Shown: positions 1-64,000 of the stretch, piece by piece
How the letters are laid out: every line of letters begins with the position of its first letter
Position numbering within the stretch: position 1 is the stretch's first letter
Origin: Thermomicrobiales bacterium
GTDB taxonomy: Bacteria > Chloroflexota > Chloroflexia > Thermomicrobiales > UBA6265
Direction: 5' to 3'
Assembly (NCBI GenBank): GCA_019637585.1
Contig: JAHBVL010000001.1
Location: forward strand, 124,001 to 188,000
Length of the DNA: 64,000 nt
Made by a program: the position numbers and the translations under genes
The notes under the pieces: generated by a model
The model's database searches: none
What the model saw: only the letters and a program-made list of their open reading frames with translations
Told to the model about the DNA's origin: nothing

Positions 1-183
1 CACAACGCATCCATTGGCGGCGGTTTCTCTTCTCTTGCCGACGCGGGGTCGCGGTTCTTGCGCGTGAGGATAGTGGCGAGTGATCGCAGCGCGTCCCAGA
101 CGAGTGCAGACACGGGGGTCTGCGACTACATGGCGATGAGATCGCTGTCAAAGGTGGTGTTTATCGCCGAATGAATATCCGGG

Positions 184-498
184 TTAGGCTGCATAGAAGA
201 GGTGTCTGGACTGCTCGATCGAGTGGATCAGATACGGATTTCGCTGCCACTTCATCGTGACAAGATCGACATCTCTACCGAGGACTTCCCTGAGGCGATC
301 CTCGAACTCCGCGTACCTCGAACCCCAATGCCCCGCATCATATCCGTCTGGATACTCGATCAGGAAGTCGATATCACTTCGGGCAGGATCGAACTCGTCG
401 TTCACCGCTGACCCGAAGAGCTCCAGACGGGCGACCCCATATTCCTTGCAGATTTCGATGATTTCGTCGAGATGGTCCGCGACTGCCGGATGAATCAT
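184..498 (-). CDS. MNT-type nucleotidyltransferase (MntA-like)
   Basis: A 104-residue minimal nucleotidyltransferase domain. It has the G29-S30 signature, D42-x-D44 in SDIDFLIE, and a third acidic strand (D76-V-D78). This is the polymerase-beta-type core that binds nucleotide and two metals. Stand-alone proteins of this size usually act as antitoxins that AMPylate a HEPN RNase partner. The usual HEPN gene is not visible downstream in the 183 bases left in the window, nor upstream, so the protein is either an orphan or its partner lies outside. A GAGGAG-like Shine-Dalgarno sequence sits just before the ATG. Domain assignment is solid; the antitoxin role is inferred. Confidence 0.75.
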   Translation of the reverse strand: MIHPAVADHLDEIIEICKEYGVARLELFGSAVNDEFDPARSDIDFLIEYPDGYDAGHWGSRYAEFEDRLREVLGRDVDLVTMKWQRNPYLIHSIEQSRHLFYAA

Positions 499-613
499 GG
501 TCTCCTCGCTATCAGTCTCAATTCAACGATACCACCCGGAGAGGGCGGATTCGGGTACGCTCTCCGGCACAGAACGATGACAACCACGGGCCGCAGGCTC
601 TGGACAGGAGACG

Positions 614-1504
614 ATGATGACGATTGCAGGTGTCTATCTTCCTGTTGGCATTCTGGGCGAACACAAGGGCCGGTCGGCGGCGGATATCTGGGACCGGATT
701 CTCCATCTGGCCGAGCTGGCGGAATCGCTGGGCTTCAGGGCAATCCGGGTGCCCGACCACCTGATGCACTGCAAAAGCGACGAACCCTCCCCGACATTGG
801 AGGTGTTCGGCGTGCTGTCAGCCATCGCGATGGTGACGAAAAACGCCACGCTCGGTCAGGCGGTACTGGCGGCGCCCTTCCGCAATCCTGCCTATGTGGT
901 GAAACAGGTCACAACGCTGGACGTCGTCAGCCGGGGTCGCGCCGAGCTTGGCTTGGGCGCCGGCTGGTGCGAGCATGAATTCCGGGCCTTTGGCTACGGC
1001 TATCCCCCACCGAAGGAGCGCCTCGATGCCTTACGGGAAACGCTGGAGATCGCCACCAGCATGCTCCGGGACGAACGCGCCACATTCGAAGGCGCCTGGG
1101 CCAGTGTGATCAACGCGCCAGCCGAACCCAAGGGATACAACGGTCACCGCATCCCCGTTGTCGTAGGCGGCAATGGTCAGAAAGTGACCTGGAGGCTGGC
1201 CGCCAAGTATGCCGACGAGCTGAATCTCGACGGCCCGACTGTCCAAAATGTGCGCGATTGGATGCCGATCATCCATCAACGCTGCGAGGAGATCGATCGC
1301 GACCCCGCGACGTTGCGTGTTTCGGCGCAAATGTGGTGGGAGCGGCCAGGAAATGCCGAGTTCCCCCGCGTTGAGCTGCTTCAGCAACTGAGAGAGATCG
1401 GACTCTCTCATGTCTTCACCGATTTCCCGGCCGCGGCGGAATCGGACGAACCCTTCCATCACTTCGCCGAGGACTGCCGGGCGGCTGGGTTGCGTCTCGG
1501 TTGA
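614..1504 (+). CDS. LLM-class (F420-type) oxidoreductase
   Basis: A 296-residue TIM-barrel flavin/F420-dependent oxidoreductase of the luciferase-like monooxygenase superfamily. Typical features are the opening beta strand followed by AESLGFRAIRVPDH, the core LDVVSRGRAELGLGAGWCEHEF (about residues 97-118), and RIPVVVGGNGQKVTWRLAAKYAD near residue 180. The substrate cannot be read from sequence. AGGAG lies at 606-610, so the second ATG at 617 has the better spacing and may be the true start. No operon partner: the next gene begins 123 bases downstream. Confidence 0.85.
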   Translation: MMTIAGVYLPVGILGEHKGRSAADIWDRILHLAELAESLGFRAIRVPDHLMHCKSDEPSPTLEVFGVLSAIAMVTKNATLGQAVLAAPFRNPAYVVKQVTTLDVVSRGRAELGLGAGWCEHEFRAFGYGYPPPKERLDALRETLEIATSMLRDERATFEGAWASVINAPAEPKGYNGHRIPVVVGGNGQKVTWRLAAKYADELNLDGPTVQNVRDWMPIIHQRCEEIDRDPATLRVSAQMWWERPGNAEFPRVELLQQLREIGLSHVFTDFPAAAESDEPFHHFAEDCRAAGLRLG

Positions 1505-1627
1505 CATTCCGAAGCGGGATGCCATAATGATCTAAGCGCTGACAGTGAGTATTCAGAGATTTGCCGGCGGCAATCCGCAGGGACGCCACGCTGCGTTCCC
1601 GGCAGCCGCCTGACCTGAAAGACCACC

Positions 1628-2725
1628 ATGATCAACGCGAACCTTCTCGACATTCTCGAGCGATACGAACGTAAACGCGATTTCTCCGGCGTCTGTTTGG
1701 TCAAACAGGGCGACATCGAGATCGTGCATGAGGCGCGTGGACTGGCGCACCGTGGCTTCGGCGTACCGAATACGATCGAGACGCGATTCGATGTCGCGTC
1801 CGTCACCAAGCTGTTCACTGCCGCCGCGGTGATGCAGCTGGTCGACCGTGGCCAGCTGACCCTCGACACGCCGTTGCTTCCCTATCTTGGGGTGGACGCA
1901 CCCCATATCAGTCCTGATGTGACGCTCTATCACGCCCTGACCCATTCGTCCGGCATCGGTGACGATGCCGACGAAGAAGCCGGCGAGGACTACGAGCTCC
2001 TCTTCATCGACACACCGAACTACGCGATCCGGGAAACGCGCGACTTCATTCCCCAGTGCACCTGCCGGGAAGCCATCTTCCCGCCGGGCCAGGGTGTGCG
2101 GTACAACAATTGCGCCTTCGTGCTCACTGGCTTGGTGATCGAAGCGGTTACGAAAATGTCGTACCGCGACTATGTCCGCGAGCATATCTTCCGACCGGCG
2201 GGAATGACGCAGTCAGATTTCTGCGCGATGGATGGCGTCTGCTCGGATATGGCCGAGCACTACAAATGGGTCGAGCACGACGGCGGTGGCGGAGAGTGGC
2301 GAAAGAACATCTACTCCTATCCGCCGATTGGATCACCGGACGGCGGCGCGACCATCACCGCCGCCGACCTGGAGCGCTTCTATCGTGCCGTTCGGGAGCA
2401 CCGGTTGATGAGTCCGGAAGCGAGCGCCTATCTGATGACCCCTCAGGTGATGCGTTCTAACCCTGAGGACTGGCCACAAGGTTTTGCGTTTGGGTTTGAG
2501 TTGGAGCTGGATGAGAGCGGCGCGGTGATCAAGATCGGCAAGGAGGGGATGAACGCCGGAGTCTGTTCGATGTCGGCGTATTACCCGCCGACCGACACAA
2601 CCATCATCGTTCTGGCGAATCAGCACTGTAACGTGTGGGCGATGGTGGAGGAGATCGAGAAGGGAAATGGGCAAAAGGCAAAGGGCAACAGTGAAGGCAG
2701 TACATCGAGCATTGAATGTGGTTGA
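1628..2725 (+). CDS. Serine hydrolase, class C beta-lactamase/PBP4* family
   Basis: A 365-residue serine beta-lactamase-fold hydrolase (Pfam Beta-lactamase type). It has the S58-V-T-K61 nucleophile motif, Y159-N-N (Y-x-N) motif, and the family LTHSSGIGDD loop near residue 105. The third motif is degenerate (around KEGMNAG near residue 322 rather than a clear HTG/KTG). No signal peptide is seen, so it is probably cytoplasmic; esterase or peptidase activity is more likely than antibiotic hydrolysis. The last 20 or so residues are Lys/Gly/Asn-rich and are encoded by a GGGCAAA-type heptamer repeat, so the natural end of the domain is probably near residue 343. Confidence 0.82.
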   Translation: MINANLLDILERYERKRDFSGVCLVKQGDIEIVHEARGLAHRGFGVPNTIETRFDVASVTKLFTAAAVMQLVDRGQLTLDTPLLPYLGVDAPHISPDVTLYHALTHSSGIGDDADEEAGEDYELLFIDTPNYAIRETRDFIPQCTCREAIFPPGQGVRYNNCAFVLTGLVIEAVTKMSYRDYVREHIFRPAGMTQSDFCAMDGVCSDMAEHYKWVEHDGGGGEWRKNIYSYPPIGSPDGGATITAADLERFYRAVREHRLMSPEASAYLMTPQVMRSNPEDWPQGFAFGFELELDESGAVIKIGKEGMNAGVCSMSAYYPPTDTTIIVLANQHCNVWAMVEEIEKGNGQKAKGNSEGSTSSIECG

Positions 2726-2787
2726 TCCCCACATGATCAGCGACTCCTAGACTCTTGCGTTTGCCATTTGCCTTCTGCCCTTTGCCA
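2660..2787. repeat. Inverted pair of GGGCAAA/TTTGCCC heptamer arrays
   Basis: A degenerate GGGCAAA array at 2660-2690 is inside the 3' end of the serine hydrolase gene. A TTTGCCN array of opposite orientation lies at 2756-2787, just before the SD of the next gene. The two arms are complementary over about 26 bases with roughly 4 mismatches, so RNA from either strand could form a long stem with a loop of about 70 bases. The same heptamer recurs at 48.15 kb and 60.58 kb. Confidence 0.7.
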
Positions 2788-2801
2788 TCCGGAGGTGCTC
2801 T

Positions 2802-3440
2802 ATGCTCGACTTCAAGAAAGATCCACTCTACAAGGCCAAACGGACGCCGGCACTGGTCGATGTGCCGGAGATGACCTTTGTGATGATCGATGGGGAAGGC
2901 GCGCCGGACAGCAGCGACGAAGCAGCCGGTGCCCTTCAGCAGGCCATGTCCGCGATCTATGGCATCGTCTACAGCATCAAATTCTGGACGAAGAAGCACC
3001 CTGCTCCACCAGGATACGACGCCTTCAGCATGCCGCCGGTCGAGGGGCTCTGGTGGATGAAAGACGAGCGTCCATTCGACCTGACCCGCCCAGCCGACTG
3101 GCGCTGGACCGTGATGCATCGCCTGCCCGACTTCGTCACGTCGGAGTACTTTGCTGAGGTCGTCGAGGCAGTGGTCGAGCAGAAGCAGTCGGAGGAGTTC
3201 CGAACCGCCCGGCTCGAGCGCTTTGCCGAAGGAGAGTCGGCGCAGATTCTGCACATTGGTCCATACGATGAGGAAGCGCCAACGATCGCGAGGCTGATGG
3301 AGTTCATCGAGACAAGCGGTTACGAGCCGCGAGGTCGGCATCACGAACTCTATTTCAACGATCCCAGCAAGGTGGCTCCGGAGAAACTGAAAACGATCAT
3401 CCGGCAGCCGATCGCCGAGCGGGAAAGCGACGGGAAATAG
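2802..3440 (+). CDS. GyrI-like small-molecule-binding domain protein
   Basis: A 212-residue cytoplasmic protein resembling the GyrI-like (SOUL/BmrR effector-binding-like) family found without a DNA-binding domain. Diagnostic stretches are the start LDFKKDPLYKAKRTPALVDVP, then FVMIDGEGAP near residue 30, and the C-terminal pattern HIGPYDEEAPTIARLMEFI followed by RHHELYFNDPSKVAPEKLKT. GGAGG at 2791-2795 gives ideal spacing to the ATG. The family is thought to bind or hydrolyse hydrophobic cationic compounds; no specific ligand can be named. A 9-bp inverted repeat (GGAAATGGT at 3447-3455, ACCATTTCC at 3493-3501) follows the gene. Confidence 0.8.
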   Translation: MLDFKKDPLYKAKRTPALVDVPEMTFVMIDGEGAPDSSDEAAGALQQAMSAIYGIVYSIKFWTKKHPAPPGYDAFSMPPVEGLWWMKDERPFDLTRPADWRWTVMHRLPDFVTSEYFAEVVEAVVEQKQSEEFRTARLERFAEGESAQILHIGPYDEEAPTIARLMEFIETSGYEPRGRHHELYFNDPSKVAPEKLKTIIRQPIAERESDGK

Positions 3441-3561
3441 AACATAGGAAATGGTTGGCGGTGCTCCGGCGATCCTAACCCCTTTTTCACTTACCATTTC
3501 CGCCTTCTCCCGCTTGTGTCGACGTGTAGACTAGAGGTCTCAGTGAGCGAACCGCCCCAAA

Positions 3562-3942
3562 ATGCACCCGTTCACAGACAGGGCAAAGATCATGATTCAG
3601 TCAGTCCACAAGACAAACGCAGTAGTCGAAAACAGCGTCAATGACTCTGAGAACTCCGGGCAAGGAAGCAACTTCTCTTTGGCCGATCACCTTCGGGCCA
3701 GTCCCGAGATCGTCTGGGAGGAGTTGGGTGAGCAGATCGACGCTCTGATCGAAGCGCTAGTCGATGCGCGTTTGCAGCTGGAGGGTCCGCAGGGTGCGAC
3801 GCGTCGGGACATCATCCTTGACCTCTACGACGAAGAATTGGCGAGCAAGCGGGATGCATTCGACCATGGCGGATTTGCGACCGAAGAATTCTGGGATGCG
3901 GTGATCGCCCGGCGGAAAGACCGCATGGGCATCAGCCAATAG
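3562..3942 (+). CDS. Putative antitoxin partner of the DUF3368/PIN protein
   Basis: A 126-residue acidic protein of no family I recognise. The first 50 residues are Ser/Asn-rich and look disordered; the rest is predicted helical (EELGEQIDALIEALVDARLQLEG). It lies 7 bases upstream of a DUF3368/PIN-like gene and is almost certainly co-transcribed. DUF3368 proteins are normally preceded by a UPF0175 antitoxin; this gene occupies that position but does not look like UPF0175. An alternative ATG is at 3592. Function is inferred from position only. Confidence 0.55.
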   Translation: MHPFTDRAKIMIQSVHKTNAVVENSVNDSENSGQGSNFSLADHLRASPEIVWEELGEQIDALIEALVDARLQLEGPQGATRRDIILDLYDEELASKRDAFDHGGFATEEFWDAVIARRKDRMGISQ

Positions 3943-3949
3943 TCCCTGA

Positions 3950-4456
3950 ATGCCGCTCTTCTCAGACGCGACCGCCCTGATCGCGCTTGGGGCAGCAGGG
4001 CAAATCAAGCTACTGCAATTCTGGCCAAGTCCGATTGTCATCACCCCTGAAGTCAGACGAGAAGTTCGGACGTCCGCGGTTCAGATCGATAGCGCCATCC
4101 GCCATGGATGGATGCACCTCGCGCAGCCGGACGCAATCGCCGTCGAACAGCTGATGGCGAGCGGCCGACTCGATCGCGGTGAAGCGGAAACCATCGAAGT
4201 TGCGACAAGACTTGGCCTCGACAACTCTTCGATCCTCATCGATGAAGCCAGAGGTTTCCAGTATGTGAAGTCGCGGGGTGTTGTGGACGCAGTCTGCCTT
4301 GCTCAGGTTCTCCATCAGCTCGAACGCCAAGGCGATCTGGAATCATGCCGCGAAGTCATGGAGTTTCTGGTAGCGAGCGGAAACTACCGCTGGGCAAAGC
4401 GGGCACGCCAGCACTATGAAACTTGGTGTACCCGAGAGGGCCTTGAGCCCGTCTGA
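3950..4456 (+). CDS. DUF3368/PIN-like toxin candidate
   Basis: A 168-residue protein with the DUF3368 layout of the PIN superfamily. It opens with SDATALIALGAAG (first acid D6), has ITPEVRREV, the LDRGEAETIEVATRLG block with acidic residues, ILIDEARG, and GVVDAVCLAQVL. These acids correspond to the metal site of PIN RNases. It follows its presumed antitoxin by 7 bases. Whether it is an active RNase is unknown for most DUF3368 members. It ends before the amidohydrolase leader with no clear terminator. Confidence 0.72.
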   Translation: MPLFSDATALIALGAAGQIKLLQFWPSPIVITPEVRREVRTSAVQIDSAIRHGWMHLAQPDAIAVEQLMASGRLDRGEAETIEVATRLGLDNSSILIDEARGFQYVKSRGVVDAVCLAQVLHQLERQGDLESCREVMEFLVASGNYRWAKRARQHYETWCTREGLEPV

Positions 4457-4565
4457 AAGAGATCGGCGCGACCCCACCCGCAGCCCTCATCATCGTGAAC
4501 CACTGACGGCAGTGCGATACTGGCGCGATCGAACCGCATCTGATCGTGTCTTCGGGAGGAACGTC

Positions 4566-5714
4566 ATGGCTGCCTACGATCTTCTCATCTCCGGCGGGAA
4601 TTTGATCGATCGCGCACAGGGGATCAACGGGCGGCGGGATGTCGCGTTCAGCAGTGGCAAGGTCGCTGCAGTTGCCGAGTGGATCGATCCGGCCGAGGCG
4701 ACCGAAACGATCGATGCGACCGGCAAGATCGTCTCACCTGGATTGATCGATGCGCACGTCCACATCTATGAAGGGGTGACCCATTACGGCATCAACGCCG
4801 ACGCAACCTGTCTGGCGCATGGCGCAACCACAGTGGTCGATGCCGGTTCCGCCGGTCACGACACCTTCAAGGGATTTCGCAAATACGTCATCGAACCGAG
4901 CGCGACGCGCATCCTGGCCCATGTGAACATCTCGTCGATGGGGATGATCGCGGAAGAGGTCGGCGAGCTCGACGACATCAAATGGGCCAGCGTATCGAAA
5001 GCGCTGCAGACGATCGAAGCGAACCGCGATGTCGTGTTGGGCGTCAAGGTCCGGCTGACGAAGTATCTCAACTGCAGCGAATCGGCCGGCATCAAACCCC
5101 TCTATCTCGCCCGTGAAGCAGCCGACGCCGCTGGTCTGCCGTTGATGATCCATCCACAGGATTCATGGGCCGACTCACTCGATCAGGTGCTGGCCGTGTT
5201 GCGTGAGGGAGACATGATGACCCACATGTATCACGGCATGCGGCATGGAATTCTCGATGACGAAGGGAAAATCCGGCCCGAGGTACAGGCCGCCCGCGAT
5301 CGGGGCGTCATTTTCGATGTCGGTCATGGCGCCGGATCGTTCGACTGGGATGTCTGCACCAAAGCGTTGGCCCAGGAGTTCGAACCCACAACCATCTCCT
5401 CCGATCTGCACTCCCACAACGTCGAGGGCCCGGTCTACGATCTGGTGACGACGATCAGCAAATTCCTGCTGCTGGGGATGTCATTGGAGGATGCACTGGC
5501 AAAGGTCACAGAGGTACCGTCGCGGGTGGCGGTCGGCAACCATACCGGCTTGGGAACTCTGGCCCCCGGATCGGAAGGGGACGCCGTCGTTCTCGAGATG
5601 GAAGAAGGGGACTTCCCGTTCGTCGATTCGCGGTGGGTCGAGCGGCGGGGAACATCGCGGCTGGCAGTGCGCAACGTCGTAAAGGCCGGCCGGGAGATTC
5701 CGAGAGCGGCATGA
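4566..5714 (+). CDS. Amidohydrolase/deacetylase-family metallohydrolase
   Basis: A 382-residue amidohydrolase-superfamily enzyme similar to the dihydroorotase-like deacetylase group (Atu3266/EF_0837 type). The binuclear metal signature is visible: H64-V-H66 in LIDAHVHIYEG, a candidate carboxylated Lys in VLGVKVRLTK, His in MIHPQD and MMTHMYHG, and the late Asp in ISSDLHSHN. The composite beta domain appears at both ends (LISGGNLID at the start, GDAVVLEMEEGDF near the end). The open frame runs back to 4416, but GGGAGGA eight bases before ATG 4566 fixes this start. Family members hydrolyse acylated hydroxy or amino acids; the substrate here is unknown. Confidence 0.85.
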   Translation: MAAYDLLISGGNLIDRAQGINGRRDVAFSSGKVAAVAEWIDPAEATETIDATGKIVSPGLIDAHVHIYEGVTHYGINADATCLAHGATTVVDAGSAGHDTFKGFRKYVIEPSATRILAHVNISSMGMIAEEVGELDDIKWASVSKALQTIEANRDVVLGVKVRLTKYLNCSESAGIKPLYLAREAADAAGLPLMIHPQDSWADSLDQVLAVLREGDMMTHMYHGMRHGILDDEGKIRPEVQAARDRGVIFDVGHGAGSFDWDVCTKALAQEFEPTTISSDLHSHNVEGPVYDLVTTISKFLLLGMSLEDALAKVTEVPSRVAVGNHTGLGTLAPGSEGDAVVLEMEEGDFPFVDSRWVERRGTSRLAVRNVVKAGREIPRAA

Positions 5715-5742
5715 TCACCCCCGGGCAGAATCTGTGTATCGA

Positions 5743-6438
5743 CTACCCGCAACCGTTTGCCACTGCGACAATGTCAAGCACTTCCGCAAGTGAGGTGATC
5801 TCGTAGTCGGGTTCGGCAACGTGGGATCCCGGCTTTGCTGCTCGATTGATCCACGCCACGGCCATGCCAGCATTTTTCGCGCCCTGAATGTCGCTCGTTC
5901 GAGAGTCGCCAACGTGAAGCACCTCGGACCGCGACAATCCCATGGTTTTCAGGGCAAGCTCGAACATTTCTGTGCGCGGCTTGTACGCACGAGCATCGTC
6001 GCTAGTCACCAAGTATTCCGTCTGCAATCCGTGATACTCCATGGCAGCCTGGATATCCATCCGGTCTATATTCGACACAATGCAAACCGGGATCGAGATT
6101 TTCTCCAGGAAGGGTTGCGTATCCTCGAATAGTGGCGAAGTAACCCAGCGGTCAAACTGCAAGTTGATCAAAAGGTCGGGATTGAGTGGAGACGCGAAAA
6201 GCTCCAACGTCTCTTGAAGAGACTGTAGTGCAAGCTCTCGCTGTGAATGGAAACGGTCGAGATAAGCGCGAGAACACATGCCGGAGAAACAAGTCCACCA
6301 AGCAGCTGCAATGTCTTCCAGCGTCGGCCGCTGGGGCGATGTTTCCTGGATCTGGAGACAAATGCCCTGAATGACTTCGTCGTCCTCGTGCACCATCGTC
6401 CCGTAGAAATCGAGCAGAATCCCGCGGTACATGCTCAT
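5743..6438 (-). CDS. HAD-family hydrolase
   Basis: A 231-residue HAD hydrolase. Motif I is D10-F-Y-G-T (Tyr in place of the second Asp, as in haloacid-dehalogenase-like members), motif II SNID near residue 118, the motif III Lys in AYKPRTEMFELALK, and motif IV VGDSRTSDIQGAKNAGM near residue 178. The helical cap lies between motifs I and II. Substrate cannot be predicted. AAGGA precedes ATG 6438; an internal ATG at 6432 is possible. It converges with the amidohydrolase gene, 28 bases apart. Confidence 0.85.
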   Translation of the reverse strand: MSMYRGILLDFYGTMVHEDDEVIQGICLQIQETSPQRPTLEDIAAAWWTCFSGMCSRAYLDRFHSQRELALQSLQETLELFASPLNPDLLINLQFDRWVTSPLFEDTQPFLEKISIPVCIVSNIDRMDIQAAMEYHGLQTEYLVTSDDARAYKPRTEMFELALKTMGLSRSEVLHVGDSRTSDIQGAKNAGMAVAWINRAAKPGSHVAEPDYEITSLAEVLDIVAVANGCG

Positions 6439-6655
6439 TCCTTCTGTCCGCCATTCTCACAAACACTGACACATGAAGAGTCATCGGCTCTCCGAGGACA
6501 TCGGCTACGGTGGATGATGCCGTGGCTCCTCATTGGCGCAACGGCTCCAGCGACATCTTGGCGGGAAAGCAGAAGAGGGGTGTTCGCGATTGCAGCGCCA
6601 CCGCAGTTCTCGAACCAGGAGGCGGCGATATGTGGAAAGGCAGCGCCACTCGGGT

Positions 6656-7054
6656 TCAGTAGTCTCGGTTCTGGTAGACGAGACTGGCCACGTCCTGAAC
6701 AGCCGCCGCAACGTCGAAGATCGCTTCCGCCAGATGGTCACGGGAACCTTCGAAGCGCAGCCCGTCATCATCGACCGATAGGAGCCGGAACTGGCGCCTC
6801 GCTCTTCGAACTCGATCTTCGATCGCGGTCTCGCTCACACCAAGCACCCACACGTAGTCGGCAGCTTCTCCATTATCTGTGACCGCTATCCTGCCTTCGG
6901 CCAGTTCTTCCACATAGAGGTTGACGTGCGAGCTGTCTGGATACAGCAGAGGTGTGATGAGAAGCTGCTGATCATCGAGCTTTCTCACCTCGAACTGCGC
7001 AACGAGTTGAGTTTCCAGGTCATTCTTGATGTGATTGCGAACGAGGGTGCTCAT
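6656..7054 (-). CDS. DUF1828 domain protein
   Basis: A 132-residue protein with the DUF1828 core: QLLITPLLYPDSSHVNLYVEELAEGRIAVTDNGEAADYVW. DUF1828 proteins are short, often phage- or defence-associated, and of unknown function. Its start overlaps the stop of the upstream gene by 4 bases (ATGA), a translationally coupled arrangement resembling toxin-antitoxin or small defence pairs. It is followed by a 217-base gap with nothing I can identify, then the HAD gene on the same strand. Confidence 0.65.
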   Translation of the reverse strand: MSTLVRNHIKNDLETQLVAQFEVRKLDDQQLLITPLLYPDSSHVNLYVEELAEGRIAVTDNGEAADYVWVLGVSETAIEDRVRRARRQFRLLSVDDDGLRFEGSRDHLAEAIFDVAAAVQDVASLVYQNRDY

Positions 7055-7497
7055 GACGACATCCTTGACCGAGCCTGAATGCGTTCAGGTGGAACCTTGC
7101 ACTCAATGTTGCACTCTTTCAGAAATCCGAGCAACCCTTCATTGACGTCACCGCAATCAATCTCCGGCGGAAAATAGGTCCACTTGTCTTTGTAGAGATC
7201 ATCCCATGTGTGTTTGTGACAATGACCAGCATCTGTCCCATCTGGATTTGTGTGCCCGCTCGGATGGACGGTAAGTTTGCGAAGGGGAATTCCGCTGCTT
7301 GTCAACAGCACAATCGACCAGTTGGTTCTCCCCTGATTCCCAATCAGTCGTAGTGACTCATCCAGCTCCTCGCACACGACGGAAACGTCGAATCGAAATC
7401 GCTCTGGAGCCGATCCTCTCTTGAACCATACGATCGCGTGATGAATGTATTTCTTCCTGGCAACGAGATCATCAGCCATCTCCCTCGTAACGCTCAA
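7051..7497 (-). CDS. Hypothetical protein coupled to DUF1828 gene
   Basis: A 148-residue protein whose first two-thirds looks like a compact alpha/beta domain (FRFDVSVVCEELDESLRLIGNQG... NWSIVLLTSSGIPLRKLTVHPSGHTNPDG). It contains a striking His/Cys cluster, GHCHKHTWDDLYKDKW near residue 93, and cysteines in IDCGDVNE and ECNIEC. It resembles the DUF6978-type proteins seen beside DUF1828 genes, but I am not certain of that family. It is the first gene of a two-gene unit with 4-base overlap. No function is assigned. Confidence 0.55.
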   Translation of the reverse strand: MSVTREMADDLVARKKYIHHAIVWFKRGSAPERFRFDVSVVCEELDESLRLIGNQGRTNWSIVLLTSSGIPLRKLTVHPSGHTNPDGTDAGHCHKHTWDDLYKDKWTYFPPEIDCGDVNEGLLGFLKECNIECKVPPERIQARSRMSS

Positions 7498-7637
7498 CGT
7501 GGTCGTACTCCTGGTTTTGGACTCCTGGCCGAAGGACCGACCAAGGACGCATAGAGATCAAGAGAAGGTCCGCAAGGTCAGTCCGGATAGGAAAGTCTGC
7601 CGAAAACAGCTGATGCCCGGCTTGGTTCATATGCTCG

Positions 7638-8732
7638 TCAGCGCGCCAGTGCTTGCTCAGTGGCGCCGTCGAAGAGGTGCATGTGTTCCTGATCGAACTG
7701 GAGGAAGATCTGGTCGTCTGCCGCGAGCGTGCTGGCGGGGCCGACGCTGAAGACGATCATGGCATCGCCGAGGCGGGCATGCACGAAGGTGATGTCGCCG
7801 GTCGGTTCGACCGTGTAGACCGTCGCGGGCACAGCGCCGGTGGCAGCTCCGTCAACGAGTCTGATTGCGTTGTGACGCAGCCCCACCACGATTTCATCGG
7901 TCGAGCTCGTAGCGACCCGGCTGGCCAGAGCGTCGTTGAGTGGCACACTCCAACCATCGCCCGAGCTGAGTCTGGTGACGTCCTGTTCGCGCGCCGCTCT
8001 GGCCCGGAGCAGATTCATGGCCGGGCTGCCGACGAAACCGGCGACAAATGTGTTTACGGGATGATTGTAAACAACATCCGGGGCGTCATATTGCTGCAGG
8101 TAGCCGCCACTCATCACCGCCATCTTGTCCGCCATCGTCACCGCTTCGAGCTGGTCGTGGGTGACATAGATGATGGTGGCGTTGATGTCCTGATGAAAGC
8201 GTTTCAGCTCGGCGCGCATCTGCACACGCAGTTTGGCGTCGAGGTTCGAGAGAGGTTCGTCCATCAGAAAGACGCGTGGATTGCGCACCAGCGCCCGGCC
8301 GAGCGCAACACGTTGCTGCTGGCCGCCTGACAGTTCCCGGGGGCGACGCTCCAGGAGCTGCTCGATGCTGAGGAGCCTAGCCGTCTCCCGGACCCGGGCA
8401 TCGATATCCTGCTTTTTCACTTTGCGCATCTGCAGCGGGAAGGCGAGGTTCTTGTACACCGTCTTGTTTGGATAAAGCGCGTAGTTCTGAAAGACCATAG
8501 CGATATCGCGGTCTTTGGGATCGAGGTCGTTGATCAGGGTGTCGCCGATATAGATATCGCCATCGGTCAGCTCCAGAAGTCCCGCAATGAGGTTGAGCGT
8601 GGTGGTCTTGCCGCAACCGGATGGACCAACCAGCGCGACAAACTCGCCATCCTCGATCGTGAGCGAGACCTGATTGACCGCGATGACATCGCCATACCGT
8701 TTTTCGACTCGATCCAGCGTCACCTGTGCCAT
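7638..8732 (-). CDS. Sugar ABC importer ATPase, MalK/UgpC type
   Basis: A 364-residue ABC ATPase of the carbohydrate uptake (CUT1) class. Walker A GPSGCGKTTT near residue 37, signature LSGGQQQR near 135, Walker B VFLMDEPLSNLD, and switch His in IIYVTHDQ. A C-terminal TOBE/OB regulatory domain (residues about 235-364) is typical of MalK/UgpC and can serve several importers. It is the last gene of the SBP-permease-permease-ATPase operon running from 12239. Substrate is likely a glycoside or polyol, unspecified. Confidence 0.93.
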   Translation of the reverse strand: MAQVTLDRVEKRYGDVIAVNQVSLTIEDGEFVALVGPSGCGKTTTLNLIAGLLELTDGDIYIGDTLINDLDPKDRDIAMVFQNYALYPNKTVYKNLAFPLQMRKVKKQDIDARVRETARLLSIEQLLERRPRELSGGQQQRVALGRALVRNPRVFLMDEPLSNLDAKLRVQMRAELKRFHQDINATIIYVTHDQLEAVTMADKMAVMSGGYLQQYDAPDVVYNHPVNTFVAGFVGSPAMNLLRARAAREQDVTRLSSGDGWSVPLNDALASRVATSSTDEIVVGLRHNAIRLVDGAATGAVPATVYTVEPTGDITFVHARLGDAMIVFSVGPASTLAADDQIFLQFDQEHMHLFDGATEQALAR

Positions 8733-8763
8733 TCAGCACCCCTTCGAAAGAACCTTGCGATCA

Positions 8764-9651
8764 TCACGACTTCACGGCTCCCTCGGTGAGGGCCTTGACG
8801 AAGTACTTCTGCAAGACGAGAAAGAGAACGACAACCGGCACGCTCATGATGAACGCTGCCGCCATCAGTCCGGGCCAGTTCGTCACGAACTCGGTGAAAA
8901 ACGTCCGCAAACCAACCGGCGATGTCAGCAGTTCCCTGCTATTGATGAAGGTATACGCATAGAGATACTCGTTCCAGGCCACGATGAACGAATAAATCGC
9001 CGTAGCGATGATCCCTGGTGCGGACAAGGGCATGATGATCCGCAGGAAAGCCTGAAACCGGGAGGCGCCGTCGATGCGCGCGGCATACTCGAGCTCGATC
9101 GGGATGTTGTCGTAGAAACCCTTGAGCAACCAGATCGAGAGCGGCAGCCCGAAGGTCAGGTAGGTCAGGATCAGCGACCAGTGTGTATTCACCAGATCGA
9201 GTGTCCGCATGACGACAAACAGCGGCATGAGAAAAACGACCGCCGGGAACATGTTTCGCACCAGCACCGAGTAAAACAGGCCGTTCCTGCCGGGAAAACG
9301 AAAACGGGAAAACGCATAAGCGGCGGGCACGGCAATGATGACGCCGAGGATGGTCGTGGCGGTGGATACCCAGACGCTGTTGCCCAACCAGCGGAGGAAG
9401 TCCCGGCCGAAATCGTTGCTCGGTGAAAGCAAACGCCGGTAGCTATCGAGCGTTGGGTGCTTGGGCAGCCACTGCGGGGGGTACTCGATCGCTGCGAACT
9501 GCGTCTTGATCGATGTCAGAAACATCCAGACCATTGGAACAAGGCTGAAAATCAGAAGCAATGCCAGGAAAATCCAGCCGCCAATCGACCAGAAATCCCG
9601 CTTCCGGCGCTTCCTGGCCCTTGCCGGCCGGGCTGACTCCACAGCGCTCAT
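8764..9651 (-). CDS. Carbohydrate ABC permease, MalG-like
   Basis: A 295-residue inner-membrane permease with about six hydrophobic segments after a basic cytoplasmic N-terminus (ARPARARKRRKRD). The ATPase-contacting EAA loop is EYAARIDGASRFQAFLRIIMPLSAPG near residue 195. It overlaps the other permease gene by 4 bases and precedes the ATPase gene by 31 bases. It forms the membrane heterodimer with the product of 9648-10643. Confidence 0.92.
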   Translation of the reverse strand: MSAVESARPARARKRRKRDFWSIGGWIFLALLLIFSLVPMVWMFLTSIKTQFAAIEYPPQWLPKHPTLDSYRRLLSPSNDFGRDFLRWLGNSVWVSTATTILGVIIAVPAAYAFSRFRFPGRNGLFYSVLVRNMFPAVVFLMPLFVVMRTLDLVNTHWSLILTYLTFGLPLSIWLLKGFYDNIPIELEYAARIDGASRFQAFLRIIMPLSAPGIIATAIYSFIVAWNEYLYAYTFINSRELLTSPVGLRTFFTEFVTNWPGLMAAAFIMSVPVVVLFLVLQKYFVKALTEGAVKS

Positions 9652-10643
9652 ACCGTGCTCCTGGTGCTATCTCCCCGCGTCAGGGCGCGGACATAGAAGT
9701 AGCCAAGGACGGCCATGACCCCGAACAGGATGACCGAATAGGCAGATGCAACATCGAAGTTGGTGCGATTAAAGGCGATGCGATAGATATCCGTGACCCA
9801 TATCTGTGAGGCATTGGCCGGGCCTCCGGCAGTCATGATGAAGACCGTTGTAAAGGAATTGAGGTTTTGGACCGTCAGGAGCAGGACGGTGATCAATGTG
9901 ACACTCTTGAGATGTGGGGCAGTCACATGCCAGAAGCGATGCCAGGTGCTCGCGCCATCGACCATCGCCGCCCGGTTCAGACCTTCCGGCACGGTCTGCA
10001 ACCCGGCCAGCAGCATGATCATCGCGAACGGAAACTCTTTCCATATATTGGCCACGATGAGCGCCGGCATGACCAAATCGACATCGTCGAGGAAGATGAT
10101 GTTCCTGTCGATGAGGCCAAGGTCCGTCAGTATGCCGCTGATTAGTCCATAGTCGGAGTGGTAGAGCCATCGCCAGATATAGGCTGCTGCTACGGCCGAG
10201 ATGACCCAGGGTATGAGCAGGATGCCCCGAACGATGCCCCGGCCGATGAACTCGCGCTGCACCACGAGCGCGGCGCCCAGCCCGAGGAAGAACGCGCCGG
10301 CAGTCGAGAACACCGTCCAGACAAGGGTGTTCTGCGTGACATTCCAGAATTCCCTGCTGTACGCGCCCGTGAGCAACAACCGGTAGTTGTCGAGCCCCAC
10401 CCATTCGAGGTCATCGAACTGCAGCGCCCGGCCATGATCGAAAAACGACAGGCGGATGGTGAAGTAGATCGGATAGGCGATCACGACCATCATCACGACA
10501 AGCGCCGGGAGGATATACAGATAATCCCCGCGATGGTTGACCATCGATGCAATCAGACCTGTGAAGCTTGACCAAAGCCTGCTGGGCAGAGAACGAGAGG
10601 AAGATGCCGCGGCAGGTTGATCGGTCCCAGTCGTGACAGCCAT
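9648..10643 (-). CDS. Carbohydrate ABC permease, MalF-like
   Basis: A 331-residue permease with a long cytoplasmic N-terminus (Ser/Ala-rich, about 50 residues) followed by hydrophobic segments from DYLYILPALVVMMVV onward. The EAA loop is LNRAAMVDGASTWHRFWHVTAPHL near residue 235. The open frame extends to 10709, but the sequence between 10643 and 10709 contains a large hairpin and cannot be the natural start, so ATG 10643 is chosen. It is coupled by 4-base overlap to the second permease gene. Confidence 0.9.
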   Translation of the reverse strand: MAVTTGTDQPAAASSSRSLPSRLWSSFTGLIASMVNHRGDYLYILPALVVMMVVIAYPIYFTIRLSFFDHGRALQFDDLEWVGLDNYRLLLTGAYSREFWNVTQNTLVWTVFSTAGAFFLGLGAALVVQREFIGRGIVRGILLIPWVISAVAAAYIWRWLYHSDYGLISGILTDLGLIDRNIIFLDDVDLVMPALIVANIWKEFPFAMIMLLAGLQTVPEGLNRAAMVDGASTWHRFWHVTAPHLKSVTLITVLLLTVQNLNSFTTVFIMTAGGPANASQIWVTDIYRIAFNRTNFDVASAYSVILFGVMAVLGYFYVRALTRGDSTRSTV

Positions 10644-10677
10644 TGTGAATTCAACCCCTTTCCCGGGGTGAAGAAGC

Positions 10678-10701
10678 GCCGGCCGGCAATTGCCGGCCGG
10701 C
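10678..10701 (-). promoter_or_regulatory. 24-bp perfect palindrome between SBP and permease genes
   Basis: A perfectly self-complementary 24-mer built on GCCGGCCGGC and its complement with AATT at the centre. It begins 15 bases past the SBP stop codon and lies before the MalF-like start. In RNA it gives a very stable stem. No T-run follows, so it is more likely an mRNA 3'-end stabiliser or partial terminator than a full terminator; hairpins in this position in mal-type operons raise SBP over permease levels. Confidence 0.6.
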
Positions 10702-10715
10702 ACACGCATTCGTGA

Positions 10716-12239
10716 CTAGAGCCCGCTCAGCACGCCCTCGATCTTGCTCGCCGCATCGTTGGCGGAATCCTCGACCGACATCGTTTCGGTCAGCGCATTC
10801 TGCAGCATCTCCGGAATGATGATGTTCATGATCTCGGTCGATTCCGGAATGACCGGGAACGGGATGCCGTATGGCAGCATCGAGGTCGTTACATCGAGGA
10901 ACGGAATCGTCTCGATCCGCTCCTTCATCCAGCTCGTCTGGAAACCGCGCGAGTTGCTCGGATTCGAGCCGACCCAGCTCAGTCGAGTGGACCACTCCGG
11001 ACCGGTCATGAAGGAGATCAGCGCGCGCGCCGCATCCAGATCCGAGTCGCCGTCGACGACGTCGGGGTTGAAGATGTGGATGTTCGATCCACCGAACACC
11101 ACCGCTCGGCGGGCTGGTCCCTCGGGAATCAAACCGTAGCGCATGTGCTCAACAACATTGGCAGCGATTTCGGCGTCGGCGCCCTCGGCCTTCTCCGCCA
11201 GATCCCTCATCTTCGCGTATTCGCTGGGATGGCTGATCACCATCGCCAGCTGACCGGCGATGAACGGATCGGCGTTCTCGTTCTGCGTGTTCGTCAGGGC
11301 CGAGACAGGGACTGACTGGTCGCGAACATACATGTCGTAGCTCGCCTGGAGTGCCGCAATCGAGCCCTCGTTGTTGGCGTAGACACTCTCGTACGTCGGT
11401 GATGCCTCGGCCTCGTCCAGAGCACCGCCGCCATACGCCCACATTTGCGGCATAAAGCGGAACGGCGTATTTCCGGCGTTGACCCGAGCCACCATGCCGT
11501 AACCGGACTTGCCGGTGTTCTCTTTGATCTGCGCGGAATAGGCGACAACATCGTCCCAGGTCGCCGGCGCCGATTCGGGGTCAAGACCGGCTTCCTCGAA
11601 GATCGCGGCATTCCAGATAAACGCCATCGTCTCGTTGTTGGTCGGCACGCCGTAGGTCTGCCCGTCCCAGGTGACCGACTTCATGGCGCCCGGCCAGTAC
11701 TCGGCGGTCGGATACCCGACATCCTCCGGAGCGAGCCCCATCAGGTGACCACCGGCAGCAAACTCGACGCCCCACAGAATGGGCATCTTGGCCACCATCG
11801 GGGCAGCCTTGCCCAAGGCCGCGGTGCGGGTCTTGTCGAGCATGTCGTTGTAGGTCTGCCGAGTGAACTCGACTTCGATATTGGGATAGGTCTCCTTGAA
11901 CGCCGCCCAGAACGCTTCGTCCATTTCCAGCGAGATCGCCGGCTCATTTTCCGGTTCGAACGCATACCAGTAGGTCAGCTTCCCGGCGTAGTCGAGCGGC
12001 ACAACTGCGCCGACTTCGGCGGCGGTATCGACTTCGAGCGTGCCAGCCTGCGAGGTGATGAATTCAGGAGTCCAGGTGTCGGGGTCGACCCCGGTATCGG
12101 AACTCTGGGCGAAAGCGCCGCCATAGCGCATGGCCGCGGCGCCGAGTCCGGCAGCGGCGCCATATCCCAGCAGGGAGCGACGGTTCATCGGCGTCGAATA
12201 TGGCAGCACGAGCCGGCTGCCCTTAACGTAACTACTCAT
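10716..12239 (-). CDS. Extracellular sugar-binding protein (ABC SBP), RR leader
   Basis: A 507-residue CUT1-type solute-binding protein. After ATG 12239 the N-terminus reads into MNRRSLLGYGAAAGLGAAAMRYGGAFAQ, a leader with twin Arg, hydrophobic core and AFAQ cleavage site, consistent with Tat export. The mature part has SBP_bac_1 features such as GVPTNNETMAFIWNAAIFEEAGLDPESAP (family WNxxLFEEAGLDxP signature) and YGGGALDE. GGAGG eight bases before ATG 12239 sets the start; the open frame to 12419 is 5' UTR. First gene of the importer operon, with a strong promoter at 12467-12496. Confidence 0.9.
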   Translation of the reverse strand: MSSYVKGSRLVLPYSTPMNRRSLLGYGAAAGLGAAAMRYGGAFAQSSDTGVDPDTWTPEFITSQAGTLEVDTAAEVGAVVPLDYAGKLTYWYAFEPENEPAISLEMDEAFWAAFKETYPNIEVEFTRQTYNDMLDKTRTAALGKAAPMVAKMPILWGVEFAAGGHLMGLAPEDVGYPTAEYWPGAMKSVTWDGQTYGVPTNNETMAFIWNAAIFEEAGLDPESAPATWDDVVAYSAQIKENTGKSGYGMVARVNAGNTPFRFMPQMWAYGGGALDEAEASPTYESVYANNEGSIAALQASYDMYVRDQSVPVSALTNTQNENADPFIAGQLAMVISHPSEYAKMRDLAEKAEGADAEIAANVVEHMRYGLIPEGPARRAVVFGGSNIHIFNPDVVDGDSDLDAARALISFMTGPEWSTRLSWVGSNPSNSRGFQTSWMKERIETIPFLDVTTSMLPYGIPFPVIPESTEIMNIIIPEMLQNALTETMSVEDSANDAASKIEGVLSGL

Positions 12240-12599
12240 GGTCCAGTGCCTCCAGTCTTTCCACGTTCGCTGAAATCGGCATTTCCGCGTCTCGGACGTG
12301 AGCGTCGGGCGGCATCTCCGGATATCCGGACGCCTGACGCCCTTCCTGGGTGATGCCTCCTTTCTGATCTGGCGTGCTATTCCAATTCTGGAGTAGTCCG
12401 GGATCGCTGGGACACACAATTGGTCCCGACAACGTTATTGGCGCAGATGTGCTCTTGTGATAGGCACTTATAACGAGCGATGCAGACAATTGTCAAGATT
12501 GCCCGTCTGGCGCGGACCCGCCACATCGACGGTTCAGGGGATGACTGGTAACGTTTCAATGGCATCACAATCAGGCGGACCGGACAGGGAGGTGGGCGG
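12240..12599. other. Divergent control region, sugar importer versus dehydratase
   Basis: The 360-base gap between divergent genes holds the importer promoter (12467-12496), a perfect TCCGGATATCCGGA palindrome (12317-12330) in the importer 5' UTR, and the GACAATTGTC palindrome (12485-12494) over the -35 box. A related ACAATTGGTC copy lies near 12415. GGGAGG just before 12600 is the SD of the dehydratase-like gene. No small gene is convincing here. Confidence 0.55.
12467..12496 (-). promoter_or_regulatory. Sigma70-type promoter with overlapping palindrome
   Basis: On the minus strand TTGACA (12496-12491) and TATAAG (12472-12467) are separated by 18 bases, a near-consensus housekeeping promoter. 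It predicts a start near 12460 and a 5' UTR of about 220 bases for the sugar-binding-protein operon. The 10-bp palindrome GACAATTGTC overlaps the -35 box and would be a natural repressor site. Confidence 0.65.
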
Positions 12600-13904
12600 A
12601 TGAAAAAGCAGAAGCGCGTCGTAGCCGACGCAGCGATTCCCGCATTTTGGCAGCCATTTCCCGGCCCATCGGGACCGCCCGTAACCATTCGCGACGTCAA
12701 GATCATCCAAACCGCGCCCGATGGTATTCGGTTGGTGATCGTCAAGATCGAAACAAGCGAACCGGGGCTGCATGGGGTCGGGTGCGCGACCTTCACCCAG
12801 CGACCCGAGGTGGTGGTGACGGCGATCGAGCACTTCCTGAAGCCGTTTGTGATCGGCCGCGACGTCCACGACATCGAGGATATCTTCCAGACTGCCTATC
12901 TCTCTTCCTATTGGAGAAGCGGTCCGGTTTTGCACAACGCGCTGTCCGGCATCGATATGGCGTTGTGGGACATCAAGGGCAAGCTGGCAGGGATGCCGGT
13001 CTATCAGCTCTTTGGCGGCAAAGCGCGCAAAGCGGCGCCGGTCTATGTGCACGCATCGGGATCAGATTTCGCCGAGGTCGAGGAACAAGCGCGCAGTTTC
13101 ATCGAACAGGGATTCCGGTATATCCGTTGCCAGGTGGCCGTGCCGGGATCGTCCACCTACGGAGTGAATCCGAAAAAGGGGGGCATGCGCGCGGCGTATC
13201 ATCTCGATCCGAAACAGGACCCATGGGATCCGGATGCCTACGTGCGCGTGGTGCCAAAGCTCTTCGACCACCTGCGCGCGGCACTGGGCGAGGAGATCGA
13301 GCTGTTGCACGATATCCACGAGCGGATTCCTCCTATTCAGGCGATCGGCTTGGCCAAGCGGCTCGAGGAATTCAGGCTCTTCTTCCTGGAGGATCCGTTC
13401 GCGCCCGAAGACAACGGCTACTTCCGCATCCTTCGCCAGCAGACATCCATCCCGATCGCCATGGGAGAGCTCTATGTCAATCAGCAGGAGTACGTTCCGC
13501 TGGTCAGCGAGCGCCTGATCGACTTCATGCGGGTACACATCTCCGACATCGGCGGACTGAGCATGGCGCGCAAACTGGCGGCATACTGCGAGTTCTTCGG
13601 TGTCCGGACGGCGTGGCATGGTCCCGGGGACGCCTCACCCGTGGCCCACTCGGCAAACCTGCAGCTCGATCTCTCCTGCTCGAATTTCGGTATCCAGGAA
13701 AGCAACCTCTTCCCCGAGAAAACGCAGGAGGTCTTCCCCGGCTGCCCCGAGATTCGGGATGGGATGATGTGGTCGAACGAACGTCCGGGTCTGGGTATCG
13801 ACATCGACGAGAAAAAGGCCGCGAAATACCCCTATCCGGATCACGTGCTGAATGGGGCGTGGCCGCCGGTGCGCTTGCCGGACGGGACGGTGCAGAGACC
13901 GTAG
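12600..13904 (+). CDS. Enolase-superfamily dehydratase, mannonate/gluconate dehydratase (ManD/RspA) group
   Basis: A 434-residue enolase-superfamily enzyme. The capping domain has RSGPVLHNALSGIDMALWDIKGKLAGMPVYQLFGGKAR, characteristic of the ManD/RspA subgroup. The barrel shows metal ligands in LLHDIHER (Asp), FLEDPF (Glu) and MGELY (Glu), and AWHGPGDASPVAHSANLQLD near the end. Members dehydrate D-mannonate or D-gluconate, or have lost activity; which applies here cannot be read. GGGAGG precedes the ATG. Divergent from a CUT1 sugar importer, which supports a role in sugar-acid catabolism. Confidence 0.85.
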   Translation: MKKQKRVVADAAIPAFWQPFPGPSGPPVTIRDVKIIQTAPDGIRLVIVKIETSEPGLHGVGCATFTQRPEVVVTAIEHFLKPFVIGRDVHDIEDIFQTAYLSSYWRSGPVLHNALSGIDMALWDIKGKLAGMPVYQLFGGKARKAAPVYVHASGSDFAEVEEQARSFIEQGFRYIRCQVAVPGSSTYGVNPKKGGMRAAYHLDPKQDPWDPDAYVRVVPKLFDHLRAALGEEIELLHDIHERIPPIQAIGLAKRLEEFRLFFLEDPFAPEDNGYFRILRQQTSIPIAMGELYVNQQEYVPLVSERLIDFMRVHISDIGGLSMARKLAAYCEFFGVRTAWHGPGDASPVAHSANLQLDLSCSNFGIQESNLFPEKTQEVFPGCPEIRDGMMWSNERPGLGIDIDEKKAAKYPYPDHVLNGAWPPVRLPDGTVQRP

Positions 13905-14082
13905 CGCCGTAAACGGCGTCGCTCACGGCGCCATGCCCCCGCCGGGACCGGACCTCTGGTCCGTAGGACCATTGCGCCGTGAGCCCGGTCCGTTCACGAC
14001 CGGGAGGATCTCGCGGAAGCGGAGATGACCCAGGCACGCATCGCAAGAGGGGGGTCCTGCGCTCGTGAATGGAAAATTCGGG
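13905..14082. other. Hairpin-dense gap between convergent genes
   Basis: This 178-base gap separates the dehydratase-like gene from the secreted esterase-like gene, which converge. It holds several short perfect stems: CGCCG/CGGCG at about 13905-13920, CGGACC-tct-GGTCCG at 13949-13963, and CCCGGTC/GACCGGG at 13984-14004. None has a T-run. They may act together as a bidirectional, Rho-type or structure-based termination zone. Confidence 0.4.
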
Positions 14083-15225
14083 CTATGTCACGACCTCGAT
14101 GGCGTGGAAGACCATGAACTGCGACATACTGAAGTTGTTGTCTGAGACGAGGATCAGGGAGCTATTCCCGTTGTCGAGAACGGGTCCCCAGGTGATGCCT
14201 TCGATATTGCCCACCGGATCCGCGCCCGCTGTGCCGAGGTCGAGGAGCAGGCGCTTCGTGACTGGCGTGTAGCTGCCAGGAACGAGCCAGGTTTGGCCGG
14301 CGACGTTCGTCGCGCCTGTGATATCGATCTCGTAAATACGAATGTAGTTGGTGAAGAGACCAGTATCGTCCTCCACCGTTGATCGCTCCACGGTGAGCAA
14401 GCGGGTTTCATCGACAACCAAGATCTCGGACAGGCCCGTATCGAAAAAGCGGCCCTCGTAGGTCTGGGCCGGGATCGCATCGAGCTCGTAGACGACCTGG
14501 TTGAGCAAGGTTCCCGTCCGGTCGATAATCGTCAGGCGAACGGGTGCTCCCGCTTCATCCGTCGGCGGCGGACCATCCTGATAGAGGGGCGCCTCCATAC
14601 CGATCCAGAGCGTAGTCCCGTCCGCTGAAAAGTCGAACCCTTCGAGTGAGTAGTTGTCGCGCGGACCGGTGATCCTGGCCGGGTCGACGTCGAACATACC
14701 GGGCAGGCTAGGCATGGCCACGAACCGGCCATCGAGCGCGGCTGCGGCGAGAAATGGCGAAAGGGACCGAGTCACCGTTCCCTCGCTGCCGTACCAGATC
14801 AGTCCGCTGACTGGATCGAACCGAATCGTCTCGAAATCGGGAATCGTGCCGCCAGCGGCCGCGTTGGGATAGGGGAGGCCGTTCGGTTGCAACAGTGTGA
14901 CGGCACCATCGATGGTCACATCGTCGAATGAGCCCGACGAATAGGTCAAATGAAGGGTGTAGAAGCGGGCAGGGTGAATGTCGCTACGGTCGTCGGAGAC
15001 GGCGATCCAAGTATCAGTCTGCGGGTCATAGTCGATACCGGAGAGCCCGCCCACCAGGATTTCTCCCACAAGGAGATCGCCCGGCAGCACCTGAGAGCCG
15101 ATCAGCCGCAGCTCGCCAAACGCCACTCCCTCAGGAGTCGCATCGGGCGCCGGCTGGGCGAGGACAGAAAACTGAACGAGCAGCAGCGCTGCCACAGCCA
15201 GCAAAACGGATGGTGTTCGGTGCAT
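14083..15225 (-). CDS. Secreted esterase-like/phytase-like beta-propeller protein
   Basis: A 380-residue exported protein. It starts with a Sec signal peptide (HRTPSVLLAVAALLLVQFSVLAQ). The mature region matches the 'esterase-like activity of phytase' family: GGLSGIDYDPQTDTWIAVSDDRSD near residue 60, YSLEGFDFSADGTTLWIGMEAPLYQDG near 170, ILVVDETRLLTVERS, and NIEGITWGP near the C-terminus. AGGAGG lies seven bases before ATG 15225; the longer frame to 15318 has no SD. Single gene. The enzyme reaction is uncertain: family members are annotated from weak phytase/esterase similarity. Confidence 0.8.
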   Translation of the reverse strand: MHRTPSVLLAVAALLLVQFSVLAQPAPDATPEGVAFGELRLIGSQVLPGDLLVGEILVGGLSGIDYDPQTDTWIAVSDDRSDIHPARFYTLHLTYSSGSFDDVTIDGAVTLLQPNGLPYPNAAAGGTIPDFETIRFDPVSGLIWYGSEGTVTRSLSPFLAAAALDGRFVAMPSLPGMFDVDPARITGPRDNYSLEGFDFSADGTTLWIGMEAPLYQDGPPPTDEAGAPVRLTIIDRTGTLLNQVVYELDAIPAQTYEGRFFDTGLSEILVVDETRLLTVERSTVEDDTGLFTNYIRIYEIDITGATNVAGQTWLVPGSYTPVTKRLLLDLGTAGADPVGNIEGITWGPVLDNGNSSLILVSDNNFSMSQFMVFHAIEVVT

Positions 15226-15462
15226 GCCTGGATTCCTCCTGTTGGGCTGAACGAGCGCGCGGGAGTCTTGCTTCAGATTACTCAATGATTCGATATTCGG
15301 GGGGCACAGTCTGTTCAAGCATCAAGGGCGCATCTCGCTCGCAATTCGCCCGAACGCGAAAACACCGGCCTCCCTATTCCAGCCAGGAGATTCGGACGCA
15401 AACGAATGAATTGGTATACGGTAGCATTTGGGCAATATCTGCAACGAGAGAGAGGGTCTCGA

Positions 15463-15735
15463 ATGGCCGAACGAAAACCTCTTCATGTTGAACCGGCGAG
15501 TGAAACCGGAAAGCTGCTTGAGCTTGCCAACGTTGCACCAGTAAGCATCGAGTCAGGCGGCGCCCTCTATCGGATCGAGCGTCAGGAACCAGCAACACTC
15601 GAAACCTACGACCCCGCCCTTGCGCTCGCCGGTTTGCGCGCAGCGATTGGGCTTTACGACGGGATCGACGTCGAGAAAGCGATGGAGGAAATCCGCGCCC
15701 AGCGCGGGCAGGACAGTAGTGGACGTCGATTCTAG
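15463..15735 (+). CDS. VapB-type antitoxin
   Basis: A 90-residue protein directly upstream (3 bases) of a PIN toxin gene. Its C-terminal half reads YDPALALAGLRAAIGLYDGIDVEKAMEEIRAQRG, a pattern frequent in small antitoxins that wrap PIN toxins. The N-terminus could be a short DNA-binding part but no clear AbrB or RHH motif is seen. GAGAGG before ATG 15463 supports this start over 15406. A GTATAC palindrome near 15413 may be part of an autoregulatory site. Confidence 0.65.
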   Translation: MAERKPLHVEPASETGKLLELANVAPVSIESGGALYRIERQEPATLETYDPALALAGLRAAIGLYDGIDVEKAMEEIRAQRGQDSSGRRF

Positions 15736-15738
15736 GCG

Positions 15739-16131
15739 ATGACCTATCTACTCGATAGCGACATACTCTCCAGTTATCTCGATCGCGACCGCGCCACAAT
15801 CGATCGAGTTGATGACCTGATGCTGGCGGGCGTGTCGATCAGCATCGTGACGTATATGGAGACATATCAAGTCACGCTTCAATCGCCAGATCCCCAAGCA
15901 AGTCAGGTCCGGCACGCAAGAGCATTGCTGGGTATCCCAATCCTGCCGTTCACGGTTGAGGTAGCAGAGCGTTGCGCTCAGATGCGCCATGACCTGAGTG
16001 AGCGCGGGAGGAAAGTTCGTTCCCGGGCACTTGATCTGATGATTGCAGCCACCGCACTCGAGAACAACCTGGTGCTGGTGACGAGAAATCACGCAGACTA
16101 TCGCGACATCCCCGATCTACACATCCTGTAG
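15739..16131 (+). CDS. VapC-type PIN-domain toxin
   Basis: A 130-residue PIN RNase. Acidic metal ligands are in YLLDSDILSSYL (D6/D8), ISIVTYMETYQ (Glu), RSRALDLMIAATAL (Asp) and LVTRNHADYRDIPDL. This is the standard VapC arrangement; these proteins cleave tRNA or rRNA when freed from antitoxin. Three bases downstream of the antitoxin gene and surely co-transcribed. Confidence 0.88.
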   Translation: MTYLLDSDILSSYLDRDRATIDRVDDLMLAGVSISIVTYMETYQVTLQSPDPQASQVRHARALLGIPILPFTVEVAERCAQMRHDLSERGRKVRSRALDLMIAATALENNLVLVTRNHADYRDIPDLHIL

Positions 16132-16173
16132 CACGCTTCCAGCCAGCGGTGCTGGTGGAGAACTGAACGGGAG

Positions 16174-16614
16174 ATGAACAGATATATGAACCGACGACTT
16201 TTCCTGGCCGGATCGGCAGCGGCGATGCTCCCAGCAGGGACAGCGGCACACGAGCCGCCGGAACTGCTCAATCGCTTTCTGGCGATGATGGAGAGTCAGA
16301 ACTGGGCGGATGCCGATCAGATTCTGGCCGTCAACTACGCGCCACTCTATCCGCTGTCGACATCACAGTGGGGGCGTGAGGCCTTCAAGCAACGAATGGC
16401 GGCGAGTCAGCTGAATGCCCGGCTTGCTGGCCGAAAGGTCGTCCTGATCGCGTACAACGGCACCGACGAGATGCTCCTCTTCCTGGCTGAGTATCGCGAC
16501 GAGACAACCGGCGCCGCTCTTCCATACTATGGGGTGCTGGCGCTGGCCAACGGTCTGATCACCGGGATCGAAACGAGTGTGCCGCTCGACTTGCTCGCCG
16601 AACAGGAAGACTGA
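16174..16614 (+). CDS. Small exported protein of unknown function (NTF2-like fold possible)
   Basis: A 146-residue protein with an RR-type leader (NRRLFLAGSAAAMLPAGTAAHE, likely cleaved after TAA). The rest has ELLNRFLAMMESQNWADADQILAVNYAPLYPLSTSQWGREAFKQRM and a beta-rich end, which is reminiscent of SnoaL/NTF2-like proteins but not diagnostic. GGAG sits at 16170-16173, so the second ATG at 16186 is the better-spaced start. Converges with the M24 peptidase gene. Confidence 0.6.
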   Translation: MNRYMNRRLFLAGSAAAMLPAGTAAHEPPELLNRFLAMMESQNWADADQILAVNYAPLYPLSTSQWGREAFKQRMAASQLNARLAGRKVVLIAYNGTDEMLLFLAEYRDETTGAALPYYGVLALANGLITGIETSVPLDLLAEQED

Positions 16615-16706
16615 TCTATCCGGCGAGCTCAACCGAGGCAATACTCTTCCAGTGACACAGGACCAATCGTCTCCGATTCGAGTCGATTGGCGCCCCTCAC
16701 AACCGG

Positions 16707-17867
16707 TCAGGAGAGCAGCGCCTGATCGTACGGAAGATTCGTCAGGAGACGGACTCCTCCATCCTCGACCAGAATCGAGTCCTCGATTTCGACACCGCCG
16801 ACCGTCAGGTCATCGTATGTGTAGATCGACGGCTCGATGTTGATCACCATGCCGGGCTCGATCGGCACGTCGACGCCCGCGGCGAGAACCGGTGTGCCAT
16901 GGAGACCAAATCCCAGCTGGTGTCCCACCGCCCACGGTTGTGCATATCTGGCGAATCCGGCGTCTTCAATCGTGCGCTGGGAAATCATTGCGATCTCCGA
17001 GCAGAGCACACCCGGTTTCACCGCTTCGATCGAGCGATTCAGAGCGTCGTACGCAGCTCTGTAGATCGCCCGCTGCTCGGCGGTTGGCGTTCCGACGACG
17101 GTCGTTCTCGCAGAATCACCCGTGTAGCCATCGATCACGCTGCCAAAGTCGAGGATGACCATCTCCCCTTCCCCAATCGGCTTGTGAGTCGCCACACGCT
17201 CCCAGATTGCGGCATTGATTCCCGAGGAGACAACCGGAATGAATGGATTCATCTCCGACCCAAGGAGTCGCATGCGCTCCTCACCGGCCGCGGAAACTGC
17301 GATCTCGGTGACTCCCGGTTCGATGGCCTCCAGCGCTGCAGCGACTCCTGCCTGAGCCACCTCCAGCGCCCGCTCGATCACAGGGAGTTCCTCGGGACAC
17401 TTGGTCGCGGTGGTATCGGCCCAAATCTCACTGGCGTCGACGAGTTCCAGGCCGGGAAGAGCCGCGGAGAGATGCCCGAACACAAAATGAGGGAGCAGAT
17501 CGAACGCCAGGCGGCCCTGGGTGAATCCCTCCTCAATGATCAGCTGCTCGATTCCCGGTCCCCACCCCTTCAGTGGTGGAAGGCGAAAGCTCTTTCTGAC
17601 CCGGCTGCGTCGGGCAATGCGCCGGTCCTCCCCTCCCAGTGCATAACCAACGACAGTGTCGTGCCCCGGGCGAACCAGCGCGACATAGTCGAAGTCGAGG
17701 AAGGGCCGGTACCCCTTGGTATAGAAACCGGAGACGTACCGCACTGATTCGTGCTTCAGAAGAAGAAGACCGTCGATCTCCCGCGCTTTCATCGCGGCGA
17801 TCACTTTGTCCAGACGGGCATTGAATGCCGCATCGCCAGGATCGAAAAGGGGGCCGTCATTCCACAT
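16707..17867 (-). CDS. M24-family metallopeptidase (Xaa-Pro dipeptidase / DoeA-like)
   Basis: A 386-residue pita-bread-fold hydrolase. A creatinase-type N-domain (residues 1-150) precedes the catalytic domain with the five metal ligands: D240 and D251 (LDFGSVIDGYTGD), H316 (GHQLGFGLHG), E345 (NIEPSIY) and E360 (GGVEIED). Xaa-Pro dipeptidases, creatinase and ectoine hydrolase (DoeA/EutD) share this layout. It lies 14 bases after the first of two AstE/AspA-type genes, the pairing seen in ectoine catabolism, so an N-acyl or cyclic amino-acid substrate is as plausible as a dipeptide. Confidence 0.88.
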   Translation of the reverse strand: MWNDGPLFDPGDAAFNARLDKVIAAMKAREIDGLLLLKHESVRYVSGFYTKGYRPFLDFDYVALVRPGHDTVVGYALGGEDRRIARRSRVRKSFRLPPLKGWGPGIEQLIIEEGFTQGRLAFDLLPHFVFGHLSAALPGLELVDASEIWADTTATKCPEELPVIERALEVAQAGVAAALEAIEPGVTEIAVSAAGEERMRLLGSEMNPFIPVVSSGINAAIWERVATHKPIGEGEMVILDFGSVIDGYTGDSARTTVVGTPTAEQRAIYRAAYDALNRSIEAVKPGVLCSEIAMISQRTIEDAGFARYAQPWAVGHQLGFGLHGTPVLAAGVDVPIEPGMVINIEPSIYTYDDLTVGGVEIEDSILVEDGGVRLLTNLPYDQALLS

Positions 17868-17881
17868 GGTGATCGCTCTCC

Positions 17882-18883
17882 TCAGGATCGGGCGGTGTCA
17901 GACACCGGACTCGTGCCGGTGATTTCGACGACGGAATACCCCCACTCGCCGGTTCGAACCACCGGCACCGTTCGGTAGCTGAGCACCATCCCGGCAATCG
18001 GCGCAGTCAGTGTGGTGATCTCATGCCCAAACACGTCGACGATCGTGCCCAGAACCTGACCGGCATCGACCAACGCACCGAGCGACGTCTGGTTGCGGAT
18101 GAACCCGCCCGTATCGACGTGTGAGAACTCCCCGCCCGGGGGAGCCTTGACGATGGTGTATTCCGCCGGAAGCCCCTCCTGCGGTTCGTCGATCATGCCG
18201 AGCTGGCTCAGGACGTTGCGAATGCCGCGCACCATCGTGGCAACGCCATCGGGGCGAAGGCGTGCCTCACCACCCACTTCGACCAGGATGACCGGGATCT
18301 CTCGCTTCACCGCCTCGAGGCGCAGGACATTCGCGAATGGAGTCGATCCATACAGGATTGGAATCCCGAACGCTTTGGCCATCTCCAGTGAGGCTCTGCC
18401 GGCATCAGTTGGACTGTCGTTGAATCCGGTGTATGGCAGGAGGTCGTAGGCCAGTCCGGCACTGTGAAGATCGATGAGCGCGTTCGACTGCTCGACGACC
18501 TCACGCACGAGCGTCTCGGCTATTCGCGGCGAGAGAAAACCTGCCGCATTGCCGGGAAACTGCCGGTTCAGGTCGAGTCCGTCGACCGGCGCAGCACGCC
18601 CGAAAACCTCATAGGCCGGAACATTCGCTATCGGGGTCGCGATGATCCCGCCACTCAGCTCGCCCGGCTGGATCGACTGCAGAATCTCCCGGACCGCCTC
18701 CGGTCCCTCGTATTCATCCCCATGGATTCCCGTAACCAGACCCAGCACCGGTCCTGGCCGGGCTCCAGCGATCCCCATGACAGGCATGGAGAGCGGAGTT
18801 CCGTCGGGGCGCGAACCCAGACTGATCCGCGCTTCATGCTTCTCACCTGGGTTGAGGACACGGTCACCAATTCGCAAAGTCAC
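17882..18883 (-). CDS. Succinylglutamate desuccinylase/aspartoacylase-family zinc deacylase (1)
   Basis: A 333-residue M14-like zinc deacylase. Ligands are H54 and E57 in GIHGDEYEGPEA and H140 in LIDLHSAG; RQFPG near residue 107 binds substrate carboxylate in the family. A C-terminal beta-barrel (from about residue 230) carries the GGFIRNQTSLGALVDAGQVLGTIVDVFG segment. GTG start preceded by GGGAG. Members remove acyl groups from amino acids (AstE, AspA, DoeB). Sits between the M24 gene and a paralogue on the same strand. Confidence 0.87.
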   Translation of the reverse strand: MTLRIGDRVLNPGEKHEARISLGSRPDGTPLSMPVMGIAGARPGPVLGLVTGIHGDEYEGPEAVREILQSIQPGELSGGIIATPIANVPAYEVFGRAAPVDGLDLNRQFPGNAAGFLSPRIAETLVREVVEQSNALIDLHSAGLAYDLLPYTGFNDSPTDAGRASLEMAKAFGIPILYGSTPFANVLRLEAVKREIPVILVEVGGEARLRPDGVATMVRGIRNVLSQLGMIDEPQEGLPAEYTIVKAPPGGEFSHVDTGGFIRNQTSLGALVDAGQVLGTIVDVFGHEITTLTAPIAGMVLSYRTVPVVRTGEWGYSVVEITGTSPVSDTARS

Positions 18884-18986
18884 TCCGCTTCTCCCTCGCC
18901 GCGTGGCGATATCCGAGAGGATCCTGTCTCTCTCGCTCGATTCCTGTTGTCGCTGGGCTGGCTGTTCTGTCAGACAAGACCCGGGG

Positions 18987-19985
18987 TCATCCGTTCAGCT
19001 TGTCAGCGGTGCCGACGATCCTCCCGACGAAATAGGTCCAATCGCCGGGAAGGGTGTGTGGCTTGGTGCGCATCCCCATCACGACGCCGTCCTGGGGAGC
19101 GAGAACCTCCTCCAGCACATCGCCCAGTGGATCGACCAATCTGCCGAGCACTTGCCCCTCGCTGACCGCATCGCCGAGTTTCACCTCGCTGCGCAGAAGA
19201 CCGCCGGTTCGGGCATTGCGGTACTCGCCCTGATGGTGAGAGCGAATCAGCGTATAGCTGTCCGGCAGCTGCTCGTAGTCGCCATCGAGCATGCCGATCC
19301 GGCGCATCACATTTCGCACACCGCGCAGATTGATCTGCACGTCCCCCTCTCGCATCCTCCCCTCACCACCGATCTCCGGCGTAATGGCTGGAATACCGCG
19401 CCGAACCGCTTCCATCCGAATGACGTTCGGCCAGGCCGGTCCACCATGCAGGAGAGACGTGCCATACGCCTTGGCCAGCTCGAGCGACATCGCCGCGGCA
19501 TCGTTTTCGTCGTCGACATACAGCACATGCGGCAAATGCAGCAGGTTTTCGCCGTTGCTGTGGATATCGATGAGATAGTCCGCACGCGTGACGAATTCGT
19601 CGATGATCAGCTTGCAGAGGAGATCGCTGAAGTAGCCGATTTCCTTGCCCGGGAAGAATCGGTTCAGGTCGCCCTGGTCGTAGATTCCTTTTCTCGTGCC
19701 CGTTTCCAGAGCAGCGGGATTCACGAACGGGACACCGATGAGCGTTCCGTGGATATCGGCGGGGTCGAGCGTGCTCATCAATCGGAGAATGGCCTCCGGA
19801 CCCTCATATTCGTCGCCGTGAATCCCCCCATGCACGTAAAGCGTCGGCCCCGTGGACCCACCGCGAATCACATGGACACCGAGGCGAATGGGAGATCCGT
19901 CCGGCCGGTGAGCCATAGTCAACCATCCTCGGGACAACGCTCCGGGTCTGGTTTCGATTCCACCTATGACTTCTGCAGCTGCCAT
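18987..19985 (-). CDS. Succinylglutamate desuccinylase/aspartoacylase-family zinc deacylase (2)
   Basis: A 332-residue paralogue of the preceding enzyme. H56 and E59 are in GIHGDEYEGPEA, the third ligand in LIDIHSNG, and NRFFPG replaces NRQFPG. The C-terminal barrel has GGLLRSEVKLGDAVSEGQVLG. AAAGGA nine bases before ATG 19985 makes this the likely start; a GTG at 20042 would overlap the regulator gene. About 100 bases separate it from paralogue 1. It is likely in one unit with the RpiR regulator upstream. Confidence 0.86.
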   Translation of the reverse strand: MAAAEVIGGIETRPGALSRGWLTMAHRPDGSPIRLGVHVIRGGSTGPTLYVHGGIHGDEYEGPEAILRLMSTLDPADIHGTLIGVPFVNPAALETGTRKGIYDQGDLNRFFPGKEIGYFSDLLCKLIIDEFVTRADYLIDIHSNGENLLHLPHVLYVDDENDAAAMSLELAKAYGTSLLHGGPAWPNVIRMEAVRRGIPAITPEIGGEGRMREGDVQINLRGVRNVMRRIGMLDGDYEQLPDSYTLIRSHHQGEYRNARTGGLLRSEVKLGDAVSEGQVLGRLVDPLGDVLEEVLAPQDGVVMGMRTKPHTLPGDWTYFVGRIVGTADKLNG

Positions 19986-20028
19986 GCAGACATCCTTTCC
20001 TGCGACTTCGCCGGCATGAAATCGCTGC

Positions 20029-20946
20029 TCATTTGTTTCCACCGGGGTTGCCTGAAGAGGGCCGCTTGTCCGCCAATGTGAGATTGAGGGTTTCGTAGAG
20101 CACTTTGGCCGAGTCGTAGGATCCCTGCGACCGGTCGGGATCGATTTCCTCCAACCGGTCGAGAATGGCGTAGACGACGGTCAGCGGCGCCACCAGCGAG
20201 GTGTAGAACGACTGGCTGCGCGTCGGCGTGATCAGCTCTTGCACCTGATCACCCTGCAGGTCCTCGTGGCGCTGATTGGTGAAGATGATCTGCGGCACGC
20301 CCCGTTCGCGTGCCGATGAAACCATCTGACGATGATCGGAATCGATCCACCAGAAGGACATGTAGATCAGCAGGTCATCGGGAGTGAGAGAGGCAATCCG
20401 GGCTCCAGCGTGCCAGGTTTCCCGGTTCTCCAGCGTGATGTTGTAGCCGATAAGATGGCCAAGGTGCTCGAGCACGATACCCAGGGCGCCGTACGCACCG
20501 GAGGCGAGGATCATCGTGTGCCGGGCGCGGGCGATCGATTGCGCCGCACGATCGATTTCGGACTGCTGCACCGATGACCGAAGCATCTCGACATTCCGAA
20601 TCTCGCGAGTGATCGTGTCCGCGAGCTGCAATGGAGCGGGGATCCCCGTCGTCTCATCCGGGTTGCCGGCTCTGCCCACATAGCCGAGGTGGATGTCCCG
20701 GGCGGCTTCCTGGAGCGCCGGATATCCCCGGAACCCCAAAGCCTGCGCGTACCGGACGATCGTCGAGGAGTCGATACCCAGCTCCTCGGCGACATGCTGG
20801 GCGCTGGCGTAACTGGCGATTTCCGGCCGTGCCAGAAAGAAGTCGGCAATCCGGCGTTGTTGCCTGGTGAGCGACATGCCTGACGGGCACAGAAGAGAGT
20901 TCAGGTCTGCCGAAACCGCGTCCGCATCCTGCTTCGGTCGCGCCAT
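20029..20946 (-). CDS. MurR/RpiR-family transcriptional regulator
   Basis: A 305-residue regulator. The N-terminal HTH_6 domain (about 20-95) has LTRQQRRIADFFLARPEIASYASAQHVAEELGIDSSTIVRYAQALGFRGYPALQ, the family hallmark. The SIS domain (about 125-265) has HTMILASGAYGALGIVLEHLG and DLLIYMSFWWIDSD, and would sense a phosphorylated or amino compound. Divergent from the peptide importer operon at 21446 and upstream of the deacylase/M24 genes, so it is placed to control both. Confidence 0.88.
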   Translation of the reverse strand: MARPKQDADAVSADLNSLLCPSGMSLTRQQRRIADFFLARPEIASYASAQHVAEELGIDSSTIVRYAQALGFRGYPALQEAARDIHLGYVGRAGNPDETTGIPAPLQLADTITREIRNVEMLRSSVQQSEIDRAAQSIARARHTMILASGAYGALGIVLEHLGHLIGYNITLENRETWHAGARIASLTPDDLLIYMSFWWIDSDHRQMVSSARERGVPQIIFTNQRHEDLQGDQVQELITPTRSQSFYTSLVAPLTVVYAILDRLEEIDPDRSQGSYDSAKVLYETLNLTLADKRPSSGNPGGNK

Positions 20947-21445
20947 GATGACCTCCGTACCGCTGTTCCACCCTCGTTCAGGTTGTACGTGACCGTAGCA
21001 TAGAAGCTGCGGTAAAGCAAGATTTAATGCATTTTGGCATAGCTGGTCCCTTCAAGCGAATCTCGCCGCCTCTGGTCAAACAGCGCTCAACCAGCAGATA
21101 TCGGCGCGTCATTCCAGCGTGTTCGGCTGAAGAACCGCGAAATCGCGTTTCTCGCCGCAATCCTCTCGTAGCAACTTATGCCAAGGTACTGCATGATATC
21201 TTGCATAATCCATGACTGCGTGCTACGGTTGCCGTAGTTCCAAATTCGGAAAAGAAGAATCTCTGCAGGAGTTTCAGGCAGGAGGATTCGATTAGCTGGC
21301 TCAGATAGCAGGCGATTTCACAGGAGGTGGCGTGACGGCAGGACCGCCGGCGAAACGACGAATGTGAGCAACACCCACCGGCCGGGCAGGCCGGACTGTT
21401 CGGTCTTTCCAACCGGGAGCGACTGTGTCCCAGGAGGTTCACATC
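20947..21445. other. Divergent control region of the peptide/deacylase island
   Basis: A 499-base gap between the RpiR gene and the importer SBP gene. It is more AT-rich than its surroundings at 20995-21060 and 21175-21260. It contains the palindrome at 21190-21205, a related TGCATTTTGGCA element near 21027, and AGGAGG at 21433-21438 for the SBP. No convincing small gene; frames here lack an SD. Confidence 0.5.
21190..21205. promoter_or_regulatory. Candidate RpiR operator, TGCA-N8-TGCA palindrome
   Basis: TGCATGATATCTTGCA is palindromic except for one central base pair each side of GATATC. CATAAT at 21204-21209 immediately overlaps its right arm and could be the -10 box of the importer promoter. 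Position between the divergent regulator and importer makes an RpiR operator plausible, but no known RpiR consensus is matched exactly. Confidence 0.35.
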
Positions 21446-23023
21446 ATGACTGACCCAATCGAGCAAGGATTCCAGCGACTGTCGACGACGAGGCGGAAGT
21501 TCGTCACGGCAACGGGTCTTGGCCTCGGGCTTTCCGTCACTGCGCCAGGCGCTTTCGGAGCACTCTCTTCGAGCACAGCCGGAGCCCAGGAATCGAGCGA
21601 GCTTCTGTTTGGCGTATCGTCTGATCCGGTTTCCATGGATCCGCGGGTCTATCCCGTCACCATCGGATTCTCCATCCTCCGTCACGTCTACGAGCCTCTG
21701 GCCTTTCGCAATGACGCCATGGAGACCGTGCCGGTCCTGGCCGAATCATGGGAACGGATCGACGACCTTACCTGGGAATTCAAGCTGCGCCAGGGCGTGA
21801 CCTTCCACAATGGGGAGGAGTTCAACGCGGCGTCCGTCCAGTACACCATCGATAGCCTGCTCAGTGGCGAGAACAGCTGGGTCAACCCCCAGTTCGGCGG
21901 CTACATCGCGGTGATCGACGAGGTCGAGGCAGTCGACGATCACACGGTGCGGATTCACACCAGCACACCATCGAACGCTCTCGTCGCCAATCTGACATTG
22001 ATCGGCATGTTGCCGCCGGTGGCCGCTGCCGAAGCCGGTGAGGATTTCACCAATGTCGCGGTGGGAACGGGACCCTATCGCATTGACGAATACGTCGCCA
22101 ACAGTCACATCGCGCTCACAACGTATGAGGGGTATTGGGGCGATCCACCGGCGTCCAGCCAGATCACCTTTCGGATTCTGCCGGAGGACGCAACGAGACT
22201 CGCCTCACTGGAAGCCGGCGAAGTCCACGTTGTCAACAACCTGCCGATCGATGCCCTGAGCAGATTCGAGGAGAGCGACGAGACTCAGGTGCTGAGCATG
22301 CCCTCCAACCGGATCATGTTCGTCGGCTGGTGGAACGACAAAGAACCCTTTACGGACATTCGCGTCCGGCAGGCGTTCAATCATGCAATCGACAAGGAAA
22401 CGATCAACGCCGCCCTCTTCGGCGGGTTGGCCCAGATCGCGACTGCGCCGATTCATCCATCGATTCGCGGCTACACGGAGATGGAACCGTACGCCTACGA
22501 TCCCGAGCTGGCCCGGTCATTGCTGGCGGAAGCAGGGTATGGCGATGGTCTGGATATCGCCTTTGGCTATCCCACCGGCCGCTATCTCATGGACCGGCAG
22601 GTGGGCGAAGCGATCGTCGGCATGCTGACGGAAGTCGGCATCAATGTGACCCCGGAAACAGCCGAGTGGGGCACTTTCTTCAACAACCGGGCAGACCTCA
22701 AATACGATGCCTGGCTGTATGGCTTCGGAGCCAACACGATGGATCCCGACTTCGCCCTGCAATGGTTCTGGCGGGCGCCGGCCGCCGGCGGCAACTACGA
22801 CAACCCGGAAGTGGCAGAACTCCTGGCCCAGGCCGACGCGGTTGCCGATATCGACGAGTCGACGGCGCTCTATCAGCAAGCCGTAGAGATCATCTGGAAC
22901 GATGCGCCATGGGGATTCATGTACTTCCAGCCAGACGTGTTTGGCGCATCCGAGCGGTTGAGCGGATTTGCACCACGGGTCGATGAGTACTTCTTGCTCT
23001 TCGACGCCGAAGTGTCCGAGTAA
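21446..23023 (+). CDS. Peptide/nickel-type ABC substrate-binding protein, Tat leader
   Basis: A 525-residue family 5 (DppA/OppA-like) binding protein. Leader: STTRRKFVTATGLGLGLSVTAPGAFGALSS, a Tat signal. Mature features include FGVSSDPVSMDPRVYPV, NIL-type SILRHVYEPL, and DLTWEFKLRQGVTFHNGEEFNAASVQYT, the DppA family signature. AGGAGG at 21433 sets ATG 21446. First gene of SBP-permease-permease-deacylase. No ATPase genes follow, so ATPases must come from elsewhere, possibly the 37.5-39.2 kb operon. Confidence 0.92.
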   Translation: MTDPIEQGFQRLSTTRRKFVTATGLGLGLSVTAPGAFGALSSSTAGAQESSELLFGVSSDPVSMDPRVYPVTIGFSILRHVYEPLAFRNDAMETVPVLAESWERIDDLTWEFKLRQGVTFHNGEEFNAASVQYTIDSLLSGENSWVNPQFGGYIAVIDEVEAVDDHTVRIHTSTPSNALVANLTLIGMLPPVAAAEAGEDFTNVAVGTGPYRIDEYVANSHIALTTYEGYWGDPPASSQITFRILPEDATRLASLEAGEVHVVNNLPIDALSRFEESDETQVLSMPSNRIMFVGWWNDKEPFTDIRVRQAFNHAIDKETINAALFGGLAQIATAPIHPSIRGYTEMEPYAYDPELARSLLAEAGYGDGLDIAFGYPTGRYLMDRQVGEAIVGMLTEVGINVTPETAEWGTFFNNRADLKYDAWLYGFGANTMDPDFALQWFWRAPAAGGNYDNPEVAELLAQADAVADIDESTALYQQAVEIIWNDAPWGFMYFQPDVFGASERLSGFAPRVDEYFLLFDAEVSE

Positions 23024-23038
23024 CAGGATGTCGGGTGC

Positions 23039-23071
23039 AAGGGGGTCGAGTCTGAAGTGACTCGCCCTCTT
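23039..23071 (+). promoter_or_regulatory. Intercistronic hairpin after the SBP gene
   Basis: AAGGGGGTCGAGTC (23039-23052) pairs with GACTCGCCCTCTT (23059-23071): 13 pairs, one wobble and one bulged T, six-base loop. It lies 15 bases after the SBP stop and just before the SD and GTG of the permease gene. No U-run follows. Likely protects SBP mRNA or reduces read-through. Confidence 0.5.
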
Positions 23072-23090
23072 GTCCTAAGGACGATCCAAC

Positions 23091-24014
23091 GTGAGCTCGA
23101 ACTTCCTCGTCTCCAGGGTGCTGCAATCTCTCGTGGTCCTGGCCGGTCTGACCTTTCTGGTTTTCGCCCTGGTGCGCGTCGTGCCGGGCGATCCGGTGCG
23201 GCTTCTTCTGGGAGATCAAGCCACACCCGAGCAGATCGAGCAGACTCGTAAGGACTTTGGCCTCGATGAGTCAATCATCGTCCAGTACGGCTATTTTCTC
23301 GGTGACATCGCCCGGGGAGATCTCGGCACATCGCTGCGACAGCGTCAGCCTGTCACCGATCTGATCCGCGACGCGCTGCCCTCCACGCTCAAGCTGGCTC
23401 TGGCTTCGATCGGGCTGTCGGTTGGCATCGGCGTGCCGCTGGGCATTCTGACCGCCGTCAAACGCGGATCTGCCATCGATAGCGTGGTGATGTCGGCCAC
23501 CCTCTTCGGCCAGGCGCTGCCCACATTCTGGTGGGGCATCGTGCTGATCACCATCTTCTCCGTCTCGCTGCGCTGGTTCCCGACGTCGGGATCGGGAGGC
23601 TGGGAACACCTGGTGTTGCCGGCCGTCACCTTGTCCACCTATGTGCTGGCGCTGATCGTGCGGTTGACGAGGTCGGCGATGGTGGAGGTGCTGACACAGG
23701 ACTACGTTCGCACCGCCAGGGCAAAGGGGCTCTCCGAACGTGTGGTCCTTTTCGGACATGCGCTGCGCAATGCGGCGATTCCGATCGTGACAATCATCGG
23801 GCTGCAGTTCGGCAATCTCATCGGCGGCGCGGTCATCACTGAAACAGTTTTCGCCTGGCCTGGCATCGGACTACTGGCATTGAATGCCATCAACAGCCGC
23901 GACTATCCCTTGTTGCAGGCGATCGTTCTCCTCTCGGCAGTGACCTTCCTGACGATCAATCTGATCATCGACCTTCTCTACTCAATGCTCGACCCGCGAA
24001 TTCGCCATGGCTGA
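23091..24014 (+). CDS. Peptide ABC permease, DppB-like
   Basis: A 307-residue permease with six hydrophobic segments. The N-terminal family signature VVPGDPVRLLLGDQATPEQIEQTRKDFGLD is present, the LGTSLRQRQPVTDLI loop, and the EAA loop DYVRTARAKGLSERVVLFGHALRNAAIPI. GTG start with AAGGA SD. Overlaps the next permease gene by 8 bases. Confidence 0.93.
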   Translation: MSSNFLVSRVLQSLVVLAGLTFLVFALVRVVPGDPVRLLLGDQATPEQIEQTRKDFGLDESIIVQYGYFLGDIARGDLGTSLRQRQPVTDLIRDALPSTLKLALASIGLSVGIGVPLGILTAVKRGSAIDSVVMSATLFGQALPTFWWGIVLITIFSVSLRWFPTSGSGGWEHLVLPAVTLSTYVLALIVRLTRSAMVEVLTQDYVRTARAKGLSERVVLFGHALRNAAIPIVTIIGLQFGNLIGGAVITETVFAWPGIGLLALNAINSRDYPLLQAIVLLSAVTFLTINLIIDLLYSMLDPRIRHG

Positions 24015-24915
24015 GCAATCATCGCCAGCGCTGGCGGACAGCGCCCAAGCGAGCGAGAAGCCACGTCGGCGGTCCCGTTTTGCGCTGGTCTTCTACCGTC
24101 CGAAGGTCCTCCTGGCGGTGGGTTTGCTCCTGCTCATCGTCGTTGTTGCCCTGCTGGCCCCGGTCATCGCCCCAGCCGATCCGAATCAGCAGAGTCTGCT
24201 CGACCGGCTGTCACCGCCAATGACCGAAACCGCCAAGCAGAAAGCGCTGCTCGGCACCGACCAGCTGGGGCGGGATGTCCTTTCGCGCGTCATCTATGGC
24301 AGCCGGGTGTCGCTCCTGGTTGGTCTCTTCTCCGTGGTCTTCGCCGGCACGCTGGGTGTTGCGCTGGGGATGTGCGCCGGCTTCTTCGGCGGGTTCATCG
24401 ACACCCTGCTCATGCGGCTGGTCGACGTTCTTCTGGCTTTTCCCTTCGTTCTGCTCGCGCTGACCGTGGTCGCCGTGTTGGGGACGAGTGTCGTCAACGT
24501 GATTCTCGTGTTTACCATCACCAGCTGGGTTTCCTATGCCCGAACGTCGAGAGCATCGGTACTGGCGCTGCGAGACACGGACTATGTGGTCGTTGCCCGG
24601 GCGCTAGGGGCATCCAGCATGCGTATCGTGACGCGCCACATCGTGCCGAACATGATCAACCCCATCATCGTGCTCGCCTCATTCGAGATGGCCCGGATTA
24701 TCACGACCGAAGCCTCACTCACCTTTCTCGGTGTGGGGATTCCGCCGACGACACCTACCTGGGGAGCCATGATCAGCGACGGGCGGCAGTATCTGCGAGA
24801 CGCCTGGTGGATCGCCGCATTTCCGGGTCTCATGCTCTTCCTTCTTGTGCTGTCGGTCAGCTTTATCGGCGATGCGCTCAGGGAAGTGTTCGATCCGAGG
24901 AGTGTGCCCCGCTGA
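24007..24915 (+). CDS. Peptide ABC permease, DppC-like
   Basis: A 302-residue partner of the DppB-like permease. It has the N-terminal extension before the first helix, LLGTDQLGRDVLSRVIYGSRVSLLVGL (family signature), and the EAA loop DYVVVARALGASSMRIVTRHIVPNMINP. Translationally coupled to the upstream gene. Confidence 0.93.
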   Translation: MAEQSSPALADSAQASEKPRRRSRFALVFYRPKVLLAVGLLLLIVVVALLAPVIAPADPNQQSLLDRLSPPMTETAKQKALLGTDQLGRDVLSRVIYGSRVSLLVGLFSVVFAGTLGVALGMCAGFFGGFIDTLLMRLVDVLLAFPFVLLALTVVAVLGTSVVNVILVFTITSWVSYARTSRASVLALRDTDYVVVARALGASSMRIVTRHIVPNMINPIIVLASFEMARIITTEASLTFLGVGIPPTTPTWGAMISDGRQYLRDAWWIAAFPGLMLFLLVLSVSFIGDALREVFDPRSVPR

Positions 24916-24962
24916 CGCTACATGAGGGGAATGGCAGAGGGTGATTACGAAAGGGAACAACA

Positions 24963-25979
24963 ATGAAGACATTCTCGGCAGAGCGGGTGGCGCAGGGTCC
25001 CTTCAGATCGGCGCGGGAAATCGAGCTCGATTTCGGTCCGGACTGGCAAGATGTCCTGCCGCGAACCCCGGTCTATGTGGTGGAAGGCGCCGCCGCGGGC
25101 CCGATGCTCTACATCGGAGCGGGAGCGCATGGCGATGAGTACAACGCCATTGAGGCTGTCCGCCAGTTTCTGCGTTTGATCGAGCCGCAGGATCTCTCTG
25201 GCGCCGTCATTGCGGTACCCGTTCAGAACATCGCAGCGTTCAATGCCGGCACCCGTTCCAACCCGCTCGATGGCAAGGATATCGATACGTGCTATCCGGG
25301 CAGCGTTGCTGGCAGCGCGTCTGATGCCTTGGCGGCGGCGATCTTCGAGCAGTGCGTACGTCCCGCTGATGCCGCGCTCGATCTGCACACCGCAACGCGC
25401 TGGGGATTCAACTTGCTCCATGCGTTAACCTGCCCCGCCGAGAACGGTGTTTCCGAACGGGCCAGGGACCTTGCTGTTGCTTTTGGGTGCCCCGTGGTCG
25501 TGACCCTAGGTGCCCCTCCACCAGGAGAGCACCTGGGCGAAGCGATGGGCTGGAATCTCGAAGCGAATCTGTTCGCTCAATCGACCGGGGCCGGCATCCC
25601 GGCCACGATTGTCGAATTCGGCGAAGGGGGCAGGCTCGAAGAGGAGCAGGTTGCGCTGGGCGTGACTGGTATTTTCCGGGTGCTCCGTCTGCTCGGGATG
25701 ATCCGGCCCGACCATCCGCGTGCGCAGGCGCCTGCGGGACCGGAACCCTTCATCTGCTCGAAGTCGATTGCACTGCGGGCGTCGCAGATAGGTCTTCTGA
25801 AAGTCGTCGTACAGGCGGGAGACCCCGTTCAGGTGGGCACGCACCTGGCCGACATCGAAGCGCTCAATGGAGATATCGAGCGTATGGAAAGTCCGTATGA
25901 GGGCGTGGTCGTCCGCGTGACAACGGAAGGCGGCGTTCGCTCAGGTGACCGCGTCATCGTCGTCGCGACAGGTGACTGA
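24963..25979 (+). CDS. Succinylglutamate desuccinylase/aspartoacylase-family zinc deacylase (3)
   Basis: A 338-residue third member of the zinc deacylase family in this island. H56 and E59 are in GAHGDEYNAIEA and the third His in ALDLHTATRWGFN. The substrate motif is DTCYPG, unlike NRxFPG of the other two, suggesting a different acyl or amino-acid specificity. The C-terminal barrel has SIALRASQIGLLKVVVQAGDPVQVGTHLADIEALNG. It is the last gene of the importer operon, 47 bases after the DppC-like gene. Confidence 0.85.
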   Translation: MKTFSAERVAQGPFRSAREIELDFGPDWQDVLPRTPVYVVEGAAAGPMLYIGAGAHGDEYNAIEAVRQFLRLIEPQDLSGAVIAVPVQNIAAFNAGTRSNPLDGKDIDTCYPGSVAGSASDALAAAIFEQCVRPADAALDLHTATRWGFNLLHALTCPAENGVSERARDLAVAFGCPVVVTLGAPPPGEHLGEAMGWNLEANLFAQSTGAGIPATIVEFGEGGRLEEEQVALGVTGIFRVLRLLGMIRPDHPRAQAPAGPEPFICSKSIALRASQIGLLKVVVQAGDPVQVGTHLADIEALNGDIERMESPYEGVVVRVTTEGGVRSGDRVIVVATGD

Positions 25980-26009
25980 GAGCGCTGCGGCGATTTGTCC
26001 CTCACCCTG

Positions 26010-26069
26010 CCCTCTCCCGACCGCGGGAGAGGGTTCTTGGTTCGGGCCCTCGCCGATCGCGGGAGAGGG
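26010..26069 (+). repeat. REP-like hairpin repeat acting as operon end
   Basis: CCCTCTCCCG-accg-CGGGAGAGGG (26010-26033) is a perfect 10-bp stem with a 4-base loop followed by TTCTTGG. A second degenerate copy ends with the same GCGGGAGAGGGTTCTTG at 26058-26074, and traces continue to 26112. It lies between convergent genes (importer operon and PPDK). The same element is tandem at 60622-60744. Confidence 0.65.
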
Positions 26070-26091
26070 TTCTTGTTCTGCCCTTACCCTC

Positions 26092-28728
26092 TCAGTCTGC
26101 CGTGGGAGGGCAGTCTCTTGCTTCCAACGTGGCGTGAGCGGCGGCGAGCCGGGCGACGGGTACCCGGAAGGGAGAGCAACTGACGTAATCCAGCCCAGCG
26201 TGGTGACAGAAGTGAATCGAAGCCGGGTCGCCGCCGTGCTCGCCGCAGACGCCGACTGACAGATCCGGTTTGGTCAGCCTGCCTCGTTCGGTTGCCAGCT
26301 GGACGAGCTGGCCGACGCCCTCCTGATCGAGCGTCTGGAAGGGATCGTCTGCCAGGACACCTTGTTCCACATAGCTGGGAAGGAAGCGCGCGGCATCGTC
26401 GCGGCTGAGACCGAAGGTCATCTGGGTCAGGTCGTTGGTTCCCAGACTGAAGAAATCCGCGAAACCGGCGATCTTGTCCGCAACCAGCGCCGCGCGCGGC
26501 ACTTCGATCATGGTGCCGATCTGGAACGGCACCGTGCGCCCCGCCCGGGAGAAGACGTCTGTGGCGACTTCTTCGATCAAGCGCCGCTGCTCCCTCAGTT
26601 CTTCCGGTGTCGACACGAGCGGAATCATGATCTCCGGATGAACCTCGACCCCTTCGCTGCTCACCGTCAACGACGCCGCGAAAATCGCGCGCGCCTGCAT
26701 GCGGGTGACATCCGGGAAGGTCATACCGAGCCGAACACCGCGCAATCCGAGCATCGGATTCACTTCGCGCATCGATTCCACGATATGGGCAATAGCGCTG
26801 ACATCGATACCCATTTCCACAGCCAGCTCGTGCACTTCGGCTTCAGTGGTGGGCAGAAATTCGTGCAGTGGTGGGTCGAGCAAGCGGATCGTGACCGGCC
26901 GGCTAGCCATCGCCCGGAAGATCCCGGCGAAGTCGGCAGTCTGGAAAACCTGCAGATCGGCAAGCGCCCGGATTCGCTCGGGATCGGACTGGGCCAAAAT
27001 CATGCGGCGCATCGCCTCGATGCGACCCGGCGCGAAAAACATATGCTCCGTCCGGCAAAGGCCGATCCCCTCGGCGCCGAATTCCACCGCCCGAGCGGCA
27101 TCGGCCGGGGTATCGGCATTTGTGCGGACACCGAGCTGCCGAATGCCATCTGCCCATGAAAGCAGGACGCGGGCTTCATCGCCCAAACCGGGTTTGGTCA
27201 TCGCCGCTTCGCCGCGAATCACCTGGCCGGTTGTCCCGTCGATCGTGATGATGTCTCCTTCGAAAACGACTTCGTCACCGGCCCAGAACCGTCCGTGGCG
27301 GGCATCGACCTCGATGCCGCTGCATCCGGTGACCGCCGGCAATCCCATGCCCCGGGCAACAACCGCCGCATGCGACGTCATCCCGCCGCGAGCGGTGAGG
27401 ATCCCCTTCGATCTCTCCATACCAGGAAAATCCTCGGCGGCGGTTTCGTTGCGAACCAGGATGACGGCTTCCCCCGCTTCGCCCATTTCTTTGGCTCGCT
27501 CGGGCGTGAACACCGCTTTGCCGCTAGCGGCGCCTGGACTGGCCGGCATACCTTTGGCCAGGACCAGGACCTCCTGGGTGCGGTCGATCTGCGGATGAAG
27601 GAGCGACTCGATATCTTCCGGTCTGACCCGCCGGACACCGGTTTCGCGGGAAATGAGTCCCTCGCTGGCCATTTCGACGGCGATCCGGACCGCTGCAGAG
27701 GCGGTCCGTTTGCCGGTGCGCGTTTGCAGCATCCAGAGTTTGCCGCGCTCGACGGTGAATTCGAGATCTTGCATGTCGGTGAAGTGCTGCTCGAGCTTGC
27801 GGGCGACGTCGAGCAACTCGGCGTGCGCCTGGGAGAAGAGGGAGTTGTCGATCATCTCATCGGTCGAGAGCGGCGTGCGAACGCCGGAAACAACATCCTC
27901 GCCCTGGGCATTGATCATGAATTCGCCGAAGAGACCGGCTGCGCCGCTGTTTGGGTTGCGGGTGAAGGCGACACCCGACGCACATCCGGCGCCAATGTTG
28001 CCGAAAACCATGGCCTGGATATTGACGGCCGTGCCCGCATCTTCCGGAAAGTCGTGCGAACGGCGGTAGGCGATCGCTCGGGGAGAGTCCCACGACCGAA
28101 AAACGGCCATCACCGCGCCGCGTAGCTGGTCCCACGGGTCGTGAGGAAAATGGGCGCCGTGCTCTTCGATCGTTGACTTGAAGCGTTCGGCGACCTCCTT
28201 CAGCTGCTCTGCGTCGAGTTCGTGATCGTGACTGACGCCGGCATCCTTGCGCGCTTTGGTCAGGATCTCCTCGAAGAGCTCGCCTTCGACTTCCAGAACG
28301 ACCCGGCCATACATCTGGATCAACCGGCGGTAGGAGTCCCAGGCGAAACGCTCGCCAGAGAGTGCGGCGAGACCTTCTACGGTGAAGTCGTCCAGACCGA
28401 CGTTGAGAATCGTGTCCATCATGCCGGGCATCGAGTCGCGGGCGCCCGATCGGACCGAAAGGAGGAGCGGGCAGTGGGGATTGCCAAACTCCCGATCGAG
28501 CGTCTGTTCGACCGATGTCAGCGCGGCGGTGGTTTCCTCCCAGAGCGAGTCAGGGACCTGATTGCCGTTCGCCCTCAGCGCCCGGAAGGCATCGGTCGTG
28601 ATGGTGAAACCGGGAGGAACGGGCAGTCCCAGCCGGGTCATCTCAGCGAGGTTCGCCCCCTTGCCACCGAGCAGATCGCGCTCGGAAGCGCTCCCTTCGC
28701 TGAAGTGCCGTACCCATTGCATGGTCAT
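26092..28728 (-). CDS. ppdK: Pyruvate, phosphate dikinase (PPDK)
   Basis: An 878-residue full-length enzyme that interconverts pyruvate + ATP + Pi and PEP + AMP + PPi. Order: ATP-grasp domain (GGKGANLAEMTRLGLPVPPGF, then SVRSGARDSMPGMMDTILNVGLD), swivelling phosphohistidine domain (TARGGMTSHAAVVARGMGLP, catalytic His in TSHAA), and PEP-binding barrel (GIGLCRTEHMFF near 560; GVCGEHGGDPASIHFCHHAGLDYVSCSPFRVPVARLAAA at the end). All key motifs are intact. ATG 28728 has GGAAGGA; ATG 28722 is an alternative. A terminator and small leader frame precede it. Confidence 0.95.
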   Translation of the reverse strand: MTMQWVRHFSEGSASERDLLGGKGANLAEMTRLGLPVPPGFTITTDAFRALRANGNQVPDSLWEETTAALTSVEQTLDREFGNPHCPLLLSVRSGARDSMPGMMDTILNVGLDDFTVEGLAALSGERFAWDSYRRLIQMYGRVVLEVEGELFEEILTKARKDAGVSHDHELDAEQLKEVAERFKSTIEEHGAHFPHDPWDQLRGAVMAVFRSWDSPRAIAYRRSHDFPEDAGTAVNIQAMVFGNIGAGCASGVAFTRNPNSGAAGLFGEFMINAQGEDVVSGVRTPLSTDEMIDNSLFSQAHAELLDVARKLEQHFTDMQDLEFTVERGKLWMLQTRTGKRTASAAVRIAVEMASEGLISRETGVRRVRPEDIESLLHPQIDRTQEVLVLAKGMPASPGAASGKAVFTPERAKEMGEAGEAVILVRNETAAEDFPGMERSKGILTARGGMTSHAAVVARGMGLPAVTGCSGIEVDARHGRFWAGDEVVFEGDIITIDGTTGQVIRGEAAMTKPGLGDEARVLLSWADGIRQLGVRTNADTPADAARAVEFGAEGIGLCRTEHMFFAPGRIEAMRRMILAQSDPERIRALADLQVFQTADFAGIFRAMASRPVTIRLLDPPLHEFLPTTEAEVHELAVEMGIDVSAIAHIVESMREVNPMLGLRGVRLGMTFPDVTRMQARAIFAASLTVSSEGVEVHPEIMIPLVSTPEELREQRRLIEEVATDVFSRAGRTVPFQIGTMIEVPRAALVADKIAGFADFFSLGTNDLTQMTFGLSRDDAARFLPSYVEQGVLADDPFQTLDQEGVGQLVQLATERGRLTKPDLSVGVCGEHGGDPASIHFCHHAGLDYVSCSPFRVPVARLAAAHATLEARDCPPTAD

Positions 28729-28762
28729 TCGTCCTTCCCCCGGTCGATTGGTTTCGCGCAAC

Positions 28763-28786
28763 AAAAAACCGGGGCATCGTCCCCGG
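28763..28786 (-). terminator. Intrinsic terminator upstream of ppdK (attenuator candidate)
   Basis: On the minus strand CCGGGG (28786-28781), loop ACGATG, CCCCGG (28774-28769) and six T (28768-28763) form a classic intrinsic terminator. It ends 34 bases before the ppdK start and is downstream of the promoter at 28970-28998. Because it lies between that promoter and ppdK, it would abort transcription unless read through, the arrangement of an attenuator. Confidence 0.75.
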
Positions 28787-28828
28787 GTCCCTGGCGATTC
28801 TGGAGTTCGTTCTGTGCGGTGAGTCAGG

Positions 28829-28963
28829 TCAATGGCTCAGAGGCACCTCCAGCATCGCCGGGCCGGCGTAGTAGGAGGTAAAGACGTAGGAGTAGCTCTC
28901 AGCAGAAAGCCCGCTGCCAAAACCGTGCATGGAAATAGTTGGGGCGGCAGCGCGACGTCTCAT
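28829..28963 (-). CDS. Putative leaderless Tyr-rich leader peptide of ppdK
   Basis: A 44-codon frame starting ATG 28963 and ending TGA 28829. It opens with MRRRAAAPTI and has the core SYSYVFTSYY (five Tyr/Phe in ten codons) near residues 23-32, then AGPAMLEVPLSH. The ATG coincides with the predicted transcription start (six bases after the TAGAAT -10 box), so no SD is needed. It is followed, 43 bases after the stop, by the terminator in front of ppdK. Leaderless short frames rich in one amino-acid class before a terminator are typical of ribosome-mediated attenuation. Codon enrichment points to aromatic amino acids, whose synthesis uses PEP. No homologue is known to me. Confidence 0.55.
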   Translation of the reverse strand: MRRRAAAPTISMHGFGSGLSAESYSYVFTSYYAGPAMLEVPLSH

Positions 28964-28969
28964 GGCGGG

Positions 28970-28998
28970 ATTCTAGCAATGGGCGTCCTGGCTGTCAA
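28970..28998 (-). promoter_or_regulatory. Sigma70-type promoter of the ppdK leader
   Basis: Minus strand TTGACA (28998-28993), 17-base spacer, TAGAAT (28975-28970): consensus -35 and one mismatch in -10. +1 falls on the A of ATG 28963. A perfect inverted repeat GAGAGTT-tcctg-AACTCTC lies at 29019-29037, about 56-74 bases upstream of +1, and may be a regulator site shared with the divergent gene at 29114. Confidence 0.7.
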
Positions 28999-29113
28999 TT
29001 GCTTACATTCTGTTCTGTGAGAGTTTCCTGAACTCTCCGTATTCTCGTTTAGGCTTGAGACTCCCCGCGGCGGTCTGCTGCGGCGACCTGAGTAGAGCGA
29101 GGACACCTGATCC

Positions 29114-30004
29114 ATGGCCAAACGGACCGCCGACGCCATCGTCGAACGATTGCGGTCGCTCGCCGATGCACCAGACGACCAGCGGGCGCTGGCGGTTGAG
29201 CTGGTCGCGTCTGACCGGCGACCATCGGTCTTTCTGCCAGCACTCACCATCCTCGATCTCCCCATGGACGAGCAGGAGCGCGGCGCCATGTTGTCGCTCT
29301 ATCACTGGCTCGACGAAGCGGGAGTCACGCGAGACCTGAATGCCAGCACCCGCATTCGGATTCTCAAATCCCTGCGATCGGCTGAGTTGCACGCACCCCT
29401 CGATCTGCTGTTGCGCGCTGTGCGCACGGTCGAACGCGCGCCCGGCGGGCTCGACGAAGCTGCCGGACTCCGCGCCGCCGCGCTGATCTCGCTCCTCGAC
29501 GTCGAGCAGGAGCTGGCCGGCTATCACGCCGCTCGCTTGCTGACCGATGCTGAAACGTCACCATTCTCAGGCGAACCAGCGGTCACTGCCGTCACGGTGC
29601 TGGCCACGCTCGACCAGCGGCCGCCCCTCTACGCCTACACGATGCAAACGCCTCAGGGGCAGACAGAAGTACTCGCCGAGATTCTGAACGCGATGGTGGA
29701 AGCACCCGATCCGATCGTGCATGATGTCGTCCAGCATTTGCTCATATTTGACGACGAGCCCGTGGTGGCGTCTGTCTATGAACTGGTGTTGAAACGGGAC
29801 GACGCCACGTGGACCGCCATGCTGACATCCTTTCTGGCCAGCGAGCAACGTCCTCATCTGCTGCGATACGTCGCCACCACGATCGCGGCGGAGCGCCGCC
29901 CCTGGCAGATCGAGTTGTTGCGTCAGGCCGCGGCAACGGAACAACCGCAGAAACGGCGGGCGCTCCTAACCGACGCGCTGGACCTGCTTGAGCCTGCGAG
30001 ATGA
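29114..30004 (+). CDS. Hypothetical all-helical repeat protein
   Basis: A 296-residue soluble protein, no signal peptide or membrane segment. It looks like alpha-solenoid (HEAT/ARM-like) from end to end: repeated amphipathic helix pairs such as TRIRILKSLRSAELHAPLDLLLRAVRTV, AAALISLLDVEQELAGYHAARLL and HLLRYVATTIAAERRPWQIELLRQAA. No catalytic motif is seen. Divergent from the ppdK leader promoter with about 110 bases between the two likely start points. I do not recognise the family. Confidence 0.65.
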   Translation: MAKRTADAIVERLRSLADAPDDQRALAVELVASDRRPSVFLPALTILDLPMDEQERGAMLSLYHWLDEAGVTRDLNASTRIRILKSLRSAELHAPLDLLLRAVRTVERAPGGLDEAAGLRAAALISLLDVEQELAGYHAARLLTDAETSPFSGEPAVTAVTVLATLDQRPPLYAYTMQTPQGQTEVLAEILNAMVEAPDPIVHDVVQHLLIFDDEPVVASVYELVLKRDDATWTAMLTSFLASEQRPHLLRYVATTIAAERRPWQIELLRQAAATEQPQKRRALLTDALDLLEPAR

Positions 30005-30072
30005 CCTTTCCAGCTGGCTGGGGTCATCCTTACCTCTTGTGATACGCTTTACCCGATCAGGAGGTAAAGACC

Positions 30073-30345
30073 GTGGTCGAAATCGTTACGAAGCTTAGCA
30101 GCAAGAATCAGGTCACCCTTCCCGCCGAGGCGAGGAAGGCACTTGGTGTTGGCGCCCACGATCGGGTTGCCTTTGTTGTAGAAGAGGACGGCTCCGTCCA
30201 GGTACGTCGACCGAAGTACACCATTCGGTCGCTCGTTGGATCGTTCCCCGCTATGCCCGGGGCATCAGACGACCTGCGCCACGAGATTTACGAGGCGACG
30301 GAGGAGGAGATTAATCGTCGTCATCCAGAATGGCGCAAGCAGTGA
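30073..30345 (+). CDS. AbrB/MazE/SpoVT-type antitoxin (VapB)
   Basis: A 90-residue antitoxin. The swapped-hairpin DNA-binding domain is clear: VTKLSSKNQVTLPAEARKALGVGAHDRVAFVVEEDGSVQVRR. The C-terminal tail (RHEIYEATEEEINRRHPEWRK) would bind the toxin. GTG start with AGGAGGT five to six bases upstream. Its end overlaps the toxin gene by 16 bases. Confidence 0.87.
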   Translation: MVEIVTKLSSKNQVTLPAEARKALGVGAHDRVAFVVEEDGSVQVRRPKYTIRSLVGSFPAMPGASDDLRHEIYEATEEEINRRHPEWRKQ

Positions 30346-30785
30346 TTCTGCTCGATGCGAACGTCATCATTCGCCTTCTCACGGTTGCCGACAATCCCGC
30401 GAACCTGCGCATGCAATCAATTGCGCTGGAAGTGCTCGAATCGGTTGAGGCAGGTGACGTCGACGTCTTGATCTCAGATGTTGTGCTTGCGGAGGTCGCA
30501 TTCATGATGACTTCACGAAAGCACTTCGCCACGGATGTCGCCGATTTCGTCGAGAAACTCATGGCTATCGTCAGCCTGCGAAACGTGCGGGTGGACGACC
30601 GTCAGACGCTCTTCCGAGCGCTGGCGCTTTGGTCAGAGCGGCCCAACCTCGGCTTTATCGATGCCATGACGGCCGCACAGGCACAACGACTCAACGTCCA
30701 GCTGCTTACATTCGACTCCGATTTCGACGGAATCGAAGGCATCCAACGCTGGGAGCCACCTGAAGAGACGACATCGAACCAATAG
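30330..30785 (+). CDS. VapC-type PIN-domain toxin
   Basis: A 151-residue PIN RNase. Acidic ligands: D in ILLDANVIIRLL, E in VVLAEVAFMM, D in LGFIDAMTAAQAQ and D in LLTFDSDFDGI. Overlaps the AbrB-type antitoxin gene, the standard VapBC organisation. A 22-base-or-longer gap downstream to the convergent aminotransferase gene shows no strong terminator. Confidence 0.88.
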   Translation: MAQAVILLDANVIIRLLTVADNPANLRMQSIALEVLESVEAGDVDVLISDVVLAEVAFMMTSRKHFATDVADFVEKLMAIVSLRNVRVDDRQTLFRALALWSERPNLGFIDAMTAAQAQRLNVQLLTFDSDFDGIEGIQRWEPPEETTSNQ

Positions 30786-30868
30786 AGACATCCTCCCGAC
30801 GGAAGTGCCTCTTCGTTCGCCCTCGTGAGCCTCATCGGGAGACGAGTCCGAGCCGCCGGTCTGTTGAA

Positions 30869-32125
30869 TCAAGATAAGGATTGGCGCCGAATCGAGACAT
30901 CGACCTTCTTCAGCGCTCGCACGACATCCTCGGCATCGGACATCTCCCACAACTCATCGAGTGACATCACGAGCAGGTGCTCACGAACACCTTCATAGCG
31001 TGGGCAGAGCCCCGGTCCGTAACGAACGTCGTCCTCGCGAAACTCCGACCGAAACGGAAACCGGCTCGCACCATAGGTCGCTGCATCGGTGAACACCGGC
31101 CATGTGTAAAGCGGACTGACATATCGCGGCCGGAATGGAATTCCTTCGGCGGAGATCGCGTCGGCCAGCCAGTCAATATCGATGGCTGGATCGGCCCAGA
31201 GATGCAGAATCCAGTAACTGGATTGCGACCCGGCAGGAATCCTGGGAGCCCGCACGATCGAAAGACCGGCAATACCGTCGAGGATTGCCTTGGCGACAGC
31301 CCGTCTGTGGGCGACGTTCTCCGCAATCCGGCTCAGTCCAACCAACGCAACGGCAGCGGAAAGCTCATTCATCCGGTAATTCTGTCCAAGGAAGAGACTG
31401 TACCGTTGCACTTCCTGGCGTGGCCAGGCTTTGTCGGCAAAGAGCCGGGCTCTCTCCGCCAGTTCGTCTGACGAGGTCAGCACCATACCGCCCTCTCCAG
31501 CATTGAGGTGCTTGGTGCTGTTCAGACTGAAGCAGGCCAGATCACCAATCGATCCGGCCAGATGACCATTCCACTCGCCCAGCTGCGACTGCGCGCAATC
31601 CTCGATCAGCGGGATGCCGTGCCGGTCGGCCACTCCGCGCAGGGCGTCGAGATCGGGAGGCGCGCCGAAGGGGTGAACGGCGATGATGCCTCTGGTTCTC
31701 GGAGTGATTCGAGACTCCACGCTCGCAGGATCGAGCCCCAACGTCTCCGGGTCGAGATCGGCGAAGACGGGAATGGCGTTCTGCCAGAGAACCCCAAGAA
31801 CGGTTCCAAAATCGGAGCATGGCGTCGTGATGAACTCGTCGCCGGGTTCGGGATTCACTGTGGCCACCGCGGTGTGCACCGCCGCCGAACCGGAAGACAC
31901 GGCAACGGCATGCTTCGCGCCATAGAGCTCCGCGAACGCGCGCTCCAGCTCCTTGACTTTCGATCCCTCGTGCCGCCCAAGCTTGCCCGACCGGATGACT
32001 TCGGTGAGTGCTGCGATCTCCTCATCTCCCATGGCGCGGCTGCTCATGCTGGTTGTGCCGGGCATCGGCGTCGCGCGAACCGGAGAACCACCGTCGATCG
32101 CAAGCGTCTCTTCAGCAACTACCAT
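30869..32125 (-). CDS. DegT/DnrJ/EryC1/StrS-family aminotransferase
   Basis: A 418-residue PLP enzyme. Motifs: SSGSAAVHTAVATVNPEPGDEFITTP near residue 75, IEDCAQSQLGEW near 175, and the Schiff-base Lys in SLNSTKHLNAGEGGM. Typical members aminate keto-sugars. The start MVVAEETLAIDGGSPVR is chosen because family members begin with an IDGG motif; the frame continues to 32311 but that part is unlike the family. It is the last gene of a dipeptide-ABC/MFS operon after a 178-base gap, an unusual setting for a sugar aminotransferase. Confidence 0.85.
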   Translation of the reverse strand: MVVAEETLAIDGGSPVRATPMPGTTSMSSRAMGDEEIAALTEVIRSGKLGRHEGSKVKELERAFAELYGAKHAVAVSSGSAAVHTAVATVNPEPGDEFITTPCSDFGTVLGVLWQNAIPVFADLDPETLGLDPASVESRITPRTRGIIAVHPFGAPPDLDALRGVADRHGIPLIEDCAQSQLGEWNGHLAGSIGDLACFSLNSTKHLNAGEGGMVLTSSDELAERARLFADKAWPRQEVQRYSLFLGQNYRMNELSAAVALVGLSRIAENVAHRRAVAKAILDGIAGLSIVRAPRIPAGSQSSYWILHLWADPAIDIDWLADAISAEGIPFRPRYVSPLYTWPVFTDAATYGASRFPFRSEFREDDVRYGPGLCPRYEGVREHLLVMSLDELWEMSDAEDVVRALKKVDVSIRRQSLS

Positions 32126-32303
32126 CGTGATTCCACTTCCCTTCTCTTCACTGCTGCCCGGACGCCGGCCGGGATTCTGTTCCGCATCCACACAAACTGC
32201 CCGGTCCTGTTCTGTAATCCGGATCATAGGGTTGTTTGCTTCGTATCTTCGGCCGGATAGGCTCAGGTTCGTCGTCCCGCATTCGTTCCACCACTCGACA
32301 GGA

Positions 32304-33530
32304 TCAGGCATGGCCTTTCCGGCGGGCGCCTTGCAGAATCAGCAACGCGCTCCCGATAAGCGCGATAGCGAGGCCAAACGCGAGCACGGTATAGCCGGCG
32401 GCGGCGATCATGATGCCGCCGACGATCCCGCCGCTCGCCGACCCGATGCTGACGATGGTCGAGTTGAGCGACATGGTGGTTCCCTGGCCGACGGGTGTCA
32501 TACCTGACAGCAGAGCCGTGAACATGACCCAGGCGAATGACGACGAGATCGTGACGCCGCAGACGCCCAGCACCACCAGCCATGGATGAGCGGCCATGGT
32601 CATCGAGAGCAACACCGCCAGCCCGGTGAAGAGCGTCATCACAGCGGCGAAGACAGCGATCGATGCGGCGCCGCGCCGGCGTCCAGCCACCAGACTGCCG
32701 ATCAGATAACCGACGCCACTCACCATGTAGACCAACCCGATTTGCCGGGTGCTGTATCCCACCTCGTCGGCCAGGAACGCGCCAAAGTAGGTCAGGAAAC
32801 CCAGCCAGCCGATGCTCCGGAGAAACGTCGCTCCGTACAGCCGCATCATCTCGCTATCGGCGAGGAGCGGTTTGTACTCAGTGAGCACGGATCGAAACGA
32901 GATGCGGGCTCCGGTATCGATCGTGCGATCGTCGGGCAGCGCCCGAAAGATGGCGACCGTGCCAAACAGCGCAACCAGACCACAGGCCAGAAAGACACCT
33001 CGCCAGCCAATCCAGGCGGACGCGGAGGTAAGAATGGGAATACCGAGAATCGTCGAGCTGGAGAATGCGGCCACCGTGTAGCTCATCGCTTTGAGTCGCG
33101 CTTCACCAGCGAATGTCTGTGCGACGAGGGCGATGGGAAGACCAGAAAGCGTCCCGCCCGCGATGCCGCCGGGAATGCCCGTGACTAGCAGCATGAGGTA
33201 GGTTTGGGCCATCGCCACGGTCAGAAAGGAAACTGACAGCGCCAGGAGCCCGAGCACGATGAGGCGGCGGTATCCGTATCGATCGGCGATTGGCCCGGCT
33301 ATCAGCGCCAGGGTGGCGCTGAGCAGGAGCCGCACCGTCACCACCTGGCCAAGCGCGGGCGTGGATGTGTTCAGATCCCGTTCGAGCTCCGAGAAAAAGG
33401 GGGCGAGCGACGAGTACATCAGCGTCGACATGAACGACGTCGCGCAGAGTGCGTAGAGCACCCGCTTGCCTTCCCTGAGCGACCTATATGGTTTCGTAGC
33501 CGGCAATACTGAGGGTGGTTCGAGACTCAT
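32304..33530 (-). CDS. MFS transporter
   Basis: A 408-residue 12-segment major-facilitator protein. The loop 2-3 motif reads GPIADRYGYRRLIVLGL (GxxADRxGRR-like) near residue 80. The cytoplasmic middle loop is about residues 190-215. Substrate unknown; related proteins are drug or organic-acid exporters. Its start overlaps the stop of the DppC-like permease gene by 4 bases, so it belongs to the dipeptide ABC operon. Confidence 0.87.
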   Translation of the reverse strand: MSLEPPSVLPATKPYRSLREGKRVLYALCATSFMSTLMYSSLAPFFSELERDLNTSTPALGQVVTVRLLLSATLALIAGPIADRYGYRRLIVLGLLALSVSFLTVAMAQTYLMLLVTGIPGGIAGGTLSGLPIALVAQTFAGEARLKAMSYTVAAFSSSTILGIPILTSASAWIGWRGVFLACGLVALFGTVAIFRALPDDRTIDTGARISFRSVLTEYKPLLADSEMMRLYGATFLRSIGWLGFLTYFGAFLADEVGYSTRQIGLVYMVSGVGYLIGSLVAGRRRGAASIAVFAAVMTLFTGLAVLLSMTMAAHPWLVVLGVCGVTISSSFAWVMFTALLSGMTPVGQGTTMSLNSTIVSIGSASGGIVGGIMIAAAGYTVLAFGLAIALIGSALLILQGARRKGHA

Positions 33531-34456
33531 CCACCCTGCTCAGTGCGCAGGCGAGGATTTCCGACTTCATCCAGTCCAAGGTGAACCAGGAAGAGGGAGA
33601 GGAAGAGCACGATCAACGTGATCACCGGGGTGATCCACCACCACCACATATTCTGGATCATCGCGCCGAAGTTCAGCGCCCAGTAGATCATCATGCCCAG
33701 CGTCATCTCCCGGGCCGGACCGAGACCGATGATGGAGAGCGCCGACTCCGCCAGGATGGCGGCGATGAAGGCATTCAGGAAGTTGGCGCCCAGCCAGGCC
33801 AGCAGGTGAGGCAGGAGCTCCCGCAGGATGATTTCCAGATTGCCCATTCCCGAGAGTTTGGCCACCCGGACGAAGGGCCGCTCCTTGAGGCTGAGTGTTT
33901 GGGAACGAACAGCCCGCGCCGGCCAGGCCCAGGCGAACGCGCCAATCACCAGCGCCATCTCCACCACCGACACCCCTTTCAGCAGGGATGCGATCAGGAT
34001 CAGGAAGAGGAGTGACGGAATCGAGAGAAAGATATCGACGATGACGCGAAGCACCGCGTCGACCCTGCCGCCATAGTAGCCGCCGAGCAATCCAATGATG
34101 GCGCCGACCGATGTGCCGATAGCCGCGGCGATCAATCCCACCAGCATCGAGTTGGGCACCGCCTGCGTCCACTGGACGGCCACGCTCTGGCCGAGCGTCG
34201 TGGTGCCGACCCAGAGGGCGGGAGAGTCAAAACTCGGCGAAAGCTTGGGAGGATAGGCGCCGGTCCGGCGCATGGCGGGCTCGACAAACTGCGAACCGAT
34301 GATGGCAGTCAGCCAGATCGCCAGAAAAACTGCGGCGCCCCAGACGAACTTTCGATTGCCGAGCAACGTCGAGAAGATGCTGCGACGCTCGATCAGCGGT
34401 CCATCCTGCGGTTGTTCGGTGACGGTGATGGCGGCCACGTCAATTCCCTCCGTCAC
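33527..34456 (-). CDS. Dipeptide ABC permease, DppC-like
   Basis: A 309-residue permease. N-terminal cytoplasmic part, one helix, then a periplasmic stretch with SPALWVGTTTLGQSVAVQWTQAVPNSMLVG, a variant of the GTDxxGRD signature in which D and R are replaced. EAA loop: PFVRVAKLSGMGNLEIILRELLPHLLAW. Overlaps the upstream permease by 17 bases. Confidence 0.9.
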   Translation of the reverse strand: MTEGIDVAAITVTEQPQDGPLIERRSIFSTLLGNRKFVWGAAVFLAIWLTAIIGSQFVEPAMRRTGAYPPKLSPSFDSPALWVGTTTLGQSVAVQWTQAVPNSMLVGLIAAAIGTSVGAIIGLLGGYYGGRVDAVLRVIVDIFLSIPSLLFLILIASLLKGVSVVEMALVIGAFAWAWPARAVRSQTLSLKERPFVRVAKLSGMGNLEIILRELLPHLLAWLGANFLNAFIAAILAESALSIIGLGPAREMTLGMMIYWALNFGAMIQNMWWWWITPVITLIVLFLSLFLVHLGLDEVGNPRLRTEQGG

Positions 34457-35453
34457 CGATTCTGATGCGCGGGTCGATTATCGGATAGAGCATGTCGATG
34501 AGCAGATTCGCGACCGACACAGAGACGATAAGCAGCAGCACCGTCCCCTGAATCACCGGGAAATCGAGCTGTTGAATCGAGTTGTAGATCACGTATCCCA
34601 AACCGGGGTAGGCGAAGATCACCTCGGTAATCAGCGCACCGCCCACAATGTGGCCGAATGACAGCGCCAGTCCCGTGGTCTGCGGCAACAAGGCATTGCG
34701 GAAGGCATAGGACCAGAAAATCCGCCGCTTTGGCAAACCCCGCGCTTCCGCCCAGAGTATGTAGTCCTGTCCTTTTTCGGAGATGATCAGGCTCCGCATA
34801 CTGAGGAACCACCACCCAAGGGAAACCAGGATGATGCTCAGCGCAGGCAGTGCCGCATGCTCCAGCACATCCATGGCGAATGACCAGCTCCACTCCTTGT
34901 CAGCGCCCAGCGTATACGCGCCCGAGAGGGGGAAAATAGCCCAACGATAGGCGAGCAGGAATACCAGCAAAATTGCCAGGATGTAGTACGGCGTCGTGTA
35001 GAGAACAAGCGCAATAGGAACGAGTGCATTCAGTTTTTTCGATTTGCCATCAGACCAGCCAACCATGGCGCCGAGGAGCGATCCCAGCAGCCAGCTGACC
35101 AGGGTCGTGAAGGTGAGCAGGCCGATGGTCCACGGAACAGCCTGCCGGAGAATGGTGGAAACACGCGTGGGGAAACTGGCGATCGAGTAGCCAAGATTCC
35201 CTCTCAGCAACTCCCGCCAGAATGAGATGTACTGATCGAAAGTGCTCTTGTCCAGCCCAAAGCGGCGCCGGTACTCGGCAATCAGCTCATCGCTGACCGC
35301 GCCACCACCGACACCGGCCATCTTGGAGTAGACGGACTGCAGCGGATCGCCGGGCAACCATCGGGGCACCAGGAAAACCACGGTGACCGCCAGGAAGACG
35401 GTGATGATGAAGATCAGGATCCGGTTTCCGAGGTACTTCCAGAAAGCTCCCAC
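34440..35453 (-). CDS. Dipeptide ABC permease, DppB-like
   Basis: A 337-residue permease. It has WLPGDPLQSVYSKMAGVGGGAVSDELIAEYRRRFGLDKS (family signature with a longer insertion) and the EAA loop DYILWAEARGLPKRRIFWSYAFRNALLPQTTGL. Seven hydrophobic stretches, six of them core. Downstream of the SBP gene across a hairpin-bearing 87-base gap. Confidence 0.91.
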   Translation of the reverse strand: MGAFWKYLGNRILIFIITVFLAVTVVFLVPRWLPGDPLQSVYSKMAGVGGGAVSDELIAEYRRRFGLDKSTFDQYISFWRELLRGNLGYSIASFPTRVSTILRQAVPWTIGLLTFTTLVSWLLGSLLGAMVGWSDGKSKKLNALVPIALVLYTTPYYILAILLVFLLAYRWAIFPLSGAYTLGADKEWSWSFAMDVLEHAALPALSIILVSLGWWFLSMRSLIISEKGQDYILWAEARGLPKRRIFWSYAFRNALLPQTTGLALSFGHIVGGALITEVIFAYPGLGYVIYNSIQQLDFPVIQGTVLLLIVSVSVANLLIDMLYPIIDPRIRIGDGGN

Positions 35454-35483
35454 GCTGCCCGCCCTCGTGGACTACCGGCCACC

Positions 35484-35519
35484 GGCCGCGCGATGCACAG
35501 TGCTGTTCATCACGCGGCC
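35484..35519 (-). promoter_or_regulatory. Intercistronic hairpin between SBP and permease genes
   Basis: GGCCGCG-c-GATG (35484-35495) pairs with CATC-a-CGCGGCC (35508-35519): 11 pairs and one mismatch around a 12-base loop. It lies 21 bases past the SBP stop on the minus strand. No T-run. Third example in the window of a strong hairpin at this position of an importer operon. Confidence 0.5.
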
Positions 35520-35540
35520 AGCAACCGATAAGCCGATTGA

Positions 35541-37295
35541 CTAGCTACCGACCGGCGTCACGCCGCCGACCCACTCGCCACTCTCGGTGCTGGGGTAGCC
35601 ATTCAAAATCAGATTGAAGTTGGCCCACCAGCTGACCGGCATGTTCCAGGCGTCGCTCGCCGTCGGCCAACCCTGCCAGTAGGTGCCGTTGAATGGCACG
35701 AGGGCAGGAGCCTGAACCAGTGGAATCACTGGCAGATCAGGCAGCCAGATGGACATCGCATCGTGGAACAGCGGGATCAGGGCTTCCTGATCGTCCGGCG
35801 GTGTCGCCAGCATCTGATCCACAATCGCCGAGAACTCCTCGTTGTTGTAGCGGAAGGAATTCCGCTCGTACCACGGCGCGTTCTCGCCCAGCGGGACATA
35901 GAACTTGCTGTGGAAGAGTTCGAGGTTCTCGGTCAGATAGCCAGGGCAGAAAGCCTGGAACGAAAGGTCGTAGTCGCCAGCGAGCAGCATTGGCTCACGA
36001 GCGGCCGAACCCATCTGCTGGACTTCAACGTTGAGACCACCAGCGATCAACTGATCGGCAACAACCTGCGACACCTTGACGTCCTCGACGGAGTCAGTGT
36101 TCACGGTGTAGCGGAGGGTGATGTCGCCCGGATCCACACCAGCCTCTTCGAAGAGAGCCGCGGCGCGATCGGGATCGTAGTTGACCGGGTTCGCCTCGTA
36201 GAGGTCGGCAACGGCGTCCATGTACGGTGTCAGGGCGTCGTAGCTCGGCCACACGCCCTGCGCGGGAATCGTGGTTCCCTCATAGGCCAGGGCAACGATG
36301 GCATCGCGATCGATCAGGCTGGAAATCGCGTGGCGAACCAGCGGATTCTCGAGCTGAGGATTCGCATTCTGGACCATCAGCGCCCGCGGGCACGGATCGG
36401 CCCACGCATAGGGCAGCTCATTGGTCCAGGCGGTGATGGCCGGATTGTCGCCGGCGATCTGCTGGAAGGTGCCCGCCGACAGAATGCCGATGGTGGCGAT
36501 ATCCAGCTCATTGGACGCCAGCGCCAGAGCAACGGTCTGCTCATCGCCAAGGTAGACGAATTCGACCTTCTTCGGCGCTGGGGTGTGACCAAGAACGGTG
36601 GCGCCCCAGTAGTTGTCGTTCCGAACGTAGACGAGACCATTCTGGGAAGCGCTGTCCAGGACATACGGACCCGTGCCGACCGGGTTCGAGTTCTTGAATG
36701 CCAGAGGATCGGCCTCGGCCTCCCAGATGTGCTTCGGCAGGATGGTCAGACCACCCCAGATCTGCACAGCGGAGAAGGCTTCGCGGTTGAGGTGGAAGCG
36801 CGGGCTCGGCGCCGTCAGTGTGTAGACGGCGGTCAGCGGATCCGGAGCCTCGACTGAAGCGACGGCATTGTTGGCTTCGTTCGCCCACTCCATCGCCGGG
36901 TTGGCGCGAAGCAGATCGTAGGTGAAAACGATGTCCTCGCTGGTGAACGCTTCGCCATCGCTCCAGGTCACGCCATCGCGAAGGTGAACGGTCAGCTGGC
37001 TATAGTCATCGTTGTACTCGTAGCTCTCCGCCAGCCAGGGGGTGAATTCACCCGTCTGGAGGTTGTTGTAGAAGAGGTACTCGTAGACAACCTGGTGCAG
37101 ACCGGTGTCAGACCGGCTGGCGCCAGCATAGAGATTGAGGTTTGTGGGATCGGAGAGCTGGCGGCCAATCGCCACCCTGAAGGTCTCTTCGCGAGTGGCA
37201 TCCGCTGAGTCCTGCGCAGCCAGCGCAGGAGCCATCGCCGCAATTCCCATGACCACGGCGAGCAGCGTTACGACCCAAAATCGTCGCTGTTTCAT
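35541..37295 (-). CDS. Peptide ABC substrate-binding protein (family 5)
   Basis: A 584-residue DppA/OppA-like protein. Sec signal: KQRRFWVVTLLAVVMGIAAMAPALAAQ. Mature features: SDTGLHQVVYEYLFYNNLQTGEFTPWLAESYEYNDD, LTVHLRDGVTWSDGEAFTSEDIVFTYDLLRANP (signature), and NPLVRHAISSLIDRDAIVALAYEGT. Third gene of the operon; both ATPase genes come first, an inverted order compared with most dpp operons. 160 bases separate it from the ATPase gene. Confidence 0.92.
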   Translation of the reverse strand: MKQRRFWVVTLLAVVMGIAAMAPALAAQDSADATREETFRVAIGRQLSDPTNLNLYAGASRSDTGLHQVVYEYLFYNNLQTGEFTPWLAESYEYNDDYSQLTVHLRDGVTWSDGEAFTSEDIVFTYDLLRANPAMEWANEANNAVASVEAPDPLTAVYTLTAPSPRFHLNREAFSAVQIWGGLTILPKHIWEAEADPLAFKNSNPVGTGPYVLDSASQNGLVYVRNDNYWGATVLGHTPAPKKVEFVYLGDEQTVALALASNELDIATIGILSAGTFQQIAGDNPAITAWTNELPYAWADPCPRALMVQNANPQLENPLVRHAISSLIDRDAIVALAYEGTTIPAQGVWPSYDALTPYMDAVADLYEANPVNYDPDRAAALFEEAGVDPGDITLRYTVNTDSVEDVKVSQVVADQLIAGGLNVEVQQMGSAAREPMLLAGDYDLSFQAFCPGYLTENLELFHSKFYVPLGENAPWYERNSFRYNNEEFSAIVDQMLATPPDDQEALIPLFHDAMSIWLPDLPVIPLVQAPALVPFNGTYWQGWPTASDAWNMPVSWWANFNLILNGYPSTESGEWVGGVTPVGS

Positions 37296-37455
37296 ACGTT
37301 TCCCTCCAAAGCGCTGTTCGATCAGCGCCGTTGCGGCATCATGGCCGCTTTACCTGTGTGTTCTGCCATCCTGGCTGCCGGCATCATTGCCGTCGCCGGT
37401 TGGATGGCGCCTGGGCCTGTGTCAAACTGATGCCTGGGGCCTCCTTTCTTGCTGG

Positions 37456-38379
37456 TCAGTGCCCATTCTGAGCCAGAGTGGCACTGAAATCCACTGTTCG
37501 AAGATCCCCTGTCCCGTCGAAACTGTCGGCGGGACTTTCTCCCCAAGCTTTGTCCGGATCGGCTTGCGGGATCGAGCTGATGAGGAGCTGGGTATAGGGG
37601 TGCTGTGGGTTCTTGACGACAGCGTCCGGCGTTCCCTGTTCGACGACAACGCCGCGGTTCAGCACGATGATGTGATCGCTGATCTGATACGCGGTCGCCA
37701 GGTCATGGGTGATGTAGATCAGGGATATACCGAACTGGCTCTTGAGTTTGAGCAGACTGGCCAGAATCGTGACGCGAAGCGATGCGTCCACCATCGACAC
37801 CGGCTCGTCGGCGATGATGATGCGTGGCCGTAGCAGAAGCGTCCGGGCGATCATCGTCCGCTGCCGCTGACCGCCGCTCAACTGGTGCGGATAGCGCCCA
37901 AGCGTGTCCTCTGGCCGCAGCCCGACCGCGAGCAGCGCTTCCGAGATCATCCGGTCGGTTTCTTCGTTGGACGACGCCATCTTGAACTTGGCCACCGGCG
38001 TCGTCAGCACATGGTCGACCTTGTAGAAGGAGTTGTAGACGCCATACGGATCTTGGAAGATCGCCTGCACTTCCCGCCGGAAGGTGCGGCGTTCATCGCG
38101 GCTGAACTTCCAGATATCCTTGCCCTTGTAGAGCACCTCGCCCGAGGAGGGCTTTTCCAGACCGAGCAGCATATTGGCCATGGTGCTCTTGCCGCTGCCG
38201 CTCTCACCGACAACCGCGGTGATCGTCGCTGGTTCAGGCTGAATGGTGTAGTTGAAATTGTCGAGCGCAGTGACGACACGATCGTTGCTGAACGCGCCGC
38301 CTCCTCCAAAGACTTTGGTCACGTTGCGCAGCTCGACAAGCGGTGTGCCTGCTGGATTGGTCGCTACCGGGTCACTCAT
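37456..38379 (-). CDS. Dipeptide ABC ATPase, DppF-like
   Basis: A 307-residue ATPase. Walker A GESGSGKSTMANML near residue 58, signature LSGGQRQR near 168, Walker B RIIIADEPVSMVD, switch ITHDLATAY. The C-terminal oligo/dipeptide extension has NPQHPYTQLLISSIPQADPDKAWGE. Overlaps the DppD-like gene by 4 bases. Confidence 0.92.
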   Translation of the reverse strand: MSDPVATNPAGTPLVELRNVTKVFGGGGAFSNDRVVTALDNFNYTIQPEPATITAVVGESGSGKSTMANMLLGLEKPSSGEVLYKGKDIWKFSRDERRTFRREVQAIFQDPYGVYNSFYKVDHVLTTPVAKFKMASSNEETDRMISEALLAVGLRPEDTLGRYPHQLSGGQRQRTMIARTLLLRPRIIIADEPVSMVDASLRVTILASLLKLKSQFGISLIYITHDLATAYQISDHIIVLNRGVVVEQGTPDAVVKNPQHPYTQLLISSIPQADPDKAWGESPADSFDGTGDLRTVDFSATLAQNGH

Positions 38380-39230
38380 TGCGCTGCGGCAACTGCCGCG
38401 ACCTCCTCTGCCGCTTCCTCGATGACCTGCATAAAGCGGGTGTCACGATCGAACGAGGGCAGACTTTCCATCAGCTCTCGTGTGTAGGGATCCTTCGGGT
38501 TCGCGAAGATCTGATGGACCTCGGAATCCTCCAGAATGTGACCGCGCCGCATCACGGCGACCCGCTGGGCGAATTGCGCCATCAGCCCCATGTCGTGTCC
38601 GATGAGAATCACCGCCGCGCCGATTTCGTCCTGAACGCGGCGCAGCGTCTGCATAACCTGCCGCTGGACCACGACATCGAGCGCGCTTGTCGGTTCGTCG
38701 GCAATGATGACTTTCGGTTTCAGGCTGATGGCCGTGGCGATGCAGACACGCTGCTTCATACCGCCGCTCAGCTCATGGGGATAGAGATCGACAACGCCGG
38801 GTTCGAGCCCCACCGCTGTCAGGAGCTCGCCCAGCTTTTCCTCATACCCACTCTTGGAAAGCTCGACGCCATGGGCTTTCAACCCATCGATCATCTGGCT
38901 GCGAATCTTGATCACGGGATTGAGGGAGTTCATCGCGCCCTGGGTGACCATGGCGACTTCGGCCAGCCGGGTCCGGCGCATCGCTTCATCGGAGAGCGTG
39001 AGCAGATCGACGCCATCGAGGAGGATTTGTCCTCCCACGATCTTGCCGGGCGGTTTGATCATCCGCATCACGGCAAGGGCGATCGTCGATTTGCCCGATC
39101 CTGACTCGCCGATCAGACCGAGGCGCTCGCCGGCATGAAGCGTCAGACTGACCCCATCCACCGCACGAACCGGCCCTCTCCGGGTCGGGAAGTGGACTTC
39201 GAGGTCGATGATTTCCAGAACTGAATTCAC
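38376..39230 (-). CDS. Dipeptide ABC ATPase, DppD-like
   Basis: About 284 residues. Walker A GESGSGKSTIALAV, signature LSGGMKQR, Walker B KVIIADEPTSALD, switch IGHDMGLMAQ (Gly for Thr in the usual THD). The frame extends to 39302, but the family start (VLEIIDLEVHFPTRRGPVRAVDGV) indicates the GTG at 39230. First gene of the seven-gene operon reaching 30869. Together with the DppF-like subunit it could also energise the ATPase-less importer at 21.4 kb. Confidence 0.88.
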   Translation of the reverse strand: MNSVLEIIDLEVHFPTRRGPVRAVDGVSLTLHAGERLGLIGESGSGKSTIALAVMRMIKPPGKIVGGQILLDGVDLLTLSDEAMRRTRLAEVAMVTQGAMNSLNPVIKIRSQMIDGLKAHGVELSKSGYEEKLGELLTAVGLEPGVVDLYPHELSGGMKQRVCIATAISLKPKVIIADEPTSALDVVVQRQVMQTLRRVQDEIGAAVILIGHDMGLMAQFAQRVAVMRRGHILEDSEVHQIFANPKDPYTRELMESLPSFDRDTRFMQVIEEAAEEVAAVAAAQ

Positions 39231-39340
39231 GGTTGGCTTTGTCCTTGCACCGGCTACAGCGTATGTTTGCTGTCCCGGGGGAATAGCTTGTCCCCGCACC
39301 AATATCTGGCCAACGTTTCATTGCGTCACGGGCTGAGTCT

Positions 39341-41800
39341 ATGCCGAATAGCGGCGAGTGTCAAAAAATGATGACCGGTCTCACCACCGAGGAGGTTGGG
39401 CGCCGTCGCGCGGCCGGCCAGGGAAACAAGGTCCCCGCTGGCAGCAGCCGTACCTATCGGGACATCCTGCGTTCGAATCTGCTCACATTCATCAATGTGA
39501 CGCTGATCGGGATCGGCATTGTCCTGATCCTGCTCGGCCAGCCGCGCGATGCGCTGATGTCCTCCGGTCTGGCAGTGCTCAATGCCCTTGTCGGCATCAT
39601 CCAGGAGGTGATCGCCAAGCGGCGGTTGGACAAGATCTCGCTCCTGACCCGCGCCAACGCCCGAGTCATCCGGGATGGCCAGGGGCTCGGCGTCGATCCC
39701 GATGAGCTTGTCCTGGGCGACCTCCTGGTGACCGGCCCCGGCGACCAGATCATGCTGGACGGAACCATCCGGTCGGGGCACGGCATGTTCGACGAATCGC
39801 TGATCACCGGCGAACAGGATCAGGTTCGAAAGACGATCGGCGATCCAGTCTATTCCGGCACATTTTGCGTTTCCGGCTCGGTCAGCTTCGAAGCAGAAAA
39901 AGTCGGCAACGACACCCTGGCCGGATCGACGACGTCCGGCGCCCGGGCCTTCACCACATCGATGACCCCACTGCAGAAAGACGTGAACGGCATCGTCCGG
40001 GTGTTGCTGGCCATCGCCGTCGGCATGCTGGTGCTGGCGATGATCAACGCCGTCGTCTGGCAGATCCCCTTCAGGGACATGGTGATCGCCTCGGCGGTGA
40101 TTCTGGGTATCGTGCCCTCCGGTCTCTTCCTGATGATCACCGTCACCTATTCGATGGGCGCGGTGCGGCTGGCCAATCGGGACGCGCTCGTTCAGCAGGT
40201 CAATGCCGTCGAATCGCTCAGCAATGTCGATGTCTTCTGCACCGACAAGACCGGCACCCTCACCACCAACCAGCTCCAGGTGGCGGAATTGCGGCCGGAA
40301 GGCGTCGCCGATTCCGCATTGAAGGAGATGATCGGTGCATTCGCGGCGAGTATCTCGGAGCCGAATGCAACGAGTCAGGCGCTGGCGACCGCGTTTCCGC
40401 ATGTGCCGCTGCCCACGAGTGCTGAAATCGCATTTTCGTCCGACCGGAAGTGGAGCGCGGTCGCCATCGACGCTGATGAGATCGCCGGCGTGTTCGCACT
40501 GGGCGCGCCGGAAATGCTCGCTCCCCATCTGGCGAAGGGAGCGGATTGCTCACCTCCCGCCGAGTGGTATGACCGTGGTCTCCGTGTGCTGCTCTTCGCC
40601 ATGAGCGACACGGCTGAGCCCCTGGACGAGGAGAGCGCGACGCTGCCCGCCGGCCTGCAACCAGCCGGCTGGATCGCCCTGGCCGACGAGCTGCGGCCCC
40701 ACTTGCCGGAAACGCTGGCAGCGTTCCGCAAAGCGAACGTCCGCCTCAAGATCATCTCTGGCGACAACCCGGAAACCGTGGCGGCGCTGGCCAGACAGGC
40801 CGGATTTGCCGACGATGCCCGCCTCGTTTCCGGCATCGAGCTGGAGGAGATGGATGGAGCCCAGTTTCGCGATGCAGCGGACTCGGGCGACATCTTCGGA
40901 CGCATCACGCCACAACAGAAGGAACGAATCGTCGAATCGCTGCGGGATGCCGGTCACTACGTGGCCATGACCGGCGACGGCGTCAACGATGTCCTGAGCG
41001 TCAAGAAAGCCAATCTGGGGATCGCGATGCAGTCGGGCAGCCAAGCCACCCGGGCCGTGGCGGACATCGTGCTGCTCAACGATTCGTTCGCCGCGGTGCC
41101 TGCCGCATTCGCCGAGGGACAGCGTATCCGTAGGGGGTTGCAGGATATTCTGAGTCTCTTTCTGGTGCGGGTCTTTGCCGTTGCGCTGCTGATCGCCGCT
41201 GCCGGAGTGATCGACGCCGGGTTTCCGTTTGCTCCGGCCAACATGACCTTGCTGACGCTGTTGACTGTGGGCATTCCCACCTTTGCGCTAGCGCTCTTCG
41301 CCAGACCAGGGCGTGCGGAGGGCCGCATCTTCCCCGGCCTGATCCGCTTCGTCCTCCCCGCCACCCTCTTGCTGCTGATCGTCTCGCTGGTGACCTACCT
41401 GGGGTTCTATTTCCTGCACGACGTCGATCTCGACCTGCTGCGAGAGCAGACCCGCCAGGATGCCTCTGGCCAGGCATCAGATGCGCTGGCCAGAGACGCA
41501 CTGACCTATGTCATGGTCCTGTGCGGTCTGGTGCTGGTGCCATTCGTTTCCCCGCCATCGCGGTGGTGGTCGGTGTTGGGTGAAACAGAGACCGATTGGC
41601 GGCCAACCCTGATCGCGGTGCTGATGGTGCCGCTCTACATCGCCATCCTGGCGATCCCCTGGTCGAGAAAGCTCTTCGATATCGAGCTCCTCTTTGTGCG
41701 AGATTACATTCTGATTGCGCTGATGGTTGTGATATGGACGTTCGCCATGCGCTACACATGGAAATCGCGGTTGTTCGAGCGCTATTTCGGCTACCACTGA
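39341..41800 (+). CDS. CtpE-like P-type cation ATPase
   Basis: An 819-residue P-type ATPase. Actuator domain: FDESLITGEQD. Phosphorylation site D302 in FCTDKTGTLTTNQ. P-domain: KIISGDNPETVAALARQAG and MTGDGVNDVLSVKKANLGIAM. Ten or so membrane segments, six at the C-terminus. The M4 motif is VP259-S-G-L, where CtpE and other cation pumps have PEGL. Architecture and length are closest to mycobacterial CtpE, a calcium-linked pump. No heavy-metal N-terminal domain. Start uncertain: ATG 39341 or ATG 39368. Divergent from the dipeptide operon. Confidence 0.85.
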   Translation: MPNSGECQKMMTGLTTEEVGRRRAAGQGNKVPAGSSRTYRDILRSNLLTFINVTLIGIGIVLILLGQPRDALMSSGLAVLNALVGIIQEVIAKRRLDKISLLTRANARVIRDGQGLGVDPDELVLGDLLVTGPGDQIMLDGTIRSGHGMFDESLITGEQDQVRKTIGDPVYSGTFCVSGSVSFEAEKVGNDTLAGSTTSGARAFTTSMTPLQKDVNGIVRVLLAIAVGMLVLAMINAVVWQIPFRDMVIASAVILGIVPSGLFLMITVTYSMGAVRLANRDALVQQVNAVESLSNVDVFCTDKTGTLTTNQLQVAELRPEGVADSALKEMIGAFAASISEPNATSQALATAFPHVPLPTSAEIAFSSDRKWSAVAIDADEIAGVFALGAPEMLAPHLAKGADCSPPAEWYDRGLRVLLFAMSDTAEPLDEESATLPAGLQPAGWIALADELRPHLPETLAAFRKANVRLKIISGDNPETVAALARQAGFADDARLVSGIELEEMDGAQFRDAADSGDIFGRITPQQKERIVESLRDAGHYVAMTGDGVNDVLSVKKANLGIAMQSGSQATRAVADIVLLNDSFAAVPAAFAEGQRIRRGLQDILSLFLVRVFAVALLIAAAGVIDAGFPFAPANMTLLTLLTVGIPTFALALFARPGRAEGRIFPGLIRFVLPATLLLLIVSLVTYLGFYFLHDVDLDLLREQTRQDASGQASDALARDALTYVMVLCGLVLVPFVSPPSRWWSVLGETETDWRPTLIAVLMVPLYIAILAIPWSRKLFDIELLFVRDYILIALMVVIWTFAMRYTWKSRLFERYFGYH

Positions 41801-41810
41801 GGTGAAGGGG

Positions 41811-42377
41811 ATGATCGAACCGGGAGCCATCGTCGAGGAAAAGGCCATTCCGCAGGGAGTGGTGGTCATTCGCTATCCGCAGGAGGGGGATGCGCCGGGA
41901 TTGCTCGAATTCATCAATCGTATTTCAGAAGAACAAACCTACATTCTCTTCCAGGGAGAGCAGCTGACCCTCGAGCAGGAGGAATCCTGGTTGTCCGGCC
42001 GCTTGAACGAGCTTGTCACCAGGAGCGGCATCACGCTCTGCGCGATGCTCGGTGATCTCGTTCTGGGGACGACGGCGATCACGCGAAAAGGTCTGGCGGA
42101 GCGTCACGTCGGCGTGCTGGGAATCTCCATTCGCGACGGCTACCGGGGCGCCGGGTTGGGTGGCGCGCTCTTCGACGCGGTTGTCCGGGAAGCAGCGACC
42201 CATCTCGACGGATTGCGGATCGTCGAACTCGGCGTCTTCGGGAACAACCCGGTGGCCCGCCAACTCTACGAATCACGTGGCTTCGAGGTGCACGGCGTGC
42301 TTCCCGGCGGGGTCCGGCACCGCGGCGAGTATGTCGATCACATCCTCATGCACCGGGTGATCGAGCAGCCTGCCTGA
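41811..42377 (+). CDS. GNAT-family N-acetyltransferase
   Basis: A 188-residue acetyltransferase. Acetyl-CoA site: GILSIRDGYRGAGLGGALFDAVVREA-type segment, seen as VLGISIRDGYRGAGLGGALFD near residue 105 (the R/Q-x-x-G-x-G/A loop), followed by VELGVFGNNPVARQLYESRGFEVHG. Substrate unknown. GAGGTG before ATG 41811 is better spaced than the GTG at 41802. It follows the P-type ATPase gene by about 10 bases and is probably co-transcribed with it. Confidence 0.85.
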   Translation: MIEPGAIVEEKAIPQGVVVIRYPQEGDAPGLLEFINRISEEQTYILFQGEQLTLEQEESWLSGRLNELVTRSGITLCAMLGDLVLGTTAITRKGLAERHVGVLGISIRDGYRGAGLGGALFDAVVREAATHLDGLRIVELGVFGNNPVARQLYESRGFEVHGVLPGGVRHRGEYVDHILMHRVIEQPA

Positions 42378-42389
42378 ACCGCTGACCAT

Positions 42390-42425
42390 AAAAAACCAGG
42401 AACCCTCCTTGTGGGAGGGTTCCTG
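42390..42425 (-). terminator. Strong intrinsic terminator
   Basis: CAGGAACCCTCC (42397-42408) and GGAGGGTTCCTG (42414-42425) form a perfect 12-bp stem with a 5-base loop. On the minus strand it is followed by six T (42395-42390). It ends transcripts of the LuxR-type gene about 240 bases after its stop codon, and may slow plus-strand transcripts of the GNAT gene as well. The bases 42426-42665 between hold no convincing gene. Confidence 0.85.
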
Positions 42426-42665
42426 TGGCCTGGCTTTACCGGTCTTTCGAAAATCTGTTGTCCGCTGCCAGATTCGGAGGAGGCAACGGCAGACCGATGA
42501 AAGATCGGCAGTTGGAGAAGCCACATGGCTCTGGTGCTGCACAAAAGCGGCCACGACACTGTGTTCACTTTCGTGAGCGCAACCCTACCGCGACACAACC
42601 CGCCGAACAAGAAGAATTCTTACGATCGAATAACATGCGTCAACTGGAAATATTCCGATTTGCTG

Positions 42666-45050
42666 TCAGGCGACGCCATGTCGCACGGCAAACACCGCCA
42701 GGTCGACCAGGCTCGACTGATCGGGCAGACCCCATTTCTCACGAACCGCCTGAATCCGGCTGTAGACGCTGCTTTGGTGGACCCCTTCGGAGGCAGCGAT
42801 TTCCTTGACGGTTTTGCCGTTGGTGATCGCCCGAATGGTGGCCAGCTGAACCGGCGAGATCGCCCCCGCCAGGAGATTCGGCGTCTCGGGGTCGATGCGG
42901 AAGGAGGACGAAGCGAGCAGTGGGTAAACGATGTTGTCCGGGGAGAGTCGCCGGCGTATCTCGTAGCTCATTGATCGGAGTTCCGCAAGCGATCGCTCCA
43001 GATTCATCTGATTCCGCGTCTCCCTGGTCGGCGATCCCAGCAGACCGGACGAGCGTATCTGGTCCCGAACGATCTGGTAACTGATCCGGTTGTCGGGTTT
43101 GGGGGTCCCCAGGCGATTGCAGATTTGCTCCGTTTTTCTGACGAACTCCACAGCAAGCGACGGTTCATCAGGAAAGGCGAACCATGAGATGACGGCTCCA
43201 GCGGCAAACCCCTGCGAGAGATTGTGCCAGGTCTCCGGACTCGACCGGCCATATCGCTGCACGGTGGCCGCGAAGGCATCGGTGTGCGCCTGAACCGCTT
43301 CGACGAAGCGGCCCTGATGCGCTCGCACATCGCCCAATCCTCGCAGTGAGGTAGCGTAGCCGATCGACGCGTCGACAGCGCTCGCCAGCGTTGCCGCTTC
43401 TTCCGCGTATTCAGCGGCGAGATCGAGATTGCCATGATGGATCGAGGCCAGCGCCAGATTCTCCAGGAGGTCGACCTGCCACGGTTGATCCTCGAACTCT
43501 GGTGTGCGGAAGATCCCGAGCGCGCGAAGTCCATCTTCAATGGAACGTTCGTATTCGCCCCGGTTCAGGTTGACGTAGCCACGTACGCCAAGTGACTCGC
43601 CAATCCCCGTCAGGTCCTCCAACCGGTTGGCGACGTCGACCGCGTGTTCCGAGTACTCGAGGGCATCCTTTTCCGCACCGGACAGGAGCGAGAGAAGCGC
43701 GTACCCCAAAACGGTCTTGAGATACTCCTGGTTCTCGGTGTGACCCATCTCTCTGGCGAGCCCGATCGCGCTGGCCAGGCACGGCAGACCCTCGCCGGGC
43801 CGGATGGAGAGGTACCAGTAGTCGGTGAGGGCAGCAGTGATCGCGAGGCTGTCGGCGATGCGCTTCTGGTCGAGGGTCCAGGAAAGCCCTCGCATCAGGT
43901 TCGCGCACTCCTCCTGCAGCATCTTCTCCAGTATGCGGCCGTCGTTCGTATAGATTTGCGGAGCAAATGTGGAGCGGTTGACAGAGCGGACGAACCGGAC
44001 AGCCCAGCGGGCGAAGGCATCCTGAAACGCATCCAGATCGCCTTGTCGCGCCGCTTCCTGGGACGCGAAGTCGCGCACCGGTTCGAGAAGGCGGAATCGC
44101 GGTGAATGGTCGTAGCCGGTCGAAACGACAACGAGCCGGTTTTCGAGCAGCGTCGTCAGCTGCCCCGGCGACGCGCCGGTCACCTCCGATGCCGCGTCCC
44201 GGCTGAATCCACCGGTGAAGACGCCAAGCCCCCGGAACACGCGCTGGAGAGAGGGATTGAGGAGGCGGTAACTCCAGTCGATCGTCTGCTCCATGGTCCG
44301 GTGCCGCTCGGGAGCGTCGAGCCGTCCCTGCGTCAGAAGTCCCATCCAGCCCGTCGTCTGCTCCGCGATCTCCTCGATCGACAGCAATCCAACCCTGGCT
44401 CCCGCCAGTTCGAGCGCTAGAGGAATGCCCTCGAGCCGCTGGCAGATGCGGATGACAGCCGCTCGCGATTCCTTCCAAGACACCGAAGGCGCATGCTGCA
44501 GAAAGTACCGAATCGCCGGAAAGCGGGTGGGGTCGACATCGCTCTCATCAGCCGTCTCGGGCGGGAAATCGAGCGGGCCGACTTCCATGACCCACTCACC
44601 TGCAAGATGAAGTGGCGCGATACGGCTGGTGACGATGATCCGGACTCCCGGGCAACGAGACAGAATACGGCGCAGCAGCGGGGTCGCGGCGATGATCTGC
44701 TCGAAATTATCGAGAACGAGCACCCGGTCTTCGTCCGCCAGCCACCGGATGAGATCGGCCTCGGAGTCCCCGGACTTGTCCAGGATGCCCACGGCGCGAG
44801 CGATGACCGCCGGCACTGCCCCCGCTTCCCGGACCGACTCGAGCGCGACCATGGTGACGTGCGCGTCCATCCGCTCCACGAGCCGCTGGGCGATAGCCAC
44901 GGCCAGCCGCGATTTGCCGATGCCGCCGGGTCCCGTCAACATCAGAAGCCGGGCATGCTGCGCAACCAGCAGATTGACCGCGTGGTCGATCTGGCGATCC
45001 CGCCCGATGATCGGTCCACTTGGTGCTGGAATCTGTTCGGCCCTTGGCAC
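42666..45050 (-). CDS. NB-ARC/TPR regulator with C-terminal LuxR-type HTH
   Basis: A 794-residue STAND-class regulator. Walker A G40-PGGIGKS47, Walker B RVLVLDNFEQI near 110, sensor VTSRIAPLHLAGEW, and GIPLALELAGARVGLL (GLPL motif). Residues about 350-650 are helical TPR-like repeats. The last 65 residues, NLLAGAISPVQLATIRAITNGKTVKEIAASEGVHQSSVYSRIQAV, form a GerE/LuxR HTH. Such proteins bind DNA after an unknown ligand triggers ATP-dependent oligomerisation. GTG start. Monocistronic with its own terminator. Confidence 0.88.
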   Translation of the reverse strand: MPRAEQIPAPSGPIIGRDRQIDHAVNLLVAQHARLLMLTGPGGIGKSRLAVAIAQRLVERMDAHVTMVALESVREAGAVPAVIARAVGILDKSGDSEADLIRWLADEDRVLVLDNFEQIIAATPLLRRILSRCPGVRIIVTSRIAPLHLAGEWVMEVGPLDFPPETADESDVDPTRFPAIRYFLQHAPSVSWKESRAAVIRICQRLEGIPLALELAGARVGLLSIEEIAEQTTGWMGLLTQGRLDAPERHRTMEQTIDWSYRLLNPSLQRVFRGLGVFTGGFSRDAASEVTGASPGQLTTLLENRLVVVSTGYDHSPRFRLLEPVRDFASQEAARQGDLDAFQDAFARWAVRFVRSVNRSTFAPQIYTNDGRILEKMLQEECANLMRGLSWTLDQKRIADSLAITAALTDYWYLSIRPGEGLPCLASAIGLAREMGHTENQEYLKTVLGYALLSLLSGAEKDALEYSEHAVDVANRLEDLTGIGESLGVRGYVNLNRGEYERSIEDGLRALGIFRTPEFEDQPWQVDLLENLALASIHHGNLDLAAEYAEEAATLASAVDASIGYATSLRGLGDVRAHQGRFVEAVQAHTDAFAATVQRYGRSSPETWHNLSQGFAAGAVISWFAFPDEPSLAVEFVRKTEQICNRLGTPKPDNRISYQIVRDQIRSSGLLGSPTRETRNQMNLERSLAELRSMSYEIRRRLSPDNIVYPLLASSSFRIDPETPNLLAGAISPVQLATIRAITNGKTVKEIAASEGVHQSSVYSRIQAVREKWGLPDQSSLVDLAVFAVRHGVA

Positions 45051-45111
45051 GGCAGGTAGGAGTCCCCGTAACGCCGGCAGAACTCTCGCGACGCTCGTCT
45101 CAGACGGGCAT

Positions 45112-45128
45112 CATTGTACGACACAATG
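45112..45128. promoter_or_regulatory. Inverted repeat CATTGT-N5-ACAATG upstream of LuxR-type gene
   Basis: Perfect 6-bp arms around ACGAC lie 62-78 bases upstream of the regulator start. On the minus strand TACAAT, a good -10 box, is part of it. It is a candidate autoregulatory site; no -35 is obvious. Confidence 0.35.
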
Positions 45129-45158
45129 CAAAAGACTTCCGCAGACGCGATGGCGCCG

Positions 45159-46280
45159 CTATCGCGCTGCCTGATGCACCAGAGCCGATTGCGCGCGGGT
45201 GCGGCCGGCGGGGGTGAGCACGAGCAATCCCTCGTTTTCCAGCACGAGGTCATGTCGTCTGGCCCGGGCGACGATGTCTGCGGTGAAGGTCGCGTCCCAG
45301 TGCAGATGGGCGTCCAATCCCGCCACCCGATTCTCCAGCTCGGCCAGCGGCGTGCCTTCGTGATTGAGCAGGTGAATGGCCAGCATCGTTTGCGCAAAGT
45401 CGAGTTTCTGCTGACGCCGCCTGGCGAGTGAGGCGACGAGTCCACGGCTGGGAGAGAAAACCAGTGTCGTCAGGAAGGTGACGCCGACCATCGTAGCCAT
45501 CGCGCCCGCGATCGAGGCATCGAGCCAGTGGGCCAGCCAGTAACCGGCGATCGCCGAAACGACACCGAGGAGCATGCTCAGCCAGATCATCGTCGTCAGC
45601 CGGTCGGTCAGAAGATAGGCTGCGGCAGGCGGACCGATCATCAATGCCACCACCAGGATCGATCCGACGGCATCGAACGCCCCCACCGCGGTCAGGGAAA
45701 CGGAGGACATGAGACCGTAGTGCACGGCTACCGGCGCCAGTCCGAGCGACGCGGCCAGACCGGCGTCGAATGTGGCCAGTTTGAGCTCTTTGAAGAAGAG
45801 CAGGAGGAGAGAGAGGTTGATCGCCAGGATCGCGCCCATGATCCAGAGGCCGCGTGGTCCCAGATCCCAGCCGGAAACGATCACTCGGTCGAATGGCGCG
45901 AACGCGAGCTCGCCCAGCAGCACCGAGTCGATGTCGAGATGGACATTGTCGGCAAAGCGGGCGATCAGGATGACGCCCACGCTGAAAAGGAGCGGAAAGA
46001 CGAGCCCGATCGCCGCGTCTTCCTTGACGAGACCGGTCCGTTGCAGCGCTTCCACCAGCACCACGGTCAGCAAACCGACAAGCGCCGCGCCGGCAATAAG
46101 GAAAGGCGAGGAGGTGCTGTCGACAACGAAGTAGGCCAGGACGATGCCCAGCAGAATCGAATGGCTGATCGCATCGCTCATCATCGCCATCCGGCGGAGC
46201 ACCAGAAAGACTCCCGGAATGGCGCAGGCAGCAGCGGTTGCGGCGGCAATGAGCTGAATATCGATCTGCGCGGAAGTCAT
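45159..46280 (-). CDS. Mn/Zn-type ABC permease fused to a C-terminal winged-helix-like domain
   Basis: A 373-residue ABC-3 family permease. Residues 1-285 hold eight to nine membrane segments with MMSDAISHSILLGIVLAYF (family DAxSHxxLPG motif) and the SVGVILIARFADNVHLDID loop. From about residue 290 a soluble domain follows: RRRQQKLDFAQTMLAIHLLNHEGTPLAELENRVAGLDAHL... ARRHDLVLENEGLLVLTPAGRTRAQSAL, which looks like a winged helix of the DtxR/MntR N-terminal type. Such permease-regulator fusions are known in chlamydial YtgCR. Last gene of the metal importer operon; 4-base overlap with the upstream permease. Confidence 0.82.
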   Translation of the reverse strand: MTSAQIDIQLIAAATAAACAIPGVFLVLRRMAMMSDAISHSILLGIVLAYFVVDSTSSPFLIAGAALVGLLTVVLVEALQRTGLVKEDAAIGLVFPLLFSVGVILIARFADNVHLDIDSVLLGELAFAPFDRVIVSGWDLGPRGLWIMGAILAINLSLLLLFFKELKLATFDAGLAASLGLAPVAVHYGLMSSVSLTAVGAFDAVGSILVVALMIGPPAAAYLLTDRLTTMIWLSMLLGVVSAIAGYWLAHWLDASIAGAMATMVGVTFLTTLVFSPSRGLVASLARRRQQKLDFAQTMLAIHLLNHEGTPLAELENRVAGLDAHLHWDATFTADIVARARRHDLVLENEGLLVLTPAGRTRAQSALVHQAAR

Positions 46281-47263
46281 CGATTGGCCGGCTCCCCGAT
46301 CGGACGCGGCCCGCCATGTGCGGCATCGGCTTCAGCCAGGGCGCGTTGCAGCGTTGCCCGTCTCGTGCGCTGATCGAACCAGGTCCAGAGCAAACCCCGG
46401 TTTGGGGCAAAGAGGAGAGAGAAGAGCACGATCAGACTGACCACGACCACGATGGTCGGACCCGTCGGCATCCGTTCAGTTGTGCTGCTGATCGTGGCTC
46501 CTGTTGCCCCGCTGAGTGCGCCAAGCAGTGCCGAGAGGAGGACCATGACGCCCAACCGGTTGGTCCACTGCCGGGCGGCCGCAGCGGGCGCCACGATCAT
46601 GGCGCTCATCAGCACGACCCCGACGGCCTGCAAACCGACGACGATGGCCACCACGATCAATGTGGTCAGCAGAACATCCAGGAAACGCACGGGAAAGCCA
46701 ATGGTGGCCGCGAAATCCTGATCGAAGCTGAGAAGCTTGAACTCTTTCCAGAGGAGGAGCATGACTCCGATGGCCACCGCGCCCAGAACGGCCATTGTTC
46801 GCACATCTCGCTCGATCAGCGTCGACGCCTGCCCGAAGAGGAACTTGTCCAGACCCGCCTGGGAGGCATCGGGGCGACGCTGAATGAAGGTAAGGAGCAT
46901 CAGGCCAAACCCGAAGAAGACCGAGAGGATGAGACCAAGCGCGCTGTCGAATTTGACGCGCGACGATCTGACGATGCCGATGACCGCCAGTGTGGCCAGC
47001 CACCCGGCGATCGCCGCTCCAAGCAGCAGCACCAGACTGTCCTTGCTGCCGGTCAGCATGTAGGCAACGGCGATACCGGGCAGAGCGGCATGCGACATCG
47101 CGTCGCCGACCAGGCTTTGCCGCCGCAGCACCGCAAACGACCCCATTGCTCCGGCCACGATGCCCAGCACGCCGGCGCCGAGCGCGACGGTCCGCAACGT
47201 GTAGTCGTTGACCAGATCGTCGAGAATACCCGGCAATGACCAGAGGGGAACCAGATCGGTCAT
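46277..47263 (-). CDS. Mn/Zn-type ABC permease
   Basis: A 328-residue ABC-3 permease. Motif: [26 protein letters not shown] near residue 47; [22 protein letters not shown] near 110. A short soluble tail after the last helix ([19 protein letters not shown]) has no regulatory domain. The frame is open to 47905 but ATG 47263 overlaps the ATPase stop by 4 bases and gives the family N-terminus. Confidence 0.9.
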
Positions 47264-48120
47264 GGAGCCGCTTCCATTTGGAGTGAATGGGCCGCGGCGT
47301 GGTTGTGATCGGCGCCATTGCCATTCCTGAGCACCGCCACCAGACCGCCATAGGTCAGGCGGAGATTCTCTTCGGTGAAGACATCCTCCACCGGGCCGCT
47401 GGCGATTTTGCGGACGTTGAGCAGCGTCACCCAGTCGAAGTACTCGGGAACCGTCTGCAGATCGTGATGGACGGCGACAACCGTTTTGCCCGTGGCCCGC
47501 AGCTCGCGCAGGATCTCGATAATGGCGCGTTCGGTAGTGGCATCGACCCCCTGAAAGGGCTCGTCCATCAGATAGATCTCGGCATCCTGGGCCAGCGCCC
47601 GCGCCAGAAAAACGCGCTGCTGCTGTCCACCGGAAAGCTGGCTGATCTGCCGGTTGGCAAAGGCCGCCATTCCCACCTTCTCCAGTGACTCGAGCGCTTT
47701 CTCCCGCTCCTTGCGACCGGGACGGCGAATCCAGCCGAGCGACCCGTAGCGCCCCATTTCGACGACGTCGAGCACATTGGTCGGGAAGTCCCAGTCGACG
47801 CTGCCCCGCTGCGGGACATAGGCGACCGCGGAACGACGCTCTTTGTAGGGTTGCCCTTGAATGAGCACACGCCCAGCCACGGGATGAATCAGCCCCAGCA
47901 TGCACTTGATCAGCGTCGTCTTACCGGCGCCGTTCGGCCCCACGATAGCCATGAGCACGCCAGCCGGCACCGTGACATCGACATCCCAGAGCACCGGCTG
48001 CTCGTGATAAACGGCGGTCATGTCGGCTACGTCGATTGCGGGAGGCGAGTCCGAAGTCCGTAGTCCGGAGTCCGGGGTCCGGGGTCCGGAGTCGGGGGTA
48101 GGCAGTCCGGTATCAGACAT
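47260..48120 (-). CDS. Mn/Zn ABC ATPase with repeat-encoded N-terminal extension
   Basis: A 286-residue ATPase (MntB/ZnuC type). Walker [13 protein letters not shown], signature LSGGQQQR, Walker [13 protein letters not shown], switch [10 protein letters not shown]. The first 30 residues ([21 protein letters not shown], a 7-residue period) are encoded by a GTCCGGA heptamer array and lie before the normal first strand [17 protein letters not shown]. An alternative ATG at 48138 adds six residues. Because no other start lies before IDVADM, the repeat must be translated. Confidence 0.87.
48049..48097. repeat. GTCCGGA-type heptamer array, 7 units
   Basis: Seven consecutive 7-bp units (GTCCGAA, GTCCGTA, GTCCGGA, GTCCGGG twice, GTCCGGA, GTCGGGG) with a further partial unit to 48110. 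It lies inside the coding sequence of the metal ATPase. A change of one unit would shift the reading frame, so the array is a potential phase-variation site. Confidence 0.8.
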
Positions 48121-48150
48121 ATCGCTTCTCTTCACCATGATTCATCCCAT

Positions 48151-48189
48151 TCGCCTCTTGCCTTTGCCTTTTGCCCATTGCCCTTTGCC
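48151..48189. repeat. TTTGCCN heptamer array in the metal operon
   Basis: About five to six degenerate units of the GGGCAAA/TTTGCCC repeat lie between the SBP stop (48190) and the ATPase start. It matches the arrays at 2.7 kb and 60.58 kb and is only 50 bases from the GTCCGGA array. Confidence 0.75.
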
Positions 48190-49131
48190 TCACGCCGCAA
48201 GCGCCCCCACGATCGTGTCGATGTTGTGCGTGACCATGCCGATGTAGGTTCCTTCGAATGTTCCAGCGTCGCCCATGGCGTCGGAAAAGAGGGAGCCGCC
48301 AACTCTGACATCGAAGCCTCGCGACCGGACGGCTTCCTGCAGGGCTTCGATCGTGCGCGGCGAGACAGAGGACTCGACGAAGATGGCCGGAATCTGGTGT
48401 TCGACGATGAAATCGGCCAGGTTCTGGATGTCGCCGGCGCCCGCCTCGGTGGCGGTGTTCACCCCCTGAATGCCAAGCACCTGGAAGTTGTAGGCCCGGG
48501 CAAAGTAGTTGAATGCGTCGTGGGCGGTGATCAGCACCCGCTGTTCTTCGGGAACGGATGCGGCCTGCTCGGCGACATAGCTGTCGAGCGCGGTCAGCTC
48601 GATCTGGTATGCGTCGGCCCGCTCGTTGTAGCCATCGGCGTGGGTGGGATCGATCTCGATGAGAGTGTCCCGCACCGATTCGACGGCGATCGACCAGAGT
48701 TCGACATCGAACCAGACGTGCGGATCGTAGGCGCCGACTCCTGTGCCGACGACAATGCGCTGGTCGACGGGAATGCGCTCCGCCACTGGGACGGTGAAGA
48801 TCGACTCCCCCATTTTCTCGAAGACTTCGGCCAGTTTTGCTTCCAGATGAAGCCCGCTGTAGAAGATGATGTCGGCATTGCCGATTTTCTCGACATCTCC
48901 CTCGCTGGCTTTGTAGGTGTGCGGATCGACGCCAGCCCCCATCAGGGTCGTGACGCTCACCCGGTCGCCCCCCACGACGCTGACGATGTCGCCGACCATG
49001 CCCGTCGTGGCCACGATCTGAATGGTCTGGTCTGAAAGATCGGGAAGGCTTTTTTCCTGCACGCGGCCACACGCAGCGAGCAGCAGGATGGCGGCCAGAA
49101 GAGCGACAGGCGAGATTCGCGTAAACGACAT
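48190..49131 (-). CDS. Mn/Zn-binding lipoprotein (ABC SBP)
   Basis: A 313-residue cluster 9 (TroA/MntA/ZnuA) SBP. Lipobox LAAC with Cys21. Metal ligands: His in GVDPHTYKAS, His in AYDPHVWFD, Glu in IFVESSVSP and Asp in SLFSDAMG: the two-His/Glu/Asp set seen in Mn- and Zn-binding TroA/MntC types. There is no His-rich loop, which argues for Mn over Zn. First gene of the operon, with a DtxR-type operator/promoter upstream. Confidence 0.9.
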   Translation of the reverse strand: MSFTRISPVALLAAILLLAACGRVQEKSLPDLSDQTIQIVATTGMVGDIVSVVGGDRVSVTTLMGAGVDPHTYKASEGDVEKIGNADIIFYSGLHLEAKLAEVFEKMGESIFTVPVAERIPVDQRIVVGTGVGAYDPHVWFDVELWSIAVESVRDTLIEIDPTHADGYNERADAYQIELTALDSYVAEQAASVPEEQRVLITAHDAFNYFARAYNFQVLGIQGVNTATEAGAGDIQNLADFIVEHQIPAIFVESSVSPRTIEALQEAVRSRGFDVRVGGSLFSDAMGDAGTFEGTYIGMVTHNIDTIVGALAA

Positions 49132-49187
49132 ATTTCAGAAACACATCATGAGTGGCAACGAGGTCGCGCTTGCTGACCGACCTTTTC

Positions 49188-49223
49188 ATGCTACGGCGAA
49201 ACTAAGATTTAGTCAAGACTAAA
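49188..49223 (-). promoter_or_regulatory. DtxR/MntR-type operator over the metal importer promoter
   Basis: TTTAGTC-AA-GACTAAA (49208-49223) is a perfect 7-bp inverted repeat with a 2-base spacer, the layout of DtxR/IdeR/MntR boxes. On the minus strand TTGACT (49216-49211) and TAGCAT (49193-49188), 17 bases apart, form a promoter whose -35 is inside the operator. A repressor bound here would block transcription when metal is sufficient. Confidence 0.75.
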
Positions 49224-49254
49224 ACGAGACAGAAAGGAGTGCGGGCACGCGCGT

Positions 49255-52008
49255 TTACGGACGTGGTGCTGCCAGGAGGTCGGTCACCAGCGACGAGAGC
49301 TCAGTGCTCTTCCCTTCGTCCAGAAGCTGGTCGAATCGCGCATCGCCCAGCTGCTCCTTCGCTCGCTCGATGGCGGCGTTGTGCCGATCGGCGTCTGCGG
49401 GATTGATCGACGTGCCCATCTCCTCGCGGGCAGCCATGGTCCTGCCAAAGAGCCTGGCGGCAACGCCGTCCTCATGCTGATCGACGAAGAGGAGGGCGAA
49501 TGCCTCCAGCACCTGAACGAGGAGCCATTGGTCGTCGATCTCCCAGGCGGTGCTCAGCGCGGCACGAAGATGCGGCAGCGCCTCGTCATGTGCGCCGCCG
49601 ACCGCATGCAGGAGCCCGAGGGCATAGAGGCTCACCGCTTCCGCTGACCGGTCACCGACCTGACGCGTCAATCGCAGGGCTTCGGCGAGTGTTGCCCCGG
49701 CTTCCTCCAGATGCCCCGCTCTCTGCTGGGCGCGGCCAAGGTTGGTGGTCAAAACCGCCACGGCGCTGTCGTTGCCCAGTGTGCGAACGATGGCGAGACT
49801 GTCCAGCAGGTGCTTCTGAGCGGCGTCCGCGTTGCCGGCCGTCATTTCCGCAGCGCCAAGATCGGAGAGCGCTTCGGCGACCAGTTGGATATCCCCAATT
49901 GTGCGAAACGCGTCGACGCTTTCGCCGATCGCCGAAACGGCAGCCGGCAGGTCGCCCCGGTAGATTTGGAGCACCCCGAGCTCATGTAGCGCTTCCGCCT
50001 GCTGTTTCGGCAGGGAAGCAGAGCCGAAGTGACCGACCGCAGCTTCGAAGTGAACCGCGGCCTCATCGAGATTCCCGCTCCGCTCAGCCAGGCGCCCCAG
50101 CTCGATGTGCAGCAGCGCCAGATTGGGAAAGTCACCGGCATCCGCCAGCTTTTCCGCCGCCCGCTCGAAGAGTGGCTCTGCCCTGGAAGGATTGCCCAGC
50201 ATCGATTGAGTGCGAGCCAGGGCATACGTCGCCTGACCCTCGACACCGGCCGGTAAGTCGCCCCCCTGCTGCAGCGCGCTCTCCAGACGATTGGCCGCCT
50301 CCCGGCTGCGTCCGGTCCGAACCCAGAATCCATGCAGATCGGCGAGCATCTGCATCGTGGCGGATTGCTCGTTCTGCTTTTCCAGCCAGTCGAGGGCGCT
50401 GATCAGGTTTGGTTCGTCGGAACGAAGCAGCGCCACCAGATTGCCCGATCGGGCAGTTGCCGTATCGGCCGCAATGCTCCGCAAACCAGCGGCGTAGTAG
50501 GTCGCCTGCGCCGCGCGGGCCGCGTCGAGTTCTCCCGACTCTTCGAGCCTGAGCAGCGCGTATTCCCGAATGGTCTCCAGCAGGGCTACTCGAGGCAGCT
50601 CCTCTTGTTCGACGACTGCCATACGAACCAGATTGTGCTCGGTCAGCGCCTGGAGATCGTCGAACAGGTCTTCCCTGCCGGTGACGGTCTGGACCGCGGC
50701 AATTGTCGATTCGCCGTGCAGCACACCGATGTGGCGGAAAAGCTGCTGCATATCGGGAGCGAGCAGATCGTAGGACCAGTCGATCGTGTCGATGAGCGTT
50801 TTCTGCCGGCCGGTCACGCCACCGCCCCGGGTCAGGAGACTCAATCTGCTGCCCAGCCGGGCCAGCAGCACGGCAGGAGGAAGCAGGCGAACCCGAGCCG
50901 CCGCCAGCTCGATGGCCAGCGGCAGTCCATCGAGTCGCGCGCAGATTTCCGCGACAGCCCGGCTGTTGCCTTCTGAAAGAACGAAGCTGGGGCTCACAGC
51001 GGTCGCCCGCTCGACAAAGAGCGCGACAGCCGGATTCTGGGCCAGCACGACCGCCGGCAAACCGCCGCCCCCCTCCGGAAGGGGCAGGGGCGGCACCTCG
51101 AAGACCCATTCCGCCGGTGTCTTCAGCGGGATTCGGCTGGTTGCCAGGACAGTGAGTCCCGGCAGCGTTTCCTGCAGCGCGGCAACCACGGAAGCGCCGT
51201 CCGTCAGGTGCTCGACATTGTCCAGAACGAGCATGAGGGTCTTGCCGGTCAGCGCCTGACTCAGGACATCGAGGGGACCCTCGATCGATTCCCCCTCGAT
51301 CCCCAGCGTCTCGATGATCGCCGGCAGCACCTGTTCGTGATCTCTGAACGGAGCCAGATCGACAACCCAGACACCATCCGGAAACCGTCCCATCTGCCGT
51401 CTGGCGACTTCCAGGGCGAGCGAGGTCTTTCCGGTTCCCCCGGTGCCGGTGAGGGTGATCCAGCGGCCATGTTCGAGCAGGGTGGAGACTTCCGCGATCG
51501 CCTGATCCCGGCCGAACAACCGCGCGGATGTCGCGGGGAGATTCGAACGAACCGCGCCGGCTCCTCCACCGCTACCTGGCTCGGGTGCGGTGAGCTCCAC
51601 GGCAAGACCGAGATGGTTCAGCCCATGCACGACTTCGGAAAGCCAGCCCGAAGGGTGGTGATGCAGGTCGATCCACCGAAAACCCTCCAGCCAGTAGGCG
51701 ACATCGTCGGGAGGGGAGACCGGTTCGAGCAGCAGCGGCAGCATCGGCGTGCCGTACTTCCAGCCCAGCATGATCTCCTGGCGGACATTCTTCGAGTTCA
51801 GCGAGGCGGCGGTGCACATCAGCGCGATGACGCGCGCACCTTTGATCGCCTGAACGATCTCGGCGCCATAGGCGGTGCCGCCGGCGATGCCCGTTCGGTC
51901 GATCCAGATGCTCAGACCAAGCTCTTCGAGGGTATCGACGATGCCGAACACGCGATCGCGATCGGCGCTGGCATAGCTCACGAAAATGTCGATAGTGCTG
52001 GAGTCCAC
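49255..52008 (-). CDS. TIR-NB-ARC-TPR (STAND) protein
   Basis: A 917-residue protein. TIR domain 1-130: DIFVSYASADRD, and E78 in SLNSKNVRQEIMLGW at the position of the NADase catalytic Glu. NB-ARC: Walker A G188-TGGTGKT195, Walker B TLMLVLDNVEHL, ATSRIPLKTPAEW and GLPLAIELAAARVRLL. Residues about 490-880 are tandem TPRs (for example FPNLALLHIELGRLAERSGNLDEAAVHFEAAV). It ends without a DNA-binding domain. TIR plus STAND is the architecture of bacterial immune sensors and plant-like NLRs. GTG start; monocistronic, divergent from the Cys-rich gene. Confidence 0.88.
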   Translation of the reverse strand: MDSSTIDIFVSYASADRDRVFGIVDTLEELGLSIWIDRTGIAGGTAYGAEIVQAIKGARVIALMCTAASLNSKNVRQEIMLGWKYGTPMLPLLLEPVSPPDDVAYWLEGFRWIDLHHHPSGWLSEVVHGLNHLGLAVELTAPEPGSGGGAGAVRSNLPATSARLFGRDQAIAEVSTLLEHGRWITLTGTGGTGKTSLALEVARRQMGRFPDGVWVVDLAPFRDHEQVLPAIIETLGIEGESIEGPLDVLSQALTGKTLMLVLDNVEHLTDGASVVAALQETLPGLTVLATSRIPLKTPAEWVFEVPPLPLPEGGGGLPAVVLAQNPAVALFVERATAVSPSFVLSEGNSRAVAEICARLDGLPLAIELAAARVRLLPPAVLLARLGSRLSLLTRGGGVTGRQKTLIDTIDWSYDLLAPDMQQLFRHIGVLHGESTIAAVQTVTGREDLFDDLQALTEHNLVRMAVVEQEELPRVALLETIREYALLRLEESGELDAARAAQATYYAAGLRSIAADTATARSGNLVALLRSDEPNLISALDWLEKQNEQSATMQMLADLHGFWVRTGRSREAANRLESALQQGGDLPAGVEGQATYALARTQSMLGNPSRAEPLFERAAEKLADAGDFPNLALLHIELGRLAERSGNLDEAAVHFEAAVGHFGSASLPKQQAEALHELGVLQIYRGDLPAAVSAIGESVDAFRTIGDIQLVAEALSDLGAAEMTAGNADAAQKHLLDSLAIVRTLGNDSAVAVLTTNLGRAQQRAGHLEEAGATLAEALRLTRQVGDRSAEAVSLYALGLLHAVGGAHDEALPHLRAALSTAWEIDDQWLLVQVLEAFALLFVDQHEDGVAARLFGRTMAAREEMGTSINPADADRHNAAIERAKEQLGDARFDQLLDEGKSTELSSLVTDLLAAPRP

Positions 52009-52137
52009 TGCGGTCCCGATGAGATGGAACGGATCGAGTAATCAGGAAATAGCGGGATAAGGCATCGCCAGGAATGATATCGTGTGCATGAGCTTCATTC
52101 TCAAGCGTAGCGCACGGGCCGGCCCGGCCGGAGGATT

Positions 52138-54699
52138 GTGACTGTGGATGGCAACCAGTTCGACAGTATGGCCAAAGCGCTGGCGTCCACGACCTCCAGG
52201 CGATCGGCAATCCGGGCGCTGATTGGCGCAGTCACCGGCGCTGGGTCAGTGACGGCAGCGCTGTCAACAGAGGCGGTCGCTGCCGACCGAACTCGAACCA
52301 GACCCACGATCCCGCCCCCCTCGGAACCGGCATGTCCGGTTGGCAAGTTGTGCAATGGCGATTGCTGTACAGCGAGTCAGTCATGCTGCGCGGGCGCCTG
52401 CTGCGATGGCATCTGCAGCAATGGTGTCTGCTGCCCGAGTGGCACGACCGGGTGTGGCGCCACCTGCTGTCCAGCCGATCTGGCGTGCTGCGGCGATGTC
52501 TGCTGCGATCCGGCCCAATGCACTGCTTCGAGCAGGGGATGTTGTCCGGCCGATACATCCGTTTGCGGCCGGGAGTGCTGCAGCGCCTCTGACCAGTGCT
52601 GCGGCAAGGAATGCTGTCCCGGTATCTGCTACGGCGAAGAACTCTGCTGTACTCGTCCCCGGATTGTCTGCAACGGCAGATGTTGTCCGGAAGGGGACCA
52701 TCTCTGTTGCGACATCGACGGCTGTTGCGATGGCGCCTGCACCGATCGCGGCTTGTGTTGTCCAGGTGGAACGACGGTCTGCGGCGAGACGTGCTGCGAT
52801 TCCGGCACCGAACAGTGCTGCGGTTCGTTCTGCATCCCGAAGAGCGGTTGTTGCACCGACGCTCAGTGCACGGCACCACAAAGTTGCGGCGGTGGCGGTC
52901 TGCCGAATGTCTGCGGTTGCACAGCAACGACCAGCTGCCAAACCGAGGGGTACAACTGCGGCGCTTTCGCCGATGACTGCAACGTCATCCAGAGCTGCGG
53001 CAGCTGCACGGCGCCACAAAGCTGCGGCGGCGGCGGTCTGCCGAATGTCTGCGGGTGTACCGCCACGACCAGCTGTCAAACAGAGGGCTACAACTGCGGC
53101 GCCTTTGCCGATGACTGCAATGTGATCCAGAGCTGCGGCGCCTGCACCGAACCACAAAGCTGCGGCGGTGGCGGGCTGCCGAACGTCTGCGGTTGTACGG
53201 CTACGACCAGCTGTCAATCGATGGGGTTCAATTGCGGCACGTTCACGGACAACTGCGGCATAGAAACATCCTGTGGAACATGCGACGCGCCCGATACCTG
53301 CAACGCCGCGCCTGCGGGTGTCTGCCACTGCGTGTCGGCGCAGACCTGCGAGGGCCGCTGCGGTTCGTTCGTCGATGAGTGCGGCGCAACCCGGCAGTGC
53401 GACCCTTGTCCAACCACCACCACTTCGACCACCACGACCAGCACCACGACGTCCACCACAAGCCCCCCGACAACCTCTCCACCGACGACAACGACCTCGA
53501 CGACCACTTCGACCACAACAACGACGACCAGCACGACGACGACAACGACGAGCACGACGACCACCGCACCAGCCTGCGTCCCAGCGAAGACGTGTGTCAG
53601 CGAAGAGATCGTCTGCGGCTCCTTTGTCGACGACTGCGGGGTGACGCAGAACTGCGCCCGGTGTCCCGACTGCCGGGTGTGCGATGGCTCCATCTGTGTG
53701 TTGGCGGGAGATGGAACACCGTGCGGCGGAGCGTGCGTCCAGGGTGGTTTCTGCCTCTCCGGTACATGCATCTCCTTCGGTCACGTCCAGTGTCCCGAAA
53801 GCACCGTTTGCACAACCCAGCTTGGCTGCGATTCCGAGCTAGGCTGCGTGGCACAGCATCACCCGGGGAGAACGGGCTGCAACAGCGACCCGTGTAATCC
53901 AGGCGTCTGTGATGCAGAAGGCAGGTGCCTTACTCAAGCGAAGCAATGTCCCGATTGCACAGTCTGCAACCCCTCGAATGGACAGTGTGTTTCCAACGGG
54001 AGCTATGGCGGAAGCTGCGGCGAGGGCGGCGGCATGGTTTGTGTCGACGGATCCTGCTGCAATATGCTGCCCGGCAGTGCGCCGCTCAATCCAGCCTTCT
54101 ACAAGAGTTGCCTGAGCAGCCAGAACATCTGTTGTGCGGCGGACCAGGGTCCATGTTGCCCCGGCACGAGCGAGTGCTGCGAGAATTGCTTCGAGGAATT
54201 GGATTCCGGCGGAGACTTCATCAGGGGATTCTGCTGCCCGGACAGCCAGATGTGCGGAGGCACGTGTTGCCGGGGGAGTTACTCGTGCATCAACGATGCA
54301 TGTGTGAGAAATGAGCAAGTCTGTGCCGGGAACGTGGTTTGCGCGGATCAATGCTGTGGCGGCAATGGCACGGCGGGAAGTGGCGCTTGTTGTGGGCCGG
54401 ATGCCTACTGCGTCTTCCGTACGAGTGGGTCGGTCTGCGTGGCGGTGCAGAGCTGCGAAGCGGGCAGCGCCGGCGACCAGGCGTGCGTCGACGCCGGGTT
54501 TGGTTCGGAGGCGCGATGCGTCGGCGGCAGCTGCTGCCCGAATCCGGCGGTGGTCGGTTCTGGTCCATCCGGACCTCTTTACAACTGCTGCCCGCCGCAG
54601 CAACAGCGATCGGCCAGCGGACGGTGCTGCGGCTACCCGAACTACACCAGCCAATGCCTCGACTGCACATGCAGCTTTGCGCGGATTCGGAAATTGTGA
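52138..54699 (+). CDS. Cys-rich exported repeat protein with Thr-rich linker
   Basis: An 853-residue protein. The N-terminus (DSMAKALASTTSRRSAIRALIGAVTGAGSVTAAL) is an RR-type leader as seen in many exported Thermomicrobia-like proteins. Residues 65-240 are packed with CC pairs (CCxxxxxCC, granulin- or toxin-like spacing). Residues 244-381 are three 46-residue repeats. Residues 426-477 are almost pure Thr/Ser/Pro, a mucin-like linker. Residues 480-853 are again Cys-rich. Probably a disulfide-bonded surface or matrix protein; no enzyme motif. GTG start behind GGAGG. Codon and strand composition are clearly coding. Confidence 0.8.
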   Translation: MTVDGNQFDSMAKALASTTSRRSAIRALIGAVTGAGSVTAALSTEAVAADRTRTRPTIPPPSEPACPVGKLCNGDCCTASQSCCAGACCDGICSNGVCCPSGTTGCGATCCPADLACCGDVCCDPAQCTASSRGCCPADTSVCGRECCSASDQCCGKECCPGICYGEELCCTRPRIVCNGRCCPEGDHLCCDIDGCCDGACTDRGLCCPGGTTVCGETCCDSGTEQCCGSFCIPKSGCCTDAQCTAPQSCGGGGLPNVCGCTATTSCQTEGYNCGAFADDCNVIQSCGSCTAPQSCGGGGLPNVCGCTATTSCQTEGYNCGAFADDCNVIQSCGACTEPQSCGGGGLPNVCGCTATTSCQSMGFNCGTFTDNCGIETSCGTCDAPDTCNAAPAGVCHCVSAQTCEGRCGSFVDECGATRQCDPCPTTTTSTTTTSTTTSTTSPPTTSPPTTTTSTTTSTTTTTTSTTTTTTSTTTTAPACVPAKTCVSEEIVCGSFVDDCGVTQNCARCPDCRVCDGSICVLAGDGTPCGGACVQGGFCLSGTCISFGHVQCPESTVCTTQLGCDSELGCVAQHHPGRTGCNSDPCNPGVCDAEGRCLTQAKQCPDCTVCNPSNGQCVSNGSYGGSCGEGGGMVCVDGSCCNMLPGSAPLNPAFYKSCLSSQNICCAADQGPCCPGTSECCENCFEELDSGGDFIRGFCCPDSQMCGGTCCRGSYSCINDACVRNEQVCAGNVVCADQCCGGNGTAGSGACCGPDAYCVFRTSGSVCVAVQSCEAGSAGDQACVDAGFGSEARCVGGSCCPNPAVVGSGPSGPLYNCCPPQQQRSASGRCCGYPNYTSQCLDCTCSFARIRKL
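52867..53283 (+). repeat. Three 138-bp intragenic repeats
   Basis: Copies begin at 52867, 53005 and 53143 and encode CTAPQSCGGGGLPNVCG...NVIQSCG units. Copies 1 and 2 are nearly identical in protein; copy 3 diverges in its second half. They are the sort of unit that changes number by slipped recombination. Confidence 0.85.
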
Positions 54700-54921
54700 C
54701 GTCGCAACGTTGCTCCAATGCCGGTTGTTCAACCCAGCTGGTGAGCTGTGGCGAATCCATTCAGGAGGCTCCAACGAGCGTTCGTGATTACCCGTGTGTT
54801 GCTGGCATCCCCACGGGTCCAGGACGTTCGGCCGGCCGCTGATCATCGCGGGTTCGTTGAACGCGGCATATGATCCGATTCTGCTTCATCTGTTCAGGCA
54901 GGTACGACCACCGGAAGAGGA

Positions 54922-55830
54922 GTGACGAGGGTGCAACGCATCACGCGAGACAAACTGGCGGTGGTCTTCGACCACAGACTCGAACCTGTGGCAACGGTGA
55001 AACCGGGGGAGCGGTTCGTCATCGAGTGCGAAGATGCGCGCTCCGGCCGAACGCGCACCCCGGAAACCGCCACGACGGAATACTTGCTGGAGATGAAACG
55101 CACGGGATGGTACGGCAATCCCGTAACTGGTCCGATTTACGTCGAGGGAGCGACGGCAGGCGACACGCTGGCCGTGCATATTCACGACATGACCGTCGAC
55201 ACGATCGGCTGGGCGGCGATCTGGCCCCACCTCTACCACTTCGAAGACATCATCGATCAACCGGAAACGCGCCTCTACGACATTCATGATGGCGTGGTCG
55301 ATCTGGGTGGCGGGCGGCATGTGCCGGTGAAACCGATGATCGGGACGATTGGCACGGCGCCGAAGATGGAGGCGATTCTCTCCGGCGGTATGGGACGCCA
55401 CCCCGGCAACATCGATGCGGAAGAGGTCTGCCCGGGGAGCACGATCTATCTCCCCGTGGAAGTCGATGGGGCGTTGTTGTCGCTTGGCGACTGCCATGCG
55501 GTCCAGGGAGATGGTGAGCTGGGGAGTATCGAGATTCGCAGCGACGTCACGCTTTCCTGCGACGTGATTCCCGGACGGGCAGCCGGGTCGAAGTGGATAC
55601 GGATCGAGACGCCAACCCATCTGGTGGCAGTGGCAGTGGGCCGGCCGCTGGAAGAGGCGGCGTGGGAAGCCTTCCGGGAGCTGATTGCCTGGGTGATGGA
55701 GGAAACGGACATGACCCTCCAGGAAGCCTATGTCGCGATCGGCGTTGGTGGGCATGCGCGTCCCGGACAGGTACAAGTCGGGCTCTACTCGATGCGGGTG
55801 ATGATTCCCAAATCGCTGGTCTACGTGTAG
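54922..55830 (+). CDS. Acetamidase/formamidase family protein
   Basis: A 302-residue FmdA/AmdA-family amidohydrolase. Family stretches: TGPIYVEGATAGDTLAVHIHDM, GGRHVPVKPMIGTIGTAP near residue 135, HPGNIDAEEVCPGSTIYLPVEVDGALLSLGDCHAVQGDGE and VGGHARPGQVQVGLYSMRVMIPK. Hydrolyses small amides to ammonia and acid in characterised members. GTG 54922 follows GAAGAGGA; GTG 54931 is possible. Confidence 0.88.
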   Translation: MTRVQRITRDKLAVVFDHRLEPVATVKPGERFVIECEDARSGRTRTPETATTEYLLEMKRTGWYGNPVTGPIYVEGATAGDTLAVHIHDMTVDTIGWAAIWPHLYHFEDIIDQPETRLYDIHDGVVDLGGGRHVPVKPMIGTIGTAPKMEAILSGGMGRHPGNIDAEEVCPGSTIYLPVEVDGALLSLGDCHAVQGDGELGSIEIRSDVTLSCDVIPGRAAGSKWIRIETPTHLVAVAVGRPLEEAAWEAFRELIAWVMEETDMTLQEAYVAIGVGGHARPGQVQVGLYSMRVMIPKSLVYV

Positions 55831-55959
55831 ATCGCGGCCGGCTTCTGCATGGTTCTGAACTCATCACCGTTTGTCGCCGTCGCAGCTGGAGGGCGCCCGG
55901 CTGTCTGGAGTAGCTCGCGATCCATGACACCAGTGGCTGCCGCTTGGTAGTCTTGTCGG

Positions 55960-57237
55960 ATGGAAACGGGGCGCCCTCCTGCCATAACGCCGGCCGAGTC
56001 TCCTGCCGGCTTCACCCCAGTCCGATTTCTTCCCCGGGCTAGCGCAGCAATAGCGTCTGGCCGGAACTGGGCCGACACGCTCGATACCGTTCTGGGTCAC
56101 ATCGATGTCGCCCAGCCCGATTTGGCTTTTGTCTTTGTCTCGCCCCATTTCGTGGAGTACCTCCCCGACCTCCTGCACGCGGCCTGGGAGCGATCGGGTT
56201 CGACTCTCCTGGCCGGCAGCACAACCGTGGCGCCCATTGCCGAACGGATCGAGGCCGAGCATCAACCTGCCATTGCCATGCTGGCGATGTCGCTGCCGGG
56301 AGCCACATTGCGCCCGGCCCGGTTTACACAGGCGCTCATCGACGATCCCTCGACTGCGGAGGAGTTCCGGGAGCGGCTGGGGATCGAGACATCCGACGTC
56401 AATGGCTGGTTGCTCCTGACCAGCAGCCATCGTTGCGATCCGCTGGCCACGATCAATCGCCTTGCCGCCGGATATCCTGGCGTGCCGATCGTCGGGGGCG
56501 TGGCGGCGCCGTCGCTCCAGATCAATCGATCCTGGGTGTTTCTCAACGGCTCGGTTTATGGCGATGGCGCCGCCGGAATCGCCATCGGCGGGAACTACGA
56601 CATCCTCCCCGTTCTGGCCCAGGGATGCGAACCGATTGGCGAAACCTGGACGATCACCGGCGTTCGCGATCAGTGGATCGAGTCGATATCCAACCGCCCC
56701 GCACTCACGCTTCTCGCCGAAACGCTCGATCTTCTCCCCGCCGACATGCAGGAAGAAGCGGAAGGGAATCTGGTGGCCGGATTCGCCGCCAACGAGTATC
56801 AGGACCGGTTTGCCCGGGGCGACTTTCTCATCAGGGCCATCACCGCGGTCGATTGGGAAAAGGGTGCGTTCGCCGTCGCCGGGCACCCTCGTGTTGGACA
56901 AACGATCCAGCTCCACCTGCGCGATGCCGCAACAGCCGGTCTCGACCTCACCCTTTCCCTGATGGAAGCGAACAATCTGCTGGGAAGGCGTACGCCCGTC
57001 GCCGCGCTGCTCCATTCCTCATTTGCACGGGGCAGTCAGTTCTTCGGCACGCCGGATCACGACGCCGCAGAGCTCGATCGTCGCTTCCCCGGTCTTCCGC
57101 ACGCGGGAATGGTCGGCCATAGCGAGATCGGGCCGGTCTCGGGCAAAACCGGGGTCCATGGCTACAGCACCAGCATCGGGATCATCACCCGGCGCCCACC
57201 CGCCGGCGCGACGACCGAGGAGACGCCTGCTCCCTGA
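55960..57237 (+). CDS. FIST N/C-domain sensory protein
   Basis: A 425-residue stand-alone FIST protein. FIST_N (about 40-235) has LAFVFVSPHFVEYLPDLLHAAWERSGSTLLAGSTTVAPIAER and YPGVPIVGGVAAPSLQINRSWVFLNGSVYGDGAAGIAI; FIST_C (about 255-400) has FLIRAITAVDWEKGAFAVAGHPRVGQTIQLHLRDA and HAGMVGHSEIGPV. FIST domains are predicted to bind small ligands such as amino acids. No output domain is attached. The start lacks an SD, so an upstream or internal start is possible. Confidence 0.8.
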   Translation: METGRPPAITPAESPAGFTPVRFLPRASAAIASGRNWADTLDTVLGHIDVAQPDLAFVFVSPHFVEYLPDLLHAAWERSGSTLLAGSTTVAPIAERIEAEHQPAIAMLAMSLPGATLRPARFTQALIDDPSTAEEFRERLGIETSDVNGWLLLTSSHRCDPLATINRLAAGYPGVPIVGGVAAPSLQINRSWVFLNGSVYGDGAAGIAIGGNYDILPVLAQGCEPIGETWTITGVRDQWIESISNRPALTLLAETLDLLPADMQEEAEGNLVAGFAANEYQDRFARGDFLIRAITAVDWEKGAFAVAGHPRVGQTIQLHLRDAATAGLDLTLSLMEANNLLGRRTPVAALLHSSFARGSQFFGTPDHDAAELDRRFPGLPHAGMVGHSEIGPVSGKTGVHGYSTSIGIITRRPPAGATTEETPAP

Positions 57238-57240
57238 TCG

Positions 57241-58275
57241 GTGTGCGATGATGCGGTGATCGGCCTCACCGCATCGAGGTGGAGTTCCACTGGTTTGACG
57301 CGCGCGCAACTCGCCCTTGTTCACGGATCGCTCCTCATCACGGCACTGCTCTGGGGAGGCAACTTCACCGCAATCAAGAAGTTGCTGGAAACGCTCCAGC
57401 CCCTCGATGTCGTTTTTGTCCGGGCGCTCGGCGCGTTTTCTTTCTTCGTCTGCTATCTGGTGTGGACCCGCAATCCGATCATCCCCATGCGCCGGCAGGA
57501 CGTGGCCCGGCTGATTCTGCTCGGCGTGATCGGCATTACCATCATGAACCTGGCCATGACCTACGGTCAGAATCTCCTTCCTGCCGCGCTGGCCAGCCTG
57601 ATCGTCACCAGCAACCCGGTCTGGACCGTCATCTTCGCCGCCTTGATCGGCCAGGAGCACATCACCGCGCGGACGGTGCTCGGCATCAGCCTGGCATTTT
57701 CCGGATTTCTCATCGTGCTGATGCTGGGGTCAGGGTCGGGACCCGATTTCGGCGGCGGCAAGCTGCGGGGCGTGGGTTTGGTCATGCTCGCGCCCTTTTG
57801 TTTCGCCATCTACACCGTGCTCAGCAAACCGCTGCTGGCTCGCTATCCGCCGTTCCACGTGGCGTCCTACACGGCGATTTGTGGAACGGTGTTCTTTCTG
57901 ACCGTGCCGCTGTGGCATGCCGGCGTTATCGACCGGGTGCGCGGTCTCGACCGCTGGGGCTGGTTTGCCGCCTTTTTCGCTTCGATTCTGGCTTACGCGG
58001 TCAGCTACCTGCTTTGGTACAAGGGTCTGGAAGCCCTGTCTCCCAGCCAGACCGCCATCTATCTCTATCTCGTACCGGTGTTTGGCGTGCTTTCCGCGTG
58101 GTTGGTGCTCAATGAGTCGATCACCGGCTGGCTCCTGCTCGGCGGCGCCATCATCCTCACCGGCGTTGTGATCACGAATACCTCACGGAGGGCGGGGAGC
58201 CGTCAGCAGTCGGCAGTCAGTAGTCAGCAGTCCGTAGAATCCCCCGGCTCTTCGGCCATACGTGGATCGTCATGA
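57241..58275 (+). CDS. EamA/DMT-family transporter with repeat-encoded tail
   Basis: A 344-residue drug/metabolite transporter: ten membrane helices as two EamA halves (SLLITALLWGGNFTAIKKLLE to LMLGSG, and GVGLVMLAPFCFAIYTVLSKPLLA to IILTGVVITN). Metabolite exporters of this class are common. After the last helix the tail RRAGSRQQSAVSSQQSVESPG is encoded by GTCAGCA heptamers. GTG start 3 bases after the FIST gene stop, so the two are co-transcribed. The natural N-terminus may be near residue 18. Confidence 0.85.
   Translation: MCDDAVIGLTASRWSSTGLTRAQLALVHGSLLITALLWGGNFTAIKKLLETLQPLDVVFVRALGAFSFFVCYLVWTRNPIIPMRRQDVARLILLGVIGITIMNLAMTYGQNLLPAALASLIVTSNPVWTVIFAALIGQEHITARTVLGISLAFSGFLIVLMLGSGSGPDFGGGKLRGVGLVMLAPFCFAIYTVLSKPLLARYPPFHVASYTAICGTVFFLTVPLWHAGVIDRVRGLDRWGWFAAFFASILAYAVSYLLWYKGLEALSPSQTAIYLYLVPVFGVLSAWLVLNESITGWLLLGGAIILTGVVITNTSRRAGSRQQSAVSSQQSVESPGSSAIRGSS
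58202..58236. repeat. GTCAGCA-type heptamer array, 5 units
   Basis: Five units (GTCAGCA, GTCGGCA, GTCAGTA, GTCAGCA, GTCCGTA) at the 3' end of the EamA gene. They lie 92 bases from the convergent RHH antitoxin stop. Confidence 0.75.
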
Positions 58276-58327
58276 CCCGGATTCCGAATGCCGAGCGCCG
58301 CGATCGCGGCAGAGGTCTCCAACCCGA

Positions 58328-58552
58328 TCAGTCGCGCCTCAAGTTCTCATCGAGCCAATCGTCGATGTCGACTGCGTGAACTTCACCACTGCTCGCGCTG
58401 CCAAACGACGTCGGCCATGGCCTCTCGCGCTGTCGAAGGTAGAGAGTCAGCGCCTCACGAATGAAATCGGACTCCGATGCCCCATCTCGCTCAGCCGCGG
58501 CCCTCAATGAGGCTCGAAGGTCCCCTGGCAGATACACTGTGGTTCGTTCCAT
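58328..58552 (-). CDS. Ribbon-helix-helix (CopG-type) antitoxin, apparently orphan
   Basis: A 74-residue RHH protein: strand TTVYLPGDLRASLRAAAERDGASESDFIREALTLYLRQRE then a toxin-binding tail ending DIDDWLDENLRRD. The usual PIN or RelE toxin gene should follow within a few bases on the minus strand, but the next 330 bases there hold only the 3' end of the EamA gene and a heptamer array. A perfect palindrome lies 50 bases upstream. Confidence 0.8.
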   Translation of the reverse strand: MERTTVYLPGDLRASLRAAAERDGASESDFIREALTLYLRQRERPWPTSFGSASSGEVHAVDIDDWLDENLRRD

Positions 58553-58601
58553 TGACGATCACTGCCTACGGTGCCGGCGACATAACGCATATCTCGATAG
58601 C

Positions 58602-58617
58602 ATGACATATATGTCAT
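58602..58617. promoter_or_regulatory. Perfect 16-bp palindrome, likely RHH operator
   Basis: ATGACATATATGTCAT is perfectly palindromic. A further GACATGAC half-site follows at 58620-58627. It lies 50-65 bases upstream of the RHH antitoxin gene, where CopG/VapB-type repressors bind. AT-rich sequence between it and the gene could hold the promoter. Confidence 0.6.
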
Positions 58618-58665
58618 CTGACATGACGAGCGCCAGTACAGGGTTGGAGTCGAACCGAGGGGCGC

Positions 58666-59832
58666 TTACGCCGCCAGCCGCTTCATCACCGCATACAGAT
58701 TGTTCTTCTGCTCGAATCCGATACCAGGATTCTGCGGCAACCGGACATAGCCGTTCTCCACGGCGATATCGTCCGCAAATCCGCCGAAGGGTTGGAAGAC
58801 GCCTGGATAAGATTCATTGCCGCCCAACCCAAGTCCCGCCGCCATATTGAGCGACATCTGATGCCCACCGTGCGGTACGACCTGCCTGGCCGACCACCCG
58901 ATTTCCGTCATCATCGCCAGGGTGCGCAGATACTCGACCAGTCCATACGAAAGCGCGCAGTCGAACTGCAGAATGTCCCGGTCCGGACGCATCCCGCCGT
59001 AGCGAAGCAGATTGCGGGCATCCGGCATGGAGAAGAGGTTCTCGCCGGTGGCCATCGGCGGAGCGTAGTGATTGGCCAGCTCGGCCTGGAGCGCATAGTC
59101 GAGGGGGTCGCCTGCCTCCTCGTACCACCGCAAGCCATACGGCTGAAGGGCTTTCGCGTAGTCGATCGCCGTTTGCAGGTCGAACCGGCCATTGGCATCG
59201 ACGCAGACATTTCCTCCCGATCCTGCCACCGCAATCACGGCCTCGATCCGCTCCAGATCCTCCTGGAGCGATGCGCCGCCGATCTTCAGTTTGACGTCGG
59301 CATATCCCATGTCGAGATATCCGCGCATCTCGTCCTGAAGCGCTTCGATACCCTTGCCCGGTTGGTAGTAGCCTCCTGCGGCATAGACCCACACTCGCTC
59401 GTCGGCCTGGCCGTTGCGATACCGGTCCGCCAGCACCTGCCAAAGCGGTTTTCCTTCGATCTTCGCCACCGCATCCCAGACAGCCATGTCGATCGTGCCG
59501 ACCGCCACCGACCGCTCACCATGACCCCCTGGCTTTTCACCGGTCATCATCAGCGCCCAGATCTTGTGAGGATCGAGATTCGACTGGTCGTCGGTCAGCG
59601 TCGCCTCGACCGGCGCCGTCAGAATGCGCGGGATGAATCGTTCCGCCAGCAATCCCGTCGGCGCATAGCGGCCATTCGAGTTGAAGCCATACCCGACCAC
59701 GGGACGACCGTCGCGCACGACATCGGTCACCACCGCGACAACGGCGGCGGTCATCGTGCTGAAATCGATGTAGGCATTGCGAATCGACGAGTTGATCGGC
59801 TCCGCCGTGTGCCTGATTTCGACGATCCGCAT
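58666..59832 (-). CDS. tarD: D(-)-tartrate dehydratase (enolase superfamily)
   Basis: A 388-residue enzyme converting D-tartrate to oxaloacetate. It tracks the characterised Bradyrhizobium TarD closely as I recall it: INSSIRNAYIDFSTMT at the start, GEKPGGHGERSVAVGTIDMAVWDAVAKIEGKPL, and HGGHQMSLNMAAGLGLGGNESYP. Catalytic residues are K183 (KLKIGG), D212 (VDANGR), E238 (WYEE), E264 (ATGEN) and H321 (VPHGGHQ), each one less than the TarD numbering. No tartrate transporter is adjacent; the PaiB-like gene lies upstream on the same strand. Confidence 0.9.
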   Translation of the reverse strand: MRIVEIRHTAEPINSSIRNAYIDFSTMTAAVVAVVTDVVRDGRPVVGYGFNSNGRYAPTGLLAERFIPRILTAPVEATLTDDQSNLDPHKIWALMMTGEKPGGHGERSVAVGTIDMAVWDAVAKIEGKPLWQVLADRYRNGQADERVWVYAAGGYYQPGKGIEALQDEMRGYLDMGYADVKLKIGGASLQEDLERIEAVIAVAGSGGNVCVDANGRFDLQTAIDYAKALQPYGLRWYEEAGDPLDYALQAELANHYAPPMATGENLFSMPDARNLLRYGGMRPDRDILQFDCALSYGLVEYLRTLAMMTEIGWSARQVVPHGGHQMSLNMAAGLGLGGNESYPGVFQPFGGFADDIAVENGYVRLPQNPGIGFEQKNNLYAVMKRLAA

Positions 59833-59908
59833 GCTGCTGTTCCCTTCTCCATAGCCGCGCAGAACGCTCTCCCACGGTCGAGAGAGGGCAGAATGAGAGA
59901 TTATCGAC

Positions 59909-60559
59909 TCATCGTCCGCGGCTTCGCTCGATCAGTTCGGCCATCAGCGTATCGGCAAGATCGCCCGATTCCCGCAAACCGGCCGCAGCCCCTTCGGCAT
60001 CTGCATCTGGCCGGTTCTGGCTCGCTTTGAACTTGCCGGTCATGGTTCGAACCGGGATCTCGATGCCGACGATCGACTGCAACATCTGCTCGGTGTATTC
60101 GCGCGGTGCGTCGGCCATCTTCCACGGATCATCCCGGTTCGCTTCCATCATCCTGGTCAGCTTGCCGGCCTGTCCGCGGATCCATTTGACGTCGTCGTGA
60201 ATCACCAGTGGCCCTGCAACATGCACGACCGCGTAGTTCCAGGTTGGCACGACTTCATGTGTCGTTCGCTTGGTTTCGTACCAGGTCGGGGTGATGTAGG
60301 CGTCGATCGACTGAAAGACCACCAACGCTCCAAGCCCGGCATCGAAGTCATGCCACACCGCGTTGTTCCGGGCGACGTGGCCGATCAACCGGTCTGGTGT
60401 TTCCTGTTGGGCATCTCCGGGTTCGAGCAGGAAGGGGACGTGGTTCGCCGTAATCCCTTCGCTCCCGACCGTGACCAGCATGCCCAGCGGAACCGCCCGG
60501 ATCAGGTCGTGCATCAATGTTTTGTCGGTGACTTCGAAATGCGCTGGCAGATAGACCAT
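59909..60559 (-). CDS. PaiB-type FMN-binding protein
   Basis: A 216-residue member of the PaiB (FMN-binding split barrel, 'negative transcriptional regulator') family. Signatures: MVYLPAHFEVTDKTLMHDLIRAVPLGMLVTVG at the start, HVPFLLEP, GHVARNNAVW, YITPTWYETKRTTHEVVPTWNYAVVHVAGPL, and FKASQNRP (family KLSQNR variant). AAGGA eight bases before ATG 60559 sets the start. The heptamer array begins 24 bases upstream, in its 5' UTR. Confidence 0.87.
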   Translation of the reverse strand: MVYLPAHFEVTDKTLMHDLIRAVPLGMLVTVGSEGITANHVPFLLEPGDAQQETPDRLIGHVARNNAVWHDFDAGLGALVVFQSIDAYITPTWYETKRTTHEVVPTWNYAVVHVAGPLVIHDDVKWIRGQAGKLTRMMEANRDDPWKMADAPREYTEQMLQSIVGIEIPVRTMTGKFKASQNRPDADAEGAAAGLRESGDLADTLMAELIERSRGR

Positions 60560-60583
60560 CGATGATTTCCTTGACGGGCAGAA

Positions 60584-60618
60584 GGGCAAAGGGCAAAGGG
60601 CAAAGGGCAAAGGGCAAA
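60584..60618. repeat. Five perfect GGGCAAA heptamers
   Basis: Five identical units, the cleanest copy of the family, between PaiB and glutamine synthetase genes. A degenerate unit (GGGCAGA) precedes it. On the PaiB transcript it would be part of the 5' UTR or promoter. Confidence 0.85.
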
Positions 60619-60621
60619 GGA

Positions 60622-60744
60622 ATTATCCCTCACCCCCCGGCGGCGCGTCTCCCGACCGCGGATTGTCCCTTACCCCCCGGCCCCTCTCCCGACCGCGGAT
60701 TGTCCCTCGCCCCCGGCCCCTCTCCCGACCGCGGGAGAGGGGTG
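60622..60744. repeat. Three tandem REP-like units
   Basis: Units at 60622-60661, 60662-60698 and 60699-60744, each ATTGTCCCT...CCGG...CTCTCCCGACCGCGG. Only the last has the full CCCTCTCCCG/CGGGAGAGGG stem. Same element as at 26010-26069. Confidence 0.75.
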
Positions 60745-60764
60745 ACTGGTGCCCGCCGCCCCTC

Positions 60765-60820
60765 CCCGTCTCCCCGTCTTCCCGTCTTCCCGTCTTCCCG
60801 TCTTCCCGTCTTCCCGTCTC
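60765..60820. repeat. Seven CCCGTCTT octamers
   Basis: Seven 8-bp units, the outer ones with one change. Together with the two preceding arrays they make a 240-base composite of three unrelated repeat types. Confidence 0.8.
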
Positions 60821-60878
60821 AATCGTGCTCCCTGCACGACATCCGCACCAATTCTGTGCTTTCCGCCCAATTTTGGAT

Positions 60879-60894
60879 CGTGACATCTTTCACA
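60879..60894 (+). promoter_or_regulatory. CRP/FNR-like site upstream of glnA
   Basis: CGTGACATCTTTCACA matches TGTGA-N6-TCACA at 9 of 10 positions. It is about 120-136 bases before the glutamine synthetase start. TACTGT at 60927-60932 could be a weak -10 box, placing the site near -53. The spacing (N6) fits CRP rather than TnrA/GlnR (N7). Confidence 0.35.
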
Positions 60895-61014
60895 ATGCAC
60901 GATGACGCACAAACCCGTTCGCCGGTACTGTAGTTCGCTGTGGGGGACGCATCGTGCGGTGTCCACAACACTTTAGGGGTCTGCCGGCGAAGCGCGGACG
61001 GGAGAGTGACGACG

Positions 61015-62436
<1,422 letters not shown>

Positions 62437-62460
62437 ACGTCGCTTTCGCCGGGTTTTTGC

Positions 62461-62488
62461 GAAGCTCGCCAGCAATCTGGCGAGCTTC
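62461..62488 (+). terminator. Hairpin terminator after glnA
   Basis: GAAGCTCGCCAG (62461-62472) and CTGGCGAGCTTC (62477-62488) form a perfect 12-bp stem with loop CAAT. Only GTGTTGT follows, so termination may be partial. It lies 25 bases past the stop codon, between the two synthetase genes. Confidence 0.6.
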
Positions 62489-62565
62489 GTGTTGTACTGA
62501 CGTATGAGAAAACGCCCAGATGTCCATCGGGGCACGTACGAACCACAGTGGATGGAGGTCTCCAT

Positions 62566-63939
62566 ATGACAAACGCCGTTTCCCGGGAAACCATTCTCGG
62601 CCCAAGCCCGAGCAAGGAAGAGATTCTTGCCCGGGTCGAGAACGATGGTATCCAGTTCATCAATCTGCAGTTTTCCGACGTCATGGGAATGGTCAAGAGC
62701 GTCACCATTCCGGCCGGTGTCTTCGAACATGTCATCGAGGGCGGCCAGTGGATCGACGGTTCATCGATCGCCGGGTTCACCCGCATCGCCGAATCGGACA
62801 TGTTCCTCATTCCCGATCTTTCGACGTACGCCGTCATCCCGTGGGAGCTGGACACCTTTCCCACGGCGCGCGTCATCTGCTGGGTCTTCAATCCGAACGG
62901 CGATTCCTTTCCCGGTGATCCCCGCGCCGTTCTCTACCGCCAGCTCGAGCGCCTCGCCGGTCATGGCTATCTCTACAAAACCGGTCCCGAGCTCGAATTC
63001 TTCCTCTTCGAGCGCAATGGCGACGCCATCGCCCCGCTGCCCCACGACCGTGGCAGCTACTTCGATTTCTCCACTGACCCCGCCTCGGTCATCCGCAAGG
63101 AAATGGTGCTCGCCCTCGAAAAGATGGGCATGGACGTCGAAGCCAGTCACCACGAAGTCGCTCCGGGCCAGCATGAAATCGACTTCGAGTATGGCGACGC
63201 GCTGGCCACCGCCGACCGCGCCGTCACGTTCAAATACGTCCTCAAAGCCATCGCCCAGCTGAACGGTCTCCACGCGACCTTCATGCCCAAACCACTCGAA
63301 GGCATCAACGGATCCGGGATGCACGTCCATCAGAGCTTCACCGGGATCGCCGACGGCAAGAATGCGTTCGTCGATACCAGCGATCCCTATGGTCTTTCCG
63401 CCATCGCCAAGCAATTCATTGCCGGGCAGCTCTACCATGCTCGCGGGCTCTCCGCAGTGATGGCTCCGCTCGTGAATTCCTATCGCCGTCTCGTTCCCGG
63501 TTACGAGGCGCCGGTGTACGTTTCCTGGGCTCGCACCAACCGCTCCGCGCTGCTCCGCGTTCCCTCGATCCGCGGCGGACACACGGCCGCCACCCGGCTC
63601 GAGCTCCGCTGTCCTGACCCCTCCTGCAACCCCTACCTCGCTTTCGCGGCGATGCTCGCCTGCGGTCTCGATGGCATCGAGCGCGATCTGCCCCTTCCCG
63701 AGCCGGTCGAGGAGAACCTTTACCATTTCACCGACGACGATCTTCGCCGCCGCAATATCCCCACCCTCCCCGCCACACTCGGTGAGGCTGTTGAGGAAAT
63801 GGAAAAGGACGACGTCGTCCGCGAGGCCCTCGGCGACCACGTCTTCGAGCGCCTTATCGAAGCCCAGAGCTCCGAATGGAACGCCTTCCGCCTCCACGTC
63901 TCCCAATGGGAACGCGACCGGTATTTGGAGGTGTATTAG
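62566..63939 (+). CDS. glnA: Type I glutamine synthetase, alpha-type
   Basis: A 457-residue second GSI. Motifs: IDGSSIAGFTRIAESDMFLIPD, GPELEFFLFER, GINGSGMHVHQSF, TNRSALLRVP and CPDPSCNPYLAFAAMLACGLDG. The short C-terminal region lacks the NLYDLP-type adenylylation loop (VEENLYHFTDDDLRRRNI retains a Tyr but the surrounding insert is alpha-class), so feedback or protein-based control is more likely. GGAGG seven bases before ATG 62566 fixes the start; ATG 62548 lies before the SD. 129 bases from glnA-beta. Confidence 0.92.
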   Translation: MTNAVSRETILGPSPSKEEILARVENDGIQFINLQFSDVMGMVKSVTIPAGVFEHVIEGGQWIDGSSIAGFTRIAESDMFLIPDLSTYAVIPWELDTFPTARVICWVFNPNGDSFPGDPRAVLYRQLERLAGHGYLYKTGPELEFFLFERNGDAIAPLPHDRGSYFDFSTDPASVIRKEMVLALEKMGMDVEASHHEVAPGQHEIDFEYGDALATADRAVTFKYVLKAIAQLNGLHATFMPKPLEGINGSGMHVHQSFTGIADGKNAFVDTSDPYGLSAIAKQFIAGQLYHARGLSAVMAPLVNSYRRLVPGYEAPVYVSWARTNRSALLRVPSIRGGHTAATRLELRCPDPSCNPYLAFAAMLACGLDGIERDLPLPEPVEENLYHFTDDDLRRRNIPTLPATLGEAVEEMEKDDVVREALGDHVFERLIEAQSSEWNAFRLHVSQWERDRYLEVY

Positions 63940-63964
63940 GCCCCGAGCCTGCGTTGCAATTCAC

Positions 63965-63997
63965 CACACCGGGGGTAGTTCGCCTCCGGTGTGTTTT
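63965..63997 (+). terminator. Intrinsic terminator after the second glutamine synthetase
   Basis: CACACCGG (63965-63972) and CCGGTGTG (63986-63993) form an 8-bp stem, followed by TTTTCTT at the window edge. 25 bases past the stop codon. Confidence 0.8.
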
Positions 63998-64000
63998 CTT

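Follow-up and report, generated by a model that had tools for sequence, protein, structure and literature searches.

The gene for pyruvate phosphate dikinase (ppdK) in the window, by which we mean the whole 64,000-nucleotide stretch analyzed here, is likely to be controlled by ribosome-mediated attenuation through the aromatic codons of a short leader peptide. As judged from sequence comparison, the ppdK leader belongs to an attenuator family that precedes DAHP synthase genes in its order and phylum. Across the leaders compared, we find a common layout, an aromatic codon run, a covarying stem (1:2) and terminator, abutment of these two structures, and kinship of the ppdK leader with the DAHP synthase leaders. 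The first-pass annotation had already read the ppdK leader as an attenuator, and this reading is well supported by comparison, through a covariance model, the conserved layout and covariation. Two points are refined: the codons point to sensing of Phe as well as Tyr, and ppdK shares the element with other genes.

All parts of the element lie on the minus strand. A sigma-70-type promoter, TTGACA-17-TAGAAT (28970..28998; TTGACA 28998-28993, TAGAAT 28975-28970), matches at 11 of 12 bases, and six bases separate its -10 from the leader ATG at 28963; promoter and ATG at the predicted +1 are both where the first-pass annotation had placed them. If transcription starts at this ATG, no Shine-Dalgarno (SD) sequence is possible and the leader would be of the leaderless type. 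The frame of 44 codons, MRRRAAAPTISMHGFGSGLSAESYSYVFTSYYAGPAMLEVPLSH (28829..28963, TGA at 28831-28829), contains the putative regulatory run SYSYVFTSYY with four Tyr codons and one Phe codon (28868..28897). A few bases 3' of the run, the codons for GPAMLE form region 1 of stem 1:2, GGCCCGGCGATGCTGGAG (28847..28864), whose pairs covary and whose partner is region 2, CTCCAGAATCGCCAGGGACC (28786..28805), past the stop codon. The CTGGAG/CTCCAG pair singled out earlier is real, but is just part of this longer stem. A terminator stem-loop, CCGGGG-ACGATG-CCCCGG (28769..28786), follows with its T6 tract (28763..28768), starting 42 bases after the leader stop and not 43 as first counted. Base 28786 is both the last of region 2 and the first of the terminator stem, and with optional extension more bases are shared. 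The previously described frame, hairpin, six T, SD and ppdK ATG are thus all present: an SD-like GGGGAAGGA (28732..28740) stands before ppdK, the proposed regulated gene (26092..28728, 878 aa), whose product scores 1277.6 bits against TIGR01828 (cut-off 843). The ppdK ATG is at 28728, with a second in-frame ATG at 28722.

On the plus strand beyond the promoter, we note a 296-aa frame divergent from ppdK (29114-30004) that has no Pfam or NCBIfam match, and at 30073-30785 a MazE/AbrB-type antitoxin (PF04014) overlapped downstream by a PIN-domain protein (PF01850), a pair that looks like a VapBC-type toxin-antitoxin by its domains. Elsewhere in the same genome, a short open frame (G000:C1:551698-552576; only 356 aa) encodes another protein that has the N-terminal ATP-binding domain of PPDK.

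Scans of a 3-kb stretch with the element put its single parts in perspective. For the promoter, 0.6 sites are expected in shuffled sequences, making it weak evidence alone, and the terminator scan found 2 sites against 2.3 expected in shuffles, with no enrichment. Since promoter-like and terminator-like sites alone do not go beyond chance, the whole case rests on comparison. Rfam models, T-box and riboswitch families included, gave no match in the window or in representative loci.

Among the 32 genomes that represent the family, four yielded a ppdK gene. The closest relative, in genome G002, is 70% identical over the N-terminal part and is preceded by a leaderless-type frame encoding MATRQGVNRQLDLSVMVGRPATAPYAYAFYYFYAYQAMLEVRSSGE, then TCCAG..TCGC, then a strong hairpin. 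The aromatic run of this leader is YAYAFYYFYAY, and its region 2 matches that of the window leader. The first-pass annotation had proposed comparing ppdK upstream regions among relatives; in this comparison, as it had expected, the Tyr/Phe codons and the pairing segments of the G002 leader, with GCGATGCTGGAGGTG, are identical or kept, but the N-terminal halves differ. Conservation of frame and terminator therefore extends to G002 but is narrow at ppdK, the element standing before two of the four same-family genes, while a covariance model finds no match in 95 other ppdK loci (80 distant and 15 of the order or family). Inspection by eye likewise shows no such element upstream of ppdK in G016, in G004 or elsewhere in the order. 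The ppdK leaders were found in two genera only, and PPDK searches of GTDB and of viral contigs brought up nothing nearer than relatives at about 48-56% identity.

A DNA search with the window leader led to terminators of the same type before DAHP synthase genes. Almost throughout the order, a leader frame, stem and terminator (one such frame reads ...DWYYFYFTPPALLVGQSVLIR) precede one of a genome's two DAHP synthase paralogues, and the second paralogues sampled in the order have no leader, except in G011. In the window's genome (G000) the leader MRNLDHLTSLKSPEVAASGANWWFYFYGNPPALLAGREVLTR precedes a DAHP synthase gene (PF00793), and the upstream stretch examined for the second DAHP synthase gene (L090, G000:C31:20380-20950) has no aromatic leader frame. 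This DAHP synthase leader contains Trp, Phe and Tyr, whereas the run in both ppdK leaders consists of Tyr and Phe as its only aromatic residues, so ppdK should ignore Trp.

When the window frame is aligned with the G002 ppdK leader and the DAHP synthase leaders, the aromatic run falls at the equivalent place in nearly all of them. Leader length and N-terminal sequence are unconserved, and only the run and the paired codons are kept. This pattern, together with a stem that spans the stop codon, makes it very improbable that the frame is a small protein with its own function behind a terminator that merely sets a constant ppdK level, even though a good promoter and start would suit such a protein.

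Membership of the ppdK leader in this family is further supported by a covariance model, R2, built from 36 DAHP synthase leaders with the ppdK leaders left out. In the window's whole genome R2 finds two significant sites at E-values that are rough owing to a short calibration: the DAHP synthase leader (E 3.0e-19), which belonged to the training set, and the ppdK leader (E 2.0e-9), which did not. G002 again has two significant sites and no others, one in front of DAHP synthase (8.2e-20) and one in front of ppdK (3.6e-5), and in the window plus locus L032 the ppdK leader is found at E 3.4e-11. A chance arrangement, with a random frame before a constitutive terminator, might be read from the lack of terminator enrichment over shuffles and from the two same-family ppdK genes that have no element, but is scarcely conceivable given a genome-wide match to a ppdK-naive model and the recurrence of the element upstream of the G002 ppdK gene. 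Judged by eye, the leaders of ppdK are most like the second DAHP synthase leader of G011 (...SPAMLVG). The ppdK attenuator was probably recruited from the DAHP synthase leader family, the likeness being due to duplication or convergence.

The leaderless start suggested for the window leader is also predicted across the family. In 38 of the 45 leaders of the order that have a start, an in-frame start codon follows 3-9 bases behind a -35/-10 pair in which 8 or more of 12 bases match, as against 3.4% of all ATGs in the same loci, with the promoter score maximized over in-frame starts, which favours the leaders somewhat. Leader peptides without a ribosome binding site are known from ilvBNC of C. 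glutamicum (Morbach et al. 2000, as cited in PMC4046766).

Covarying stems, which had been suggested as a further check, are found in the DAHP synthase leaders: the layout of leader, stem and terminator recurs upstream of these genes with compensatory changes. Region 1, the codons just 3' of the aromatic run, pairs with region 2. Over 40 leaders, 90.7% of the cells of stem 1:2 and the terminator are paired and nine pairs are changed on both sides; the covariation score is 0.239, compared with 0.115 for shuffled and at most 0.072 for slid controls. Without the ppdK rows, 92.9% of cells are paired with eight double-change pairs, and the score is 0.255 (0.120 shuffled, at most 0.091 slid). Kinship among the sequences inflates such scores, and the slid controls retain this relatedness. 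The terminator stem has 99-100% of its cells paired, with compensatory changes present. In all 48 leaders region 2 reaches, at its 3' end, up to or into the terminator, counting terminator pairing with the first U residues.

The first stem pair, mostly at a Pro-codon wobble base, is C-G in 14, U-A in 11 and G-C in 9 of 36 leaders, and synonymous Pro/Ala codon changes in region 1 are compensated in region 2, in distant families too. For example, CCTCCAGCATG/CATGCTGGAG becomes CCCCGGCATG/CATGCCGGGG in a distant family, with PPA unchanged. These changes bear on whether (F/Y)xPPA could be a nascent-chain arrest signal, so that free aromatic amino acids or a Pro-Pro pause would be sensed and not charged tRNA. 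In distant-family leaders xPPA does follow the aromatic run, sometimes immediately before the stop, but the ppdK leaders have no xPPA (AGPAM, AYQAM) and the PPA codons double as a pairing segment. As their wobble changes are compensated in region 2, RNA pairing explains much of the conservation, and we regard arrest as improbable.

Across the phylum, 82 of 301 sampled genomes have model matches at E 0.1 or better, the weak ones being unreliable. We read the downstream gene for 65 matched sites: apart from ppdK, matches with E < 1e-6 have DAHP synthase downstream wherever the sequence is long enough, two strong matches being so close to a contig end that a search for DAHP synthase gives no verdict there. 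Matches are essentially absent from the other families sampled in the order's class.

Two observations on single loci and families may be added. At L286:1500-1851 (minus strand; G153:C11) a match with E 1.2e-6 stands before a gene that reads as tyrosyl-tRNA synthetase (tyrS), where the candidate leader frame, MNRNQIIAKSKIAGHGCAYIGPARVALPLS, carries only one Tyr codon, immediately ahead of the stem. In family f27 (L144, L146, L149, L151, L153, L158 and others) GCTCAGC occurs near the leader start (ATGCTCAGC) and is complementary to GCTGAGC 3' of the stop codon, which may form an extra hairpin over the start. In f27 leaders such as L144 and L155 the frame closes with ...FYYWFSPPA, which puts the stop codon within region 1. 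The window's order is different in this respect, so the switch geometry must differ.

From the arrangement in the window we infer leaderless translation, stalling, read-through and a direction of response. Transcription would begin at the leader AUG, and a ribosome would load on the leaderless end and translate the peptide. With ample charged Tyr/Phe-tRNA it would reach the stop codon, located between regions 1 and 2, and hold them apart; the full terminator (28786-28763) would then form and ppdK would be off. With charged Tyr/Phe-tRNA scarce, the ribosome would stall in the aromatic run, upstream of region 1, and region 1 could pair with region 2. As region 2 meets or overlaps, at its 3' end, the base of the terminator and its U-tract extension, the terminator would be weakened and ppdK would be transcribed.

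We modelled these states with partition functions and a crude ribosome mask on the leaders, an equilibrium treatment. With the ribosome at the stop, the terminator's U-tract extension averages 0.86; with the ribosome stalled it averages 0.40 at the first and 0.82 at the last aromatic codon. A ribosome held at the last of these codons would sit over the beginning of region 1. In the window ppdK leader the extension drops from 0.84 with the ribosome at the stop to 0.02 when it is stalled, and in the G002 ppdK leader it is unchanged (0.88 vs 0.84). The core terminator, with means of 0.975, 0.92 and 0.97 at the stop, first and last aromatic codon, is predicted in all states, and the overlap switch is thus modest at equilibrium. 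The modelled states are consistent with stem 1:2 serving as an antiterminator like that of ilvBNC (see below), without amounting to proof.

In an alternative scheme for the same attenuator, stem 1:2 would resemble the E. coli trp hairpin and serve in pausing or protection, with another structure as antiterminator. This is rather unlikely, even though in most leaders stem 1:2 can coexist with the core terminator at equilibrium and region 1 starts a few bases past the last aromatic codon, close enough for a stalled ribosome to mask it. Against it, neither region 2 nor the 5' arm of the terminator showed a conserved complement, and by eye regions 2 and 3 are both purine-rich and alike in many leaders, which would make them poor pairing partners. 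A classical 2:3 antiterminator, looked for by eye in the leaders, was not found and was dropped in view of this likeness, as was a 2:4 pairing that would itself end at the U-tract. On balance we lean slightly towards stem 1:2 as the antiterminator.

In E. coli, the trp, pheA and pheST leaders encode a peptide with the regulating codons and have an intrinsic terminator before the first gene. The window element shares this plan but differs from the 1:2/2:3/3:4 scheme and SD-led leader in that no 2:3 pairing was found, and its target gene is another. The closest known system by function is aroR-aroF of C. glutamicum, in which an aromatic leader peptide precedes a DAHP synthase gene and transcription goes up when the ribosome stalls at aromatic codons (Neshat et al. 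2014, described in PMC11802643 and PMC4046766). It belongs to an actinobacterium, its run is Phe-Tyr-Phe and its target is not ppdK; the likeness drawn here is one of function. In mechanism the nearest comparison is ilvBNC of C. glutamicum, where the leader mRNA is leaderless, the antiterminator lies 3' of the control codons and overlaps the terminator base, and a boundary trinucleotide common to both hairpins at that base decides the state with fast switching (PMC11857589). The candidate antiterminator stem 1:2 in the window shares bases with the terminator base in the same manner, whereas ilvBNC responds to branched-chain amino acids and has a third (anti-antiterminator) hairpin (PMC11857589). 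Attenuators of actinobacterial trp, trpS, leuS and ilvB were likewise predicted by comparing leader peptides outside Proteobacteria, for other amino acids and genes; the accessible part of that study names neither DAHP synthase nor ppdK (PMC1262725). The main text of PMC2965389 mentions neither Chloroflexi nor aroF. Our literature search found no report of PPDK attenuation, which is weak evidence as subscription papers were mostly not covered, and, with the same poor coverage, no reported DAHP synthase attenuator in the phylum. New here are ppdK as an attenuator target and the breadth of the DAHP synthase attenuator across the phylum.

PPDK makes phosphoenolpyruvate (PEP), a substrate of DAHP synthase. 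As PEP feeds DAHP synthase, we propose that ppdK and DAHP synthase would both be raised when aromatic amino acids are short. G000 and G002 each also have pyruvate kinase and ATP-type PEP carboxykinase; because of the latter we no longer regard PPDK as the sole source of PEP, and the presence of both enzymes suggests that PPDK may be an extra, demand-driven PEP supply.

Tentatively, and with somewhat less than even confidence, these elements may be read together as a phylum-scale leaderless aromatic attenuator, in which a stop-spanning antiterminator abuts the terminator base without sequestering the 5' arm, and which would have extended from DAHP synthase to PPDK and, in a single genome, to tyrS, placing PEP formation under direct control by the supply of aromatic aminoacyl-tRNA. 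Naturally varying leaders of the family number in the dozens, their changes are compensatory and the leaderless start is conserved, so that an abutting antiterminator and leaderless translation are directly testable. The family would also provide a widespread DAHP synthase attenuator for a phylum whose amino acid regulation is little described and, if the reading is true, would tie PPDK, an enzyme of central metabolism, and with it PEP supply to the supply of aromatic aminoacyl-tRNA.
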